A stretch of DNA of 64,000 bases from Metabacillus flavus (GTDB lineage: Bacteria; Bacillota; Bacilli; Bacillales; Bacillaceae), in the NCBI RefSeq assembly GCF_018283675.1, contig NZ_JAGVRK010000001.1, positions 2,418,001 through 2,482,000 of the forward strand, given 5' to 3'. A program made the position numbers and the translations under genes. Every line of letters begins with the position of its first letter. Position 1 is the stretch's first letter. Below the pieces are notes generated by a model. It did no database searches, was not told where the DNA came from, and worked only from the letters and a program-made list of their open reading frames with translations. Positions 1-64,000 of this stretch are shown here, piece by piece.

Positions 1-509
1 TTTTGATCGCCATCCGCTTTGTATACATTCGCATTCACATAGTCAAAGTTTGCGTCATCCACCGCTTCATTCAGGAAATCAAGACCATAATTAAACTCAT
101 GATTGCCATATGTTGCAGCGTCATAGTTCATCAGGTTCATCGCTTTATATACCGGATGAACGTCTCCTTCTTTCAGGCCTTTAACTTTAGCCATATACTC
201 TCCAAGAGGATTTCCCTGGATTAAGTCACCATTGTCTACAAGGATAGAGTTTTTAGCTTCTGCTCTCATTTTATCAATCAAAGTTGCCGTTCTCGTCAAA
301 CCAAAGGTTTCCTTTGCCTGATCGGAATAATAGTCATAATCTGTGACAAATGTATGTATGTCTGTAGTTTCCATTAAGCGCAGCTTCACAATGGATTCTG
401 CTGTCTCCCCTTGAGCTGTTACAGGAAAGGCTGTTGGAAGTGAGATTGCGCTTAGAGCGACTGCTGCTGCTAAAGATAGGTTAACTAAACTATTTTTCTT
501 TTTCATCAT
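1..509 (-). CDS. 2',3'-cyclic-nucleotide phosphodiesterase / 3'-nucleotidase (secreted), N-terminal part
   Basis: Only the first ~169 residues are inside the window; the gene runs off the left edge. It starts with a Lys-rich signal peptide ending near PVTAQ, then metallophosphoesterase motifs: TTDIHTF (D-x-H), NGDLIQGNP and YGNHEFNYG (GNHE). These match the CpdB/YfkN N-terminal catalytic domain, which releases phosphate from cyclic and 3'-nucleotides outside the cell. The start ATG (509) has a GGGGG ribosome site; ATG 506 is an alternative. It follows the 5'-nucleotidase gene by 55 bp on the same strand, so the two are probably co-transcribed. Family assignment is secure; exact substrate is inferred. 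Confidence 0.85.
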
Positions 510-564
510 GTTTCCCCCGATTTTTTTAATGGGGAAGGAGAGAAGTCCCTCCCCGTTTTCCTAT

Positions 565-2745
565 TTAGTTTTTGCTGTATGAAACCTTCCCTGCTTCAAG
601 CTTGATCGAATAACCGCCGCCTACATACAGAAGGTCATCTTCTACTCCGTAAACACGGTACAAACTGCCTCTTTTGAGAGTCTTAACAGATTGTCCTTCC
701 TTCCAGAGCGAAACATCTCCTAAAATGGAAACCATCCCTTCAAAATAAACAGCACTGTGGTCTTTCTTCACATAATATCCATTTCCTACCTTATACCTGT
801 CCTCTTCCAAGGAATAAACTTTTACAGCTTCTCCCTTTTTAAGAGTACGGTAAACCAGTCCATTTGAAGAGTACAGTTTCATATCTTCTTTAATTAGAAC
901 TCTTCCTGTATAAAGGACTGTATTTGAATCAGCAGCTACAAAGTAGTCACCGCCTACGTTATGCCACTTGCTGTTTGAACCATACACACGAAGGTTTTCT
1001 TTTGCATTTAATGTACGAACTTCACTGAGGGATCCGTCTTGTTCATGCTTCATGAGCTTCACCGGTTTTTTCAAAATTAATCGGCCTACAGGGCTTTTCT
1101 CCTTTTCCATTTCCCATTCTGAAGGAGTTTCTGCAGCAGGTCCTTCTGAAATTCTTCCTGATGCTTTATAGGCAATTGGCTCTTTGAAGGATTTAACAAA
1201 GTTCACTGTAGCGTCCAAATCAACTGCTCCATCTGTTCTTCCCGTGCCGTTTGCACGAATCCGGTATTTATCATCTGTATGATCATACATATAGTTGTTC
1301 ACAGTAAGGGTATAAACCTTTTTATCCTGAACAGGCGAACCATCTGCCATTTTCAATTCCGTTACTTTGTTTGTTTTTCCATCCCATTTGTACGTGAAGC
1401 CGCCGATTGAACAATCAGGTCCGTACTGAGAGGAAATCTGGGCATTGACGATATCACGCAGCCCTTCACCAGTGACAGACGTTTTGACAAGGTAATTTCC
1501 AAATGGCTGAACGTTAAACAGTTCTCCCCAAGTGATATCGCCTGCATTAATAACGTCACGGATTCCTCCTCCGTTCATTAGGGCAAAATCACTTTTCATT
1601 GAAGCGTTCATTCCGTCTGCAATTAAATTGCCCAGAGCATTGTCCCCTATGGCACCTTTTTTACCGTAGCCGCCTTCAATCGCTTCATCAGTTTTTCCCA
1701 CTACCTCATTCAGCTTCGGCCCTGTTTGGTCAGCATACTTTTTAAGAATTTCTCTAACTGCCGGGTCAGGAGTGATGTTTTCCTGAACGACATCTACGAT
1801 TTCAGCCTGCTTCTTAACAATGTCATGGGTATTACGATCAATCTCTAAATCTACATCAACAAAAGCCTTGCCGTATTCCCAGGCTTGAACGAGCAATTTA
1901 TTATCCACCAGTCCATTTGCTTTCTTGTGATTGTGGGCACCGTAAATGACATCCACCTCATCATCTACTTTGTTCGCCAAATCAGCAAGCTCGCCTGTCG
2001 GAGTAACAACTCCTTCTACAGGAACGTGGGCAAGAACAACGATGGCTTTTACCCCTTGATTCTTGACTTCAGGAACATACTTATTAATCGCTTCTGCTTC
2101 ATCCGTGAATTCGATATTCTCGACAGCTGACGCTACTACATTTGCAGGAGTGGCAGTTGTTGCTACACCGATGAAGGCAATCTTTTCTCCGCCTCTTTCT
2201 ATGATTTTATAAGGTTCAAGAAGCAGCTTGCCGGTGTCTTTATAGTTTACGTTTGCTGCGACGAGCGGAAAGTTCATTCCGTCGTATCCTTTCGTTCCGT
2301 TTGCATGATCGCCGCCCTTAATAAGGCGATTCATCTCCGGAACCCCTTCATCAAATTCATGGTTGCCGACCGTTCCTATATCCAAACCAATGGATTCCAT
2401 GATTTCAACAGTCGGTTCGTCCTGCAGCAAAGCGGATACCGGCGAGCTTCCTCCTACCATATCACCTGAATGCATTGTGATGGTGTTCGGATTAGCCGCT
2501 TCTCTTTGGCGCAAATAAGCCGCAAGGTAGTCAGCCTGTCCATACTTCTTCGGGTCATTTGCCAGCGTTCCTGTCACGTCAATTTTCCCATGCAAATCAT
2601 TAATTCCCAGCAGCTGAACCTTAACATTTCCCTCTTCTGCTGATGCAGCCGGAATAGAAATAACGATAGCACTTGCCGCTGCCGTAAATGCCAGTGTGGC
2701 TTTTACCAGTCTTCGCTGAATGAATCTCCTGATTTTTCTTCTCAT
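565..2745 (-). CDS. Secreted 5'-nucleotidase (UshA/YfkN C-half type) with C-terminal SH3-like repeats
   Basis: 726 aa. The signal peptide ends near ASA (about residue 36). The calcineurin-like phosphoesterase domain shows NDLHGKID, HSGDM, VGNHEFDEG, VLAHVP and GAHNHK, followed by the 5'-nucleotidase C-terminal domain (MNGGGIRD, QPFGNYLV). The last ~140 residues hold three degenerate ~45-residue repeats with L-x-VY and V-G-G/N-G-Y-Y/S cores, resembling SH3-type wall-binding repeats. It should dephosphorylate extracellular nucleotides for phosphate and nucleoside scavenging. In B. subtilis YfkN both activities sit in one polypeptide with the cyclic phosphodiesterase first; here they are separate genes in the opposite order. 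GGAGG lies 12 nt before the ATG. Confidence 0.85.
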   Translation of the reverse strand: MRRKIRRFIQRRLVKATLAFTAAASAIVISIPAASAEEGNVKVQLLGINDLHGKIDVTGTLANDPKKYGQADYLAAYLRQREAANPNTITMHSGDMVGGSSPVSALLQDEPTVEIMESIGLDIGTVGNHEFDEGVPEMNRLIKGGDHANGTKGYDGMNFPLVAANVNYKDTGKLLLEPYKIIERGGEKIAFIGVATTATPANVVASAVENIEFTDEAEAINKYVPEVKNQGVKAIVVLAHVPVEGVVTPTGELADLANKVDDEVDVIYGAHNHKKANGLVDNKLLVQAWEYGKAFVDVDLEIDRNTHDIVKKQAEIVDVVQENITPDPAVREILKKYADQTGPKLNEVVGKTDEAIEGGYGKKGAIGDNALGNLIADGMNASMKSDFALMNGGGIRDVINAGDITWGELFNVQPFGNYLVKTSVTGEGLRDIVNAQISSQYGPDCSIGGFTYKWDGKTNKVTELKMADGSPVQDKKVYTLTVNNYMYDHTDDKYRIRANGTGRTDGAVDLDATVNFVKSFKEPIAYKASGRISEGPAAETPSEWEMEKEKSPVGRLILKKPVKLMKHEQDGSLSEVRTLNAKENLRVYGSNSKWHNVGGDYFVAADSNTVLYTGRVLIKEDMKLYSSNGLVYRTLKKGEAVKVYSLEEDRYKVGNGYYVKKDHSAVYFEGMVSILGDVSLWKEGQSVKTLKRGSLYRVYGVEDDLLYVGGGYSIKLEAGKVSYSKN

Positions 2746-3142
2746 GTTTTCTAAAGTCCTCCTATAACGCTATGTATATTTTTAACTACTAATAATTCTA
2801 GATACACATTGTTAAATTCCTCTGTGAAATATGTTTATTTTTTGTAAATGCTGTAAAATGATAGAAAAGTAGGGGGTATTTTGTATGAATATAAGGAATG
2901 TTGTCATACGTGATTTTCTTCCAAAATGAATTACCCAGGGAGAAATATTTAAGAAGTTGATCAGATTTATTTGTAAAAAACCTAAAGCCACACCTTTATT
3001 GGAAAACTGTATTCTGGCAATTAAATGAGAAAACACAAGGTGAAAAATGATGATTGAAAGCGGGTGTATTCAATGAATGCGGCCTATACTGATCATTCGA
3101 GTGGAAGAGGAACTGATTGATTTTCCAGCGGAGCTTTAATGG
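2746..3142. other. Intergenic region without a recognisable gene
   Basis: AT-rich spacer between the 5'-nucleotidase gene and the DinB-like gene. It contains the 5' region of the nucleotidase gene and scattered short open frames lacking ribosome sites. No RNA gene or repeat was recognised. Confidence 0.5.
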
Positions 3143-3175
3143 AAAAAGGGAACTCTAAGTGGAAATGGAGTTCCC
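3143..3175 (-). terminator. Intrinsic terminator of the DinB-like gene
   Basis: On the minus strand GGGAACTC pairs with GAGTTCCC around a 12-nt loop and is followed by TTTTTCC. Confidence 0.75.
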
Positions 3176-3217
3176 ATGATTTATCTAGTTAACACAGCTA
3201 TAAAGGTGTCCTCCGCT

Positions 3218-3754
3218 TCAAATTTTTTCGCCAGAAAATGAAGTGGCAGGTAGTTCAAAACCAAGTTTTAGATCCAATTCATCCTTTTGACGCAGATGAT
3301 GACGAAAATGCATCCCGATAAGAGAAAACCATTCTTGTGCATTCAGCCATCCAAATCCTCCATGTTTGATTTTGTAATTTGGGTTTGAGTCTTTCACTCT
3401 CACTTCCAATTCTTTCATTCTAGTCATTAGTTGATTAAGCTCAAGGATCATGTCCTCTTTAGTTTTTGTATTGTCGGGTGGAGCATTAAGTTCATCAGGT
3501 AATTTAATTTTAATCGGAGGAAATCCACCAATAGTAAAAAGTTGTACTCCAAACTCAGTCTTTTCCTGCTTTTGATCACCAACAGCTTTTTCACAAGCCT
3601 TAACACTGTCCATATATTCATGAGCTACAACAATCAAATGGTCATACATCTGACCGATAGACCAAACCCCTGGTTCAGGTATATACCTTAGCTGCTCCAA
3701 AGAATAATTTTGCAAGGAAATTTTGTAGCTTTCAATCAGCTTCAAATCACTCAA
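3218..3754 (-). CDS. DinB-like four-helix metal-binding protein
   Basis: 178 aa. The DinB/YfiT-type bundle is indicated by W-S-I-G-Q-MYDHL near the N-terminus, a second His in VVAHEY, and the C-terminal HFRHHLRQKDEL segment; these His residues usually bind a metal in this superfamily. Members are damage-inducible proteins or thiol transferases; nothing here fixes the reaction. The TTG at 3754 is preferred because AGGAG lies nine bases upstream; a TTG three codons earlier sits too close to it. It may be co-transcribed with the YCII-like gene 60 bp upstream. Function unknown. Confidence 0.7.
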   Translation of the reverse strand: MSDLKLIESYKISLQNYSLEQLRYIPEPGVWSIGQMYDHLIVVAHEYMDSVKACEKAVGDQKQEKTEFGVQLFTIGGFPPIKIKLPDELNAPPDNTKTKEDMILELNQLMTRMKELEVRVKDSNPNYKIKHGGFGWLNAQEWFSLIGMHFRHHLRQKDELDLKLGFELPATSFSGEKI

Positions 3755-3814
3755 CGAAAACAACTCCTGTCATTTGATCTGAAATAGCGTGTTAACCTCC
3801 CTTCTAAATGTCAT

Positions 3815-4189
3815 TCAATTGTCTTTCTTCAAGTAATGAACGGGACGGACTTCGATGTACCAGTCAAACTCTTCCCCTTTGCTGACTTGCGTCGTCGGAT
3901 GAAGAGAGGCTTGCTGAATTGCTTCATCCATGTTTTCTGCTTCAAAAATGAATATGCTGCCTATCATCTCTTTTGTTTTTGTAATAGGACCATCTGTTGT
4001 CATCACCTTACCGTTTACACGACGCAAGCTTTTGATCTCTGACTCCAGACCGGCATCAAGCAGTACCTTACCGCTTTCATAAAATTTCTCAATGTACGGC
4101 TGGCATTCACTCATTACCGCCTCAATCTCCGCTCTTGGGCGTGCATCCATTTTTTTTGGGTTGAAATAGCCCATGCATAAAAATATCAA
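3815..4189 (-). CDS. YCII-related (DGPF-type) protein
   Basis: 124 aa ferredoxin-like-fold protein of the YCII/DGPF family. Characteristic features are the N-terminal FLCMGYFNPKKMD, the central TTDGPITKTKE (DGPF-like) and the C-terminal EVRPVHYL. Relatives are small dimeric proteins of unknown reaction, often beside ECF sigma factors or DinB-like genes, as here. GAGGAG precedes both a GTG (4195, too close) and the TTG at 4189 (8-nt spacing); the latter was chosen. No signal peptide or membrane segment. Confidence 0.7.
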   Translation of the reverse strand: MIFLCMGYFNPKKMDARPRAEIEAVMSECQPYIEKFYESGKVLLDAGLESEIKSLRRVNGKVMTTDGPITKTKEMIGSIFIFEAENMDEAIQQASLHPTTQVSKGEEFDWYIEVRPVHYLKKDN

Positions 4190-4437
4190 GTTCACCGCTC
4201 CTCGATCACTCAGATTTTTTTCAACGAATCATTCGACGATTAACAACCTGTAGATATTTTCCTTATCATTAAAAACTTTATTACTCTTTGCTCTTTAATT
4301 CAATAAAAAGCTGCTGCCTTCCTTTATTGACCTACTACCTATTAATTTCAAAGTGAAATTAGCAGTGGAGAATTCCAGGGTTATGATGCCACGTATTGTT
4401 GTATAAGTTCTTGTTTGATCCATATAAAATTTCAAAT
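4190..4437. other. Intergenic spacer
   Basis: AT-rich sequence between the YCII-like gene and the spo0A terminator. No gene, RNA motif or repeat recognised. Confidence 0.5.
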
Positions 4438-4502
4438 TAAAAAAGACACCTCCCCTTTACCGTTATTAAATAATAACCAATAAAAAGTGATGTCTTTCGG
4501 TA
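4438..4502 (-). terminator. Intrinsic terminator of spo0A
   Basis: On the minus strand AAAGACATC pairs with GGTGTCTTT, closing a longer imperfect stem that includes an inner GTTATT/AATAAC hairpin. A TTTTTTAATT tail follows. Confidence 0.65.
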
Positions 4503-4549
4503 AACAACCCGTTATATTATGCTCGAAAGAAATTCGTTGGCATCTTTGG

Positions 4550-5344
4550 TTAGGAAGCCATATGTTCCAATCGAAGCTTATCCGCAACCATTGCGATGAA
4601 TTCGGAGTTGGTTGGCTTTGCTTTCGTCATGCTTACCGTATAGCCGAACAGAGAAGAGATGGATTCGATGTTGCCGCGGCTCCAAGCCACTTCGATTGCG
4701 TGGCGGATGGCGCGTTCCACACGGCTTGCTGTCGTGTTGAATTTTTTAGCGATGTCCGGATAGAGAACTTTTGTGATCGAGCCAAGCAATTCGATGTCAT
4801 TGTAGACCATGGAAATGGCTTCACGCAAATACAAATATCCTTTGATATGAGCCGGCACACCAATTTCATGGATGATGCTTGTAATGTTGGCATCAAGATT
4901 TCTCGATTTATTTTCAGGTTTTGAGCTGAGGATGGAGCTGGATGACCTTTTCATAATCGGTGCAGCATTTCCGCTTACCTGGCGGATGTGGCTCGCGAGA
5001 TTTTCCATATCGAATGGCTTTAGGATGAAATAAGATGCTCCGAGGTCTACAGCCTTTTTCGTTACATCTTCCTGGCCAAAGGCAGTCAGCATAATGACGT
5101 TAGGCTGTTTTTCCAGATTAAGATTTCTAAGCTTCTCCAGAACGGCTAAGCCGTCAAGATGCGGCATTATGATGTCGAGAACCAATACGTCCGGTTTCTT
5201 TTCCTCCAGCATTTGCAGACATTCTTGTCCATTATAAGCCACGCCTTGCACTTCCATATCATTTTGTCCCGAAATATATTCCTCCAGAAGCCCCACTAGC
5301 TCACGATTATCGTCCACGATACACACTTTGATTTTATTCACCAT
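4550..5344 (-). CDS. spo0A: Master sporulation response regulator Spo0A
   Basis: 264 aa. N-terminal receiver domain: acidic pair in CIVDDNRE, phospho-acceptor Asp57 in [12 protein letters not shown], and the conserved Lys in FILKPFD. After a Ser-rich hinge comes the Spo0A C-terminal DNA-binding domain, including [20 protein letters not shown], the recognition-helix region [19 protein letters not shown] and [19 protein letters not shown], nearly identical to B. subtilis. Phosphorylated by the phosphorelay, it binds TGTCGAA boxes and governs sporulation and biofilm entry. GAGGAGG precedes the ATG. It lies downstream of spoIVB as in B. subtilis. Spo0A boxes occur in its own upstream region and before sinI and sinR in this window. 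Confidence 0.98.
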
Positions 5345-5396
5345 TTTTCCTCCTCAGTCTTCAATTCCCATAGGTACTGGTCATCTAAAAGAAGTT

Positions 5397-5536
5397 TTCG
5401 ACAATCATGAATAAAACACCTCTAATTTTTTGAAAAAAATTCAAAAATTAAATATATCTCTGTTTTTCTCCATTTTACTCATAATTTCGACCATAAATGC
5501 AATTTGACATTTTAATTTTCTGACAATTATGTCGAA
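5397..5536 (-). promoter_or_regulatory. spo0A upstream region with Spo0A boxes
   Basis: Two perfect 0A boxes are visible: TGTCGAA on the minus strand (5403-5397) and TGTCGAA on the plus strand (5530-5536). A near-match, TTCGACC, lies around 5488-5494. This agrees with the known autoregulated spo0A promoter. A sigma-H type -10 (GAAT core) is seen near 5440, but no -35 at convincing spacing was found. Confidence 0.6.
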
Positions 5537-5720
5537 AAATCTTTCTATGGATATTGTAACCAATATCCCGGCATAAATAAAGGGAATTTTAAAACTTTAC
5601 AAACAAAAAGGAGTCGTGCAGAAAGCTGCTTTCGCGGTTTGAAATTCGATTGGTTTGGGATTTCCGCTGCAGGATGCTGCCTTGGAGAAGGAACACCGCC
5701 TATAATCTTTAACGGAAAAC

Positions 5721-5753
5721 AAAAACCCGGAAATGCCAGCTTTCCGGGTTTTC
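5721..5753 (-). terminator. Intrinsic terminator of spoIVB
   Basis: AACCCGGAAA pairs with TTTCCGGGTT around a short loop; on the minus strand it is followed by a T-run. It separates spoIVB from spo0A. Confidence 0.8.
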
Positions 5754-5793
5754 ATATTATTTCTCTGACAAGGCTTTTTAGGCAGCCTCCCTA

Positions 5794-7086
5794 TCAGCTT
5801 GCAGTTTGAACTTTTTCTTTATAAAGGTTAATTCCTGCCTCGTTCAGCATCCATTCAATATGGACTCCGTAGCCCGAGGTTGGATCGTTTACAAATACAT
5901 GTGTTACTGCTCCAATTACTTTTCCGTTTTGGATAATCGGACTTCCGCTCATCCCCTGTACAATGCCTCCTGTTTTTTCAAGGAGTCTCGAATCGGTGAC
6001 TTTGAGAACCAGTCCTTTTGTAGCGGGGAATTTCTGCGGAATGGTACTGACAATCTTGACATCGAATGCCTCAACTTTATCATCTTCAACTACAGTAAGA
6101 ATTTTAGCCGGACCTTCTTTTACTTCATGAGAAAGCGCAACCGGCAGAGGCTTGTCAGCAACTCCATTGCTCATTCCCTGATTCAGTCTGCCGAAAATTC
6201 CAAAGGGGCTGTTTCTTGAAATATCTCCGACAATGACGCGGTCACTTGAAAATCTCGCTATTTTTTCTCCGGGATTTCCGTTATTGCCTTTTTCAATGGA
6301 TGTTACGGTTGATCTCATTACTTCGCCGTCATGAACGACGATTGGCTTTTTTGTATCCATATCCGATATAACGTGGCCTAGCGCCCCGTATTTTTGAGAT
6401 TGCGGTTCGATAAAGGTCATGGTCCCAATCCCAGCGGCTGAATCACGAATATATAATCCGATTCTGTACGCCTGATCGTTTTCATCTTTGAGAGGGTACA
6501 ATTTAGCTTTATGCGATCGATTGTCCCGGTAAATCACAAGGTTCAGGGGTTTTCCTGTTTTCCCAGATGATTCGATAAACGGAGTTACATCATTCATTTC
6601 TTCAATTTTTGTACCGTCAATTTCCGTAATGATATCTCCAACCTGCACACCGGCTATTTCTCCTGGTGACTGCTTGCCTTCAGCGGTATTGACCTGGTGA
6701 TGCCCTACAACGAGTACACCAAGAGTGTTCAGCTTTACACCGATGGATTGTCCTCCGGGAATGATTTTTAAATCCGGAAGGACTCTGACCTCTGTCTTTT
6801 TTACAGGCATGCCGCCCCATTCAAAGACTACGCTTGATTCACCTGCTTTTTCACCTTTAAGCTTTACTTCAGAATTTGTTTGATCAACACTGAAAGCTTC
6901 TGTATGAGAACTTGCAGCGGCTGCCTGTACAGGCATAGCCGAAGCAAGACTGGCTGTTTGGGATTCAAAGATCGTAACCGTTTTTGGGAGCTGAATGTAT
7001 TCTTTCACAGGTTTGAGAAAACCTATACTTATTAAAGATACAAGGAGAATTACACCAATTATTTTTCTGATTTTTTCTAATGCCAC
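5794..7086 (-). CDS. spoIVB: SpoIVB serine peptidase (sigma-K checkpoint signal)
   Basis: 430 aa. An N-terminal membrane anchor (residues ~8-25) is followed by a PDZ domain ([10 protein letters not shown] through [13 protein letters not shown]) and the S55 peptidase domain. Candidate catalytic residues are His in GALGHVISD and Ser in QGMSGSPII, matching the B. subtilis protease. Made in the forespore and secreted across its inner membrane, it cleaves SpoIVFA to trigger pro-sigma-K processing. The GTG at 7086 is chosen because AGGAG lies 7 nt upstream and the length then matches B. subtilis (426 aa); an upstream in-frame ATG at 7119 lacks this support. Confidence 0.95.
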
Positions 7087-7311
7087 ACTTTCACTCTCCT
7101 CGCTCCTTACCCACACCATATGAAATGGCTACACTCATTACTTTTGCCTTCTAGAGGCTCGTTTATAACCAGCGGAGAGAGAAAAAGTTGATTAAAACGA
7201 GGCAGGAATGGGAATTATATGTTTTTTTGCATCAGGACATGTACACCATAAACGCCAAGCGCCTGGAAGTGATGCCGTTTTGCTTAGTGCGCGGCGTCCT
7301 GTCTGTGCAGC

Positions 7312-7339
7312 CTTATCCTACGGGGCCCAGTAGGATAAG
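7312..7339. repeat. Perfect 10-bp hairpin between recN and spoIVB
   Basis: CTTATCCTAC and GTAGGATAAG flank an 8-base GC-rich loop. There is no T-tract on either side, so it is not an ordinary terminator. Confidence 0.5.
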
Positions 7340-7370
7340 AAACTTGACGCTGGAGGTGGCGGAGGATCAA

Positions 7371-7404
7371 AATAAAAATGTCCGGGCACGAATAAGCCCG
7401 GACA
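7371..7404 (-). terminator. Intrinsic terminator of recN
   Basis: TGTCCGGGC pairs with GCCCGGACA; the minus-strand transcript then continues into ATTTTTATTTT. Confidence 0.8.
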
Positions 7405-7410
7405 GCTGTT

Positions 7411-9132
7411 TTATTTTTTTGAAGAACTTGCCAATGAAAGAAGTTCTTTTGCATGTTCCTTTGTTAAATTCGTTACTTCAACACCGGCAATCATCCTGCC
7501 GATTTCCCTGATTTTTTCTTCTTCTGTAAGCGGTTTGACACTTGTTTTTGTACGGCCCTTTTTCGTTTCTTTTGAAATAAAAAGGTGGGTATCTGCCATC
7601 GCTGCCACTTGAGGAAGATGGGTAATGCAAAGCACCTGAGAACCGATGGATACGCGGTAGATTTTTTCAGCAATCGATTGTGCGACTCTGCCGCTTACTC
7701 CTGTATCGACCTCATCAAAGATAATTGAAGTAACGCCTTGATGCCTGGAAAATATGCTTTTCAAGGCAAGCATGATTCTGGATAGTTCTCCCCCTGAAGC
7801 TGTTTTTGATAATGGCTTGAGAGGCTCACCAGGGTTCGTGGAAATATAGAATTCAATGAAATCGGCGCCGTCTGCTGTAAACTTAACGGTTTCTCCATTT
7901 ATTTCCGGATCCTCTTTTCCACCCGGCTTCCGGTTGAAAACCACATCGAAGGAGGATTTATCCATATATAGCTCTTTCAGCTCGCGATGAATATCCGCCG
8001 AGAGCTTTTTTGCTGCTTGCTTCCTGACAGCGGTAAGATTTTCTGCTTCCACTTTCATGTCCATAAATAAAGAAGAAAGCTCTGTTCTCATTTTATGAAC
8101 GTGGCTGTCCCTGTTAGTCAGAGTTTCGATTTCTTCTTCAATTTTGGCTGAATAAGCCAGAATTTCGTCAACGGAGCTGCCGTATTTTCTTTTTAGATGA
8201 CTGATCTCGTTCAGGCGGCTTTCAATAAAGTTAAGCCGCTCCGGATCATATTCCAGTTCATCCAGCTGCGAGCGAAGCTGGAAAGACAAATCCTCTAAAA
8301 TATAAAAGCTGTTGGACATGCTTTCTGACATGTTTTTCAGGGAGTCATTAATGGAGGAAACATCCTCAAGGCTGCTCATCGCAAGGCCCGTCCAATCCAA
8401 TCCCCTTTGCTCGCCATTCAAAGCATTATAAGCATTCTGCAGGGCTTCAAAAACCTTTTCAAAATTAGAGATTTCTTTCCGTTCTTCCTGAAGCTTTATG
8501 TCTTCATCCGGCTGAAGGCCCGCTTCTTCAATTTCATTCAACTGAAATTGAATGAGATCAAGGCGATGTGCAATCTCCTGCTCATTATCTGAAAGCTGGC
8601 GTATTTTCTTTTTCAGTGCAGAATATTTTTTGTACAGTTCACTGTAAGCCTCATGCGCCGGCTCGATTTTAGCTGATCCAAACTGATCAAGCAGCGGCTG
8701 ATGGTGCTCCTCGTTCATCAGCTCCTGATTATCATGCTGGCCATGAATATCAATGAGCATTCGGCCAACCTCGCGAAGAATCGCTATTGTTACAAGCTTT
8801 CCGTTAATGCGGCAAATGCTCTTCCCGTTTGAAGAAATATCCCTTCTTAGTACAACCATTCCGTCGCTTGCTTCAATGCCGAATTCTTCACACTTTTCAA
8901 GACAGGCATGCTGATCATTCTCAAGCAGAAATAAGCCCTCAAGCTCTGCCTTGCTCTCCCCGTACCGGACAAATTCGGAGGAGCCGCGTCCTCCGGCTAG
9001 CAAGTGAATGGCATCAATGATGATGGACTTTCCGGCCCCTGTTTCCCCGGTAAGCACAGTCAGCCCTTTTTCAAATGAAATGGTCATTGACTCTATAATT
9101 GCAAAGTTTTTAATCGATAATTCCGCTAGCAA
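7411..9132 (-). CDS. recN: DNA repair protein RecN
   Basis: 573 aa SMC-like ATPase that acts early at double-strand breaks. Walker A is GETGAGKS near the N-terminus, followed by ~250 residues of coiled coil and the C-terminal head with the signature SGGELSRIMLALK and Walker B IIFDEVDTGVSG. The TTG at 9132 gives the family N-terminus MLAELSIKNFAII and lies 8 nt after GAGGTG; a GTG four codons earlier overlaps that ribosome site. It follows ahrC closely, the usual Bacillus order. Confidence 0.96.
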   Translation of the reverse strand: MLAELSIKNFAIIESMTISFEKGLTVLTGETGAGKSIIIDAIHLLAGGRGSSEFVRYGESKAELEGLFLLENDQHACLEKCEEFGIEASDGMVVLRRDISSNGKSICRINGKLVTIAILREVGRMLIDIHGQHDNQELMNEEHHQPLLDQFGSAKIEPAHEAYSELYKKYSALKKKIRQLSDNEQEIAHRLDLIQFQLNEIEEAGLQPDEDIKLQEERKEISNFEKVFEALQNAYNALNGEQRGLDWTGLAMSSLEDVSSINDSLKNMSESMSNSFYILEDLSFQLRSQLDELEYDPERLNFIESRLNEISHLKRKYGSSVDEILAYSAKIEEEIETLTNRDSHVHKMRTELSSLFMDMKVEAENLTAVRKQAAKKLSADIHRELKELYMDKSSFDVVFNRKPGGKEDPEINGETVKFTADGADFIEFYISTNPGEPLKPLSKTASGGELSRIMLALKSIFSRHQGVTSIIFDEVDTGVSGRVAQSIAEKIYRVSIGSQVLCITHLPQVAAMADTHLFISKETKKGRTKTSVKPLTEEEKIREIGRMIAGVEVTNLTKEHAKELLSLASSSKK

Positions 9133-9165
9133 AACAGAATTCACCTCGACTTATCATTTCTATGT

Positions 9166-9615
9166 CTAGAGCATTTCTAAAAAGCGATTTGTAATCTCTT
9201 CCGTGACTTCCGGAGACCTGCAGATGATTAAAATGGTATCATCACCGCAGATGGTACCCAGAATGTCATCCCAATCCAGATTATCGATAAGCGCCCCAAT
9301 CGCATTTGCATTTCCGGGCAGGGTTTTCATCACAATCATATGGCCGGCAGAATCGACCTTGACGAAAGCATCAATGAGTGCACGCTTAAGTTTGGCGAGG
9401 GGATTAAAGCGCTGATCTGCAGGAAGGCTGTACTTATAGCGTCCATCAATCATTGGAACCTTCACCAAATGCAGTTCTTTAATATCCCTTGATACAGTTG
9501 CCTGAGTCACGTTGTAGCCGGAACTCTTCAAACGATCAACTAAATCATCCTGCGTTTCAATTTCATCATGTGTGATGATCTCTCTGATTTTGATATGTCT
9601 TTGCCCTTTGTTCAT
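9166..9615 (-). CDS. ahrC: Arginine repressor/activator AhrC (ArgR)
   Basis: 149 aa. An N-terminal winged helix ([20 protein letters not shown], then [14 protein letters not shown]) binds ARG operators. The C-terminal domain carries the trimerisation and arginine-binding motif [13 protein letters not shown]. It represses arginine biosynthesis and activates catabolism when arginine is abundant. Full length for the family. It sits between tlyA and recN as in B. subtilis. Confidence 0.95.
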
Positions 9616-9732
9616 GCGGCACCCCTTACTGTCTTTATAGCCATCGTATGTTTTATACCCTCCATGTTATAGGAAAGCCTGATAAATGTACATTTTTTTG
9701 TCAAATTCAATCGGTTCGCGCTTTTATGTAAA

Positions 9733-9760
9733 AACGGAATGAAACCATGGTTTCATTCCG
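9733..9760 (-). terminator. Intrinsic terminator overlapping the tlyA stop
   Basis: CGGAATGAAACC and its complement form a near-perfect palindrome around ATGG. The minus transcript then reads GTTTTTACAT. The stop codon of the gene lies in the 5' arm. Confidence 0.8.
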
Positions 9761-10595
9761 CTTCAGGCAGGGACTTGGATTTAAGTTCCTCATGTGCCTT
9801 CCTGACAACATCCGCTGTCTGAACGGGCAGATACGAAGCTGCTTCTTCGTCCTTTCCAGTCCACTTTAAATGCAGAAGAAACTCAATATTCCCATCCCCG
9901 CCGGTTATTGGAGAAAAAGAAAGATTCATACAGTCGAAACCTTCTTTCAATGCAAATTCAATCATTCCTGAAACAACCCATTCATGGACGTTCGGATCTC
10001 TTACAATCCCTTTTTTTCCAACCTGATCTCTGCCCGCTTCGAACTGTGGCTTCACGAGTGCAAGACAGTCTCCGCCTGGTATAAGAATTTTCTTCAATGC
10101 CGGCAGGATCAGCCGAAGTGAGATGAACGATACATCAATGGTAGCAAGCTCCGGAAGCCCTTCCTGGAAGTCTGCAGCCTCTGAATAACGGAAATTCGTT
10201 CTTTCCATTACAATGACGCGCGGATCCTGTCTAAGCTTCCATGCAAGCTGATTATAGCCTACATCTACCGCATAGGATTTAAGGGCTCCATTTTGCAGGG
10301 CGCAATCTGTAAATCCGCCTGTAGAGGATCCGATATCAATCATGATTTTACCCTCTGCCTGTACATCGAATTGCTTCAGGGCTTTTTCAAGCTTTAGCCC
10401 GCCGCGGCTGACATACGGAAGCACGTTCCCTTTAATGGTTAGCGGCAGGTCCCGGTCTACTTTTTCTCCCGGTTTGTCCAATCTCATTTCATTTGCAAAG
10501 ACGAGTCCGGCCATGACGGCCCTTTTCGCCTTTTCTCTCGTCTCGATTAAACCTTTCTCGACGAGGAGTACATCTAAGCGTTCTTTTTTGCTCAT
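9753..10595 (-). CDS. yqxC: TlyA/YqxC-family RNA methyltransferase (S4 domain + FtsJ-like)
   Basis: 280 aa. An S4 RNA-binding domain (residues ~5-65, [20 protein letters not shown]) is followed by a Rossmann methyltransferase with the SAM-binding [14 protein letters not shown]. Mycobacterial TlyA 2'-O-methylates rRNA; the Bacillus homologue is assigned by similarity only. The ATG at 10595 is preceded by AAGGG and by two overlapping TAA triplets. The upstream dxs reading frame runs 107 bp into this gene because it misses those stops (see dxs). Confidence 0.9.
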
Positions 10596-12489
10596 TATTA
10601 GGCCCTTTTTTCTTTAATTGGTGTAATTTTTTTATGGCTGCTACAGTATGCTCAACCGTCATACCAATTTCGTTCAGCAATTTGGTTACGCTGCCGTGCT
10701 CGATAAAACGATCTGGAATCCCCATTCGTTCAATAACGGCATGGTGGAAGTGGCGGTCATGTGCGTATTCAAGAACTGCACTGCCGAATCCGCCCTGCAG
10801 GACTGCCTCTTCAATCGTTAAAATCGGCATGTTCTTTTTCAAGAGGCTATCAAGCATCGCTTCATCCATTGGTTTAATAAATCGAGCATTAACTACCTTA
10901 ACCGAAATGTTCTGCCTCTCTAAAAGTTCTGCTGCTTCCATAGCCATTTCGATAGTGGTACCGAATGTCAGAATCGCTGCATCGCTTCCTTCGCGAAGGA
11001 CTTCCCATGAACCGATTGGAATTTGCTTCAGCTCATCATCCATTTTAACTCCAAGGCCATTGCCGCGCGGGTAGCGCATTGCAATTGGACCGTCATCATA
11101 TTTAAGAGCCGTATTGACCATGTGCTGCCCTTCATTTTCATCCTTCGGCATCATCATCACCATGTTCGGCAGATGTCTCATAAATGCAATATCAAAAACT
11201 CCTTGATGCGTCTCACCATCTGCACCTACAAGGCCTGCACGGTCAATTCCGAAGAAGACGTTCAAATTCTGGCGGCACACATCATGGACTACCTGGTCAT
11301 ATGCACGCTGCAGGAAGGTAGAGTAGATCGCAAGAAATGGCTTCATCCCTTGAGTTGCGAGACCTCCTGCCATGGTAGTCGCATGCTGTTCTGCAATGCC
11401 GACATCATACATTCGGTCCGGAAATTCCTCTGCAAACCCGAGGAGCTTTGAGCCTACCGGCATCGCTGGTGTTACAGCCACGACACGGCTGTCCTCTCTT
11501 GCGATTTTGCGAACCGTTTCGCTTACAAGTCCGCTCCAGGACGGGGCGGAAATGGAAGGTTTTACGAAATCGCCTGTATCAATTTTGTAGGCTGGCGTAC
11601 CATGCCAATTCCCAAGTTTATCTGCTTCCGCAGGGGAGTAGCCTTTTCCTTTTTTTGTTATAACGTGCATCAGGACCGGACCTTTTGTCTTTTTCGCATA
11701 GCGCAGGTTTTCAAGCAGGTCATCATAATTATGGCCGTCAATCGGGCCAAGATACGTAAAGCCAAGCTCTTCAAAAAACACGCCGGATACAAGCAAGTAC
11801 TTGAGGCTGTCCTTGATTCGCTCTGCAGTGGAAGCAAGCGCACCGCCCACTGCCGGGATCCGTTTAAGCAGCAGCTCCAGTTCATCTTTAGCCCATTGAT
11901 ATTTGCCGGCTGTTCTTAGCCTTCCAAGCACATTGTGCAAAGCTCCCACATTTGGTGCAATCGACATTTCGTTATCATTTAAAATAACAATCATGTCTTT
12001 TTGTTCATGCCCAATATGATTCAGTGCTTCCAGAGCCATACCGCCCGTTAATGCACCGTCGCCAATAATGGGAATAATGGTATCATCTGTCTTTTTTAAA
12101 TCTCTCGCCAATACCATACCCATTGCGGCAGAGAGGGAGGTGGAACTATGTCCGGTTTCCCATACATCATGTTCGCTTTCGCTTCGTTTCGGAAATCCGC
12201 ACAGTCCCTGATACTGTCTTAAGCTGTCAAAATCGCCTGCCCGGCCCGTAAGAATTTTGTGTACGTATGATTGATGCCCGACATCCCACAAAAATTTGTC
12301 TTTTGGACTGTCAAAAACCTTGTGCAAAGCAATGGTTAACTCGACTACTCCGAGGTTAGGGCCGATATGACCGCCTGTTGCAGCGAGTTTTTCGATTAAA
12401 AATTGCCGAATTTCAGCACTAAGTTTTTCAAGTTCATTATTTGAAAGCTTTTTCAGGAACCTTGGATTTTTTATCGATAATAGATCCAA
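10489..12489 (-). CDS. dxs: 1-deoxy-D-xylulose-5-phosphate synthase Dxs, with extended/frameshifted C-terminus
   Basis: First enzyme of the MEP isoprenoid pathway: pyruvate + glyceraldehyde-3-phosphate give DXP, with thiamine diphosphate. Visible motifs are [11 protein letters not shown], the ThDP motif [15 protein letters not shown] and [15 protein letters not shown]. The frame stays open ~36 codons past the expected end and overlaps tlyA. If the A-run before GGGCC at ~10604-10611 had one more A, the protein would end at TAA 10600-10598 with ...KKKRA, giving about 630 aa, the family length. The TTG at 12489 gives the family N-terminus MDLLSIKNP; a GTG three codons upstream is an alternative. 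It follows ispA and makes precursors for it. Confidence 0.9.
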
Positions 12490-12792
12490 TTGGATCACTC
12501 ACTTTCAGTGGTTTCTAATTTGGCGTGTATTTTAATCCTATATCCTATATTCTCCATGTTAAACTACTTTTACCGTAAAGAAAATGTTTATGGAACCTGA
12601 ACTATTATACCAATGTGCAGATGAAAATCAATGTCCCTCAAAGGTATCTTAGTCCCCTGACTGCAGAAAAATAAAAACCGCTAGCACAATTGTGTTAACG
12701 GCTGTCAGGGAGAATTTATGAAGTCCTAAACAACCCATTTTATTTAGGACATTATAGCACAAAATTTTAAAACAGGCTCATTTTCCTATCCC
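12490..12792. other. ispA-dxs intergenic region with a likely terminator
   Basis: On the minus strand an imperfect palindrome centred near 12687 (CCGTTAACACAATTGTGCTAGCGG as two arms around AATT) is followed by TTTTTATTTTT, a probable ispA terminator. A second hairpin, GTCCTAAA/TTTAGGAC, lies at ~12722-12751. A separate dxs promoter is therefore likely, but was not located. Confidence 0.55.
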
Positions 12793-13677
12793 TCAAGACT
12801 CTCTTATAGCAATCAGATCAGTAAGATCCTGTAAAAACGTATGTTGCATGTTCAAATCCTCAAGGACATTTTTCGCTAGGGCAATATGACTTGCAAGCTT
12901 GTCCTTAGCTCCATTAATTGTCAAAAGCGATGGATATGTTGTTTTCTGGTTGTGTGTATCGGAGCCGACAGGCTTGCCGATTTTGTCGACTGTCCCCTCT
13001 ATATCCAAAATATCGTCCCTGATTTGGAAAGCGATTCCGATATGCTGGCCGAACACTCTCATTTTTTCGATTTCTGATTGTCCCGCTCCAGCTAAAATCG
13101 CACCTGCGACAAGGCTGAAGGTTAGGAGCTTCGCTGTTTTATGCATATGTATGTATTCCAATTCCTGAAGGGAGAGGTTTTTCGCTTCGCCTTCCATATC
13201 AGCAGCCTGCCCTCCAGCCATTCCTTCGGCTCCTGCAGCATGAACAAGCTCTGAAACTAATCGGAGTTTTTGGACGGGATCAACATTATCCAGGGAAATG
13301 ACTGCCTGAAAGCTTTGTGTAAGAAGTCCGTCCCCGGCAAGCACCGCCAGTGCCTCACCATACACCTTGTGGTTCGTAGGCTTGCCTCTCCGAAGATCAT
13401 CATCATCCATACAAGGCAGATCATCATGAATCAGAGAGTATGTGTGGATCATCTCGACTGCGCATGCAGCCGGCATGCCCATGGCTTCTTCTTTACCGAA
13501 CGCTTTTAGAGAAGCAAGGACGAGAATCGGTCTTAAACGCTTTCCGCCTGCGTTCAATGAATAAAGCATGGCTTCTTTTAAAGTCTGAGGTGCACTCAGC
13601 TTCTCAATATAAAGGGGAAGTTCCTTTTCAATTAACTCTTTGCGGCTTGTCATAAATTCCTTAAACGATTCGGACAA
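12793..13677 (-). CDS. ispA: Farnesyl diphosphate synthase IspA
   Basis: 294 aa short-chain trans-prenyltransferase that condenses IPP with DMAPP and GPP. The first aspartate-rich motif is DDLPCMDDDDLRRG; the second is IRDDILDIEG; the conserved GGKRLRP is also present. The TTG at 13677 is selected because AGGAGG lies 8 nt upstream and the length equals that of B. subtilis YqiD. It begins one base after the xseB stop, within the folD-xseA-xseB-ispA operon. Confidence 0.95.
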   Translation of the reverse strand: MSESFKEFMTSRKELIEKELPLYIEKLSAPQTLKEAMLYSLNAGGKRLRPILVLASLKAFGKEEAMGMPAACAVEMIHTYSLIHDDLPCMDDDDLRRGKPTNHKVYGEALAVLAGDGLLTQSFQAVISLDNVDPVQKLRLVSELVHAAGAEGMAGGQAADMEGEAKNLSLQELEYIHMHKTAKLLTFSLVAGAILAGAGQSEIEKMRVFGQHIGIAFQIRDDILDIEGTVDKIGKPVGSDTHNQKTTYPSLLTINGAKDKLASHIALAKNVLEDLNMQHTFLQDLTDLIAIRES

Positions 13678-13678
13678 A

Positions 13679-13921
13679 TTATTCTTCCTCCTGAATTTCG
13701 AAAGGCTCCAGCTCTCCGCCTTCACGAAGAATATAATCCATTTGCTTTTCAACTCTTTGCAGCTTGTCATGGCAGAGCTTAGAAAGCTTCATGCCATCCT
13801 GGAAAAAGCTGATTGCCTGTTCAAGCGGGACATCTCCCTGTTCAAGCTTTCCGACTATTTCCTCCAGCTGCTCCATTGCTTCTTCAAATGTCACTTCTTC
13901 CGGAATGTTTTTTTTACTCAT
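13679..13921 (-). CDS. xseB: Exodeoxyribonuclease VII small subunit XseB
   Basis: 80 aa. The family motif [25 protein letters not shown] is recognisable in two halves. It binds the large subunit XseA to form the single-strand-specific exonuclease VII. The ATG at 13921 gives the usual N-terminus (MSKKN...) and overlaps the xseA stop by 8 nt, with GGTGGAG upstream. Confidence 0.93.
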
Positions 13922-15263
13922 CTGTTTTCTCCACCTTCTCCATGACTTCACATAAAAGGGTTCCATCCTGAAGTCTCACAGTTACTTTATCTCCCTCAGC
14001 CGCATTGCTGACGGATTTGACCAGGTGATCTTCCTTATAAACCAGACTATACCCCCGCTCCATAATACTCAAGGGATTGAGCGCATTAAGTTTTTCCAAT
14101 GAGTGCTGAAACTCTCTTTGCTTTGCCGAAAGAGATTGATTCATTTCCCTCGTTAGAGTTTTTACAGCTTGTTCATATCGCTGCAAGGCTGCTCTTGCCT
14201 GTGCTTTTGGATGAACACGCATCAAACGGCTTTCCTGGTTCTGAAACCGGTCTTTCTTCCCCGTTAATAAACGAATCATCTCCCGCTGCAAGTCCTCCAC
14301 AAGGTTATCAAGCTGCTGTTCTTTTTGCTCATACAGCTGCTTCGGATAACGGAAGGCATAGGATCGTTCAAATGACTTTAACCGCTCCTTATCCCTCGTT
14401 ACCTTTTCCTGCATCGATCTCATCAGTCTCGCTTTCCGGACTGATACTTTCTCCAAAAGCTCAAGCGTATGAGGAACAGCCAGTTCTGCTGCCCCTGTAG
14501 GTGTTGGCGCTCTGAGATCCGCAGCAAAATCAGCAATTGTGTAATCCGTTTCGTGGCCGACAGCAGAGATGATTGGAACAGCTGAATCGAAAATCGCCCT
14601 TGCTACAATTTCTTCATTGAATGCCCATAGTTCTTCAATCGAACCGCCCCCGCGCCCGATAATCAGCGTATCGAGAGTTCCCAGCCTGTTTGCTTGTTCT
14701 ATGGACTCCGCAACCGACTTTCCTGCGTTTATTCCTTGAACGAGAGCAGGGATAATAATTACTTTTGCGATTGGATATCTTCTTTTAATCGTGATTAAAA
14801 TATCCCGTATAGCAGCACCTGTTGGAGAGGTGACGACTCCGATGGTTTGCGGAAAAACCGGAATGGGCTTTTTGTATTTTTCATCAAAAAGCCCTTCCTT
14901 TTGAAGATTTTTCTTCAGTTCTTCATAGGCAAGATACAGGCTCCCAATTCCGTCGGGCTGCATTTCCTTTGCATAAATCTGGTACTGGCCGCTTTGTTCA
15001 TATACACTGATTTCACCGCGGAGCAGCACCTTCATTCCATTTTCCGGACGGAATTTCATCGCTTTATTCTGACTTGCAAACATGACTCCCAAAATACGGG
15101 ACTGTTCGTCCTTCAAAGTGAAATACAAATGTCCTCTTGAATGGATTTTCACATTGGATAACTCGCCTTTTACCCATATATCCCTTAGGTGGGGGTCGAC
15201 ATCAAATTTTCTTTTAATGTATTTGGTCAAAGCTGTTACCGTTACATGCTGGATTTCACTCAT
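13914..15263 (-). CDS. xseA: Exodeoxyribonuclease VII large subunit XseA
   Basis: 449 aa. An N-terminal OB-fold (residues ~10-100, [12 protein letters not shown]) precedes the catalytic domain with [16 protein letters not shown] and [24 protein letters not shown] (one motif read in parts), then a long coiled coil for XseB. It degrades single-stranded DNA into oligonucleotides during repair. Operon position between folD and xseB is as in B. subtilis. AGGAGG precedes the ATG. Confidence 0.96.
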
Positions 15264-15298
15264 GACTGCCCCTCCTTTCTCCTGTTCCGGAGGCTGTC

Positions 15299-16150
15299 TT
15301 AGGAAATTGTATTTTTTGCTGCTTTCACAGTGTTGCTGGCGAGCATCGTAATGGTCATGGGGCCGACTCCGCCTGGAACAGGAGTAATAAAGGAAGCTAC
15401 TTCTTTCGCTTCTTCAAACATAACATCTCCGCACAGCTTGCCAAGTTCATTGCGGTTCATTCCCACATCAATAACGACTGCACCTGGCTTGATATCGTTC
15501 CCAGTAATCAGATTCGCACGCCCAGCAGCTACAACAAGGATATCAGCCTGCCTGGTAATTTCAGACAAATCTTTCGTTTTGGAATGACAATAGGAGACCG
15601 TGGCATTTTCTTTGAGTAAAAGCTGGCCGATCGGCTTGCCTACGATATTGCTTCTGCCGACAACTACCGCATGTTTTCCAGCGGGATCAATCCCGGTAAT
15701 ACGGAGCATTTCCATAATTCCAGCCGGTGTACAGGAAAGAAAACATTTTTGTCCGGTTAGCATCCGCCCCAGATTGACAGGATGAAAACCGTCCACATCC
15801 TTCTCAGGTGAAATTTTTTCAATCACCGCTATTTCATCAATATGGTCAGGCAGAGGAAGCTGAACAAGGATGCCATGATAGGCTGGATCCTCATTGTAGC
15901 GGTCAATTACAATTAGCAGCTCCTCCTGGGAAAAAGTCACCGGAAATTGCTCTAGATTAAAATCAATTCCGATTTCTTCGGACGCCTTCCGCTTGCCTTT
16001 TATGTAAGAAAGGGACGCAGGGTTGTCTCCGACCAGAATGATCACCAGTCCCGGATTTACCCCTTGTTCCTTAAGTTCTTTTACTTCTCCAGCCAGGTTC
16101 GCTCTCGTTTGTTTTGCTATTTCTGTTCCGCTGATTATGGCAGCAGTCAT
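15299..16150 (-). CDS. folD: Bifunctional methylene-THF dehydrogenase/cyclohydrolase FolD
   Basis: 283 aa. It interconverts 5,10-methylene- and 10-formyl-tetrahydrofolate with NADP. Motifs are the active-site Lys region [16 protein letters not shown], the nucleotide-binding GRSNIVGKP and [10 protein letters not shown]. The start ATG at 16150 follows GGAGGA by 7 nt and reproduces the family N-terminus. It may supply formyl groups linked to the glycine-cleavage system also found in this window. Confidence 0.96.
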
Positions 16151-16170
16151 CGCGCATTCCTCCAAACTGT

Positions 16171-16566
16171 TTAGTCGGTTTCGATGTCTTTTCTAATGTT
16201 AGAAAGTACTCCATTTACAAAACGGCTTGATTGATCATCTCCGAAAGATTTAGCAAGTTCAATGGCCTCATCAATTGATACGGAAGCAGGAATATCGTTC
16301 TCGTACTTCATTTCATAGGCAGCAAGGCGCAATATCCCTCTGTCAACATTCGCCAGTCTCTCCAGCTTCCAATTGACAAGATGCGGTTTAATGAGCTCGT
16401 CAATTTCTTCCAAGTTGGAAATCGTTCCAGTTACAAGGTCTTTTGTAAAGGAATTCACTTCTTCCTCATCAAACGCATGCTGCAGGGCATCTGCTGGATC
16501 AATTTGACTTACATCTATTTGAAACAAAGCCTGCAAAGCTTTCTCTCGGGCTGTTCTTCTATTCAT
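16171..16566 (-). CDS. nusB: Transcription antitermination factor NusB
   Basis: 131 aa all-helical protein. RRTAREKALQALFQID and the C-terminal SVSIDEAIELAKSFGDDQSSR segments are typical. With NusE it binds BoxA RNA in rRNA leaders. First gene of the run nusB-folD-xseA-xseB-ispA. AAGGAG upstream of the ATG. Confidence 0.95.
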   Translation of the reverse strand: MNRRTAREKALQALFQIDVSQIDPADALQHAFDEEEVNSFTKDLVTGTISNLEEIDELIKPHLVNWKLERLANVDRGILRLAAYEMKYENDIPASVSIDEAIELAKSFGDDQSSRFVNGVLSNIRKDIETD

Positions 16567-16933
16567 TCGATTTCTGCTCCTTTTGTATACGTTAATATAC
16601 TTTCATTTTATCCATGTCCATGTCTAGCCAAATCATATCATAATTTTGATGCCGAATCACTTCCAAAATACGCATTTCCGCTATAAAACCGAATAAAGAA
16701 AACTTTTTTTGTCTAAATATTCGTTATTTAATCACTTACGGCTCACATTTGGAACGAAAACGCTGGATCTGGGCGAAGTTATCGACGTTTAAATGATTCA
16801 TATGCTGTAAAAAACTTCTTGTCAAACCTGCTTTTTGATGTCACTTCTTATAGGGGGTCCGGTTGACCTTTTTTATGCAGGATAATAGCGATTCCCCCTT
16901 TAATCACCAATTCCACATTTAGCCCTGGCCATT
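16567..16933. other. yqhY-nusB intergenic region
   Basis: About 370 bp before the yqhY terminator. It should contain the nusB promoter; no clear -35/-10 pair, RNA motif or gene was recognised. Confidence 0.45.
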
Positions 16934-16959
16934 AAAAAAGGACTGCAAAATGCAGTCCT
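16934..16959 (-). terminator. Intrinsic terminator after yqhY
   Basis: AGGACTGCA and TGCAGTCCT flank an AAA loop; the minus transcript continues TTTTTTAAT. Confidence 0.85.
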
Positions 16960-16986
16960 GATTCCCATATTAAAATGGTTCGTTTC

Positions 16987-17394
16987 TTACATTTCCTGAT
17001 CGATTTCAACTTCAGGCGTTTTAGCGTCAAAAAGAATTCCCACTACATGAACATTAATTTCCGTTATATCAAGAGCCGTCATGGTTAAAAGCGCCTGACG
17101 GATATTATCCTGAATGGATTGCGCGACGTTAGGAATGGAAACGCCAAATGCCATGGTGCAATAGATATCAATCGAGATGCCATCCTCGGAGAGCTCTACT
17201 TTTACACCCTTGCCATGGTTTTTCTTTCCAAGGCGTTCGGCAACACCTGATGCAAAGTTGCCTCGCATATTGCCCACTCCCTCAACTTCAGAAGCGGCAA
17301 TCCCCGCAATAACTTCAATAACTTCCGGTGCAATTTCCACTTTTCCAAGAGTACTGTCTTCCTGGTTCATTTCAAGTAAACGGTTTTCCTTCAT
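16987..17394 (-). CDS. yqhY: Asp23/Gls24-family protein YqhY
   Basis: 135 aa. GKVEIAPEVIEVIAGIA, VEGVGNMRGNFASG and ALDITEINVHVVGI are the family hallmarks. In B. subtilis YqhY is encoded with accB-accC and is linked to control of acetyl-CoA carboxylase activity. It is the third gene of accB-accC-yqhY here too. The ATG at 17394 after GGAGGTG is preferred to an ATG five codons earlier. Confidence 0.93.
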   Translation of the reverse strand: MKENRLLEMNQEDSTLGKVEIAPEVIEVIAGIAASEVEGVGNMRGNFASGVAERLGKKNHGKGVKVELSEDGISIDIYCTMAFGVSIPNVAQSIQDNIRQALLTMTALDITEINVHVVGILFDAKTPEVEIDQEM

Positions 17395-17415
17395 TTCCTG
17401 CACCTCCATAAAAGA

Positions 17416-18768
17416 TTAGGATTCCATTAGTGGATACAACTCCAGAAACTTCGTGTTAAAGTTTCCGCTTTTAAATGTTTCATGATCAAGCAGTTTTAAA
17501 TGGAAAGGAATCGTTGTGGAAATTCCTTCGATTACAAACTCGCTGAGTGCACGCTTCATTCTTGCAATTGCTTCTTCTCTTGTTTCTCCATATGTAATCA
17601 ATTTTGCAATCATGGAGTCGTAATATGGAGGGATTGTATAGCCGGGATATACCGCGGAATCCACCCTGACCCCAAGTCCGCCTGGAGGAAGATACATTTC
17701 AATCTTTCCGGGAGAAGGCATGAAGTTTTTGGACGGGTTTTCTGCATTGATCCTGCATTCAATCGCCCAGCCTTTGAAAACAACATCCTCCTGCTTAATG
17801 CTTAGTGTATCACCGGATGCCACTTTAATTTGCTCTTTAATCAAGTCCATTCCGGTTACCATTTCAGTTACAGGATGCTCAACCTGAATTCTAGTGTTCA
17901 TTTCCATGAAATAGTAGTTTTGTTCATTGTAATCAAAAATGAACTCCACTGTTCCGGCACCCGTGTAATTAACCGCTTCTGCCGCTCTCACAGCCGCCTG
18001 TCCCATCTGCTCGCGGACTACGGGGTCCAATGCAGGTGAAGGAGATTCCTCTACAAGCTTTTGCAGTCTGCGCTGAATGGTACAGTCACGCTCGCCTAAA
18101 TGAATCGTGTTGCCGTGAGTATCAGCCATCACCTGAATTTCAACGTGGCGGAAGTCCTCGATGTATTTTTCAATATAAACCCCCGGGTTTCCAAAGGCAG
18201 TTTCTGCTTCTTTCTGAGTAATACGAATTCCTTTTTCAAGATCCTTCTGATCCCGTGCAACGCGAATTCCTTTTCCGCCGCCGCCTGCAGTTGCCTTTAT
18301 AATAACCGGATACCCAATTTCCTCTGCCAAGGAAACCGCTTCTTCAATATTTTTAATAATTCCCCGTGATCCCGGAACAATCGGAACGTTCGCTTCCCGC
18401 ATTGTTTCTCTTGCTACATCCTTCGTACCCATCTTTGAAATGGCTTCAGGACTTGGCCCTACAAAGGTAATGCTGCATTCTCTGCACAGTTCAGCAAAGT
18501 CAGCATTCTCTGCAAGGAAGCCATAGCCGGGATGGATAGCGTCTGTTCCAGTTAAATTGGCGACACTGATAATATTGGTGAAATTTAAGTAGCTGTCTCT
18601 TGAAGAAGTCGGTCCAATGCAATAGGCTTCATCTGCGAGCTGGACATGCAGAGCGTCCCTGTCTGCTTCTGAAAAAACGGCAACGGTCTCAATCTCAAGC
18701 TCTTTGCACGCCCGGATGATTCTTACAGCAATTTCTCCCCGATTCGCAATGAGTAATTTCTTGATCAT
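17416..18768 (-). CDS. accC: Acetyl-CoA carboxylase, biotin carboxylase subunit AccC
   Basis: 450 aa ATP-grasp enzyme that carboxylates biotin on AccB using ATP and bicarbonate. Motifs: [13 protein letters not shown] at the N-terminus, the Gly-rich ATP loop [12 protein letters not shown], the catalytic [14 protein letters not shown] and the biotin-binding C-terminal domain. Second gene of the acc operon, 13 bp after accB. Full length. Confidence 0.97.
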
Positions 18769-18781
18769 AACAGTTCGCTCC

Positions 18782-19282
18782 TTATTCAGGCTTTACGAGG
18801 AACAGGGGCTGGCCGTATTCTACAAGCTGACCGTTTTCCGCCAGAATTTCCACGATTTCTCCTTTAGTTTCTGCTTCGATTTCATTAAATAGCTTCATTG
18901 CTTCTACGATGCACACTACTGTGTCATTTTTAACTTTTGAACCTAATTCCACATAATTGCCTGTCTCCGGTGAGGAAGCAGCGTAGAAAGTTCCTACCAT
19001 TGGAGAGGTGATTTTAACCAGGCTTTCATCCTCTGCGGATTCAGCTTCCGGCTTTTCTTCTGTTTTTGGCGCTTCTTGTCCAGCATTCGGCTGAGCTGCC
19101 TGAACTGGTGCGGCCTGCTGGACCGGAGCTTGGGCAGCCACTGGTGCTGCATGACTGTACACAGCTTCTGGAGCTGATTTTTTCAATGAAAGCTTTGCAC
19201 CTTCATTTTCGTATGTAAATTCATCAATTGAAGATTGGTCGATTAACTTGATCAGTTCCCTAATCTCCTGGATTTTCAACAT
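18782..19282 (-). CDS. accB: Biotin carboxyl carrier protein AccB
   Basis: 166 aa. The N-terminal [17 protein letters not shown] segment is joined by an Ala/Pro/Gln-rich linker to the C-terminal biotinyl domain; the biotinylated Lys lies in EAMKLFNE. It carries CO2 between AccC and carboxyltransferase at the first step of fatty acid synthesis. The ~350-bp upstream gap separates it from the spoIIIA terminator, so it has its own promoter. AAGGGG before the ATG. Confidence 0.96.
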
Positions 19283-19585
19283 AAACTGGCACCCCTTATT
19301 GGAAAGTTACGTGATAAATGCAAATTTCTATCATCTGCTCCTAAAGCTAAGTCTCATAAACATCTTACGATACTATGCAAGCTTAATTCAACTTAAATCG
19401 ATACGCTATACGACTTTTGAATGATTCCTGCCCCAATGCCCCTGTTCCTATTATAGACGAATTGCATTGGTTTTGAAACGAACCCGCGCAAGAGGACTGG
19501 AAAAACACAGGTTTGTCATACCTTGTGAAGGGTGGACAGATCATGGAAGGGCTGCCGATTCCCAAACTAGTCTTCCCTTTTCCAA
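19283..19585. other. spoIIIAH-accB intergenic region
   Basis: It should hold the accB promoter on the minus strand. No gene or known RNA element was recognised. Confidence 0.45.
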
Positions 19586-19617
19586 ACAAAAAATCAGCCT
19601 GAAGCTGCAGGCTGATT
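19586..19617 (-). terminator. Intrinsic terminator of the spoIIIA operon
   Basis: AATCAGCCTG pairs with CAGGCTGATT; the minus transcript continues TTTTTGTTTGG. Confidence 0.85.
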
Positions 19618-19629
19618 GGTTAAAATCTT

Positions 19630-20235
19630 TTATTTTGCCGGTTCAAAGGAAACGGCTACATTTTCCATACCGGCAATTTCGCTTCTTACAAGCATGATGA
19701 TGTCATTAGCATCCGCTGCATTATGCTCTTTCGCTTTTACCGTAATCAAAACCTGATTATCTTCTACCCGGACTAAAGCATCATCATAATCCTCAGATTT
19801 GATTAATGTTTCAAGAATGGCTTCCTTGCCAGCCGTGTCAGACAATTCCTTCATCTGCTCATAGGCTTTGCTTTTTTCTTCAGCAGATGCATCTTTGCTT
19901 GCAACGACTGACTGAAGATGGCTCTTCAGCTCGCTTCGCTGATCTTCAAGCTCCATGCGAAGCGAGGTAAATAGTTCATCGCTTTCAACAGTTGAAACGA
20001 CTGTGCCGTCTTCCCCTGATGCAGATTTTGCTTCCCCTTTAGCATCTTCATTTCCCTTTGTATCTTTGGAAACCGTTTTTGTTGCAGCCGCTTTTTCTTC
20101 TTGAGTCTGGTCCTTATTTGCTGCAGTCATATCGGTTCCTGTTCCGCCTTCAGGGGATGTAATGTAATAGACAGATAGCACTACGACTAAACTCAGCATC
20201 GTAAGCAGCCAAACGGTTTGTTTTTTAAGCATCAT
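19630..20235 (-). CDS. spoIIIAH: Stage III sporulation protein AH
   Basis: 201 aa. A short cytoplasmic tail and one transmembrane helix (residues ~6-26, VWLLTMLSLVVVLSVYYI) precede an acidic linker and a C-terminal YscJ/FliF-like ring-building domain ending with MENVAVSFEPAK-like residues. It is made in the mother cell and interlocks with forespore SpoIIQ to form the channel that maintains late forespore gene expression. Last gene of the spoIIIA operon. ATG 20232 is an equally possible start. Confidence 0.95.
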   Translation of the reverse strand: MMLKKQTVWLLTMLSLVVVLSVYYITSPEGGTGTDMTAANKDQTQEEKAAATKTVSKDTKGNEDAKGEAKSASGEDGTVVSTVESDELFTSLRMELEDQRSELKSHLQSVVASKDASAEEKSKAYEQMKELSDTAGKEAILETLIKSEDYDDALVRVEDNQVLITVKAKEHNAADANDIIMLVRSEIAGMENVAVSFEPAK

Positions 20236-20236
20236 A

Positions 20237-20899
20237 TTATGAAGCCTCCTTTATTTTTTTGGGAGCTACTGCAACTTTGAAGCTCTCAACCCCAAGCACT
20301 CTTGTCACAGAGTCCACGATCATTTTCTTTATTTGAACGTTGTCCGCCCCATTGGCTACAACGAGTACACCCCTGATTGCAGGTTTCGTATATTGGAGAA
20401 CAAGCGGCGTTTCTTTATCGCCCTGCTTGATGATGACGACCTGTTCATCAATGGTGACATCATCAACTTTTCTTTCTCCCCCGTCCCGATCGGTTTCATT
20501 CGTGGACTGGCTTTGAGTGCTGCGGTTTTTTTCCAAAACTTTCAGTGATGTAGCATCGACATTAACAACGACTGATACATCGTCAATTCCGCTGATGGTT
20601 TCCAGTGCTTCCTTCAGCTGAGTTTCATATTCCTGTTCATAGCCTGCAATTAAATCCTTTTCGTTGTCGGCAGTTGGTTTAAACACTTCCTGAGATCCTG
20701 AATTCCCGCTTCCGGGGGAAGTGGCTGCCTGCTGTACACCTGCCGTTTTGCCTGCCTGATCAGTTAAGCTGCTTAAAAGCATAATTCCGATTCCCGCTGC
20801 GAGCAGGATCAAGATGGTTTTCGGATTCAGTTTTGACTGTCCTCCATGCTGGCTGAAAAACTTCTTGATTTTATCCATTAACGATGTTTTCTCATTCAT
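20237..20899 (-). CDS. spoIIIAG: Stage III sporulation protein AG
   Basis: 220 aa. One N-terminal membrane helix (TILILLAAGIGIMLLSSL) is followed by a ring-forming domain that builds the large SpoIIIAG ring of the feeding tube: YEQEYETQLKEALETISGID, then the LQYTKPAIRGVLVVANGADN segment. The ATG at 20899 overlaps the spoIIIAF stop by 8 nt and lies 9 nt after GGAGG; an upstream frame extension is rejected. Confidence 0.95.
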   Translation of the reverse strand: MNEKTSLMDKIKKFFSQHGGQSKLNPKTILILLAAGIGIMLLSSLTDQAGKTAGVQQAATSPGSGNSGSQEVFKPTADNEKDLIAGYEQEYETQLKEALETISGIDDVSVVVNVDATSLKVLEKNRSTQSQSTNETDRDGGERKVDDVTIDEQVVIIKQGDKETPLVLQYTKPAIRGVLVVANGADNVQIKKMIVDSVTRVLGVESFKVAVAPKKIKEAS

Positions 20900-21533
20900 G
20901 AACCTGATCCTCCCCTCCTTCCACATGAATCAGGATTTGCTCCTGATCCAGCTCCCATATTTGCGCAAGCAGCGAAGCCATATCCTTTAAGCGGCTATCG
21001 GCTATATCCTCTTTAGGAACCATTTCTCTGGATGCGTCAATTTGAATGGGTGCTATGGTTTCGACTGCAGTCTGTTCTTTTTCAGAGGGGGCGCTCACAT
21101 ATACATCTACGGATTCTACATCTTTGCTGCTGCCTATCGTTTTCTGCTCATCTGAAACTTGGATGGCAATGTCGCGAATTTCCATTGAGTATTCTTTTTC
21201 CATATCCTCCCCGGCATCTTTTTTCATTTGGACAGCCATTTGTTCTAAAATATATGCACGCTGGGAAGCTTGTATTTCTCTTTTCTGCGATTCTATTAAT
21301 TTTTTTGATTGTTCATCCTGTGAAGCATCATTTATTTGGAACTCACCAATCAGCTTGTTGATATCAACAGAGAACAAACTGAATACGGGATTCATAATAA
21401 CCACGATCAGCATTAATCCGATGACGATCTTTGCATATTTCTGCATGGAGGAGTTCGGAAGCAGCATATCAATGACGATGGCAAGCAGAATAAACAATAA
21501 TATGTTCGTAATCCAGCTAGTAAGATAAGACAT
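20892..21533 (-). CDS. spoIIIAF: Stage III sporulation protein AF
   Basis: 213 aa. Two N-terminal membrane helices (residues ~5-22 and ~34-55) precede a soluble domain with the ring-building fold. It takes part in the mother cell-forespore channel complex. It lies 10 bp after spoIIIAE and overlaps spoIIIAG. GGAGGG before the ATG. Confidence 0.94.
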   Translation of the reverse strand: MSYLTSWITNILLFILLAIVIDMLLPNSSMQKYAKIVIGLMLIVVIMNPVFSLFSVDINKLIGEFQINDASQDEQSKKLIESQKREIQASQRAYILEQMAVQMKKDAGEDMEKEYSMEIRDIAIQVSDEQKTIGSSKDVESVDVYVSAPSEKEQTAVETIAPIQIDASREMVPKEDIADSRLKDMASLLAQIWELDQEQILIHVEGGEDQVHE

Positions 21534-21543
21534 TTTCGCCCTC

Positions 21544-22803
21544 CTATCGAACCATTAAGGTTAAATTCCCCGCGGCAATAATGACCGTCAGACTGAGGAA
21601 GAACATAAACGAGACAATGGCCAGGGCCGCAAATATATAAATCACACTTTTGCTGATAATATCCAGGCATTTAATGACCGGTCCACCTCCAACAGGCTGG
21701 AGAATGGCAGCAGCAAATTTATAAATAAAGGCAAGGGACAGTACTTTCAGCGCAGGAAAAGCAGCAATCGCAAGCAGGATTGCAACACCGGCAATTCCGA
21801 CTGTATTCTTCAATAGAACGGAAGCACTTATCACAGTATCAGTAGCATCTGTAAACATCCGTCCTAGTACCGGGATAAAGTTTCCTGTTAAAAACTTGGC
21901 GGTACGGATCGTGATGCCGTCCGTAACAGCAGCTGATGCCCCCTGAACAGAAATGACTCCTAAAAAAATCGTGAGAAAGGTTCCGAGAAGTCCGATTCCT
22001 GCCTGTCTCATGAGCTGTGCCAGCTGGGTAACTTTGTACTGATCGGTCAGTGTACTGACGATGCTCAGGAGAGCGGAAAGGAAAAGGAGAGGAAGCACAA
22101 CATTCTGTATTAAAACCCCGCTCGTATTCATTAGGAAGAGAATAACAGGATGAAAGAATGCGGCAGAAACCAATCCTCCTGATGAAGCCATAAGGGCAAG
22201 CAATAAAGGGATAAGAGCCATAATGAAGTTTGTCATAGATTGGATCGCATCGCTTGTGTATTGAATGGCGATATGAAAGCTGTTTAGAGCAATAATCATC
22301 AGTACCATGTAGACGAGAGCGTAGGCTACTTTGCTGACTGTGCTCTGCTGAAAAGCATTTTGCAGCATCTGGAGCAAAACACTGAAAATCGTAAGCAGTA
22401 TCAGTGTACCGAGCAATTTGCCATTGGCCAGGATTTCATGGAACAAATATTTCAGGAGCGCCTTCATCCAGTCCATAATGGAAAAATGCTTTTCACCTGT
22501 TACAAAGTCATAGAGACTGCCTTTTTGGCTTTCCGGAAGAAATCCACCATATTGTACAAGAAGCTCGTCCCAGAAAGCTTTAACATGTTCCAGTTCAAGC
22601 TTGTCCGCCTGCTGCCTGACAAGTCCTTCCTGTTCGGCAGGATCTAAAGAAGCTGAAGGGTCTGACATGTCAGCTGATTCTTCCTCTTCATTCAATGTTC
22701 CATTTTGGATGACGCTGTTTTGGGCAGGCTCATTGCCTAAGGCTTGTACACTTATAGGAAAAAAGACCATCATACAAAAAATTATCGCTGACAGCCGTTT
22801 CAT
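21544..22803 (-). CDS. spoIIIAE: Stage III sporulation protein AE
   Basis: 419 aa. The cleavable-looking signal sequence (IIFCMMVFFPISVQALG) is followed by a soluble region and at least seven hydrophobic segments. It is the main polytopic membrane component of the SpoIIIA-SpoIIQ complex. GGAGGGAGG-like ribosome site; 20 bp downstream of spoIIIAD. Confidence 0.95.
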   Translation of the reverse strand: MKRLSAIIFCMMVFFPISVQALGNEPAQNSVIQNGTLNEEEESADMSDPSASLDPAEQEGLVRQQADKLELEHVKAFWDELLVQYGGFLPESQKGSLYDFVTGEKHFSIMDWMKALLKYLFHEILANGKLLGTLILLTIFSVLLQMLQNAFQQSTVSKVAYALVYMVLMIIALNSFHIAIQYTSDAIQSMTNFIMALIPLLLALMASSGGLVSAAFFHPVILFLMNTSGVLIQNVVLPLLFLSALLSIVSTLTDQYKVTQLAQLMRQAGIGLLGTFLTIFLGVISVQGASAAVTDGITIRTAKFLTGNFIPVLGRMFTDATDTVISASVLLKNTVGIAGVAILLAIAAFPALKVLSLAFIYKFAAAILQPVGGGPVIKCLDIISKSVIYIFAALAIVSFMFFLSLTVIIAAGNLTLMVR

Positions 22804-22823
22804 GACCCTCCCTCCTCTCTCCT

Positions 22824-23216
22824 CTAAAATTCAGGGATCATTTGGATGACCGTTTCGATAATAACCGTTAAAATCGGGATGGCCATTGTCAGAATCAAAA
22901 TCTTCCCGCCAAGCTCGATCTTGGAAGCGATAGCCCCCTGCCCTGCATCTTTTGTCAGCTGGGCGCCGAACTCTGCAATATAAGCGATGCCGATTATTTT
23001 CATAATTGTTTCTACATAAATCAGATTTACATTGGCATTTACAGCGATTTTTTCAATCATCCGAATGATTTCATATACTTGGTCTACCAGATAAAGAAAG
23101 ATGACGCAGCCGGTAAAGACAACAAGCAGGAAAGCAAAGGTCGGTTTTTGTTCTTTGATCACCAGGGCAAGAAACGTAGCTACAAGACCAAGACCAACGA
23201 TTTGGATAATTTGGAT
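22824..23216 (-). CDS. spoIIIAD: Stage III sporulation protein AD, apparently started at ATC
   Basis: 130 aa membrane protein: VKEQ-like loop, VVFTGCVIFLYLVDQVYEI, YVETIMKIIGIAYIAEFGAQ and a C-terminal hydrophobic end, colinear with B. subtilis SpoIIIAD (133 aa). No ATG, GTG or TTG exists in frame between the upstream stop (the TAG of spoIIIAC) and the GTG at 23162, yet translation of the stretch between them gives the conserved first membrane helix QIVGLGLVATFLALV. AGGAGG lies ~8 nt before ATC 23216, which aligns with the family Met; ATT 23210 is an alternative. Start at the internal GTG would delete that helix. Confidence 0.88.
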   Translation of the reverse strand: MQIIQIVGLGLVATFLALVIKEQKPTFAFLLVVFTGCVIFLYLVDQVYEIIRMIEKIAVNANVNLIYVETIMKIIGIAYIAEFGAQLTKDAGQGAIASKIELGGKILILTMAIPILTVIIETVIQMIPEF

Positions 23217-23228
23217 GGTGTTCCCCTC

Positions 23229-23435
23229 CTACCCTTGAAACAGAAAGACCGCTTTTATCTTTTTGAATAGGTCATCAACGATTGATGCCACCATGAATAA
23301 AATATAGATAAAACCCAGCAGCGTGACCCATTGTGCGTATTCTTTCTTGCCCATCTGATCAAGAATCGTATGGAGAAAGGCCACAACAATGCCGATTCCG
23401 GCAATTTGAAAAATGATGTTAATATCGACGCCCAT
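23229..23435 (-). CDS. spoIIIAC: Stage III sporulation protein AC
   Basis: 68 aa with two membrane helices (IIFQIAGIGIVVAFLHTIL and WVTLLGFIYILFMVASIV), almost identical in length and sequence to B. subtilis SpoIIIAC. It ends in VFLFQG; its TAG is in the same frame as spoIIIAD. Confidence 0.95.
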   Translation of the reverse strand: MGVDINIIFQIAGIGIVVAFLHTILDQMGKKEYAQWVTLLGFIYILFMVASIVDDLFKKIKAVFLFQG

Positions 23436-23459
23436 TTTTAAAGCTCCTTCCTTTTGCTT

Positions 23460-23975
23460 CTACAGCAGCACAATAACGAGCAGCAGCCCGCACAGGAAGC
23501 CGATGCTCTTAATCATCCGCTCGTAGCGATGCTGCCTGTCAGCAGCTTCGGTCTCTTCCCGCTCTAGATGGACCATTGCAAGCTTGATATGCTTTTGCTG
23601 CGAAATCAGATCGTGGCGGCCAAGCGTCTCCCCAAACTGCTTCATCACTTCGAGTTCACCCTTTTGAAGACTGCTGGATGCAGCGAGCTGCTCTAAGCTC
23701 TCGGCCCATGCTGACTTTGTATTTTTGCCTCCGCTTGAAAGAATTTGCGAGAATTGCGAGAAAAACTCCGACAGCGGTTTCTCGAGCTGTCCGCTTAAAT
23801 CATCGGCAGCAGCTTTTAAAGGCTTTTGGCTATACACGATCTCTGCTTCTAGTGACTGAAGCGCAACTTTTATTTCCCGCAGGAGCCTTGTTCGCTTCCC
23901 TAACCGGCCTGCAATCTCAAAGCCAATCCATGTGGCAGCAAAAATAATCATTGCAGCGCCAATCAGCTTGACCAT
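23460..23975 (-). CDS. spoIIIAB: Stage III sporulation protein AB
   Basis: 171 aa. Membrane helices occur at both ends (MVKLIGAAMIIFAATWIGFE and IGFLCGLLLVIVLL) with a helical soluble core resembling type II/IV secretion GspF/TadC-like proteins. It is thought to work with the ATPase SpoIIIAA. Its start overlaps the spoIIIAA stop by 13 nt. Confidence 0.94.
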   Translation of the reverse strand: MVKLIGAAMIIFAATWIGFEIAGRLGKRTRLLREIKVALQSLEAEIVYSQKPLKAAADDLSGQLEKPLSEFFSQFSQILSSGGKNTKSAWAESLEQLAASSSLQKGELEVMKQFGETLGRHDLISQQKHIKLAMVHLEREETEAADRQHRYERMIKSIGFLCGLLLVIVLL

Positions 23976-24883
23976 ATAAGTTCCTCCCCTGATACAGAAG
24001 CAAACTGCGAGTTAAGAATTTGCATGGTCCGAATACCGTTTTTCCTGCTGAGCTCCACGACCCGCTCAAACACCCCGTGTTCAAAAAGAGGCTGGATAGA
24101 TGGTCTCTTTGAGGCATCCCCGGCTCCGAAACCGTGGACACTGACCATCACCTGAACTCCTGCGTGGACTGCTTCCATAATGGCACTGCAGTCTTCCGCT
24201 GAACCAATTTCATCTGCAATCAGCACATCCGGACTAAGAGAACGAATCATCATCATCATTCCTTCCGCCTTCGGACACGAATCGAGTACGTCCAGCCGGT
24301 GGCCAAAGGTATGCTGAGGAATGCCATTTACCGAACCTGCTATTTCAGAGCGCTCATCAACGATTCCAACCTTCATACTCTCTTTTCCTGAATCACCAGT
24401 GCTTACCGTGCGGGCTATATCTCTAAGAAGAGTCGTCTTTCCCGTTTGGGGAGGTCCAATAATCAGGGTATTCAGCCATCTGCCCTCATACAGATAGGGA
24501 ATCAGGGGCTGGGCTGCGCCGATTTTCTGCTTCGCTACCCTTATATTAAAAGACGTGATGTCCCTAATCATTTTTACGCGGCCGCCTGCTGTAATGACCT
24601 TGCCTGCCAGTCCAATCCGGTGTCCGCCGGAAATGGTGATGTAGCCTCTGCGCAGCTCCTCTTCCAGCGTGTAAATCGAGAATTCGCTCATTTCGTTCAA
24701 GAGCACTTGTCCATCATCAAGGGTAGCCGCATACGGCAAAAAGAGATGCCGGCCGTTCAGTATGACCTCTACCGGCCTGAATACACGAATGCGGATTTCC
24801 TCCACCTGATAACGATCTCGTTCATCCATACGTTCCAAATGGCTTCTTATTGAGTCAGGAAGGATCCGCATGATTTCATCCAA
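23963..24883 (-). CDS. spoIIIAA: Stage III sporulation protein AA (secretion-type ATPase)
   Basis: 306 aa. The RecA-like ATPase domain has Walker A GPPQTGKTTLLRD and Walker B-like VLIADEIGSAED, as in VirB11/GspE secretion ATPases. It probably energises assembly of, or transport through, the SpoIIIA channel. The TTG at 24883 is chosen: GAGGAGG lies 8 nt upstream and the length then equals B. subtilis (307 aa). An ATG 24 codons earlier overlaps the end of yqhV and lacks a ribosome site. Confidence 0.93.
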   Translation of the reverse strand: MDEIMRILPDSIRSHLERMDERDRYQVEEIRIRVFRPVEVILNGRHLFLPYAATLDDGQVLLNEMSEFSIYTLEEELRRGYITISGGHRIGLAGKVITAGGRVKMIRDITSFNIRVAKQKIGAAQPLIPYLYEGRWLNTLIIGPPQTGKTTLLRDIARTVSTGDSGKESMKVGIVDERSEIAGSVNGIPQHTFGHRLDVLDSCPKAEGMMMMIRSLSPDVLIADEIGSAEDCSAIMEAVHAGVQVMVSVHGFGAGDASKRPSIQPLFEHGVFERVVELSRKNGIRTMQILNSQFASVSGEELIWSS

Positions 24884-24951
24884 AGACGTTTCCTCCTCAT
24901 ACCTTCTTGATATAGAAAATGTATGCAGGCTTGACCGCTTTATGCCATCGC

Positions 24952-25233
24952 TCATTTATAAATTCCAGCTAATATAAAAACAACTCCAAGACCGATGAAA
25001 ATCATTTTCCCATAGGAAATCTCACCTGCGATCTGGAAAATACCGATTGCCATCGTTCCTATAAAGATAGCCGGTCCGACAATTGCCAGAACCGAATTAA
25101 TCGCAATCGCCTTACGGACGTCATTTACAAGGAGCATACAGATTGCTGCAGTCAGTTCAATACTTGCTGATAAAAAGCGGAGACCTGCCATCGCAAGAAC
25201 TGTTTGATCCAGTCCATTCCACCAATTTTTCAT
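24952..25233 (-). CDS. yqhV: YqhV-family membrane protein
   Basis: 93 aa with three predicted membrane helices, starting with LAMAGLRFLSASIELTAAICM. It is a sporulation-operon neighbour conserved immediately upstream of spoIIIAA in Bacillus; its function is unknown. The ATG is followed by KNWWNGLDQ; GGTGGAAGG upstream. Confidence 0.88.
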   Translation of the reverse strand: MKNWWNGLDQTVLAMAGLRFLSASIELTAAICMLLVNDVRKAIAINSVLAIVGPAIFIGTMAIGIFQIAGEISYGKMIFIGLGVVFILAGIYK

Positions 25234-25402
25234 CCTTCCACCTCGGATCCTTTTTGTACAGCCTATGCACTTCGTCCATGAAATAGAAAGAAAAGCGTTT
25301 TTTTCTCAACCGATTCGAGTCATGATATAATGGAAATATAGGGAAATTTTTATTAAGAAGATTTTTGCAGTTTGATGCTGCGGAATGAAGGAGGGGATGA
25401 AG

Positions 25403-25639
25403 ATGGAAGGATTTTCTCAAGCTTATTTCATACTTCAATGGATTGTCGCTGCAGGCATTTTTCTGGTTATCCCGGCTGTCATTATCATCAAGGCCTTGAA
25501 AAAGAAAAAGTACCCCAGAAGCAATTTCTACACACCATTTGACAATATCATTGAAGGCAAGAGTTCCAGTGAGAAATTGGCCGTTGACCAGCTTCAGGAA
25601 GACGAAAGACATCGGAACCGGTATGGAGAAATAGATTGA
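25403..25639 (+). CDS. Small membrane protein (DUF3951-like, tentative)
   Basis: 78 aa. One membrane helix (FILQWIVAAGIFLVIPAVII) is followed by a KKKK stretch, a YTPFDNI motif and an acidic tail. The YTPFD motif recalls DUF3951 proteins; this is from memory and unconfirmed. GGAGG lies 8 nt before the chosen ATG; an ATG six codons upstream overlaps the ribosome site. Monocistronic, divergent from yqhV, and ends at a bidirectional terminator. Function unknown. Confidence 0.65.
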   Translation: MEGFSQAYFILQWIVAAGIFLVIPAVIIIKALKKKKYPRSNFYTPFDNIIEGKSSSEKLAVDQLQEDERHRNRYGEID

Positions 25640-25716
25640 TTGTCAAAAAGAAACCAGTGTCTTTATCCAATGAGAGTAAACGGATAGCGAATCTGTTTTC
25701 GTTTGCGAATCAATAG

Positions 25717-25746
25717 AAAAACCCGGTTCATTTGAACCGGGTTTTT
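25717..25746. terminator. Bidirectional intrinsic terminator
   Basis: AACCCGGTTCA and TGAACCGGGTT form a long perfect stem with A/T tails on both sides, serving the small membrane protein (plus) and the MurE-like gene (minus). Confidence 0.85.
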
Positions 25747-25753
25747 CTAGGGC

Positions 25754-27331
25754 TTATCCATTTTTTCTGCCGGCAAGAGGAAGCAGTTCCGCTCTTGTAA
25801 GAAGAATTTTCTTTGCAGGAACGCGCGGTTTGCCCGTTACCCTTTTCAGTGACTTATAATAGGTTTCAATGATATTTTCATCAGAATGCGGAATTGCTTT
25901 ACCTTTAACCATTTGTGCTCCATTAATACAGCCGCTGGTCAGCAGTATGATATCGTTAGAGTGACCGAGGCTAAGCGCCTTTAGGACACCTTGCTCCCTT
26001 GTTAAGGTTGGATGGATTTCAGCAGCTCCTGGTATACAAAAGCCGCTCATTACCTGATCGACAATCACACGCGGATCATGGTCTCCAGGATGATCGACTG
26101 TGACTACAATCTCATCCGCCTTGTTTTCAATTACCTGAGCCATTTTAGGCATTTTCGCAAAGTCTCTAATGCCTATTCCGGCAATCATTACAATCAGCCG
26201 ATTGTGCGGCAGCTTCTTCACTTCTTCTAAAAGACGAGTCAAAGCAACAGGCGTATGGGCGTAATCCAATATGATCTTTTGGCTGTCAGGACCCTTTATG
26301 ATCTGGAAACGCCCTTCAGGACTTTCAAGATAGCGAAGTGCTTTGATAATATCCTCAATCTTGAACCCAAATAAAAGAGCCGCTCCCACTGCTGAAAGCA
26401 CGTTCGAAATGTTGTACTCACCATATACCGGAACTTCAATGCTGAAATGGGAACCCGCATATAAAAGGCTGAATTTCGAACCGGTTTCACTAAAATCAAT
26501 ATTAAACGCCCTTAAATCCGCCTGTTTATTTGAAGACAGGCTGTATGTGATTTGCGGTCCGGCGAAAGTGCTTGCTAACCGCTCTCCCATACCTTCATCA
26601 TCAAGATTGATAACGGCATGTTTAGCTTGCTTAAACAGCCTCATCTTACATTCCATATAGTGTTCAAAAGTTTGATGGTATTCCAGATGCTCTTCAGAAA
26701 GGTTCGTATGGATGGCCACATCAAAAATAATATGATCTACACGGTGCTGATCCAAAGCAATGGATGATACCTCCATCGCTACTGCCTCATCTCCGAGAGA
26801 AACTAAATCATGAAACATACTTTGCAGATCTATGGACTCCGGAGTTGTTGGAGTACTCTTCTTATAGGACAATTTTTCCTTAGAAGACCAAATGCCTGTG
26901 GTGCCAATAGATCCAGATGGCATCCCAAGCAGTGTTAACAATGACCTCACATATGCCGCAACCGTCGTTTTGCCATTCGTGCCTGTAATTCCGACTGTTT
27001 TTATTTTTTCATCAGCAGAATTGTAATAGACTTTAGCAAACTTCGCCATCGTCTCTCTTACATTATCCACCAGCATAAAGGTACAATCAGGATGCTTTAC
27101 GCTTAAGTCCTGAAGAATGGGCAGGCTGGAGCCAAAAACGGCAACTGCGCCTCGCGATAGCGCATCCTCGATATATTGATGGCCATCATGGTTTTGGCCT
27201 TTCATACTAAAAAAGACAGAGAAGTCTTTAACTAGTCTGGAATCATAAGCAAGATGGAGTATTTCCTGGGCTGGAGGACCTAATAGGTGTTTTATTGGCA
27301 TTTCTTTAAGCTGGTTAAATTCAATTAGCAT
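25754..27331 (-). CDS. MurE-like Mur ligase with altered amino-acid selection motif
   Basis: 525 aa. N-terminal UDP-MurNAc domain (LAYDSRLV); central ATPase domain with GITGTNGKTT, TTPES, and the region around the carbamylated Lys (ECKMRLF); C-terminal domain with ILDYAHTP. The position of the DAP-specific DNPR motif reads DHPG (context VTVDHPGDHDPR), so the added amino acid may not be meso-diaminopimelate. The canonical mur cluster is not in this window, so this is probably a second MurE. ATG 27331 with GAGGT. It could serve peptidoglycan or a secondary metabolite; it sits alone in the operon. Confidence 0.8.
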   Translation of the reverse strand: MLIEFNQLKEMPIKHLLGPPAQEILHLAYDSRLVKDFSVFFSMKGQNHDGHQYIEDALSRGAVAVFGSSLPILQDLSVKHPDCTFMLVDNVRETMAKFAKVYYNSADEKIKTVGITGTNGKTTVAAYVRSLLTLLGMPSGSIGTTGIWSSKEKLSYKKSTPTTPESIDLQSMFHDLVSLGDEAVAMEVSSIALDQHRVDHIIFDVAIHTNLSEEHLEYHQTFEHYMECKMRLFKQAKHAVINLDDEGMGERLASTFAGPQITYSLSSNKQADLRAFNIDFSETGSKFSLLYAGSHFSIEVPVYGEYNISNVLSAVGAALLFGFKIEDIIKALRYLESPEGRFQIIKGPDSQKIILDYAHTPVALTRLLEEVKKLPHNRLIVMIAGIGIRDFAKMPKMAQVIENKADEIVVTVDHPGDHDPRVIVDQVMSGFCIPGAAEIHPTLTREQGVLKALSLGHSNDIILLTSGCINGAQMVKGKAIPHSDENIIETYYKSLKRVTGKPRVPAKKILLTRAELLPLAGRKNG

Positions 27332-27612
27332 GATCGACCTCACAGATGATTAGTATAAATGCAAGTACAGCAGTTCTATTTTTTGCATGAGAAATGGATT
27401 GTATTCTACGAGGAATTTGGTTGATGCGTACTATGGCAGAGATCATACCTTACACTATGATTGAGTGAACCTCTTATATATATCCTGATACTATTTACCC
27501 CATTTATTGCGAATTAAAACCTGCATAGGCACTAACCTAAATGTTATTGTTTACCTATTATTTTTACACAACCATTTTAGTCATTTTTAACATCCAGTGA
27601 ACATTAAAAAAT

Positions 27613-27650
27613 CAAAGAAAAAAGAACATCGTTAAATTGATGCTCTCTTT
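27613..27650 (-). terminator. Probable terminator of the 57-aa membrane-protein gene
   Basis: On the minus strand AAAGAGAGCATC pairs (with wobble) with GATGTTCTTTTTT; the 3' arm merges into a T-rich tail. Confidence 0.6.
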
Positions 27651-27700
27651 GGTATTTAATCTAAAAATAACTAATTTGTATAGATGGTGGCTCTCCACCA

Positions 27701-27874
27701 CTATTGCCCTTTTGCTTTACTTAAAATTTGAATAATTTGGTTATTCTGTTCAATTTGAGTATCCGTGTTATCCTTTATTTGCTTAATCCACAGTAACAGA
27801 AATATTATGGATACAGGATAAGTAAGAGTAACAATTATAGATAACAAGCCAATCAAACTTGTGACAACCGTCAT
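27701..27874 (-). CDS. Small 57-aa membrane protein
   Basis: Begins MTVVTSLIGLL after GGGAGGAAATTT. One hydrophobic helix (residues ~5-30, SIIVTLTYPVSIIFLLLWI) is followed by a charged, Gln/Asn-rich tail (KQIKDNTDTQIEQ). This topology (short lumenal end, one helix, small helical tail) resembles many small Bacillus membrane peptides or phage-like holins; no family was recognised. A hairpin and terminator lie downstream. Transcribed alone, opposite to the next gene. Confidence 0.6.
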   Translation of the reverse strand: MTVVTSLIGLLSIIVTLTYPVSIIFLLLWIKQIKDNTDTQIEQNNQIIQILSKAKGQ

Positions 27875-28000
27875 AAATTTCCTCCCGCAAAGAAATTTTC
27901 CACACAGGTGAAGAGTTAATGATACTCGATTATTATCAAGTTTATGACTTTACATGGGCTGTATTCTTGTAAAGTATTTTAGGGAAAGGAAGAAGAAGTG

Positions 28001-28468
28001 ATGGAAGATAACAATATATTAAAAGTAAGAGCTAAGATTCTACGCATAAGAATCTCATTATTCTTGATTGTCTCTGTTATATTGGCCCAAATTTATTATA
28101 TTTTCCTTTTATTTGAGCCATATGAAATAGAGATGTTAAAACTTAGCCATTTTGAAGTTTTCTTATGGTTTCCTTTTTATTACACATTTCTGTTCATTCC
28201 AGTTGTATTTGCCGCAGGATTCCCTTTATCCTTGCTGCATAATTACGTGGCCAAAATATATACAGTAAATCATTTAATTAGGATTGTCCCCTATTTGATA
28301 TTTGGTATCATACTTGTCTATTCACTTCCGTTTATAATTAATGATACTCTAACAAATTCTAGATACGATTGGATTGTTAATCCCTATTACTCCATACCTG
28401 TTATTGGTATTTGGTTATGTTATATTGTTGAATCCTATCTTTTAAAAAAAGAAATAGAGGCTTTCTAA
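28001..28468 (+). CDS. Hypothetical four-helix membrane protein
   Basis: 155 aa, AT-rich compared with the core genes. Predicted membrane helices lie at residues ~17-37, ~53-75, ~93-112 and ~127-147, with a positively charged N-terminus (KVRAKILRIR) and a KKEIEAF end. No family was recognised. GGAAGAAGAAG precedes the ATG. No obvious operon partner; the dispersed repeat follows ~100 bp downstream. Confidence 0.6.
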   Translation: MEDNNILKVRAKILRIRISLFLIVSVILAQIYYIFLLFEPYEIEMLKLSHFEVFLWFPFYYTFLFIPVVFAAGFPLSLLHNYVAKIYTVNHLIRIVPYLIFGIILVYSLPFIINDTLTNSRYDWIVNPYYSIPVIGIWLCYIVESYLLKKEIEAF

Positions 28469-28569
28469 AAGTCTATTCTGCGGAAATGTCTGATTTGAAA
28501 ACTAAAGAACACTCGCTGTATGAGTCAAGGATGTTTTTAAGCTTTGTGCTTTGTACAATTTAGGGTTAG

Positions 28570-28698
28570 GCTGATTGGAGCGGAAGGTGCGAGACTCCTG
28601 CGGGAGCAGCGGGACAGGCGAGACCCCGCAGGCGCATGGCGCTGAGGAGGCTCACCGCCCGCCCCGCGGAAAGCGAGCGACCTGCAGCGGAAATCAGC
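28570..28698 (+). repeat. Dispersed structured repeat, copy 1
   Basis: ~129-bp GC-rich element bounded by the inverted pair GCTGATT...AATCAGC. Internal hairpins are CTCCTGCGGGAG and GCGCATGGCGC. A diverged copy lies inverted at 35075-35207. It resembles intergenic repeats common in Bacillaceae genomes. Confidence 0.75.
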
Positions 28699-28769
28699 TA
28701 TACCTAGTCTAATTTCAAACAGTAACGTTCACGAAAACAGCTTAAAAATACCTTCTTGACAGCACCCTC

Positions 28770-29020
28770 ACTCTCTAGACAAAACCACTTTTATAAGGAA
28801 GTTGCCGGAATGGTTGGACAACGTTGATATTCCTCAAAAATTGTCCATACAGTCGGTGCTTACTTCCTTGCCATGAACTTAGAATGATGACAACCTGGGT
28901 ATTGGAGCCTGCGAAAATGTCTTAATCAGGCTCGAAGGAAGGATCGATCCTTATTTAAAAATCCCTACGAATGACAAAAAGCATCCGGATAGACTTCCGA
29001 ATGCCTTTATTCTAAAAGTT
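28770..29020 (+). pseudogene. Possible decayed coding region
   Basis: No intact gene, but adjacent plus-strand frames look protein-like: one reads KLPEWLDNVDIPQKLS, another DDNLGIGACENVLIRLEGR (then IDPYLKIPTN). They are in different frames with stops between. An imperfect hairpin with a T-rich tail at ~28981-29012 could be its old terminator. No family was recognised; speculative. Confidence 0.25.
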
Positions 29021-29021
29021 A

Positions 29022-29042
29022 AAACCCGCCGTAGGCGGGTTT
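29022..29042 (-). terminator. Intrinsic terminator of efp
   Basis: AACCCGCC and GGCGGGTT around a GTA loop, followed by TTTTAACTTTT on the minus strand. Confidence 0.75.
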
Positions 29043-29046
29043 CCTA

Positions 29047-29604
29047 TTACGCTCTGGAAACGTAAGAAGATTCTGTTGTGTTAATGATAAGTACATCCCC
29101 TTCATTAATGAAGAAAGGAACGTTAACTGTAAGTCCAGTTTCAAGTGTAGCTGGTTTTGTTCCGCCTGAAGCCGTATCACCTTTGATTCCCGGCTCTGTT
29201 TCTGTTACTTTCAATTCAACCGTGTTTGGAAGTTCTACTCCAAGAGTTTCAGCCTGGAACATCATAATTTGCACTTCCATATTTTCTTTCAGGAACTTCA
29301 GTTCATATTCAATAGCATTTGCTGGCAGCTCGATTTGCTCGTAGGATTCGTTATCCATAAACACATGCATATCATCGCTTGCATACAAATATTGCATTCT
29401 GCGCGTCTCAATCTGAGCTTTCGCTACTTTTTCACCAGCGCGGAACGTTTTTTCCTGAATCGCACCTGTACGAAGGTTGCGAAGCTTTGAACGGACGAAT
29501 GCTGCTCCTTTACCCGGCTTAACGTGCTGGAAATCAATTACGCGCCAAATTCCATTGTCCACCTCTATTGTTAAACCTGTACGAAAATCATTTACTGAAA
29601 TCAT
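29047..29604 (-). CDS. efp: Translation elongation factor P
   Basis: 185 aa, three OB-like domains. The domain I loop reads VKPGKGAAF, with Lys at the position modified in EF-P; the signature near the C-terminus is VPLFI-like ([18 protein letters not shown]). It relieves ribosome stalling at polyproline. Downstream of papA and aroQ as in B. subtilis. AGGAGG before the ATG. Confidence 0.97.
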
Positions 29605-29682
29605 GAATGTGTTCCTCCTAGAAATCTTTTGCCCCGGTATTTTATACTAGAGGCTTATGTAAAAAAGCGAATGCGCCTTTTT

Positions 29683-30741
29683 TTACAGTATAATCAATTC
29701 TTTTGGTGATGACGTTAATGCCTCGTTGCCGTTTTCCGTGACAACCGTGTCATCTTCAATTCTTACTCCGCCAAGTCCTGCGATATAAATACCAGGTTCT
29801 ACTGTTACAACCATTCCGGATTCCAACACAGTCTCGGAGCGTGAGGATAATGCCGGTCCTTCATGCACTTCCATGCCAAGCCCGTGGCCTGTTGAATGAC
29901 CGAAATACTCTCCATATCCTTTTTCTGCAATGTAATCACGGGTTAAGGCATCTGCTTCCTTGCCAGTTATTCCTGCTTTAATTCCGTTCATGCCTCTAAG
30001 CTGAGCTTCCAGCACAACCGAATAAATCTCCTTCAGTTTATCAGAAGGCTCGCCGACTGCAAACGTTCTCGTAATATCCGAGCAGTATCCTTTATAATAA
30101 GCGCCGAAATCAAGCGTTACAAAATCGCCTGTTTCAATCTCTTTTTCGCTTGCTGTTCCGTGTGGGAGAGCAGAGCGAAAACCGGATGCAACAATAATAT
30201 CAAATGAAGAAGAAGCTGCTCCGTTTTTCCGCATGAAGAATTCCAATTCGTTGGAAACATCAATTTCTTTTAGGCCTGGACGAACGAAATGCAGGATGTG
30301 AGAATAGGCGGCATCGGCAATCTCGGCCGCTTCCTTTAATATCTTAATCTCTGCCGGAGACTTAATCAAGCGTAACTTTTCCACGGCACCTGAAACCGGA
30401 GCAAGCGTGATTCCATTCATTGCTTTTTGGTACTGCTGATAAGCAGCAAATGTAATATGGTCCTGCTCGAAGCCAAGTTTCGTAATGCCCATCTTCTTAG
30501 CTTGTTCAGCTGCTTCCTCGATGATAGAGCCTGTATGCTGAATAATCTCGTAGCCTTGTGCCTGCTTCCCAGCTTGTTCAACATAACGGAAATCCGTAAT
30601 GAATACTGCCTTTGATTCAGAAATAATTGCAAGACCGGCAGATCCAGTGAAGCCTGTCATATAACGGCGGTTGTACTCACTTGTAATAAGCATCCCATCA
30701 ATTTCTGAACTTTTAAATGAATTTCTCAATTTTTCGAGCAT
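29683..30741 (-). CDS. yqhT: Xaa-Pro peptidase (M24 family, YqhT/PapA)
   Basis: 352 aa. N-terminal creatinase-like domain and C-terminal pita-bread domain with metal ligands in LDFGAYYKGYCSDITRTF, FGHSTGHGLGMEVHEGP, VTVEPGIY and GVRIEDD. It cleaves X-Pro peptide bonds. The ATG at 30741 (8 nt after GGGG) is preferred to one two codons earlier that lies too close to the ribosome site. It starts just after the aroQ stop and is followed by efp. Confidence 0.93.
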   Translation of the reverse strand: MLEKLRNSFKSSEIDGMLITSEYNRRYMTGFTGSAGLAIISESKAVFITDFRYVEQAGKQAQGYEIIQHTGSIIEEAAEQAKKMGITKLGFEQDHITFAAYQQYQKAMNGITLAPVSGAVEKLRLIKSPAEIKILKEAAEIADAAYSHILHFVRPGLKEIDVSNELEFFMRKNGAASSSFDIIVASGFRSALPHGTASEKEIETGDFVTLDFGAYYKGYCSDITRTFAVGEPSDKLKEIYSVVLEAQLRGMNGIKAGITGKEADALTRDYIAEKGYGEYFGHSTGHGLGMEVHEGPALSSRSETVLESGMVVTVEPGIYIAGLGGVRIEDDTVVTENGNEALTSSPKELIIL

Positions 30742-30743
30742 GT

Positions 30744-31184
30744 TCATTTCCCCCCTGTTTGGTTCATTAGCGCTTGAAGCGCCAGTCTATATCCATAGAA
30801 CCCAAGTCCGGCAATCTGGCCAATTGCTGCCGGAGCAATCACCGAATGGTGCCGGAATTCTTCTCTGGCATAAACATTTGATATATGTACTTCCATGACC
30901 GGGACCGATACTCCTGCAACTGCATCCCGAATTGCATAGCTGTAATGGGTGAAGGCCCCCGGATTCAGAACGATTCCATTGTACTGTTCATCCGCTTCAT
31001 GAATGGCATCAATTAGATCCCCTTCATGGTTGGACTGAAAGCACGTAACCTCGATTCCTGCGTCTTCCCCGAATTGAAGAAGCTCTCTTTCAAGATCCGT
31101 TAAGGTCTTGCTGCCGTATACAGCCGGTTCGCGTTTCCCGAGTCTGTTTAAATTGGGGCCGTTAAGAATTAAATACCGCTGCAT
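30744..31184 (-). CDS. aroQ: Type II 3-dehydroquinate dehydratase
   Basis: 146 aa flavodoxin-like enzyme of the shikimate pathway. YLILNGPNLNRLGKREPAVYG contains the catalytic Tyr/Arg loop; FQSNHEGDLID and NPGAFTHYS and EVHISNVYAREEFRHHS follow. The ATG at 31184 with GGGAGAG upstream gives the family N-terminus (MQRYLILNGPN). Corresponds to B. subtilis YqhS. Confidence 0.95.
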   Translation of the reverse strand: MQRYLILNGPNLNRLGKREPAVYGSKTLTDLERELLQFGEDAGIEVTCFQSNHEGDLIDAIHEADEQYNGIVLNPGAFTHYSYAIRDAVAGVSVPVMEVHISNVYAREEFRHHSVIAPAAIGQIAGLGFYGYRLALQALMNQTGGK

Positions 31185-31284
31185 TTCTCTCTCTCCCGTC
31201 CTTAAAAACTGAAATATAAAGCTCGGAATCGACCAAGCCTCTTTCAGCAAAAACTGCTATGAATGCTTGTTTATTTTACCATAG

Positions 31285-31809
31285 TCAGCTATTTTCCTCT
31301 AATGATTTAGAAGGTTTGGATTTCGTCTCTTTCATTACTTCACTATAGTCATAAGATATGGAATACCCAACGAACGTTCCATATAGGATATAAACACATA
31401 AAGTAGTAACAACCGTATTGGAGTTCAAATCTGTAATTGGCTTTAGAACCGGAAATAGCGGAGTGATTAATAAAAAGACGAATGCCCATAAAGCGATCCC
31501 AAATCCAATTCCTGCCCATATTGAGTGAATTTTTCTTAAAATAGCGTAATAAACAAAGGCAACTCCGATTGAAATAACGCTGATCAAGCATATACTAACA
31601 ATATTACCAGCCGTTCCATCCTTCCATGCACCTGCCGATACCGGCTGCAGAATCATATTTGGACTCACTTCTGAAAGCTTGAAGTAAGAAGCAATAAATG
31701 CCATTACAGACCAGATCAGGCCTCCTGCAAAACCGCATGCAGCAACCCTTCCAAGAATTGAAGCGGCTGTCGGCCCCTTTTTTTCCGTTCCTGAATTTTG
31801 ATTGTTCAT
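31285..31809 (-). CDS. yqhR: YqhR-family membrane protein
   Basis: 174 aa with four predicted membrane helices; characteristic parts are AACGFAGGLIWSVMAFIASY and ILYGTFVGYSISYDY. Conserved upstream of aroQ in Bacillus; function unknown. Divergent from yqhQ. Confidence 0.85.
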   Translation of the reverse strand: MNNQNSGTEKKGPTAASILGRVAACGFAGGLIWSVMAFIASYFKLSEVSPNMILQPVSAGAWKDGTAGNIVSICLISVISIGVAFVYYAILRKIHSIWAGIGFGIALWAFVFLLITPLFPVLKPITDLNSNTVVTTLCVYILYGTFVGYSISYDYSEVMKETKSKPSKSLEENS

Positions 31810-32048
31810 TTTCCCTTCACCTCATTGGTCAGTATGCCCCACTTTTCCCTGTCAATGTCAGTGTTCCGCTGATGTGTAAGAAAATAATGGATGGGTATAC
31901 TATTCCTACATGCTGAAACGGCAAATAAATGTCAAAACAATGAAACATCAGCCTAGAGGTTTACCTGATTTTTAGGTAAAATAGAATAATAACACTTTTG
32001 ACAGATATCCTTAGCAGAAGTGACCATGTTGAGATAGGTTGGTGTTTC

Positions 32049-32990
32049 ATGTCTACAGAGAAAAAGCCCGCATATGGCGGGCAGGCAGTGGTTGAAGGAG
32101 TTATGTTCGGCGGAAAACATCACTACGTAACGGCGGTTCGGAGAAAAGATGATTCGATTGAGTTTTTTCATTTGCCGAGGAAAGGAAATCCAGTTCTTGC
32201 AAAACTGAAGAAAATTCCTTTTTTAAGAGGCATTATTGCTATATTGGAAGCAAGTGCAAATGGTACAAAGCATCTGAATTTCTCCACCGACCGATTTGAT
32301 GTAGACCCCGCGGATGACAGGAAAGTGGCCTCCGAGAGAAAAGAATCGAAGCTTACCATGATCCTCGGCGTAGCTGCTGCAGGTATTCTGTCATTTTTGT
32401 TTGGGAAGTTTATCTTTACCTTAATTCCGGTTTTTTTGGCTGAGTCCACTCGTTTTATCTTTAGAAGTGATTTTTCGCAAATCATGGTTGAGGGGGCTTT
32501 CAAGCTTATTCTCCTGCTTGCCTACATTTATTTTATATCGTTAACCCCTCTCATTAAACGGGTATTCCAATATCACGGGGCAGAACATAAAGTTATCAAC
32601 TGCTACGAAAACGATATGCCTTTGACCGTGGAAAATGTTCAAAAGCAATCAAGGCTCCATTACCGCTGCGGAAGCAGTTTCATTTTATTTACAGTTATCG
32701 TAGGGGTTTTTGTTTATATGCTCGTACCAACCGACCCTTTATGGGTACGTGTTGTAAACCGGGTGGCTTTAATACCAGTCGTGCTTGGTATTTCATTTGA
32801 AGTTTTGCAGCTTACAAATTCCCTTCGCAATGTTCCGGTCTTAAAAGCTCTCGGTCTGCCTGGATTATGGCTTCAGCTGTTAACGACCAAAGAACCTGAT
32901 AGCAAACAGGTAGAAGTAGCGATTGAAAGCTTTGAAGAACTTATGAGAATGGAAAAAGAAACCAAAATGTCAAAAGAGCAAATTGTTTAA
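32049..32990 (+). CDS. yqhQ: DUF1385 membrane protein YqhQ
   Basis: 313 aa. The N-terminus has YGGQAVVEGVMFGGKHHY (DUF1385 hallmark) and the C-terminal half contains metal-ligand-like FQYHGAEHKVINCYE and HYRCGSSF, between several membrane helices. A membrane protein of unknown reaction with conserved His/Cys residues. Start at ATG 32049 gives the family N-terminus MSTEKKPAYGG; its ribosome site is weak (AGGTTGGTG). Forms an operon with yqhP. Confidence 0.88.
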   Translation: MSTEKKPAYGGQAVVEGVMFGGKHHYVTAVRRKDDSIEFFHLPRKGNPVLAKLKKIPFLRGIIAILEASANGTKHLNFSTDRFDVDPADDRKVASERKESKLTMILGVAAAGILSFLFGKFIFTLIPVFLAESTRFIFRSDFSQIMVEGAFKLILLLAYIYFISLTPLIKRVFQYHGAEHKVINCYENDMPLTVENVQKQSRLHYRCGSSFILFTVIVGVFVYMLVPTDPLWVRVVNRVALIPVVLGISFEVLQLTNSLRNVPVLKALGLPGLWLQLLTTKEPDSKQVEVAIESFEELMRMEKETKMSKEQIV

Positions 32991-33022
32991 CGATCTTTTC
33001 TAATTATATGGGAGGTGGAATC

Positions 33023-33397
33023 ATGAAACGCGGATCGAACTGGTTTTTTCTGGCTATTGCAGGTCTTGCAGGTTTTTATTTGATCACAACCATGATCACA
33101 AACCCCGCTGCTCTTCTGCGGCAGGCAGCAATCTTGGTCATTACCATTGCCATTATCTATTTTGTGTTCCGTTATTTTATGAAAAAGAGAATGGGGTCTG
33201 ATTACTCATCATACTCGAAAGCGGTGAAGCAGTCGAAACGAACCGCAAACGAAACAACTCATTCCGGCTCCCCTTCCAAAACGGTCACACCCATTAAAAA
33301 ATATGCGAAAAGAAAACCATTCAAGAAGAAAAGTTCCAGTCACTTGACAGTCATTGAAGGAAAAAAAGGAAAAAAGAAAAATAGGGCCCTTTTCTAA
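33023..33397 (+). CDS. yqhP: YqhP-family small membrane protein
   Basis: 124 aa. Two membrane helices (residues ~6-25 and ~33-52) and a strongly basic Lys/Arg/Ser-rich tail (AKRKPFKKKSS). SA1362-like; function unknown. GGGAGGTGG before ATG 33023. Ends convergently with yqhO, overlapping by 4 nt. Confidence 0.85.
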   Translation: MKRGSNWFFLAIAGLAGFYLITTMITNPAALLRQAAILVITIAIIYFVFRYFMKKRMGSDYSSYSKAVKQSKRTANETTHSGSPSKTVTPIKKYAKRKPFKKKSSSHLTVIEGKKGKKKNRALF

Positions 33398-34275
33398 AAG
33401 GCCCATGTTTGGAGAAACTTCTCCGTTTCACTTCTGCCTAGCTCAATTAGAGCTAGCTTTTTTTCTTCTGTTAAATTAAATTCTGTTGTCAAAATATGAT
33501 CCACCGGTAAAAACACAATATTCCGTTCATGCTTGCTTGATATATGGCGGGCGTCATGGGCGTCCTTCATCGTTTCAAATAAAGCTCCGTACAATTCAAT
33601 TGCATTCGTAATTTTATTTTTGGGCCTTTCCTGTTCATTTGGCGTTAACCGGATTCCCAGTACCGGCCGTTTCGGAAAAAGTTCCGCAGTGAAAAGCCAG
33701 ATGGGAAAATTGCTGAGTACTCCTCCATCGACAATCATGCAGTTTCCCAAGCGGGATGTCAGCTTTACCGGCTCGAAAAAATAAGGCAGACTGCTGCTCA
33801 TTCTTACCGCCCTCGCTACCGAAAAGTTTTCAGGAACAAGGCCGTATGAAGGCAGATCATCGGGCAATACGACAATCTTTCCGTTTGTCAGGTCAGATGC
33901 GACCACTTTCAACGAGCCTGCCGGCAAATCCCCAAAAGTCGAGATTCCCTTGACTCTTAGTTTTTCAGCAATCCAATTCTCCAATTTTTGTCCCTTGTAT
34001 AACCCGAGCCTCCAATAAATCGAAATCCACTTTAAAAAACGGAGCGGAAAAAAAGAGATCCGTTCATCCATAAAATCCTTTAAATTCACTTCTTCCAGCA
34101 AGTCGATAATTTCATCACTTGTATACCCTGCCGCAATAAAGGCAGCAATAATCGATCCTGCGCTCGTTCCTGCTATACGGGCAAATCGCAGGCCCTTTTT
34201 CTCTATAGCCTGGCAGGCTCCCGCCATCGCCAGCCCCTTTATTCCTCCGCCTGAAAAAACACCGTCAATATACAC
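33394..34275 (-). CDS. yqhO: Patatin-like phospholipase YqhO
   Basis: 293 aa. Oxyanion loop SGGGIKG, nucleophile elbow GTSAGS and the catalytic Asp in VDGGVLSNFP define a patatin Ser/Asp lipase, probably acting on membrane lipid. GAGGGGG upstream of the ATG. Convergent with yqhP. Confidence 0.92.
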   Translation of the reverse strand: MYIDGVFSGGGIKGLAMAGACQAIEKKGLRFARIAGTSAGSIIAAFIAAGYTSDEIIDLLEEVNLKDFMDERISFFPLRFLKWISIYWRLGLYKGQKLENWIAEKLRVKGISTFGDLPAGSLKVVASDLTNGKIVVLPDDLPSYGLVPENFSVARAVRMSSSLPYFFEPVKLTSRLGNCMIVDGGVLSNFPIWLFTAELFPKRPVLGIRLTPNEQERPKNKITNAIELYGALFETMKDAHDARHISSKHERNIVFLPVDHILTTEFNLTEEKKLALIELGRSETEKFLQTWAF

Positions 34276-34474
34276 AGGATTCCCCCTCTGTATGCTGTCT
34301 GTTAATCCTATTTCAATGTGCTGGTTTTTTAGAACTTAGGCACCCGGCTTGGGGTGAATCACGAAGATTTTTAGGGAAGTGTTCATTGAGGTTTTAGAAA
34401 CGCAGGACAGAGTACACAGAAGCCGATGCGTCCCAGGAAACAAATCCAGGGCGCTCATCTGCTGCTTTTGTGAT

Positions 34475-34903
34475 CTAAGAGGGATCCTGTTCACTCCGTT
34501 TCTGCACGGTTTTAAGATCTTTGGAGCGTTTCGGATCTTCCTCAAAATATTGGACAAGATCACCAATTCGATCGATGGCATTCCAGCTTAAATGGTGTTC
34601 AATACCTTCTACATCATCGTATATAATATCTTCATCAACACCAATGATTCTCATAAATTGTTCAAGAAGTTCATGCCGGTAAACGAGACGTTTGCCAATT
34701 TTCTTCCCTTTTGGTGTAAGAATTAAGCCTCTATACTTCTCATAAACTAAATATTCATCTTTATCCAGCTTCTGCACCATTTTTGTAACAGAGGAGGGAT
34801 GAACGCCTAGTGCTTCTGCGATATCGGACACTCTGGCATATCCTTTTTCTTCTATAAGGTTGTAAATTTGTTCTATGTAATCTTCCATACTGGGCGTTGG
34901 CAT
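34475..34903 (-). CDS. mntR: Manganese transport regulator MntR
   Basis: 142 aa, same length as B. subtilis MntR. N-terminal winged helix ([20 protein letters not shown] and [16 protein letters not shown]) and the metal-binding/dimerisation region with Glu and His ligands ([24 protein letters not shown]). It represses Mn2+ uptake genes. Start at ATG 34903 after GGAGGG (spacing ~10). The C-terminal tail ([13 protein letters not shown]) is charged. Confidence 0.94.
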
Positions 34904-35074
34904 AATTAAAAGTCCCTCCATTGCTTACCGATCATACTTCTAAAATAAATCATATCAAGTGTACACTTTTTTAGTTGCCGTGACAAGGAAAGTTCCCGTC
35001 ATATAAGGCTTTTGGCAGGTATATGCATGAGATGCATACTTTGTTATTTATTTATAAAGCTCTGTTAAACTTGG

Positions 35075-35207
35075 CTGTTGATTGCAGCTAGCAGGCGTTC
35101 GCTTATCCTTGGGCGGGGGGTGAGCCTCCTATGCGCTTGGCGCATGCGGGGTCTCACCTGTTCCGCTGCTCCCGCAAGAGTCTCACGTCTTCCACTCCAA
35201 TCAACAG
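35075..35207 (-). repeat. Dispersed structured repeat, copy 2 (inverted)
   Basis: ~133 bp bounded by CTGTTGATTG...CAATCAACAG. The minus strand aligns over its length with 28570-28698, including TGCGGGAGCAGCGG, GAGACCCCGCA and AGGAGGCTCACC. The end stem differs from copy 1 by a compensated pair (C-G replaced by T-A). Confidence 0.75.
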
Positions 35208-35484
35208 GTGTTTTAAAAAAACATCATTCCTGGTTCTTACTCAAACATGGTGATTGAATGAATAACTGCTTTTCGGGTATAGCGATAATTATAGTCTAAA
35301 GGCGGTGGATAAAATGAACAATCCAGGCCCTGATCAGCTTTTCTAATTCGATCAGAATGTTGATTTAGGTTTAATCAAATTCACCGAAAAAACGTAAGAA
35401 CCTCATTTATAAACATTGCAAATCTATTGCGCATAATCAAGTCAAATATGTCCTCATAACATCATTGAACTATTACACAGTCCA

Positions 35485-35524
35485 AAATAAACAGGCTGCC
35501 AGGATTCAGAATCCCTGGCAGCCT
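35485..35524 (-). terminator. Intrinsic terminator of nrdJ
   Basis: AGGCTGCCAGG pairs with CCTGGCAGCCT; the minus transcript continues GTTTATTTTGG. Confidence 0.85.
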
Positions 35525-35556
35525 GACGCTGGATTAGTTATCCAGCATATTTTTTA

Positions 35557-38115
35557 TTATAATCCGCATTTTAATTGGGCCCCGCAGCTTGTACATGTGT
35601 TGCAGCCGCCCAAATCTTCAACTGTACCTTCGCGGCATACAGGACAAGTATTGCCTACTTCGTTCCCAATGGTTACATCTGTTGAACGCAGGGCGTTGAT
35701 TGTATCAACAAGAACCACCTTGCCCTTTTCTTTTGGTGCTTCTCCCGTTTCGTCATCAAACGAATTCTCTTCAGCCTTTAAAGTCAGAACCTGAGAGTCA
35801 CGGCTTCCATCTACATAAACCGTGCCGCCCTTTGCTCCGCCTTTATACAGACGCTCATACACTCCCTCAACCTGTTCAACTGAATAGCCTTTAGGGGCAT
35901 TTACTGTTTTAGAGATCGAGCTGTCAATCCAGCGCTGAATTACACACTGTGCATCAGCGTGGGCTTCCGGGGACAGTTCCATCGCTGAAATAAACCAGTG
36001 AGGAAGATTATTAGGATCTGCATCAGGATTGCGGTCTAAATACTCCTGAACAATATCCGCTTTCACTTCTATAAATTTACCGAGTCTTCCGCTTCTGAAG
36101 TATGAGAAGGAGAAATAAGGTTCAAGACCGGTTGAAACACCGACCATCGTTCCTGTTGAACCTGTCGGGGCAACCGTCAGCAAGTGAGAGTTGCGGATTC
36201 CGTACTTTTCAATATCTTCGCGGATATCCTCAGGCATTTTTTTCATATAGCCTGTTTCCGTGAATTTTTCGCGCAGCTCCATTGTTTCTGCTTCTCTTGA
36301 ACCTGTCAGGAACGGGAAGCTGCCTTTTTCTTTGGCAAGCTCTACAGAAGCACGGTAAGCTGTGGTTGCAATCGTTTCAAACACTTTGTCAACAAGGGCA
36401 TTTCCCTCTTCTGTTCCGTATTCCGTTTCACAGTAGATCAGCAGGTCATGCAGACCCATTACACCAAGTCCAACACGGCGTTCACCCAGTGCCTGTTTTT
36501 TATTCTCTTCAAGGAAATATGGTGTTGCATCGATAACGTTATCCTGCATGCGGACACCTGTTTCAACCGTTTGGCGAAGCTTTTCAAAGTTTACCGTTTT
36601 AGCAGTTTTGTCTGCCATTTCTGCCAAATTCACAGCTGCCAGGTTGCAGACTGAGAACGGTGCGAGAGGCTGTTCACCGCATGGGTTCGTCGCAACAACC
36701 TTCTGGCCGTAAGCCTTCGCATTCGTCATATCGTTCGCATTATCAATAAAGAAGATCCCAGGCTCTGCAGAGTACGTTGCACAAATGTTAACCAGGTTCC
36801 AAAGCTCTTTTGCCTTGATTTTACGGTAGGTACGGACTTTGTAGCCCTTCGCTTCCCACTCGCGAACGTCCCCTGATTTATGCCACTCTTCATTGTAAGC
36901 TTTCATTTCTTCCTTGCTGTAGCTCTCCACATCAGGGAATCTCAAGTCATAATCCAAATCCAATTCTACAGCTTTCATAAAATCATTCGTCAGGCAAATG
37001 GAGATATTTGCTCCAGTTAGGAATTCAGAGTTGTGTACGCTGTACGTTCCGCCCGTTTTAAGCTTTGTTTCTGCGTCTTTCATCACTTTGTCAGAAAAAC
37101 CGCCGTTTCCGGGAATTGCTTTGTAATTCACAATGCCCTGATACATATCCTGCTCCGCTTGTGTGAATGGAGTGAACTTCAGTTTTTCCTGCGCTGCTCT
37201 TTTGATAGATTCATCCTTCGTATTTTCGATTAGATAACGGAGAATACGCGGATTTTGCATTTTGGAAATGATGAATTCCACAATATCAGGGTGCCAGTCC
37301 GCGAGCATAATCATTTGTGCACCGCGTCTTGACCCGCCCTGCTCCACAAGATGCGTTAGCTTTGCAATATCATCAAGCCATGAAACCGAACCGGATGATT
37401 TACCATTTACTCCGCGTGCTAGCGTGTTGCGCGGGCGCAGGGTCGATCCGTTTGTTCCGACTCCGCCGCCGCGGCTCATGATTTCCATGACCTGTTTACG
37501 GTGCTCTGAAATACCTTCACGGGAATCCTGGACAAATGGCATAACATAGCAGTTAAAGTACGTAACGTCTGTTCCCGCTCCTGCTCCATAAAGCACACGG
37601 CCTGCAGGCACAAAATTCATGCTGACAAGCTCCTGATAGAACTTTTCAAACCACTCCTCGCGTTTTTCCTCGGTTTCTTCCACAGAAGCAAGGCCTGTCG
37701 CATTTCGTTTCGCGATTTGTTCATAAAACACTTCTAGAGGCTTTTCAATGACATCTAAGGATCTAATGATTAATCCGCTTTCGATTTCCTCCGGCTTGTC
37801 CAGGGAATGACGGTATTCATCATCAACTAAAACAGTAGCCGTTTTGGACGTCCAATCAAGATCCGTTATGTAACCCAGCCCCCTGGCCGGAAACTTAGGA
37901 TCCTCTTTAATGGTCAAAACAACGAAATCACCTTTGGATAACGTTACTTTTTCCGTATCCTTAAACGTATATCTGTCCAGCATGACAAGACGGGAAACCC
38001 CTTTATGTGTAAGGTGCATATCATCTGTCACCGGATGCACCTGCGGGAACAAGGAAATATCCTTATTCAGCTTGTCTACATCCATCTTCATCTTCTCCTC
38101 TAATGAAACGGGCAT
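35557..38115 (-). CDS. nrdJ: Class II (adenosylcobalamin-dependent) ribonucleotide reductase
   Basis: 852 aa. N-terminal ~150-residue extension, then the barrel core with the active-site region FVPAGRVLYGAGAG...YFNCYV, the radical/catalytic ATNPCGEQPL, and TVAPTGSTGTM. The C-terminus is a Cys4-type zinc finger (CPVCREGT...CNTCTSCG) and a terminal Cys that should recycle the active-site disulfide. It reduces ribonucleotides with coenzyme B12 and without oxygen or a small subunit. ATG 38115 with AGGAG 8 nt upstream. No cobalamin riboswitch was seen. Not at this locus in B. subtilis, so an insertion between mntR and lipM. Confidence 0.94.
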   Translation of the reverse strand: MPVSLEEKMKMDVDKLNKDISLFPQVHPVTDDMHLTHKGVSRLVMLDRYTFKDTEKVTLSKGDFVVLTIKEDPKFPARGLGYITDLDWTSKTATVLVDDEYRHSLDKPEEIESGLIIRSLDVIEKPLEVFYEQIAKRNATGLASVEETEEKREEWFEKFYQELVSMNFVPAGRVLYGAGAGTDVTYFNCYVMPFVQDSREGISEHRKQVMEIMSRGGGVGTNGSTLRPRNTLARGVNGKSSGSVSWLDDIAKLTHLVEQGGSRRGAQMIMLADWHPDIVEFIISKMQNPRILRYLIENTKDESIKRAAQEKLKFTPFTQAEQDMYQGIVNYKAIPGNGGFSDKVMKDAETKLKTGGTYSVHNSEFLTGANISICLTNDFMKAVELDLDYDLRFPDVESYSKEEMKAYNEEWHKSGDVREWEAKGYKVRTYRKIKAKELWNLVNICATYSAEPGIFFIDNANDMTNAKAYGQKVVATNPCGEQPLAPFSVCNLAAVNLAEMADKTAKTVNFEKLRQTVETGVRMQDNVIDATPYFLEENKKQALGERRVGLGVMGLHDLLIYCETEYGTEEGNALVDKVFETIATTAYRASVELAKEKGSFPFLTGSREAETMELREKFTETGYMKKMPEDIREDIEKYGIRNSHLLTVAPTGSTGTMVGVSTGLEPYFSFSYFRSGRLGKFIEVKADIVQEYLDRNPDADPNNLPHWFISAMELSPEAHADAQCVIQRWIDSSISKTVNAPKGYSVEQVEGVYERLYKGGAKGGTVYVDGSRDSQVLTLKAEENSFDDETGEAPKEKGKVVLVDTINALRSTDVTIGNEVGNTCPVCREGTVEDLGGCNTCTSCGAQLKCGL

Positions 38116-38481
38116 GTTAACAACTCCTCTTTCAATAGTACTAAGTAAAAATATCATACACTAGGCACTACAATCAACATATAGTGCATTCATTATTAAG
38201 AACAATACTAGATATTGATTATAGCCTGTTTTTTCCCCTATTTGTCAAATCGAAAACTTAATAAAAACAAGAGGAAAACAAAGAAAATAAGAGATTGTTC
38301 CAACTCTTCTATTTAAATTAGACCAATTTGTGATTTGCAATAATTTCGTACAAATCAACTTCTGATAAATAAAGGAAATAATTGAATTATTTTCTTATTG
38401 CACCTAAAAATAATTTCAGCTTTTCACTTATTATAGAACAAACGTTCCATCCAGTCATCGAGTAATTTCTGGCAAAATGAA
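38116..38481. promoter_or_regulatory. nrdJ upstream region
   Basis: AT-rich. A partial NrdR-box-like 16-mer ends in ATATAGTGC near 38171-38187 and a second, weaker palindrome with CAATA...TATTG lies near 38202-38218. Weak matches; no B12 box found. Confidence 0.3.
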
Positions 38482-38501
38482 AAAGCGGCAAAAATGCCGC
38501 T
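38482..38501 (-). terminator. Intrinsic terminator of lipM
   Basis: AAGCGGCA/TGCCGCTT stem, then TTTTCATTTT on the minus strand. Confidence 0.8.
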
Positions 38502-38510
38502 TAATGCTTG

Positions 38511-39347
38511 CTACCTTTTAAAATTCCATTCACTGCTCTCGTATTTGCTTTTTGCGAGATTCTCTACATAAATTAGTTCATCCTGCGAAAGTTCATAAGC
38601 TTCAAGCTCAATATTCAATCCTGATTCAAAGCCCTTTTTAAAAGCACGGCGCGCCTCTTCCATCGTGACAGGTGTTTCCCGTAAAGCATTTGCGGCAACG
38701 GCCTTGCTGCTGAAATTTCTGCGCATCCGTTCTTTTACCCGCTCACTTGGGTAAATGAATAAATCAAATAATTTATCCTCATCCAAATCAAGCAGAATCG
38801 AGCCGTGCTGCAGGATAACACCCTTCTGGCGGGTTTGTGCACTTCCTGCGACTTTGCGCCCTTCCACCACCAGCTCGTACCAGGATGGTGCATCAAAGCA
38901 AACAGAAGATCGCGGATTTTTAAGGCCTTCTTTTTCCTCATCTGTTCTTGGAATCGCAAAGTACGCCTCAAGTCCGAGATTCCGAAAGCCTTCTAAGATC
39001 CCTTCTGAAATAACGCGGTAGGCTTCTGTAACCGTTCGGGGCATCTCTGGGTGCTCTTCTGTTACAATGACACTATATGTAAGCTCTTGGTCATGAAGTA
39101 CGCCCCTGCCGCCTGTCGGCCTTCTGACAAACCCCAGACCGTGCCGTTTGACGGCATCAAAATCAATCTCTTTTTCCGCCTTTTGAAAATAGCCGATGGA
39201 CAAGGTTGCAGGATTCCAGCCGTAGAAGCGGATAACCGGAGGTATCTTTCCTTCGCTATGCCAGTCGAGCAATGCTTCATCTAGTGCCATGTTAAAGGAA
39301 GGCGAGCAGCTTCCTGAATCAATAAATCGCCATTTTTCTTTTTTCAT
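38511..39347 (-). CDS. lipM: Octanoyltransferase LipM
   Basis: 278 aa, close to B. subtilis YqhM/LipM. Motifs: [35 protein letters not shown], the catalytic Cys in [13 protein letters not shown] and the Lys in [11 protein letters not shown]. It moves octanoyl from acyl carrier protein to GcvH, the first step of lipoate assembly; this links it to the nearby glycine-cleavage genes. ATG 39347 after GAGGG. Confidence 0.96.
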
Positions 39348-39531
39348 ATGCTTCCCTCTTTTAGCCATTTAATCATTGCCTCAAAAGATACTTTCTCAGT
39401 CTATCAAATCCAGACGGAGTTGAAAACAAATCTGACCTTATTTCAGTGACATTTAAGAGCCCGTCTTATATAATTAAAGGTATCGTTTAAACGAGGATTT
39501 TTTTCATTTACACAGAAGGAGTCGAGTTTCA

Positions 39532-39909
39532 TTGGAATGGATTATTTTAATTGTGCTTATTGCAGGGATCGTTGCCTACAGTCTTTACACCTTTTTTTAT
39601 CAGCGGAAAATTCTTAAATCACTTACTGAAGAAGAATTCAGGGCTGGATACCGCAAGGCCCAGCTTATTGATATAAGAGAACCGAACGAGTTTGATGGAG
39701 GCCATATCTGGGGCGCACGCAATATACCCCTTTCTCAAATGCGCCACCGGTACAAAGAAATCCGCAAGGATCAGCCGGTTTATCTGTATTGCCAAAACAC
39801 GACACGAAGCGGCCGTGCAGCCCAGCAGCTTAAGAAGAAGGGCTACAATGATCTATACATGCTAAAAGGCGGCTTCCGTTCCTGGACCGGTAAAGTGAAA
39901 AAGAAATAA
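39532..39909 (+). CDS. yqhL: Membrane-anchored rhodanese-like protein YqhL
   Basis: 125 aa. An N-terminal membrane helix (IILIVLIAGIVAYSLYTFF) precedes a rhodanese domain (LIDIREPNEFDGGHI, active-site Cys in LYCQNTTRSGRAA). Probable sulfur-transfer role. The start is TTG with GGAG ten bases upstream. Divergent from lipM. Confidence 0.88.
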   Translation: MEWIILIVLIAGIVAYSLYTFFYQRKILKSLTEEEFRAGYRKAQLIDIREPNEFDGGHIWGARNIPLSQMRHRYKEIRKDQPVYLYCQNTTRSGRAAQQLKKKGYNDLYMLKGGFRSWTGKVKKK

Positions 39910-39911
39910 TG

Positions 39912-39952
39912 AATTCCGTCCGCACTTGGCTGCGGGCGGTTTTTTATTTGAG
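39912..39952 (+). terminator. Intrinsic terminator of yqhL
   Basis: CCGTCCGCA pairs with TGCGGGCGG, followed by TTTTTTATTT. Confidence 0.8.
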
Positions 39953-40094
39953 AAGATTAGCAAACTTTGCTGCTTGAAAAAAGTATAGGGTATGGCTGAT
40001 ACTCCTCCCAAAAATCATCAGCCTTTAGATAGAGCGTCCCTCCGTTTGACAGACTTCCTTTGGAGGGTAAACTACCCAAAAGGAGGTTGCCGCT

Positions 40095-40541
40095 ATGTCA
40101 TTTGATTACGAGATGGATTTCGAACATACAGATTTCAGAAAAGAGCCAGAGAAATACCGGGTTGGCCGAGGCGAACAAGGGGTCTTGATGGTGGAACCAT
40201 ATAAAAGTGAAATACTTCCCCACTGGCGTTTTAAAACACCGGATATTGCCAAGGAATCTTCTGAAAAAATCTATGAGCTTTACCTTGGCTATAAAGAGAA
40301 AAATGATTTCCCCGGAATGGATATGGCGCGGAAATTTTTACAGATGGGCTATACCCGCTCAAGAAGGTACGCCAATTATAAAGGCGGCCGGAAATACAAA
40401 AAGGATGGCGAAGTAAATGAACGGAAAATAGATGACCAAAAGGCGGAATCTGCAGCAATCTTCGAAAAAAAGTGGAAGCTTGTCAGAGCGGATGAAGAGT
40501 ATTTGAAACTAAAAAAAGAGCATCAGGAGAATTATGGCTAA
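40095..40541 (+). CDS. DUF4385-family protein
   Basis: 148 aa soluble protein. NTDFRK-like start (EHTDFRKEPEKYRVGRGEQG), VEPYKSEILPHWRFKTPDIA and GMDMARKFLQMGYTRSRRYA are typical of DUF4385. Many Arg/Lys and Trp-Arg motifs suggest nucleic-acid or phosphate contact, but the function is unknown. AGGAGG before the ATG. Ends at a bidirectional terminator shared with gcvPB. Confidence 0.8.
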   Translation: MSFDYEMDFEHTDFRKEPEKYRVGRGEQGVLMVEPYKSEILPHWRFKTPDIAKESSEKIYELYLGYKEKNDFPGMDMARKFLQMGYTRSRRYANYKGGRKYKKDGEVNERKIDDQKAESAAIFEKKWKLVRADEEYLKLKKEHQENYG

Positions 40542-40560
40542 TCTCCAGATGCTCTTTTTG
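40517..40560. terminator. Bidirectional terminator between DUF4385 gene and gcvPB
   Basis: GAGCATCAGGAGA pairs with TCTCCAGATGCTC (one mismatch) and is followed by TTTTT; the DUF4385 stop codon lies in the loop. Confidence 0.75.
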
Positions 40561-40561
40561 A

Positions 40562-42037
40562 TTAATTCGTTACAGGTTCTTTTTTCTCAAACTTCAGAAC
40601 CGGTTTTCTGGCAGCAAGCGTTTCATCAAGTCGTTTAACAACGGTTGTATGAGGAGCCTCCTGTACGATTTCCGGATTCTCTTCCGCCTCTTTAGCGATT
40701 TGAATCATGGCATCGATAAACGCATCAAGCGTTTCCTTCGATTCTGTTTCGGTAGGCTCAATCATGATGCACTCCTCCACGTTAAGCGGGAAGTAAATGG
40801 TTGGCGGATGGTAGCCAAAGTCAAGAAGGCGCTTGGCAATATCCAGCGTGCGGACCCCAAGCTTCTTCTGGCGCTTCCCGGAGAGAACAAACTCATGCTT
40901 GCAATGTTTATCAAACGGCAGGTCAAAATGCGGCGCGAGTCTCCTCATCATGTAATTCGCGTTCAGCACAGCATATTCAGTTACAGCCTTCAGCCCATCC
41001 GGCCCCATTGTTCGGATATACGTATAGGCACGAACATTGATGCCGAAGTTTCCATAAAACGGCTTCACTCTTCCAATTGAGTCCGGACGATCATAATCAA
41101 AATGGAACGCTCCATTTTCTTTTACCAGCACCGGTTTTGGAAGGAAGCGGATTAAGTCTTTCTTCACGCCAACAGGACCTGATCCCGGACCGCCGCCGCC
41201 ATGTGGACCCGTAAAGGTTTTATGAAGATTTAAATGTACGACATCAAAGCCCATATCTCCTGGTCTCGCTTTACTTAGAACGGCATTCAGGTTCGCTCCG
41301 TCGTAATAAAGCTTGCCTCCGGCTTCATGAACAATTTCAGCCATTTCCAAAATGTTTTCCTCAAACAAACCAAGCGTATTCGGATTTGTCAGCATTAGCG
41401 CTGCTGTGTCGCGTCCAACTACTCTTCTTAAATCCTCGAGGTCCACCAGGCCAGTTTCATCTGATTTCACAGTTACCGTCTCGAATCCGGCGACAGTGGC
41501 CGATGCAGGATTCGTACCATGCGCTGAATCCGGAACAACCACTTTTGTCCGTTCCAAATCTCCATTTGCTTCATGGAATGCGCGGATCATCATCAGTCCT
41601 GTCCATTCGCCATGAGCTCCCGCTGCCGGCTGAAGCGTCACTTCGTCCATCCCGGTTATTTCTCTTAAATGCTCCTGTAAATCATACAGCAGCTCCATTG
41701 CCCCTTGAACAGTCTCTTCTTCCTGTAAAGGATGAATATGAGCAAGTCCTGCAATCCTTGCTACGTTCTCATTGATTTTCGGATTGTATTTCATTGTGCA
41801 TGAACCGAGCGGATAAAAACCGGAATCCACTCCGTGGTTGCGCTTGGACAGGGCGGTATAATGACGCATAATATCAAGCTCTGATACCTCTGGCAGCTCA
41901 GGCTCCGCTTCCCTTAAGTAGCCCTCCGGAATCAGTTCATCGAGCTCCATCTCAGGAATGTCCATTTCGGGCAGGCTATAGCCGGTTCTTCCAGGCTTCG
42001 TAAGTTCAAAAATAAGTGCTTGATCCTGATTATTCAT
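40562..42037 (-). CDS. gcvPB: Glycine decarboxylase (P-protein) subunit 2
   Basis: 491 aa PLP-dependent subunit. The Schiff-base Lys lies in [18 protein letters not shown]. It decarboxylates glycine and passes the aminomethyl group to lipoyl-GcvH. Overlaps the end of gcvPA by 8 nt. Full length. Confidence 0.97.
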
Positions 42038-43382
42038 CGCGATCCCCCAATTCCTTAACGAGCTGATCTATTTCTTCCTTTGTTCTTAATTCAGTCACAG
42101 CAACAAGCATATGATTCTCCAAAGCGGGGCTGGTTAGGCCTAAATCATAGCCTCCGATAATTCCAGACTCAATAAGCTTAGCATTTGCTTCCTTCACAGG
42201 CTGATTCAGCTTAACCGCAAACTCATTAAAAATCGGCCCATTAAATGCGATATCCATTCCGGCTTCTTTAAAACGATTTCTTGCGTAATTCGCTTTTTGA
42301 AGATTTTGCACAGCCATTTCTCTCACCCCTTTTTTACCCAGGGCCGTCATGGCTACAGATGCTGCAAGAGCATTCAGTGCCTGATTGGAGCAAATATTGG
42401 AGGTTGCCTTATCACGTCGGATATGCTGTTCCCTTGCCTGCAGCGTTAATACAAACCCCCGGCGGCCGTCTTCATCCACTGTCTGCCCAACGAGCCTGCC
42501 AGGAACTTTTCTCATAAGTTTACTCGTAACGGCAAAATACCCGCAATGAGGACCGCCAAAAGCAGTCGGGATCCCAAACACTTGAGCATCTCCTACTACG
42601 ATATCTGCACCTAAAGATCCCGGCGGGGTAAGGATGCCAAGTGCAAGAGGGTTAGAAGAGACTATCATCATGCTTTTTCCTTGATGGGCAATCGGTTCAA
42701 TATCTTTCAGCGGTTCAATTTGCCCATAAAAGTTCGGATATTGGACGATGACTGCTGCCACATCCTCACCCATTTCCTTTTCCAGCAAAGCAAGATCGGT
42801 CACTCCGGCTGCTGCAGGAATTTCAATCACTTCGATATATTGTCCTTTTGCATAAGTACGCAAAACATCCTTGGATTCTGGATTAACAGCTTCTGATACC
42901 AGGATTTTCTTTTTCTTTGTGTGTCCTGCTGCAAGCATAGCTGCTTCTGCAAGAGCCGTTCCGCCATCATACATAGATGAATTGGCAACATCCATGCCGG
43001 TCAATTCGCAGATCATCGTTTGAAATTCGAAGATTGCCTGGAGCTCCCCTTGAGAAATTTCCGGCTGATATGGGGTATAGGCTGTATAAAACTCAGAGCG
43101 GGAAATGACATGGTCCACCACAATCGGCATGTAATGGTCATATACACCTGCCCCTAGAAAAGAAGCATTTTGGCGCAAATCTTTATTTTTCGCCGCCAGT
43201 CCGCTTAGCTCTCTTAAAAGCTCTGTTTCGGATTTGGCCGGCTTAATATCGTATTCACCTTTAAAACGAACCTGTTCAGGAATATCCTCAAACAATTCAT
43301 CGATGCTTTGGACGCCGATTGCGCTGAGCATGTCTTTTTGATCTTGATCTGTCATCGGCAAATAGCGGTGCTTCATATCCAT
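42030..43382 (-). CDS. gcvPA: Glycine decarboxylase (P-protein) subunit 1
   Basis: 450 aa. [30 protein letters not shown] is split here across residues ~95-130; [21 protein letters not shown] is also typical. Forms the heterotetrameric P-protein with GcvPB. Follows gcvT by 12 bp. Confidence 0.97.
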
Positions 43383-43394
43383 ATCCCCTCTTCC

Positions 43395-44498
43395 TTATCC
43401 TTTTGGACGCTTATAAAATGGTGTTGGAACAACCTTTGCTTTTAATTGCTTGCCGCGAATCTCAACCAGCACTTCCGTTTCAAGTCCGCTATGTTCAGAT
43501 TTCAAAAGAGCAAGACCGATATTCTTCTTAAGAGTGGGTGATTGAGTGCCTGTAGTCACTTCCCCAATGAGCTCTCCATCTTTATAAACCGGGTATCCGT
43601 GTCTTGGAATACCTTTATCAATCATCTCAAGACCGGCCATTTTCCTTGGTGCTCCGTTTTCCTTCTGATTTTTCAGAACTTTCTTGCCGAAAAAAGCTTC
43701 CTCTTTATTTGGCTTAACCGCAAAGCCGATACCTGCCTCGATTGGGGTAATATCCTTTGAAAGCTCCTGCCCGTATAGAGGAAGATTCGATTCAAAGCGG
43801 AGTGTATCTCTTGCTCCCAATCCGCACGGTACCGCACCGGACTCTTTTCCGGCTTCCAGGATTGCTGACCACAGCACCTCGGCATCTCCCGCGGCGCAAT
43901 AGATCTCAAAGCCATCTTCCCCGGTGTATCCGGTTCTTGATACAAGCGCCTTCGCCCCTGCGATGGAAACTTCATCTTTAAATTTGAAAAATTTGATGCT
44001 GCTTAAGTCTTCTTCCGTCAGTGTTTGAAGGATTGCTTCTGCAAGGGGGCCTTGAAAAGCAAGGAGTGCGGTTTCATCTGAAAGGTTCGTCAGTTCAAAC
44101 TCTCCTTCAGCATGCTGCGTCAGCCACTCTAAATCTTTTTCAATATTGGATGCATTGATGACGATCATGTAATCATCTTCCGCCTTTTTATAAACAAGCA
44201 AATCATCAACCGTGCCGCCATCCTCATAGCACATTGCCGTATATTGAGCACCACCGGCTTTTAACAGGGATACATCATTCGTCATCATTTTTTGAAGAAA
44301 AGGCAGACTGCCCTTCCCTCTGACTGAAACCTCACCCATGTGGGAAACATCAAACAAACCTGCTTTGGAGCGAACGGCCTGATGTTCTTCTTTAATAGAA
44401 GAAAACTGAACCGGCAATTCCCAGCCCCCGAAGTCGATCGTCTTTCCTCCATACTGTTTATACAGTTCAAATAACGGTGTTCTTTTTAGCTGTGACAA
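43395..44498 (-). CDS. gcvT: Aminomethyltransferase GcvT (T-protein)
   Basis: 367 aa folate-binding enzyme that releases ammonia and forms methylene-THF. [28 protein letters not shown] and [15 protein letters not shown] are typical. The TTG at 44498 is 7 nt after GGGAGG and gives [10 protein letters not shown], as in relatives; an ATG eight codons upstream lies before that site. First gene of the operon, behind a tandem glycine riboswitch. Confidence 0.96.
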
Positions 44499-44527
44499 TG
44501 CTTTCCCTCCCCGGAATATCATGATAC

Positions 44528-44573
44528 AAAAAAGGACAGACTCCTCCTGATTGAATCAGAAGGCTCTGTCCTT
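44528..44573 (-). terminator. Riboswitch-controlled terminator ahead of gcvT
   Basis: AAGGACAGA pairs with TCTGTCCTT via an inner CTGATT/AATCAG stem, then TTTTTTGT on the minus strand. It is the expression platform of the glycine riboswitch. Confidence 0.85.
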
Positions 44574-44745
44574 GGCACCTGAAAGTTTACCCTGTTCGGC
44601 AGGGCTTTCCCCTTTGGCGGTTTACTGTACGTAAACTCTCTCCAGAGCTGCGTCAAATAAGAGTCTTTTTGCCTGAGAGATTCACAAATGTTTGCTCCTT
44701 CGGCGCCGCACACGGTCTTCGTCTGCTGCGGTCTCTCCCCTTATC
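44560..44745 (-). promoter_or_regulatory. Tandem glycine riboswitch (gcvT element)
   Basis: Two consecutive aptamers on the minus strand: the distal one begins GGGGAGAGACC, has GGCGCCGAAGGAGCAAAC and ends with ATCTCTCAGGCAAAAAGA; the second begins GGAGAGAG, has CCGCCAAAGGGGAAAGCC and ends AAACTTTCAGGTGCC. This is the classic cooperative architecture. Glycine should prevent terminator formation and turn on gcvT-gcvPA-gcvPB. Confidence 0.95.
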
Positions 44746-45049
44746 GTCATCCGCACATATTAATCCAAATAATGGTTAAACTAATAGTCAGCATTTAATG
44801 GCTGCTCCGCTGAACGGACATGGACATAGAAGCAGACAAATGATTAACAGAAAATGATGCATTTTGTAAACTTTCTAACTACTTATCATCCTACCACCAT
44901 CTTTAAAAGAGAGCAATCCTATTTTTACTGAATAATAGTTGTATAAATTCAAAAATCATTCGCTTTTAAAGCGAAATTCTTATATTTATTTACATAAAAT
45001 CATTCATTTGCCTTGAAAAGTGAACATTAGAGAGAGTCGGTGAATTAAA
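44746..45049. other. gcvT-yqhH divergent promoter region
   Basis: About 300 bp AT-rich. A TTCGCTTT/AAAGCGAA palindrome lies at ~44960-44977. It should contain both promoters; no further element was recognised. Confidence 0.45.
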
Positions 45050-46753
45050 ATGAAAAGGTTTACAGGTTTTAATGTCCCTATCCATTATGATGATGAGTGG
45101 CAGCAGGAAATACTTGAACTTATTGAAAAAGATGGCCCATGGGCAAACTGGGAACTCTTTAAGCTATCCTCTGAAATACAGCACCATACAGCTGTACCTG
45201 ATTTTGAAGGGCTGCAGGCCCCTAAGCATTTACCCGATTTTCAGCCCTTGCCCCACCAGCTGGAGGTTGCTAGAACAGTCGTCGAGAAAATGAACGGCAA
45301 AGCGATCCTGGCTGATGAAGTGGGACTTGGAAAAACAATTGAAGCAGGACTGATTCTCAAAGAATATATGATTCGCGGCCTTGTGAAAAAGGTGCTAATC
45401 CTCGTACCCGCTTCTTTAGTTTCCCAATGGGCTAGAGAATTAAATCAAAAATTTTATATCCCTGCTGTTGAACAAAAGAAAAGCTATGTGTGGGAGCAAT
45501 GTGACGTCGTCGTTTCTTCTATTGATACAGCCAAACGGAACCCGCATCGCGACATCGTATTAAATCAGCTTTATGATCTCGTCATTATTGACGAAGCTCA
45601 CAAACTGAAAAACAGCAAAACCAAAAACTACGATTTTGTCCTGAATTTAAAGAAGAAATATTGTCTGCTTCTCACAGCTACACCGATCCAAAACCGGATT
45701 GAGGAGATTTTCAATCTTGTTTCCCTCTTAAAGCCAGGCCATCTCGGGAACGAGGCCTATTTTACAGAGGTGTTTTCTGCTAAAAACCGATCTGTGGAAT
45801 ACCATGAACACCTAAGAGAACTGATTAATAAAGTTATGCTCCGCAACAGGCGCGGCGACACAGGAATCGACTGGCCAAAACGGATTGTAGAAACAATACC
45901 GATTGTATTTTCCGAAACCGAACAGCATTTGTATGATGAAATATCCCGTGTTAAGACAACTCTTGCCGGCGGAGTCAATACGTTTTCGATTATGACGCTT
46001 CAAAGAGAAGCATGCAGCAGCCGGGAGTCTGTCTACATGACGCTGAAAAAAATGCTCGACCGTCCTGAAGAAGATGGTTCTCCCATCCCGGAGGCAATCA
46101 TTCAACAGCTTTTAGAGGCTGTAGATAACGTAACCCGTAACAGCAAGGCAGAAAAGGTACTGGAGCTGATAAAAAAAATCGATGACAAAGTGATCATCTT
46201 CACTGAATACCGGGCTACGCAAATGTATTTGCAATGGTATTTAAAGCAGCATGGCATTTCCTCCGTTCCGTTTCGAGGCGGTTTTAAGCGCGGCAAAAAG
46301 GATTGGATGAAGGATTTATTTAAAGGAAATATCCAGGTCCTCATCGCAACGGAAGCAGGCGGCGAGGGTATTAACCTGCAATTCTGCAATCAGATTATTA
46401 ATTATGATCTTCCGTGGAATCCGATGAGACTGGAACAAAGAATCGGCCGGATTCACAGGCTTGGCCAGGAACGGGATGTTCACATTTACAATATGTCGAC
46501 GAGAAATACGGTAGAAGAGCATATTTTGAAGCTCCTGTATGAAAAAATCAATCTGTTTGAAAAAGTAATTGGGCAGCTTGATGAAATTTTAACGAGGATG
46601 GAAATTACGAACTTTGAAGAACATCTTCAGGATATCTTATTCCACTCAGCATCTGATGGAGAAATGAAAATCAAAATGGAAAACCTTACTTCGATTCTTG
46701 ATTTTGCACAGCATGAAACAGAAGGAAAAAAAGCGGCCGGAGATATTATTTAG
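45050..46753 (+). CDS. yqhH: SNF2-family DEAH helicase YqhH
   Basis: 567 aa. Walker A ADEVGLGKTIEAG, motif II IIDEAHKLKN, motif III LLLTATPIQN, and C-terminal motifs TEYRATQ, TEAGGEGINLQFC and QRIGRIHRLGQ. An RapA/SNF2-like ATPase that probably acts on DNA or RNA polymerase; exact role unknown. Operon with yqhG, adjacent to sinI-sinR as in B. subtilis. Confidence 0.93.
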   Translation: MKRFTGFNVPIHYDDEWQQEILELIEKDGPWANWELFKLSSEIQHHTAVPDFEGLQAPKHLPDFQPLPHQLEVARTVVEKMNGKAILADEVGLGKTIEAGLILKEYMIRGLVKKVLILVPASLVSQWARELNQKFYIPAVEQKKSYVWEQCDVVVSSIDTAKRNPHRDIVLNQLYDLVIIDEAHKLKNSKTKNYDFVLNLKKKYCLLLTATPIQNRIEEIFNLVSLLKPGHLGNEAYFTEVFSAKNRSVEYHEHLRELINKVMLRNRRGDTGIDWPKRIVETIPIVFSETEQHLYDEISRVKTTLAGGVNTFSIMTLQREACSSRESVYMTLKKMLDRPEEDGSPIPEAIIQQLLEAVDNVTRNSKAEKVLELIKKIDDKVIIFTEYRATQMYLQWYLKQHGISSVPFRGGFKRGKKDWMKDLFKGNIQVLIATEAGGEGINLQFCNQIINYDLPWNPMRLEQRIGRIHRLGQERDVHIYNMSTRNTVEEHILKLLYEKINLFEKVIGQLDEILTRMEITNFEEHLQDILFHSASDGEMKIKMENLTSILDFAQHETEGKKAAGDII

Positions 46754-46764
46754 GAGGGTGACGA

Positions 46765-47559
46765 ATGAATCAAAAAGAAATCCATAACTTACTGGAAAGA
46801 TTCTTTGAAGCCAATCAATGTGAGATTACTGAAAAAACAACCGGGGCGCTGGCCATACAGCTGACGATTGATATGGATAAGGAACTTATGAACCGGCCCT
46901 TTTACTGGCATTATCTTGAGAAAACAGGCGGAGAGCCAAATCCAATGAAACTTAATCTTTTAACGGATAAAGACGGGGTATTAAACGAAGAGAAAACGGA
47001 ATTTGTTCATTTAGGCTCTCCGAGATTGCATCAGATTTTCCAGTCCGCCCGCAAGCTCGGCTCTTTTGCCCGCATGTATGAAAGACCAAATGCAGGAAGC
47101 GGACAGAAGCCCCTCCACCCTTGGCTATGCATGAATATGACCGTTTCCTATCAATGTGATATGAAAAAAGATTTCGTCTATTCCATTGGCCTCCATCTAA
47201 TAAGCGGAACGATGGTTGAAAACTTTCAGGACCGTCTAAACCATCTTCAATTAACGCCGAAGATCCCTGATTTCTGTTTTACTCTTTCCCCGCTGATTCT
47301 GCCCAAAAGCGGGATGATGAGAATCCGCCAGCACATCGAAAACAAGGTAGCCGAGGATGACCACACATGGGCAGAAGAAGCAAGGCAGAGATGGAACGCT
47401 GACCTGATGCTTTTACAGCACTTCTACGAAGACATGGAAGAAAAGCCGGAGGTTTACGAGCTGGAGAAGGAAGCGCTGAGAGAGCTTTACGAGCCTAATA
47501 TCCATATTTCTGTTAATAACGGGGGTATTTTTTACCTAAATCAGAGAACTATTTTCTAA
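46765..47559 (+). CDS. yqhG: YqhG family protein
   Basis: 264 aa soluble protein; NRPFYWHYLEKTGGEPNP, FVHLGSPRLHQIF and the C-terminal RELYEPNIHISVNNGGIFYL are typical. Always beside yqhH; function unknown. AGGAGG before the ATG, 11 bp after yqhH. Confidence 0.9.
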   Translation: MNQKEIHNLLERFFEANQCEITEKTTGALAIQLTIDMDKELMNRPFYWHYLEKTGGEPNPMKLNLLTDKDGVLNEEKTEFVHLGSPRLHQIFQSARKLGSFARMYERPNAGSGQKPLHPWLCMNMTVSYQCDMKKDFVYSIGLHLISGTMVENFQDRLNHLQLTPKIPDFCFTLSPLILPKSGMMRIRQHIENKVAEDDHTWAEEARQRWNADLMLLQHFYEDMEEKPEVYELEKEALRELYEPNIHISVNNGGIFYLNQRTIF

Positions 47560-47602
47560 TTATATCGGCAGAAAAATCAAAAATTTTAATATATTTTTCC
47601 AT

Positions 47603-47646
47603 TTCGACACAATTCAGCACCATTTTTTATTTTTCCATTCTATAAT
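47603..47646 (+). promoter_or_regulatory. sinI promoter with Spo0A box
   Basis: TTCGACA (0A box, minus orientation) at 47603-47609 lies near position -45 of a TATAAT at 47641-47646. The -35 region (about 47618) is a poor match, as expected for a Spo0A~P-activated promoter. Transcription would start near 47653 and include the riboswitch. Confidence 0.6.
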
Positions 47647-47710
47647 CGTGGTACAAAGGTTTTAGAGGTGAATAGAGACTATAGAATCACCTTTAGCGGG
47701 GAAAAGCTGT

Positions 47711-47829
47711 TCGGTCAGATAAAGGCAAACCTGCTGAAAAGCAGGGACGCAAAGTCACGGGTCTAAGGTTGTCCTCTTTGGGCAATGATGATCGCCGGAT
47801 TGCCTGAAATACATACGTATTTTAGGAGG
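47711..47829 (+). promoter_or_regulatory. Class I cyclic-di-GMP riboswitch upstream of sinI
   Basis: The GEMM-I core is unmistakable: GGCAAACC, then the stem CCTGCT-GAAA-AGCAGG with a GNRA loop, GGACGCAAAG, GGGTCTAAGG, and a second hairpin GGCAAT...ATTGCC (47781-47786 / 47799-47804) with the receptor-like GCCGG. A short P1 (TCAG 47715-47718 with CTGA 47804-47807) closes it. Downstream, CCTGAAATAC (47803-47812) can instead pair with GTATTTTAGG (47817-47826), capturing half of the AGGAGG ribosome site. The two folds exclude each other, so a translational ON switch for sinI is inferred. Confidence 0.88.
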
Positions 47830-47836
47830 AAATGGG

Positions 47837-47971
47837 ATGGAGAATGTAATGGTTAAAGAAGAAATGGATTTGGAGTGGAAGGAATTGATCCTGGCTGCAC
47901 TTGAAATGGGGATAAGCAAAGAAGACATTCGGCATTTCCTACAATCTAAGCAGGATGAATGCAGCAATTGA
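47837..47971 (+). CDS. sinI: SinI anti-repressor (44 aa)
   Basis: 44 aa. The SinI core is clear: MDLEWKELILAALEMGISKE, then EDIRHFLQSK, similar to B. subtilis SinI and to the SinR C-terminal helices. SinI binds SinR and frees matrix genes. AGGAGG (47824-47829) lies 7 nt before the ATG and is partly within a riboswitch expression hairpin. It has lost the C-terminal extension of B. subtilis SinI (57 aa). 91 bp upstream of sinR. Confidence 0.92.
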   Translation: MENVMVKEEMDLEWKELILAALEMGISKEDIRHFLQSKQDECSN

Positions 47972-47977
47972 CCTACA

Positions 47978-48042
47978 TGTCGAAAAAATTTTGTCGATTT
48001 TGTTCGATTTACCGAAATATTCCCTTCGTTATATGCTATAAT
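47978..48042 (+). promoter_or_regulatory. sinI-sinR intergenic promoter with two Spo0A-box-like sites
   Basis: TGTCGAA at 47978-47984 and TGTCGAT at 47992-47998 are 14 bp apart. A TATAAT lies at 48037-48042, 21 bp before the sinR start codon. This suggests a separate, Spo0A-influenced sinR promoter. Confidence 0.5.
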
Positions 48043-48062
48043 ATCTGAGGGAAGGTGATGTC

Positions 48063-48398
48063 ATGATTGGTGAACGCATACGCAAATACCGCAAGGAAAA
48101 AAATCTTTCTTTATCTGAACTAGCAGACAGGGCAGGCGTTGCAAAATCCTACCTAAGTTCGATCGAACGGAATCTTCAATCGAATCCATCGGTTCAATTT
48201 TTGGAAAAGGTTTCATCCGTGCTTGGCATTTCCGTTAATACGCTTTTAAATGGCAATACAGAAGATGCTTATGCAAATCAGCTTGATCAAGACTGGACAT
48301 CACTTGTGAAAGAAGCAATGCAGTCAGGTGTTACAAAAGATCAATTTCGAGAATTTCTGGAATTTAATAAATGGCGAATGGATCAGCCAAAAAAATAA
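48063..48398 (+). CDS. sinR: Biofilm master repressor SinR
   Basis: 111 aa, same length as B. subtilis SinR. HTH_XRE domain (SLSELADRAGVAKSYLSSIE, with RNLQSNPSVQFLEKVSSVLG) and the SinI-binding C-terminal pair of helices (LDQDWTSLVKEAMQSGVTKD...FREFLEFNKWR). It represses matrix genes, binding GTTCTTT-type boxes. Convergent with sipW. Confidence 0.96.
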   Translation: MIGERIRKYRKEKNLSLSELADRAGVAKSYLSSIERNLQSNPSVQFLEKVSSVLGISVNTLLNGNTEDAYANQLDQDWTSLVKEAMQSGVTKDQFREFLEFNKWRMDQPKK

Positions 48399-48436
48399 AC
48401 GGTCAGGACTCATGTCCCGGCCGTTTATTTTTTTGA
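48390..48436. terminator. Bidirectional terminator between sinR and sipW
   Basis: AAATAAACGGTC-GGAC and GTCC-GGCCGTTTATTT form a long stem with A/T tails on both strands. Confidence 0.8.
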
Positions 48437-48966
48437 ATATGCCGTTCTTCAATTTTAAGAATGGCTTGCCATATTGTCAAAATAGAATAAATGATTAAGA
48501 TCAGACCCGGTACAATCGCCGTCAGAGCACCGCCCTCTTTCGTCCGGGCAAAATTGCTCACGTAACCTGCATACGGCACCGTAAATCCTGTATATTGAGC
48601 GACCACGTTATCCGATTGAACCGGTGCTGAATCCTCGGACTTGTTGTTATCACCCTTAGTCCGGTATACAGCCTGTCCTCCGCTCATCACTTTTTGAGTG
48701 ATTCTATGTGTCGCCAGGTCATATTCATCCATCCAGAATGTAATGACATCGCCCGTTTCAAATCTCGTCATATCCCCGCCCGTTTTCACGGCTATCACTG
48801 AGCCGGTTTGAATACCCGGCTCCATCGATCCTGAGAGGACCGTTTTTAATTGATATCCGAAAACCTGCGGCTCTCCACCGGATGCCTTCGATGAAAAAAC
48901 GGCTAAAGCAAGTCCAATTAAAACGAAAAACAGTAAAATTGTAAATCCTCTGCTTATCAGTTTCAT
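48403..48966 (-). CDS. sipW: ER-type signal peptidase SipW (set 1)
   Basis: 187 aa. N-terminal membrane helix, catalytic Ser in VLSGSMEPGIQTGS, His in LATHRI (ER-type Ser/His instead of Ser/Lys), the TKGDNN loop, and a C-terminal membrane helix (AIVPGLILIIYSILTIW). It should remove the signal peptides of TasA and TapA. Starts at the tapA stop (4-nt overlap); last gene of tasA-tapA-sipW. Confidence 0.94.
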   Translation of the reverse strand: MKLISRGFTILLFFVLIGLALAVFSSKASGGEPQVFGYQLKTVLSGSMEPGIQTGSVIAVKTGGDMTRFETGDVITFWMDEYDLATHRITQKVMSGGQAVYRTKGDNNKSEDSAPVQSDNVVAQYTGFTVPYAGYVSNFARTKEGGALTAIVPGLILIIYSILTIWQAILKIEERHIQKNKRPGHES

Positions 48967-49652
48967 TCGGGTTCTCCTTGAGTGCCTGCCGGTTCTTCAA
49001 GAGCTTTTTCCTTCTCAGGCTCCTCCTCTGGTATGTTAGCATCTTTGGACTTTTCTTCTTTAACCCGATCCTTTACTTTCAGATCCTTTTCGGTATTCTT
49101 TATATGTTCTTCCTTGTTTTTCGGCTGTTCCTCTTCTTTATCCGGTCTCTTTTTATTCTCTTTTTTTGGAGGCGGGCATTCTGACACCGCAATGCTTGAA
49201 CTTGCAGTCCGAATCGTCTCTTTTTCGTTTCCTTCATACCCCGGCCGCTGATCCGCTTCTGCATAATAGGTGCCAGGTTCGTCCGTTTGAATGGAAAGAT
49301 GCCCCGTCTGATTCGCCCCTATTTGACCAAGTGTCCCTTCTGCTATTACCTTATCATCTTTATAAATGCGATAGCCTGTAGGTCCGATCATGCCGAATCC
49401 GGTATTACGAATTGAAAAAGGAAGATTCACTGAACTGCAAGCAGTGAGAGGCTTTTCCGGGCCTCCTTCTTCAAAACCCAGTTTGCTTCCATCCCACCAT
49501 GACCCCATTTGAAACCCAATTTCCTGAGCTCCTTTTTTGCTAAAATAAGCTTGAACGGGCGATGCCGAAATAGCTGAAACAATTAGAACGGTCAAAGAAA
49601 ATACCGATGTCCGAAATATGCGTCCCTTCTTCTTGTTCCTGCTGCTCCCCAT
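48963..49652 (-). CDS. tapA: TapA-like amyloid-fibre assembly/anchoring protein (set 1)
   Basis: 229 aa. Signal peptide ending ...SASPVQA; Cys-containing domain (SWWDGSKLGFEE, LTACSSVNLPFSIRNTGFG, GPTGYRIYKDD, AEADQRPGYEGNE, AVSECPPP) and a ~70-residue Lys/Glu-rich tail. Distantly similar to B. subtilis TapA (YqxM), sharing W-D-x-S-x-L, one Cys pair and charged tail. GGGGG 7 nt before ATG 49652. Follows tasA by 195 bp. Confidence 0.8.
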   Translation of the reverse strand: MGSSRNKKKGRIFRTSVFSLTVLIVSAISASPVQAYFSKKGAQEIGFQMGSWWDGSKLGFEEGGPEKPLTACSSVNLPFSIRNTGFGMIGPTGYRIYKDDKVIAEGTLGQIGANQTGHLSIQTDEPGTYYAEADQRPGYEGNEKETIRTASSSIAVSECPPPKKENKKRPDKEEEQPKNKEEHIKNTEKDLKVKDRVKEEKSKDANIPEEEPEKEKALEEPAGTQGEPE

Positions 49653-49846
49653 TCTTTGTCCCCCGTTCGATATGTAGAATCTGCATTTCACATGCTGGTA
49701 TATCGTCCTCATCCATTACCTTGGCGTTCATCCCGAAAAAACGAGTATAAAAAGGTAAAGGCGGATGCATCACAACCAAAATCTGCTGTTCTGCCTCCGT
49801 CCTCATACCCTTTATTATGTAAAACTACTATGATGAAAGTTTAGAA

Positions 49847-50443
49847 TTATAGTTCCTGTCCGTCGCCTTGACGTCCGTCAAATGTCCATTTTAGCTGCAG
49901 GGAATCTCCTTGGAATTGGTTTTGATCTTCGCCATTATCTACAAATTCAAATTGGACAAACAGATCATCTGTTGTACCGGCTTTAAGTCCCTTTTTCTTT
50001 TCAAAAAGCGGAGAGAAGACATTGCTTGCCACTGCGTTCGGATCCATATCCTTCAGCTCTTCAAGTGTCGTGCTGTAAATGACATCGTTAAGCTTGTCAG
50101 CATTATAAAGGAAGTTAACTTTGATGTGGCTCCCTAAATCCTCAGTATTTGAAGGCTCGCCCTCTTTGTTCGCTACGGTGTATTCAGTAGTCAGCAATAC
50201 TTTTTTGATATCCACTGTCCCGTCATTTTGAAGCTTGAAGGTGCGGGTCATCCAGTCACCAGGCTTCATATCCTTCACATTCACAATCTCAGTCGGAACC
50301 GCGTTTAAATCAAGCGTTCCGGCTGCAAAAGAGCTTGCCGCATCCGCTTTGTCATTGAAATACGCATACGTTCCCCCGCCGACTAAAGATAATCCAAGCG
50401 CTGCAGATGCAATACCCAACCCTAATTTTGTCTTGATCCCCAT
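49847..50443 (-). CDS. tasA: TasA-like amyloid matrix protein (set 1)
   Basis: 198 aa camelysin/TasA family. Signal region GIASAALGLSLVGGGTYAYF then FNDKADAASSFAAGTLDLN, with the SipW-type cleavage area before FNDKADA. Also FKLQNDGTVDIKKVLLTTEY and QFEFVDNGEDQNQFQGDSLQ. It forms extracellular fibres. ATG 50443 after GGAGG is chosen over an upstream extension with no signal logic. Promoter-proximal here, unlike B. subtilis where tasA is last. A SinR-type box lies ~290 bp upstream. Confidence 0.93.
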   Translation of the reverse strand: MGIKTKLGLGIASAALGLSLVGGGTYAYFNDKADAASSFAAGTLDLNAVPTEIVNVKDMKPGDWMTRTFKLQNDGTVDIKKVLLTTEYTVANKEGEPSNTEDLGSHIKVNFLYNADKLNDVIYSTTLEELKDMDPNAVASNVFSPLFEKKKGLKAGTTDDLFVQFEFVDNGEDQNQFQGDSLQLKWTFDGRQGDGQEL

Positions 50444-50909
50444 TTTACATTCCTCCTGATTTTTCTGTGTGTATGTGAACTCTTCACGAATAAAGAGGTT
50501 CAACCATTTTGTCATTTTCGCTCTTTTAAACTCTGCTGTTGACTTCCTCTGCAGCTCTTGGACTGCAATGAACAGGCAATCAGCAAATCAGTCTAATAGG
50601 GCTATATTTTTAAATATTCCGACAAATAAAGCTATAAGGAGGACTTTTTCCATAGTTGACAGTTTATATACAGGCTGTTAAAAATTCTTCCTTCTTGCCT
50701 CCTTTAGTTTAGCAGTCGCCTAAATTCGGCAAAAGGTTCTTTGTACCAATATATCTCCCCATCCCTTTGTACGATTTTTCCAACCGAAACTCCTTGATCT
50801 GAATTAGAAATCCTTGTAAAATGGGCTTTTTGAAAATCCCCTATTGTTCACCCTGTACCTTTCTATCCGGTACATTAGACATTTCTTGGAGCCTGAGCCA
50901 ATATATACA
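50444..50909 (-). promoter_or_regulatory. tasA set-1 control region
   Basis: No gene. It contains a SinR-type GTTCTTT at 50736-50742, a hairpin (GTTGAACCTCTT with AAGAGTTCAC, 50475-50504) in the leader, and AT-rich -10-like stretches. Promoter position is uncertain. Confidence 0.45.
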
Positions 50910-50936
50910 AAAAAACCTCGAGCAAGCTCCAGGTTA
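50910..50936 (-). terminator. Intrinsic terminator of the set-2 matrix operon
   Basis: ACCTGGAGC pairs with GCTCGAGGT (one mismatch), followed by TTTTTTT on the minus strand. Confidence 0.7.
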
Positions 50937-50940
50937 TCCG

Positions 50941-51144
50941 TTAGGCATATAAAGAAATGTTAGGCTTATGATCATACTTTTTTTCGCTGTACTTCGTTTT
51001 CATTGGAGTCACTTTAATCTGTGCATGTTCGAAAAGAGAACGCTGGAAGGTTAAATCATTCGAACATACAGGACAAATCCATTCTCCGCCATTGTGGCTG
51101 CTGTAAGAAGACTTCGCACAGCGCGGACATACTTTTTTAAACAT
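50941..51144 (-). CDS. Small zinc-ribbon protein
   Basis: 67 aa. Two CxxC pairs (VCPRCAKSS and WICPVCSND) form a zinc ribbon; the C-terminus is basic. No family name recognised. Three successive ATGs follow TTAGGAG; the third (51144) has the best spacing. Last gene of the run sipW2-DUF5658-this gene. Role unknown. Confidence 0.65.
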   Translation of the reverse strand: MFKKVCPRCAKSSYSSHNGGEWICPVCSNDLTFQRSLFEHAQIKVTPMKTKYSEKKYDHKPNISLYA

Positions 51145-51155
51145 CATCATCTCTC

Positions 51156-51455
51156 CTAAATCGTCGCATGAAAAATCCAAGTAGAGTGAAGCACCATCAC
51201 AAACGTATATAAAATGCAGGCTGCAAATGTAACGCCCTTTAAAATTTTCGTTGTCTTAAGCGGAATTAAAAACACCATGCAAAGCATAAGCAAGGAGAAC
51301 ATCAGCTTCACTCCTATAAACGCAACAGGAGTCCACTCATACAGGCTTTTCATTAGAGGGTTCGCTTCCTTTATAAAACCGAGTTCAAGACCGGCTAATG
51401 TGATAAATAAATCAATTGCATTGACAATCGCCAGGTAAATGAAAGCAGTTTTCAT
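51156..51455 (-). CDS. DUF5658-like membrane protein
   Basis: 99 aa with three predicted membrane helices (FIYLAIVNAIDLFITLAGLE, GVKLMFSLLMLCMVFLIPL, TFAACILYTFVMVLHSTWIF). The N-terminal NAIDLFIT...EANPLM pattern fits DUF5658. ATG 51455 follows AAAGGAG. Between sipW2 and the zinc-ribbon gene. Function unknown. Confidence 0.65.
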   Translation of the reverse strand: MKTAFIYLAIVNAIDLFITLAGLELGFIKEANPLMKSLYEWTPVAFIGVKLMFSLLMLCMVFLIPLKTTKILKGVTFAACILYTFVMVLHSTWIFHATI

Positions 51456-51512
51456 TGGAAACATCTCCTTTGGCGTACAGGCCATTATTTATGCTATGCC
51501 TGGAATGACAGA

Positions 51513-52061
51513 TTATGCGCCCTTCGGTTCCTCCAGCCTGGAAATCGCCCGCCAAATAGTCATAACGGAGTACCCGATCAGCAGCAAACCAGGAAGTATG
51601 AACAGGACCGCATTTCCTTCTTTAGACTTAGCATATTCAATAAAATAGCCTATATACGGGACTGTGAAACCTGTGTAATGGGCTGTCACGTTTTCGGCCA
51701 GCACCGGTTTCGAGTCAGCCGTTTTATTGTTATCTCCCTTTGTGGTGTAGATCACGGCATTGCCGCTTGCCTTTTTATCTATAATTCTATGGGTGGCAAG
51801 ATCCGTTTCATCCATTTTAAAAGTGATGACATCGCCTGCCTTGAAACGCTTCATATCGCCGCCAATTTTAACCGCTATTATTGAGCCCGTCTGTATTCCT
51901 GGTTCCATGGAACCTGAAAGAACTGTTTTCAACTCGTATCCTAAGAATTGGGGATCTCCTCCGGAAGCCCTTGAAGTCAGAACGAGAATAATCATGGCCA
52001 ATAGGATAATGAAAAGAAGAAACGATATTGCCTGGTTGAATAGTTTCAGTGCATATCTCAT
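51513..52061 (-). CDS. ER-type signal peptidase SipW paralogue (set 2)
   Basis: 182 aa. VLSGSMEPGIQTGS (Ser), LATHRIIDK (His), TKGDNN, helices at both ends. Closely similar to the set-1 SipW over GGDPQFLGYELKTVLSGSM. Overlaps tapA2 by 4 nt, as in set 1, so it probably processes TasA2 and TapA2. Confidence 0.9.
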   Translation of the reverse strand: MRYALKLFNQAISFLLFIILLAMIILVLTSRASGGDPQFLGYELKTVLSGSMEPGIQTGSIIAVKIGGDMKRFKAGDVITFKMDETDLATHRIIDKKASGNAVIYTTKGDNNKTADSKPVLAENVTAHYTGFTVPYIGYFIEYAKSKEGNAVLFILPGLLLIGYSVMTIWRAISRLEEPKGA

Positions 52062-52759
52062 TCATTGTTTCCTCCTTCACTATGATTATTCTCCTCAATT
52101 GGCTGTAAAGAGACATCCGCTTCCTTCTCATCAGGTTTTTCTTCAACGGCTTCTTCTTTTTCTTCGGAAACCGCTTCCCCATCCTTAGCAGGTTCTTCTA
52201 CTTCAGTTCCTGGTTCCTTATCATCTTTAGATTCGGTTTCCTTATCATCAATAGGCTCCACTTTCTCCTCTTCTGGAGGCGGAGGGCATTCACCAACAAT
52301 AACTGTCCGGCTAGCTGTCTTTGTCACTTCACTCTCATTCCCGGCATACCCCGGCCGCTGATCCACTTCAGCCATATAGCTTCCAGGAGAATCTGCATTA
52401 ATAGACAGAGTAACGGTTTGACTGGACTGAACAATTCCCAGAGAACCCTCTGTTATCAATTCACCATCCTTAAAGATTCTATAAGAAGTAGAGCCTATCA
52501 TGGTAAAACCAGTGTTCGTAAGCGGAAAGTCTATTCTGACAGGCTTGCAGCTGGTTAAGTCTTCACCTGCAGGGATGTCTTCAAAAACCAAGCTGCTCTT
52601 ATCCCACCATGTACCGGCTTGAATTTGGATACCCTGCTCCTGCTGATCAGTGAAATATGCCTCTGTTGGAGAGGCTGAATAAGTGAGGATTAACAAGAAT
52701 GTATAAAGTAGTGCGGATCGTTTAAATAGAGAATTATTTCTAGAGTTTATGCGCCGAAT
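52058..52759 (-). CDS. TapA-like assembly protein (set 2), apparently started at ATT
   Basis: 233 aa if started at ATT 52759. That start gives RRINSRNN, a hydrophobic signal (YTFLLILTYS) and ASPTEA, aligned with set 1. No ATG, GTG or TTG with a ribosome site exists upstream of TTG 52696, which would cut into the signal; GGGGG lies 9 nt before the ATT. Mature domain: TWWDKSSLVFED, LTSCKPVRIDFPLTNTGF, STSYRIFKDG, AEVDQRPGYAGNE, GECPPPPEEE, then an acidic Glu/Asp/Lys tail. More acidic than set 1. Confidence 0.78.
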   Translation of the reverse strand: MRRINSRNNSLFKRSALLYTFLLILTYSASPTEAYFTDQQEQGIQIQAGTWWDKSSLVFEDIPAGEDLTSCKPVRIDFPLTNTGFTMIGSTSYRIFKDGELITEGSLGIVQSSQTVTLSINADSPGSYMAEVDQRPGYAGNESEVTKTASRTVIVGECPPPPEEEKVEPIDDKETESKDDKEPGTEVEEPAKDGEAVSEEKEEAVEEKPDEKEADVSLQPIEENNHSEGGNNE

Positions 52760-52797
52760 CGTCTCCAGCCCCCGTTCTTATATGGTGGTAGAGTAAT

Positions 52798-52830
52798 GAA
52801 AAAAGAAGACAGGAAGTTCCTGCCTTCCCT
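52798..52830 (-). terminator. Terminator/attenuator between tasA2 and tapA2
   Basis: AAGGCAGGA and TCCTGTCTT form a 9-bp stem (one wobble) followed by CTTTTTTC on the minus strand, downstream of the tasA2 stop and upstream of tapA2. It may set more tasA2 than tapA2 mRNA. Confidence 0.7.
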
Positions 52831-52838
52831 TCTTAAAC

Positions 52839-53432
52839 TTATTTTTCTTCGTTCTTGCCTTGATATGCTTCAAACGTCCACTTCATTTTTAAAGAGTCTC
52901 CTTGGAATTCGTTCTGATCCTCTCCGTTATCAACAAATTCAAATTGCACATAAAGATCATCTGTTGATCCAGCTCTAAGGCCTTTTCTCTCAAACAATGG
53001 AGTGAATACGTTTTTGTCGATTACATTCGGATCCATGTCTTTTAGTTCACTAAGTTTCGTACTATAGATAACATCGTTTAATTTGTCTGCATTCCACAAG
53101 AAGTTTACTTTAATGTGATCTGCAAAATCCTCAACGTTAGCAGCAGCTCCATCCTTATTAACCACAGAGTATTCTGTTGTTAGCAAGACTTTCTTAATAT
53201 CCAAAGACCCGCTGTTAACTAATTTAAATGCACGATCCATTGTGTCACCTGGTTTGATGTTTTGAACATCAATTACTGTAGTCGGATCCACATTCAAATC
53301 AAGCGTTCCAGCTGCGAAAGATGAAGAAGCCTCTGCTTTATCATTGAAATATGCATATGTACCCCCGCCTACTAGTGAAAGACCAAGTGCTGCTGATGCT
53401 AATCCCAAACCTAATTTCTTTTTAACACCCAT
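52839..53432 (-). CDS. TasA-like amyloid matrix protein (set 2)
   Basis: 197 aa, strongly similar to set-1 TasA through the signal region (AALGLSLVGGGTYAYF) and mature FNDKAEASSSFAAGTLDLN, LDIKKVLLTTEY, VNFLWNADKLNDVIYST and QFEFVDNGEDQNEFQGDSLK. It differs most around residues 50-70 and 85-110. Probably a second fibre subunit. GGGGGAT-type ribosome site; 65 bp after sipW3. Confidence 0.9.
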   Translation of the reverse strand: MGVKKKLGLGLASAALGLSLVGGGTYAYFNDKAEASSSFAAGTLDLNVDPTTVIDVQNIKPGDTMDRAFKLVNSGSLDIKKVLLTTEYSVVNKDGAAANVEDFADHIKVNFLWNADKLNDVIYSTKLSELKDMDPNVIDKNVFTPLFERKGLRAGSTDDLYVQFEFVDNGEDQNEFQGDSLKMKWTFEAYQGKNEEK

Positions 53433-53497
53433 TGTAAAAATCCCCCTAGAAAATTAATTTATATTGAACTTTTCTTTTTACAGAAAAGAATCAATCA

Positions 53498-54007
53498 CTA
53501 GTAATCAATTTTTGCCTTCGCTTGCTGAAAAAGCAGTTTATAAGCTAAATATAAAAAGAAAAGCCCTGGCAGGATGAGTAGTACAAGAAAGCTGCTGGTG
53601 TTAGATTGTATGTAGATAAAAAGATAGCCTGCAAATGGAATCGTTAATCCAGTATAGGAGCCAACAATATTTTCCCTCTTAACTAATTCACGATCAATTC
53701 CATCGTTTGCATCACCCTTTGTCCTGTATGTTTGATTATTGAGGACTTCATGAATACGATGGGTTATCAATATTTCATCTTTCGTTTTGAAGGTAATGAT
53801 TTCTCCCTTTTGAAGAACTTCTTTCGCTTCCAGTTTTTTTATTAATATCATGGATCCTGTGCTGAACACTGGCTCCATTGAACCGGATAAAACATTCTTT
53901 AAGTGAAAAGGAAGGAATTGGTTAGTGTTACCAAGAAGTAATACATAAAACAGAATGCCTAATAGAAACGTGAATCTTAAAGCATAAATCCGAATATTAT
54001 TGAACAT
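53498..54007 (-). CDS. Divergent SipW-type signal peptidase (third)
   Basis: 169 aa. VLSGSMEPVFSTGS (Ser), ILITHRIHE (His), TKGDANDGID, C-terminal helix (FLVLLILPGLFFLYLAY). More diverged than the other two and lacks their TASGGDPQ-like segment. First gene before tasA2, divergent from sinR2. ATG 54007 after GGGTG is preferred over one five codons earlier. Confidence 0.82.
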   Translation of the reverse strand: MFNNIRIYALRFTFLLGILFYVLLLGNTNQFLPFHLKNVLSGSMEPVFSTGSMILIKKLEAKEVLQKGEIITFKTKDEILITHRIHEVLNNQTYRTKGDANDGIDRELVKRENIVGSYTGLTIPFAGYLFIYIQSNTSSFLVLLILPGLFFLYLAYKLLFQQAKAKIDY

Positions 54008-54110
54008 TTTGTCACCCATCACTCGTTCTCAATAAAGAATAACCTGTCCTGATTATATCTTATGGCCTATTTAAATGAAAAATCTCGAAAAATGCCATAT
54101 TTTTCATTTT

Positions 54111-54130
54111 AACGAACATTATCGTTCGTT
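54111..54130. promoter_or_regulatory. Palindromic operator between sipW3 and sinR2
   Basis: AACGAAC-N6-GTTCGTT, a perfect 7-bp inverted repeat in the divergent region. The half-site resembles the SinR box GTTCTTT. TATAAT-like elements lie on both sides (near 54048-54053 minus, 54193 plus), so it is a likely autoregulatory site for SinR2. Confidence 0.5.
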
Positions 54131-54239
54131 TTCTCGGTTTATCTTTCATTCTCTAACTATCTTGTAATTTTATTAAGAACGATTTGTTTTATATAATGAA
54201 CAGAGGGGGAAGCATAAATGAATACGAAGGAGTCATTTA

Positions 54240-54596
54240 ATGGAAGCAGTCGGGAAGAGAATTCGTGAAATCAGGCGGCAAAAAGGTTTATCACTGAGTG
54301 AATTGGCAGAGTTGGCAGGTGTATCGAAATCCTATCTAAGTTACATAGAACGAAATGTTCAAAAAAATCCCAGTTTGCAATTTCTATCTAAAATATCCGA
54401 TACCCTCGATATTGAAGTGAATGTCCTTCTGGGCAGCGAGCATGATCCAAAAAGCCAGCTTGACGAAGAGTGGAAAACCCTCATAGAGAAAGCAGTTAAA
54501 GAAGGTATGAGCAAAGAAGAATTTGAAACCTTTCAGGACTATATCAAATTTACAAAATGGAAAGAATCCCAGGAGGGCCGAGATGATGATAACTGA
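54240..54596 (+). CDS. SinR paralogue (SinR2/SlrR-like)
   Basis: 118 aa. HTH_XRE (SLSELAELAGVSKSYLSYIE) and a SinI-binding-type C-terminal region (LDEEWKTLIEKAVKEGMSKE...DYIKFTKWK), very like SinR. AAGGAG 7 nt before the ATG. Followed by and overlapping a sinI-like gene; the order is reversed compared with sinI-sinR. Divergent from the second matrix operon, which it probably controls. Confidence 0.85.
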   Translation: MEAVGKRIREIRRQKGLSLSELAELAGVSKSYLSYIERNVQKNPSLQFLSKISDTLDIEVNVLLGSEHDPKSQLDEEWKTLIEKAVKEGMSKEEFETFQDYIKFTKWKESQEGRDDDN

Positions 54597-54717
54597 AAAA
54601 AACATGGTCTCAGAAGAAGAATGGATTGAACTGCTGATTGAAGCAAGAAAACTAGGAATGACTCCTGATGATGTCCGGACCTTTCTATTCAAGGGTGAAT
54701 TAGTAACTTCGCAATAA
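54583..54717 (+). CDS. SinI paralogue (44 aa)
   Basis: 44 aa: ITEKNMVSEEEWIELLIEA, then RKLGMTPDDVRTFLFKG. Same length as SinI and the same two-helix pattern. Start ATG 54583 (or 54586) lies inside the last codons of sinR2, with AGGAGG at 54571-54576, so translation is probably coupled. It should antagonise SinR2, or SinR. Confidence 0.82.
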   Translation: MMITEKNMVSEEEWIELLIEARKLGMTPDDVRTFLFKGELVTSQ

Positions 54718-54745
54718 TGACCTAAATTTGGAAGCAGGGTGCTGC

Positions 54746-55210
54746 ATGTTAAAGGTCTTAGCTATTTTAATTCCAGCATTGTATATATCAGCAATATGGT
54801 TTCAATCCAGCTACTCCATTGATGAAATTATCTCATTTCTCACTTCAAGGATTGATCGGGTTGTTCTCATTGAAGAACCAACCTTGCCGGTAATTTTGCT
54901 TGGCACACTATTTGAACTTCTCCATTTAATTGAATTCGGAATTCTGTTTTTCTTAATGACTCTTTCTTTGCAGTTATTCGGTCTTTCGTGGAAGCGAGCG
55001 TTCCCAATCGCCATCCTCACTGCAGCCGGGTATAGCGTCATTGATGAATGGCATCAATTACATGTTCCTGGGCGCTCCGCATCATGGGTGGACCTGGTAA
55101 AGGATTGGGCGGGAATCGTGCTCGTTTGGTATTTGATGAAAAGATATGACCGAAATAAAAAGAAGAGAAGAAGACCTGAATGGAGCAGGAAAATTGGAAG
55201 AAGAGCATAA
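54746..55210 (+). CDS. VanZ-family membrane protein
   Basis: 154 aa with four hydrophobic segments and the VanZ-type YSVIDEWHQLHVPGRSASWVD motif. VanZ proteins confer low-level teicoplanin resistance in some hosts; the role here is unknown. ATG 54746 has a modest ribosome site (GCAGGGTG). 28 bp after sinI2 and probably co-transcribed, though the link is only positional. Confidence 0.8.
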   Translation: MLKVLAILIPALYISAIWFQSSYSIDEIISFLTSRIDRVVLIEEPTLPVILLGTLFELLHLIEFGILFFLMTLSLQLFGLSWKRAFPIAILTAAGYSVIDEWHQLHVPGRSASWVDLVKDWAGIVLVWYLMKRYDRNKKKRRRPEWSRKIGRRA

Positions 55211-55211
55211 T

Positions 55212-55243
55212 AAAAGCCGTCCGTCTGCTGGGCGGCTTTTTTC
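55212..55243 (+). terminator. Intrinsic terminator after vanZ-like gene
   Basis: AGCCGTCC pairs with GGGCGGCT, then TTTTTTCC. Confidence 0.75.
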
Positions 55244-55258
55244 CAATTACGTAAAATA

Positions 55259-56353
55259 TCATTTTAAGCGAATAAATCCCCGCCATCTAGCAGAGTGCAA
55301 ACTCAAATAAGCCCTCACCTTCCCTCTTTTTAAAACATCATGTCCTGCTTCTGATTTTAATTGATAATCTTCGGGAAACACCCATCTACAAAATTCAGCT
55401 AATGAGTATTTGCACCGATCATAGCTGAAAAAGAGGTAGGATAGGAACGCTATATATTTCATAAAGGTCTTTTTTTCAGGTCTTCGAATCCATTCATATT
55501 TCCAAAGAACGTTTTTACTATATGGAAATGGGTTTATCTTATGAAGATATGGATAGGAATTATACACGATCGAAAGCGTCCGAATGAGCCTTTTTTTTGT
55601 ATGATGTTTTTTGGCTCTCTTCAACAGCAAGTCAAAGTCTAATTGGTTTCTCAGTTTTTTAATTAGCTGGATGATATCAATAAAATACTTCAAGGAGTCT
55701 AAATTATGCCGCCAGCCATGAAGACAAATCATATAAAATTCATCAAGTTCAGAAAGTTCATGAATATAGTTTCGCTCATGCAAGAGCTGAGCTCGGCTCC
55801 AAATTTCTTCAATCATTGATATGGATGTATCCGTTCTCACAATATCCCAATGAAGTTCTACCTGCAGAGGGATAGGGGATTGAGGAATCGATTTAATAAG
55901 GGTGCAATGAAAATGTCCGGGTATTTCATCCTCGCTAGGTAAAAAACCCAGTTTCTTTAGACTTGAGATGGCGAGCAGCCACTGATCCTCCTTAATAAGC
56001 AGATCAATGTCAGAAGTGGGCCTGGCTCCGATGCTTCCAAAATATTTTCCAGAGAAATACACTCCTTTAAGAAGGATCGTATGAATGGCTAATGCTTCAA
56101 AGATTCCCAATATCAATTTTAATTGCTTATTTATGAACATATTTAAATAGAGCGTTTTATTGAATTCATTTTTCAGTACTTCTTTAAATACTGCCGGAGC
56201 ATCATTGAGTTTTCCATTTTCTTTCAGAATTTGATAAGCTTGCGGCAATGCACGAAAATAAGAAAACTCCTTTAGAAGTTCATCATATGGAGGAGAAATT
56301 CGACTTCTCTCTTCAAACAAACTGGATAACACCCGATTAAGCATTTTATCCAT
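55259..56353 (-). CDS. RiPP-type nucleotidyltransferase (left operon)
   Basis: 364 aa, NTP_transf_5-like. The nucleotidyltransferase core is GARPTSDIDLLI with a downstream VELHWDI pattern, as in the thcoN/padeN-type genes of kinase-containing lasso clusters. ATG 56353 overlaps the ABC-transporter stop. Last gene of the left operon. Modification target unknown; possibly the peptide. Confidence 0.75.
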   Translation of the reverse strand: MDKMLNRVLSSLFEERSRISPPYDELLKEFSYFRALPQAYQILKENGKLNDAPAVFKEVLKNEFNKTLYLNMFINKQLKLILGIFEALAIHTILLKGVYFSGKYFGSIGARPTSDIDLLIKEDQWLLAISSLKKLGFLPSEDEIPGHFHCTLIKSIPQSPIPLQVELHWDIVRTDTSISMIEEIWSRAQLLHERNYIHELSELDEFYMICLHGWRHNLDSLKYFIDIIQLIKKLRNQLDFDLLLKRAKKHHTKKRLIRTLSIVYNSYPYLHKINPFPYSKNVLWKYEWIRRPEKKTFMKYIAFLSYLFFSYDRCKYSLAEFCRWVFPEDYQLKSEAGHDVLKRGKVRAYLSLHSARWRGFIRLK

Positions 56354-58136
56354 GCTTGACACCTGCTGCACTTTCAAATGAAATCTCATCTTTTGCATAC
56401 AACGTTTGGTACAGCCCCTTTCTTTGAACAAGATCCGTGTGTTTGCCCATTTGAATAATTTCTCCCTTATCCATGACAATCACCAAATCCGCATGACGAA
56501 TCGTAGTCAAACGGTGTGCAATAATCAGGAGCGTGCGCTTTTGTTTTGCCTGTTTAAGCACTCTTTTCACTTGGTGTTCTGATTCATTATCGAGTGCGGA
56601 TGTCGCTTCATCCAGCAATAGTATTGGAGCGCCTCTCAAGATTGCTCTTGCAATCGCAATCCGCTGCCTCTGTCCTCCTGAGACTTTAATCCCTCTTTCA
56701 CCTATTTCCGTATCATAGCCATTCGGAAACTGCATGATGACTTGATGAATATAGGCATCTATGCAAGCCTGGATCATTTCTTCATCTGAAGAATCAGGAC
56801 GTGCCAATTTTAAGTTCTCCCTGATTGTTCCGCTGAATAAAAAACTTTCCTGAGGGACGTACGCAATAAGATTTCTTAATTCTGCTGGGGTATAGGCATT
56901 AATCGGTTTTTCATTAAAAAGAATATCCCCTGTATGAGGCTTATAAAACCCCATTAACAACTGAGAAAGAGTGGACTTTCCCGCTCCGCTCGGACCAACA
57001 ATCGCTACTGTCGAATTGGAAGGAATCACAGCATTCAAGTTCCTTAGCACTTTGCTATGATTGTCATAGGTAAAGGATAGATCATTTAATTGAATCGAAA
57101 TTCCGTTTGATGAAGCGGGTTGATAGGATGGCAAATCCTGACTCTCAGATGGCTTTTCCAATATAAGAGAGATTCTTTCCAATGAAATCAAGGATCGCTG
57201 ATATCCTGCCCACTGAGCTGCCAATCCTGTCATTGGGGATACCAGGTGGGATATCAAACTAATAAATGTAAAGAGACTGCCAATCGTGAGGTTTCCCCTT
57301 GCTACAAAAAACGAGCCCATAAGAAGACAGCCTAAAAATGCAGCGGAGCCTAACGCCTCGCCCCCGGCATTAAACCACCCTCTCCATTTCGCTTCTTTTA
57401 ACTCCCAATCATATAGAGTATTATTCTCATTTTTATATTTTTGATAAAAAACCCTTTCGAGAGTAAAAGCACGAATCACATCCATCCCCTGAAACGTTTC
57501 ATTGAGATGTTTTAAAATCCGGGTAATGCTTTTATTGATTTCTCTGCTGTTATTTCTTATTTTCAGCCCAAAAAAAGCTCCCCCAGCCGCAGCAGCCGGA
57601 GTAAGGATGAGTATACTTACTGTCATTACCCAGTTCATATTCAATAAATAAAGGAATACCGTCAATGAAATTAAAGGGAACCTGAGTAAGTTAAGAAGGC
57701 CGCTTCCAATGACACTGTCAATTTGATGCAGATCATTCGTGAAATGAGAAACGAGGTCACCGGAGTGATTGATGGATAGGGATGATTTAGGAAGCACCAG
57801 CATATGTCTGTACAGCTGAAGATTTAAATCTCTTTTTACAGAGTTAATGGCTATTGTCTCTAAATAGGTATACAAAAAGTTAGAAGCAATACTACTGGCG
57901 ATGAGAATGCCTCCTATTGCTGCAAGCCATTTCATTTTATAGAAATCCCCATGCACAGCAGCATCTGTTACCGTACCGAAAAACCAGGCGAAGAGGATGG
58001 TGAAAAAAATATCACCGAGAAGCAGAATGAGCAAAAACAAATATTCTTTTTTATAGCAGAGCACATACGGTTTTAATAAATGTACAGCTTTTTTAAACTC
58101 TGCTGCTGATCCATATTCTTTCCATAAGCTGCGCAA
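56346..58136 (-). CDS. ABC exporter, fused membrane-ATPase (left operon)
   Basis: 596 aa. Six-helix membrane domain (~1-320), then the ATPase with Walker A GPSGAGKST, Q-loop YVPQESFL, signature VSGGQRQRIAIARAIL, Walker B ILLLDEATSALD and H-loop IIAHRL. No peptidase C39 domain. Likely exports the mature peptide. TTG 58136 follows GGGGGAG by 6 nt; a TTG five codons earlier lies before this site. Homologous to the right-operon exporter. Confidence 0.88.
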   Translation of the reverse strand: MRSLWKEYGSAAEFKKAVHLLKPYVLCYKKEYLFLLILLLGDIFFTILFAWFFGTVTDAAVHGDFYKMKWLAAIGGILIASSIASNFLYTYLETIAINSVKRDLNLQLYRHMLVLPKSSLSINHSGDLVSHFTNDLHQIDSVIGSGLLNLLRFPLISLTVFLYLLNMNWVMTVSILILTPAAAAGGAFFGLKIRNNSREINKSITRILKHLNETFQGMDVIRAFTLERVFYQKYKNENNTLYDWELKEAKWRGWFNAGGEALGSAAFLGCLLMGSFFVARGNLTIGSLFTFISLISHLVSPMTGLAAQWAGYQRSLISLERISLILEKPSESQDLPSYQPASSNGISIQLNDLSFTYDNHSKVLRNLNAVIPSNSTVAIVGPSGAGKSTLSQLLMGFYKPHTGDILFNEKPINAYTPAELRNLIAYVPQESFLFSGTIRENLKLARPDSSDEEMIQACIDAYIHQVIMQFPNGYDTEIGERGIKVSGGQRQRIAIARAILRGAPILLLDEATSALDNESEHQVKRVLKQAKQKRTLLIIAHRLTTIRHADLVIVMDKGEIIQMGKHTDLVQRKGLYQTLYAKDEISFESAAGVKHG

Positions 58137-58160
58137 TGCCGGCTCCCCCAAACTGAAGTT

Positions 58161-58595
58161 TTATTTTCTTTTATAATTTAAATACTTTCTTAAAACAAGC
58201 GGAATGCAGGGCCATCCCAAAACAACAGCTGGCCATATAATCGTCCAAAAAAAAGAGGATTTTTTCGCCTTTTTGCCTCGGTGTATTTCTATTAATTTTG
58301 CAATTACCTGATCCTTTAAAACGGGAGCATCTTCCCCCAGGTTTGTATCGCCTTTAAAGATTAGGGAATGCTTTTCTTTTTTTAAGAAGCGATGAGCAAT
58401 CAGCTTTCCTTCTGAAGAAACAAACAGTGCTACTTCTCCAGCCTTTAATTCAAAAGGATCTATCTTTTCAAACCGGCAAATTTCTCCCTGGCGAATATAA
58501 GGGAACATGCTTGTTCCGCTAGCAGGCAAATCCACCCGGCCATGTTTTTTTAAATATTGGCGAATTACCGCTTCTTCCGCTGAATTACCCGGCAT
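58161..58595 (-). CDS. ER-type S24/S26-like peptidase (left operon)
   Basis: 144 aa. PASGTSMFPYIRQGE carries the Ser; LIAHRFLKKEK supplies the His of the Ser-His type; FKGDTN matches the TKGDNN loop of SipW; a C-terminal membrane helix follows. It has no N-terminal helix. It may cut the precursor peptide. Overlaps pqqD by 11 nt. ATG 58595 lacks a clear ribosome site, suggesting coupling. Confidence 0.75.
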   Translation of the reverse strand: MPGNSAEEAVIRQYLKKHGRVDLPASGTSMFPYIRQGEICRFEKIDPFELKAGEVALFVSSEGKLIAHRFLKKEKHSLIFKGDTNLGEDAPVLKDQVIAKLIEIHRGKKAKKSSFFWTIIWPAVVLGWPCIPLVLRKYLNYKRK

Positions 58596-58851
58596 TCTCA
58601 ATCAGATCTAATTCAAGCAAATTTACCAGAAACAGTCGGACATCCTCTTCCATCTGATCCCCTTCTGTTTGAAACTGCTCTTTCATTGAACGGACTAGTG
58701 AGGTATCAGTCTGAGGATGCTTCAGCAGCTGCCAGCAGTAGCCGCCTGTTTCATTTAATGCTGTAACAGTAAACGCTTCCGAATTTAGAACAATCCATGA
58801 ATTTTCATGCTTTAATGCTTCGTGGCCATGTTTTCTTATATATTTTGTCAT
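58585..58851 (-). CDS. PqqD-type recognition protein (left operon)
   Basis: 88 aa. A PqqD/RRE fold: WIVLNSEAFTVTALNETGGYCWQLL and a helical tail. PqqD proteins bind leader peptides and present them to modifying enzymes. ATGA overlap with the kinase-like gene. GGGAG upstream. Confidence 0.78.
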   Translation of the reverse strand: MTKYIRKHGHEALKHENSWIVLNSEAFTVTALNETGGYCWQLLKHPQTDTSLVRSMKEQFQTEGDQMEEDVRLFLVNLLELDLIENAG

Positions 58852-59633
58852 GAAACAATCAGCTCCCAAAATGTATTATTTTTTTGAAAAGAAAGCCTGT
58901 TAATTGGAATTTTCAGAGAAAGCTGGTTCAGTAATTTTAGGACCTTTTTTGTTTGCAGCGAGTCATATTCCCAGTAGAAGGTCTTATTAATAAGCTGAAC
59001 TAGGCCCTCCACCGTAGATAACCTTACCAATTGATTTACAGGCGACTGATGCAATAGCTCAATCGCTTCTAAAGGAAGCGCTTCTTCATCTATCAATGGT
59101 TCTGCTTCGCTGTTAAAAGGTGATGGAAAGACAGTGACTTTATTCTCTGAAATTTTTACAATTGCAGCTTCATCTGCATACACCATCCTTGGTGCCGAAA
59201 GTGCTGCTGCAGTTGATTTACCGGCCCCTGACTGACCTGTAAACAGAAATGCTTTCTTTAAATGGGCGACACATGATGCATGCAGCAGCAATCCCCATTG
59301 ATCATGAACAATAACTGTGCTATAAAGATTCATCAAAGCGTGTTTTAACGCTAATGCATCATGCACATACATTCTGCCCTCCTGATAATTGCTGTCCAGT
59401 TCGATCTTGTAATCGCCTCTGTCGAATATAATGTGTTTATTCTTTTCAACTAATGTGCGAACCTCATATCCACCAAAAGCTTGACCATAGCCTCCATACA
59501 GTTCAAGCTGAAAAGGGATAGAACCTTCCATTATTCCAGGCTGAAGTGAATGATTAATCCATTCTTGTATCCAGCTTTCATCTATCCAAATCGAAAATAA
59601 ATGTTCTCCCATTGCTTTATTAAATGATTTCAT
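58848..59633 (-). CDS. HPr-kinase-like P-loop protein (left operon)
   Basis: 261 aa. Walker A FTGQSGAGKST, a downstream VYADEAAI and the SPFNSEAEPL segment resemble HPr kinase/phosphorylase relatives; in paeninodin clusters such a kinase phosphorylates the precursor. Here it directly follows a precursor-like gene. Catalytic residues are not proven. No strong ribosome site (ATAGGG). Confidence 0.75.
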   Translation of the reverse strand: MKSFNKAMGEHLFSIWIDESWIQEWINHSLQPGIMEGSIPFQLELYGGYGQAFGGYEVRTLVEKNKHIIFDRGDYKIELDSNYQEGRMYVHDALALKHALMNLYSTVIVHDQWGLLLHASCVAHLKKAFLFTGQSGAGKSTAAALSAPRMVYADEAAIVKISENKVTVFPSPFNSEAEPLIDEEALPLEAIELLHQSPVNQLVRLSTVEGLVQLINKTFYWEYDSLQTKKVLKLLNQLSLKIPINRLSFQKNNTFWELIVS

Positions 59634-59668
59634 TGTTTTATCCCTATGAAAAAACTAGTACGGAGAAG

Positions 59669-59695
59669 GCAAGCCAAAACCTGCCTTCATCCGCC
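59669..59695 (-). terminator. Hairpin between the precursor and kinase genes
   Basis: GAAGGCAGG pairs with CTTGCCTTC around a six-base loop. No T-run follows, so it may stabilise or process a highly expressed short transcript rather than fully terminate. Confidence 0.5.
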
Positions 59696-59703
59696 ATTTC
59701 TAG

Positions 59704-59907
59704 TTATTTTCCCTTTCCTTTTCCTTTACCAGGTGTCCCAGCTCCACCACCTGGAGGATTTGGATTCCCGGGAGGAAAATGAATTCCATCGTTCCCTGTG
59801 CCTGGATGGTCAGTATTCCCTTTGCCCGGATTCCAGCTCTGAGCAGTTTCAAAAGAAATTGGTGCATGGCTTAGTACTGCTGGTGCTTCATATCGACTAG
59901 GGCTCAT
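59704..59907 (-). CDS. Candidate RiPP precursor peptide (67 aa)
   Basis: 67 aa. The leader has SRYEAPAVLSHAPISFETAQ, with the YxxPxL-like (YEAPAVL) and T motifs seen in lasso-type leaders, ended by SWNPGKGN. The C-terminal ~35 residues are Gly/Pro/Asn/Lys-rich (DHPGTGNDG, FPPGNPNPPGGG, ending GKGKGKGK). No Cys; the Ser/Thr/Lys/Asp residues are available for modification. GGAG 8 nt before ATG 59907. Promoter carries SinR-type boxes. No homologue is claimed. Confidence 0.65.
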   Translation of the reverse strand: MSPSRYEAPAVLSHAPISFETAQSWNPGKGNTDHPGTGNDGIHFPPGNPNPPGGGAGTPGKGKGKGK

Positions 59908-59927
59908 TTTTATCACTCCTTTTTTAT

Positions 59928-59983
59928 AAAGAACATTAAGTTCTTATTATTAGTATTATAGTATTATCTTTGTTCTTTTTAAA
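59928..59983 (-). promoter_or_regulatory. Promoter of the precursor gene with SinR-type boxes
   Basis: Minus-strand TATAAT at 59960-59955, with a poor -35 (TTTAAA) 17 bp away. Boxes: AAAGAAC 59928-59934 and GTTCTTA 59940-59946 (inverted pair), GTTCTTT 59972-59978 overlapping -35. All match the known SinR consensus GTTCTYT. Confidence 0.6.
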
Positions 59984-60073
59984 GAATTATTTTGGTTTTG
60001 TAGTTCAAATTACTTAAATTACTAGGTTAGTAGATGAGGGATATTATCTTCGCAGGTATAAAATAGAAAACAA

Positions 60074-60110
60074 AAAAACCACCGCCCATAACAAGAGCGG
60101 TGGTTTTTGG
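60074..60110 (-). terminator. Intrinsic terminator of the lasso-type operon
   Basis: AAAACCACCGC pairs with GCGGTGGTTTT; T-rich on the minus strand. It ends the right operon before the left-operon promoter. Confidence 0.75.
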
Positions 60111-61904
60111 TTATTGAATCGCTTCCAGCTGATTCCCAAGCAATCGGCCAAACTGACCAGACTTCTGACTAGCCAGCTCATGAAAGCCCCCAGCCTGAAC
60201 AATGCGGCCTTCCTCTAAAACAATTACCTGATCGGCATTTCGAATCGTAGAGAGCCTATGAGCAATGACGATGATCGTCATCTTCCCTTTCAAGCCTTCG
60301 AGCGCTTCCTGAATCTTTCTTTCATTTTCACTATCCAATGCACTTGTTGCCTCGTCCAGGACGAGAATGGAAGGATTTCTCAAAATTGCCCTGGCAAGAA
60401 CCAGCCTTTGGCGTTCCCCACCGGAAAGGCGCACTCCGCGGTCTCCGATATGAGTATCCAGTCCTTCCGGGAGCTTGCGGACGAATTCGGCTGCGGAGGA
60501 GAATTTGAGGGCTTGCCAAAGGTCGGGTTCTTTGGCGTTAGGGTGGACCATCGTTAAATTCTCCCGGATGCTGGCATTGAATAAGAATGAATCCTGCGGT
60601 ACATAGCTGATTGATTTTCTCCATGCTGTCAGTCGTTCATCATTTAAAGGACCACCATCAATCAGCAGCTCCCCGTGGTCAGGTTTCATCAACCCCATTA
60701 ATATATCAATAAACGTACTTTTACCTGCTCCTGACGAACCTACAATGGCTGTCATCTGGTTTGCACGAATCTTCGCATTTATACTTTTCAAAACATCGTT
60801 AGAACCAGAATTCTTATATTTAAAGCAGATATTGTTTGAAACAATACTGCTTTTTAATTTATACGGTTCAATACCATCATCCTGGTAGTCTCTCAGTTCA
60901 CTAGATGAAAGGCATTCTTTATAAAGATGATGAACGGATTCAAATGCAGGGATTGTCGAAGCAATGTTTTGAATAGTAGATTGAATCCCTGTAAACCTCG
61001 GCCAAAGTCTAGAAAATATGAGGATAATTGCTAGCAGCTGTTCAAACTGAGCTTGAAATGCGGTTATAGAAAAATAAATTATAATTGCAATAAAAACAGA
61101 TGAAGTTATTTTGTAATATAATTCGGAATTGGATTGCAGTTTTACATATTCAATTTGTTCACCCACCATTTTATGCGTTAGTGAACTAAACCAGGATAAC
61201 TGGGAATTTTCCAATGTATTACTCTTAATGTCTTTGATTCCGTTAAATTGGTCAGACATACCCGCAAGATACTCTTGTCCAAATAATGAGGTCTTATTTC
61301 CGACTTTCCTAGCTCTATTAATAAACTTTTTAGAAAACAAGATCATAACGGCACCACATAAGAGCACAAATCCCGTGATACTAGCAGAAAGCCAGAATGC
61401 TAATATGACTTGTATCAAAGTAAATACAATTGATGTGATTAATTGCAGGACCAAATTAATCCCGCTTATGACCCTAGCCAATTCTGACGTTAACGAATTA
61501 ATCAAATCAGATTTTCTTTTTCTAATGAAGAAAGACCAATCTGACCTAAGCGTCTCCCTAAAAAGTTTAATTCTTAAATCTCTGCTGAATTCATGAAGCA
61601 GCTTTACATTTAGAATGGCAATACCCCGCTGAAGAAGACTTTGGGCGATCATAATAAGAATAAATAGACAGAGCAGGAAAAAAAGCTCTGATCCTTCAGG
61701 AAATATGTCAACAAAACCTAAGTAAGGTGCGAAAAAATTGGATTCCTTGCCTGTAATCACTCCGCTGACACTAATCATAGGTATAAGCATTAAAATTCCT
61801 ATGCCCTCAAGCAAACTTGCAATGACCATCCCAAAAAGGTTCAACGGCAATAACCAGCCGGAAAACTTAAATAAGTCCTTTATATATAATCGGATAATAC
61901 TCAT
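60111..61904 (-). CDS. ABC exporter (lasso-type D protein, right operon)
   Basis: 597 aa fused membrane-ATPase. Walker A VGSSGAGKST, YVPQDSFL, LSGGERQRLVLARAIL, ILVLDEATSALD and VIAHRL. Matches the padeD position after B1-B2-N. Exports the mature peptide. AAGGGG upstream of the ATG. Confidence 0.88.
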   Translation of the reverse strand: MSIIRLYIKDLFKFSGWLLPLNLFGMVIASLLEGIGILMLIPMISVSGVITGKESNFFAPYLGFVDIFPEGSELFFLLCLFILIMIAQSLLQRGIAILNVKLLHEFSRDLRIKLFRETLRSDWSFFIRKRKSDLINSLTSELARVISGINLVLQLITSIVFTLIQVILAFWLSASITGFVLLCGAVMILFSKKFINRARKVGNKTSLFGQEYLAGMSDQFNGIKDIKSNTLENSQLSWFSSLTHKMVGEQIEYVKLQSNSELYYKITSSVFIAIIIYFSITAFQAQFEQLLAIILIFSRLWPRFTGIQSTIQNIASTIPAFESVHHLYKECLSSSELRDYQDDGIEPYKLKSSIVSNNICFKYKNSGSNDVLKSINAKIRANQMTAIVGSSGAGKSTFIDILMGLMKPDHGELLIDGGPLNDERLTAWRKSISYVPQDSFLFNASIRENLTMVHPNAKEPDLWQALKFSSAAEFVRKLPEGLDTHIGDRGVRLSGGERQRLVLARAILRNPSILVLDEATSALDSENERKIQEALEGLKGKMTIIVIAHRLSTIRNADQVIVLEEGRIVQAGGFHELASQKSGQFGRLLGNQLEAIQ

Positions 61905-61916
61905 ATAAGCAGCCCC

Positions 61917-63089
61917 TTAGGTAATCGCTTGTTTTGTTGTTTTTCTCCATAGCAAAAGGAATGGCCGTAACGGAAAATACAAAAAATGAAGTTTGCCAGG
62001 CAAAGGTAACGTATCAGCATCAATTGGATAAGGATAGAGAAAGCTGATCAAAAATAAGCATTTTTGTGCTAGAGATTTTAATGAAAATAGATAACGTGAA
62101 TGATAAATGGAAACAATCTTGGGAAGTGGTTTTGTATGGAGATTCACTAGGTTTATTAAATAAAACATGCATGCATGTGCAGCTCTATTTGTTCTCCTTG
62201 TAATCAATTCTTTCATTTCAGCTGAAACATGTGTTGAAAAGATTTCTGATGATAAATGAATAGCTTGGCCGCAAGCAACGGTCGATTGATATCTTCTTTG
62301 CTGTTTTTTTATAAAAGCCCAATTTAATTGTTTCTTAGCAAGCTGATGAATATCCTGCAGCCACCTTAACCGGGACCACCCGTGTCTCGCGCCATGCTCA
62401 GCGAGGAAAATAAATAAATCCTCTGCTCCAAGATAAAAAACAGGATCCTTGGTTAAAGCACTCTTTCTTTTGCGCTCCCATAATTCAGTAAATGAAGGCT
62501 CCCTTCCCGGCCCTGGATTTAAACGCCAGTGCACTTCTACCGTAATGCCTTTTTCAGGATGTACAAACGTCAGGTGATGATGACGCCATTTCCATTCATC
62601 CAAGATAGATGAAAAATAGTCGTCTTTTACATACCCCCGGCTAACTAATAGTTTCTCTGCCTTTCTTAAATCCTGCATTGGTATAAGCAAATCTAAATCT
62701 CTTGATGTCCGGAGTGAAAGGTCCCCATATAAATCTTCTGATAATACAGGCCCTTTTAGGAACAAAGTATTGATTTCTTCATTAGCAAACAAATCGCTGA
62801 CTAGTGCCATCTCATTCGTTAATTGAAGCATTTGGAACGTATTTTTCCTAAACAGGTTATAGAGTCTCTGTGTAACCATTTCAGGTACTAAGCCCTTTTT
62901 AAGCTTTGCTGTTATGGGATATAATGCTGGGAAAACCCGATGATGAAGGGCTAGCTCTATAAACTTATCCCAATCTATATTTAAAAAGTTCCCCTCTGCT
63001 GCTTTACCATTCGTTCTTAATAGTTGAATCATAAGCTGTAATTCAGCAGATAATTCAGAGAGATTTAAATGATCATATGTTCTTTCCAT
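61917..63089 (-). CDS. Lasso-cluster nucleotidyltransferase (N protein)
   Basis: 390 aa. SLRTSRDLDLLIPMQDL carries the nucleotidyltransferase core; VEVHWRL follows. Homologous to the left-operon gene, with which it shares LFLKGP/LLKGV. ATG 63089 overlaps the B2 end by 17 nt. Confidence 0.78.
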   Translation of the reverse strand: MERTYDHLNLSELSAELQLMIQLLRTNGKAAEGNFLNIDWDKFIELALHHRVFPALYPITAKLKKGLVPEMVTQRLYNLFRKNTFQMLQLTNEMALVSDLFANEEINTLFLKGPVLSEDLYGDLSLRTSRDLDLLIPMQDLRKAEKLLVSRGYVKDDYFSSILDEWKWRHHHLTFVHPEKGITVEVHWRLNPGPGREPSFTELWERKRKSALTKDPVFYLGAEDLFIFLAEHGARHGWSRLRWLQDIHQLAKKQLNWAFIKKQQRRYQSTVACGQAIHLSSEIFSTHVSAEMKELITRRTNRAAHACMFYLINLVNLHTKPLPKIVSIYHSRYLFSLKSLAQKCLFLISFLYPYPIDADTLPLPGKLHFLYFPLRPFLLLWRKTTKQAIT

Positions 63090-63546
63090 TTAACTCTCTC
63101 CCCTTTTTTATTAAGCATGTATTTGCAAAACAGCTTACCATAGTAAATCTCTCCATACCTTCAGATCCAGTAACCATATAAGTGCCGCTTCTTAGCCATG
63201 CATGAGCGATTAGCTGGTTATTCTCATCTTTCCCAGTACCTAAATACAACGTACTCTCAATATTTCGTCTTTCCAGCATTTTCATGGCTGCTATTCCTTT
63301 GACCAGGCATTGACTTTCCCAAAAAGTATAGCTGCTCATAATATGGATGCAATCCGATACTTTTTTAGCTATAGCAGTGTCAGCGAGAGTAAAATCTGTC
63401 TCTTTCATTGGAGTGCCCAGCAAATTGGCTGTCTTTGCAAATGGCTGGGCTTTTAACATTCTAGCCCATGCTAATAAAATGAACGCTTCAATTAAGTAAA
63501 ACTTCGTTTCAAAATCCAACAGTAAAAAGTTTTTAACTTTTCTCAT
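63073..63546 (-). CDS. Lasso-peptide B2 transglutaminase-like leader protease
   Basis: 157 aa. The Cys of ESQCLVKGIAAMKML and the His of IAHAWLRSG form the papain-like pair of PF13471-type B2 proteins. It cleaves the leader peptide bound by B1. Lies after the PqqD gene. Confidence 0.85.
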   Translation of the reverse strand: MRKVKNFLLLDFETKFYLIEAFILLAWARMLKAQPFAKTANLLGTPMKETDFTLADTAIAKKVSDCIHIMSSYTFWESQCLVKGIAAMKMLERRNIESTLYLGTGKDENNQLIAHAWLRSGTYMVTGSEGMERFTMVSCFANTCLIKKGRELNGKNI

Positions 63547-63557
63547 GCTGATCTGCC

Positions 63558-63848
63558 TTATTGGTCAATCGAGATTAAATTTTCTTTTCCCATATGTTCC
63601 AAAAACGAAATAACCTGTTCTTCGCATTCCATTTCATTAACATCATATTCAGACACTAATTGATGGACTAATTCCTTTATAGAAACAGGGTTCTGGATTC
63701 TTTCCCAAATAGCTCCGCCAATTTCACCTAGATTATAATAGTTCCCATTCTCAATATTTAGCATCACCTTTTCTCCGTTCATATCACTAACGAGATTGCC
63801 TTGCTTTTGAACTACAGTATGCTCTATGGATAATGGCGTTCTGATCAT
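63558..63848 (-). CDS. Lasso-peptide B1 PqqD-type recognition protein
   Basis: 96 aa winged-helix RRE: GEKVMLNIENGNYYNLGEIG and IWERIQNPVSIKELV. It binds the leader. ATGA overlap with the upstream kinase. Confidence 0.85.
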   Translation of the reverse strand: MIRTPLSIEHTVVQKQGNLVSDMNGEKVMLNIENGNYYNLGEIGGAIWERIQNPVSIKELVHQLVSEYDVNEMECEEQVISFLEHMGKENLISIDQ

Positions 63849-64000
63849 CTAACTCCCACCTTTTCAATTTTATTTAACATCTCTTTCATTAGCTTTTCTG
63901 CCGTTCTGCCATTTGCAGGCCTGCTTAACAAGAAAACATCAGCATGGTTCGCTATTCGTGAGATTTCACTGAAATGCCAATCCAGCATACCTAGCCTGTT
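63845..64000 (-). CDS. C-terminal end of an upstream lasso-operon protein (probable HPr-kinase-like K)
   Basis: Only ~51 codons are visible: NRLGMLDWHFSEIS, then RIANHADVFLLSRPANGRTAE and KLMKEMLNKIEKVGVR. Position before B1-B2-N-D fits the kinase gene of paeninodin-type clusters. Right edge truncated; identity inferred from context. Confidence 0.5.
   Translation of the reverse strand, partial: NRLGMLDWHFSEISRIANHADVFLLSRPANGRTAEKLMKEMLNKIEKVGVR

Follow-up and report, generated by a model that had tools for sequence, protein, structure and literature searches.

The leader of sinI in the window, by which we mean the whole analysed stretch of 64 kb, carries a complete c-di-GMP-I (GEMM-I) aptamer at 47715..47808 on the plus strand, 28 nt 5' of the gene. 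Judging from the modelled structures, this is very probably a c-di-GMP-I riboswitch that turns on the translation of sinI. Aptamer, platform, mutual exclusion, conservation and covariation were computed here.

Locus and aptamer

The gene sinI (47837..47971, plus strand) encodes the anti-repressor SinI, a protein of 44 aa that adjoins sinR and matches PF08671 with 45.9 bits; its Shine-Dalgarno sequence AGGAGG is located, by sequence, at 47824..47829 (plus strand). The stop codon lies 91 nt before the start codon of sinR (48063..48398, plus strand), which encodes, according to domain matches, a biofilm repressor of 111 aa with an HTH and a SinI-type C-terminal domain. Among named records, those with the most similar SinR are Bacillus sp. 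SJS (100% identity) and Metabacillus mangrovi (93%). The genome to which the window belongs revealed 9 GGDEF and 6 EAL matches.

A covariance-model scan, proposed in a first-pass annotation of this DNA as a check on its claim of a complete GEMM-I aptamer in the 5' leader of sinI, bore the claim out with 72–78 bits. RF01051 (gathering score 35 bits) scored 78 bits with an E value of 1.9e-15 at 47714-47807 (genome contig 2465714-2465807), and RF03167 (c-di-GMP-I-GGC) scored 72 bits at 47715-47808 on the plus strand when the 64-kb window was compared with all of Rfam. In the Rfam alignment, the P1 5' strand UCAG (47715..47718, plus strand) pairs with CUGA at 47804-47807, the P1 strand of the annotation. 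Its placement of P3, ending in CC at 47803-47804, was wrong: the P3 3' strand ends at U47801, and C47803 is the unpaired equivalent of C92. Using the Vc2 numbering of PMC11218506, we assigned the ligand-contact equivalents G20, A47 and C92 to G47724, A47751 and C47803. The aptamer is identified by Rfam models, ligand-contact positions and covariation.

The GGC variant ranked first in the Rfam clan competition, but was rejected as a class, since its printed consensus ACGCGAAG has G after ACGC, where the window reads ACGCAAAG with A47751; the G for A47 is taken from that printed consensus as the defining change of the variant. Ordinary c-di-GMP-I is the better label because of this A, and binding of c-di-GMP is predicted. 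It is extremely unlikely that the aptamer recognises another cyclic dinucleotide, as a variant of the GGC or cGAMP type would: apart from the rank of RF03167, this idea could only appeal to an A at the G20 position in one of 85 sinI-linked rows of the order, while C92 is C and A47 is A in all 85 and G20 is G in 84. Across all 90 inspected order rows, A47 is A in 90 and G20 is G in 89, and the window itself scores 78 bits with RF01051. Compared with the RF01051 class, the RNA of the window is alike in aptamer sequence, P1b, P2 and P3, the GAAA loop and the G20, A47 and C92 equivalents; it differs in carrying a very conserved anti-Shine-Dalgarno hairpin without a terminator and in controlling a protein anti-repressor, whereby an entire repressor regulon would come under a single RNA sensor.

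Some further features of the surroundings may be recorded. Only two RNAs reached the Rfam gathering score in the window, the sinI aptamer and an ordinary glycine riboswitch (44651-44750, minus strand, 68.4 bits) before minus-strand genes named gcvT-gcvP by eye. Convergent to sinR, the minus strand displays repeated cassettes at 48403-54022, which comprise a signal-peptidase-like membrane protein, a charged protein of secreted appearance and camelysin; camelysin (PF12389) is present in two copies, and one weak S26 match lies below the cut-off. These cassettes resemble duplicated tapA-sipW-tasA units. Control of this neighbouring operon by SinR via its box is unsupported, with 6 SinR-box cores in 46-56 kb and 31 in the 64 kb. 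RF01051 found four c-di-GMP-I sites in the whole genome, the sinI one included; the other three stand before a secreted-looking ORF (L001, by eye), upstream of a GH114-like protein of 294 aa (L004) and seemingly before an ORF of 154 aa (L002).

Expression platform and proposed mechanism

The anti-Shine-Dalgarno hairpin (47803..47826, plus strand; arms 47803-47812 and 47817-47826, loop 47813-47816) is a perfect helix of 10 bp, CCTGAAATAC-ATAC-GTATTTTAGG, and captures half of AGGAGG exactly as first proposed. It overlaps the C92 equivalent, the P1 3' strand (47804-47807) and the first AGG of AGGAGG. The segment 47799-47842 folds with -11.3 kcal/mol (z -4.49), and none of 200 shuffles was as good. 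The mean unpaired probability of the Shine-Dalgarno sequence is 0.45 in the free RNA and 0.84 with aptamer and P1 enforced; by folding, closure of the aptamer and sequestration of the Shine-Dalgarno sequence exclude each other in the window. Computed with ViennaRNA, in which neither ligand nor tertiary energy is counted, the P1 state is 8.1 kcal/mol less stable than the hairpin state; this cost has to be met by energy from the ligand, by tertiary contacts or by folding during transcription.

Without ligand, the 10-bp hairpin at 47803-47826 would form, taking C47803 (C92) and the P1 3' strand and blocking half of the Shine-Dalgarno sequence. With c-di-GMP bound, aptamer and P1 would hold 47803-47807 and leave the Shine-Dalgarno sequence free, and only an inner stem of 5 bp (47808-47812/47817-47821) could remain. 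SinI would be made and bind SinR, and the matrix genes would be derepressed. We infer four parts of this scheme, namely ligand binding, the direction of the effect in the cell, the action of SinI on SinR, which is established in B. subtilis, and the control by Spo0A. The same mechanism, with a ligand-closed P1 freeing the Shine-Dalgarno sequence and SinI ON, had been put forward in the first-pass annotation, and anatomy, conservation in many families and covariation of the platform argue for it at the level of a model.

Pairing of the platform is widespread. Among 116 distinct platforms (3 further rows without anchor being left out), 95 have at least 0.3 of the Shine-Dalgarno bases in pairs with the 8 nt that begin with C92, and the standard left arm occurs in 87. 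Homologues without platform pairing, named beforehand as a finding that would speak against the mechanism, are encountered at the edges, where 17 of the 116 fall below 0.1, at least L223 and L228 being mis-anchored by eye. Of 62 named leaders tried, 61 could be anchored, and 48 of them pair at 9 or 10 of the 10 hairpin positions. Even rewritten arms retain the pairing, with 9/10 pairs for CCAATAATAC/GTATAATTGG in L098 (p 0.02) and, for CCGAAG/CTTCGG in L145, 8/10 over the full arm (p 0.012).

These data also bear on two other ways in which the RNA might work. The riboswitch could act on the level of the sinI mRNA, by termination, Rho or decay, instead of on ribosome access, and in the accessible part of PMC11218506 the riboswitch Bc1 of B. 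thuringiensis is described as acting mainly on transcription. The hairpin of the window, though, ends inside the Shine-Dalgarno sequence with no U-run behind it, and both the frequency of the standard left arm and the near-complete pairing of most anchored leaders are at odds with this proposal, which we regard as improbable. Less probable still is a ligand that switches SinI off, the bound form hiding the Shine-Dalgarno sequence in another way; such a design would fit with a site only half sequestered in the free state, but enforcing P1 makes the site freer, and C92 and P1 compete directly with the hairpin.

Covariation

In alignment A3 (90 rows), 98.1% of the cells are paired, and in 20 of 28 pairs both bases have changed; none of 500 shuffles reached any of the five measures, and slid versions displayed at most 50.2% paired cells. 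In the platform helix, both partners have changed in 7 of 10 pairs (18 cells), a result biased in favour of the hairpin, as the A3 rows were found with, and aligned to, a model containing it. The aptamer alone (A4, 36 rows) revealed 97.7% paired cells and two-sided changes in 11 of 18 pairs. In A2 (24 rows, MAFFT), the hairpin is paired in all cells and varies by G-U only. P1 is paired in 76% of the cells of the MAFFT alignment and shows no covariation above shuffles, which is uninformative because MAFFT puts the P1 5' strand out of register.

Promoter

A Spo0A-box core TTCGACA (47603..47609, minus strand; TGTCGAA on that strand) lies 38 nt before TATAAT, a likely -10 hexamer for sigma-A in the sinI promoter (47641..47646, plus strand), which is assigned by sequence and by its recurrence in leaders; TTCGACA/TGTCGAA is what we take to be the core of the Spo0A box. 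With either strand counted, 22 of the 62 intact named leaders, that of the window among them, have a perfect core upstream and the other 40 have none, the chance level in these 62 leaders being 0.88 on average and 4 at most in 200 letter shuffles. In 16 of the 22 core-bearing leaders, TATAAT follows exactly 38 nt downstream, the spacing of the window; of the 62 leaders, 45 have TATAAT in the 160 nt before the aptamer, the hexamer having been counted without a shuffle control. The conserved box supports, but does not show, a Spo0A input to the sinI promoter, where Spo0A~P would act on transcription via the box at 47603. As to the AND gate of Spo0A~P and c-di-GMP suggested by the first-pass annotation, its c-di-GMP half stands on anatomy, conservation and covariation, and its Spo0A half has the conserved box behind it.

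Distribution among relatives

Conservation in relatives had been recommended as a further check and was substantial. One SinR scan yielded a named set of 80 SinR loci of 116 relatives. In 60 of them, sinR is immediately preceded by a SinI ORF, and for 55 of these 60 loci Rfam identified an aptamer in the leader at the gathering score. Scanning both strands of the other 20 loci uncovered 9 standalone SinI ORFs, of which 6 are inverted behind sinR with an aptamer in front, two (L131, L140) have no aptamer in front, and one (L124) was left out of the count because it stands at the locus edge. In total, 61 of 68 judgeable named standalone sinI leaders contain the aptamer, 6 with sinI inverted behind sinR, at a distance of 18-35 nt from the start codon as chosen (for L120 and L127, a mechanical choice of start gives 7 and 17 nt, respectively). 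The remaining seven (L086, L110, L119, L129, L142, L131 and L140) have no aptamer at gathering score, and all but L140 also lacked an aptamer match at E up to 0.05 in a relaxed search. Control of a sipW/tasA operon by the minus-strand aptamers downstream of sinR was considered and rejected, as an inverted sinI follows them. In an Alkalihalobacillus MAG (L088), a second c-di-GMP-I aptamer (949-1039, plus strand, 66.8 bits) precedes the sinI aptamer by about 600 nt.

Within the own family, 32 of 34 sinR loci of genera g1 and g3-g6 match the aptamer-only model R2, with no match in L051 and L060; the 34 loci come from 36 genomes, the window's own and G066 being left out, and 22 of them were picked because a match was already visible upstream of SinI. 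In five genomes of genus g3 (G050-G053, G056), the sinI site was the only class-I site found.

For the order, we used the composite model R1 (aptamer plus hairpin, from 24 leaders), which, with E limited to 0.001, matches in 264 of 299 genomes, a number that is no count of sinI, many matches being likely other c-di-GMP riboswitches. Of the 90 matches inspected, 85 precede a SinI ORF and come from 85 genomes that represent 37 genera and, by family numbers transferred manually, 24 families; the 90 comprise the top 30, the window and close kin of the training rows among them, and 60 chosen at 86-117 bits, with about 20 listed matches in that range skipped. From the 23 families in which no inspected match was linked to sinI, 25 genomes were examined; 13 revealed no SinI-domain match, and 8 of the remaining 12 encode a short SinI immediately preceded by an aptamer (G083, G086, G096 with two tandem copies, G101, G111, G124, G265 and G353). 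SinI without an aptamer was found in G085, G116 and G119, and G097 gave only a weak match in a longer ORF. Extra SinI copies without an aptamer are present in G086 (two) and G096 (one), while G265 and G353 have a sinIR copy without an aptamer and, elsewhere, a 40-aa SinI paralogue with one. In family f44, an aptamer-bearing 40-aa SinI paralogue lies beside a second SinR-like gene (L276, L277), the main sinIR loci (L278, L279) being without an aptamer. In L282 (G096:C16:30000-32000), two tandem sinI genes precede sinR, each with its own c-di-GMP-I aptamer.

Among 20 loci examined outside the order (plus 2 inside it), SinI follows an aptamer in 7, and the other 13 showed none. Five of the seven, all of family f50 (L300, L305, L306, L307, L318), have the aptamer and then sinI convergent to sinR, and four of their five SinR proteins were extracted, with a 57-64% match to named records. 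In L308 (f50) and L320 (f60), SinI follows an aptamer in other settings, the 51-aa protein of L320 being labelled SinR-like by the script and read by us as SinI. From the 6 named and the 5 f50 loci, it follows that the linkage of aptamer and sinI survives inversion of sinI behind sinR.

Some R1 matches lie before other genes. In L268 (G173:C82:52348-52471), the match stands directly before a Spo0E-like protein of 62 aa (PF09388, 51.4 bits), and in some relatives the Spo0A phosphorelay may be a further point of contact for c-di-GMP. In L255 and L267 (G118, G330), it precedes a cysteine-containing protein of 39-46 aa (..KKKHRYxxYTxxCIxCGKKK), for the 39-aa form of which no Pfam match was found.

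The sinI leader of Bacillus sensu stricto

Genus g2 is taken to be Bacillus sensu stricto. The SinI of its locus L065 is identical over 57/57 residues to PDB 1b0n_B, from an entry that we take to be of B. subtilis, and L065 is the only g2 locus tied by sequence. Of 44 sinR loci fetched, 43 have sinI upstream and one (L185) lacks it. In all 43 leaders, the hairpin is retained as CTGAAATAC..GTATTTTRGG or in a closely similar form, and 26 of 43 have the TTCGACA core. Model R2, applied to 49 loci with a limit of E 10, gave 17 matches, of which not one was significant (best E 0.43). R1 matched 43 of 44 loci with E 5.7e-8 to 0.12, which is no evidence of an aptamer because the hairpin carries these matches, and an intact aptamer in g2 was rejected.

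Pieces of the aptamer are nevertheless discernible. In L065-like leaders, ATGGCCGGACTG corresponds to the P3 3' strand and stands in exact register before the hairpin; for most leaders, 2e-5 to 4e-4 of positions, pooled over the same g2 loci, score as well (L175: 9.5e-4). A second g2 lineage (17 loci, e.g., L172 with CAGTCAAAAGCAAAG..GACGCAAG) has no remnant of the P3 3' strand and keeps pieces of the 5' core, with p up to 0.02 in 200 dinucleotide shuffles per leader, a level reached by 3 of the 26 other g2 leaders (L149, L152, L181) and not by the rest, L065 included. Loci within a g2 lineage are not independent. L129 (Heyndrickxia), with 44 bits for R1 and only 11.8 bits (E 0.68) for R2, may be a further decayed copy.

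By its sequence, the textbook (B. subtilis-type) sinI leader looks like a decayed riboswitch, and the simplest reading is that g2 lost the aptamer and not that it never had one, since the aptamer is present in other genera of its family and in many further families. The hairpin might also be old in g2 and the aptamer a gain of other lineages, as would fit with the lack of any significant match to the aptamer-only model. The aptamer in 32 of 34 loci of other genera of the same family and in many other families, together with the P3 3'-strand remnants in exact register in one lineage and the 5'-core remnants in another, makes such a gain unlikely. On the reading of loss, the ancestral entry of the Bacillales into biofilm formation was probably sinI under a c-di-GMP RNA switch, from which Bacillus sensu stricto would have lost the sensor while keeping the Shine-Dalgarno hairpin as a fossil, control by Spo0A only being derived.

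Relation to published work

The bare arrangement, of which the first-pass annotation knew no earlier description, had in fact been recorded: in an RNA-seq study of 2015 (PMC4342826), a putative c-di-GMP riboswitch before sinI (BMMGA3_08510) of B. methanolicus MGA3 takes up one row of Table 4 and one sentence in the part of the article accessible to us. It is the same arrangement, given there, as far as that part goes, without platform, mechanism, conservation or evolutionary analysis. This was the only article found to place a riboswitch on sinI, and no account of its platform, breadth, relocation or remnant turned up, in a literature search outside of which lay most subscription journals, bioRxiv and supplements; the novelty claim of the annotation held only in part.

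For Paenibacillus sp. FSL P4, the available text of PMC9943018 proposes an antisense-acting c-di-GMP-I riboswitch on a SinR-like gene. It faces the sinR-like gene in the layout of L300, L305-L307, L318 and 6 named loci; it is read there as antisense control of sinR, whereas the comparable riboswitches here are leaders of a convergent small sinI. By analogy, the published riboswitch may belong to an unannotated sinI, which would be the simpler account. Bc1 and Bc2 of B. thuringiensis (PMC11218506, in part) are of the same riboswitch class, with Bc2 described as an ON riboswitch; their targets are the chemotaxis gene mcpE and cap, and Bc1 has a long platform and a dual terminator. An upregulation of sinI at high c-di-GMP in B. 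thuringiensis (PMC7793685) is compatible with a link, the text available to us drawing no tie to a riboswitch. According to the accessible part of PMC4879592, c-di-GMP plays no part in controlling the formation of B. subtilis biofilms, which is what the g2 remnant would predict; effects on B. subtilis biofilms upon overproduction of cyclase parts or the yda operon (PMC5422440, in part) speak against a clean contrast.

The RNA class and the type of switch are already known, and the interest lies in the circuit and its evolution. c-di-GMP is the general biofilm signal of bacteria, and a riboswitch on the antagonist of SinR would give it a direct route to the master repressor in many related genera. 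The apparently disabled switch in its sinI leader offers a reason why the model species would lack this c-di-GMP route.
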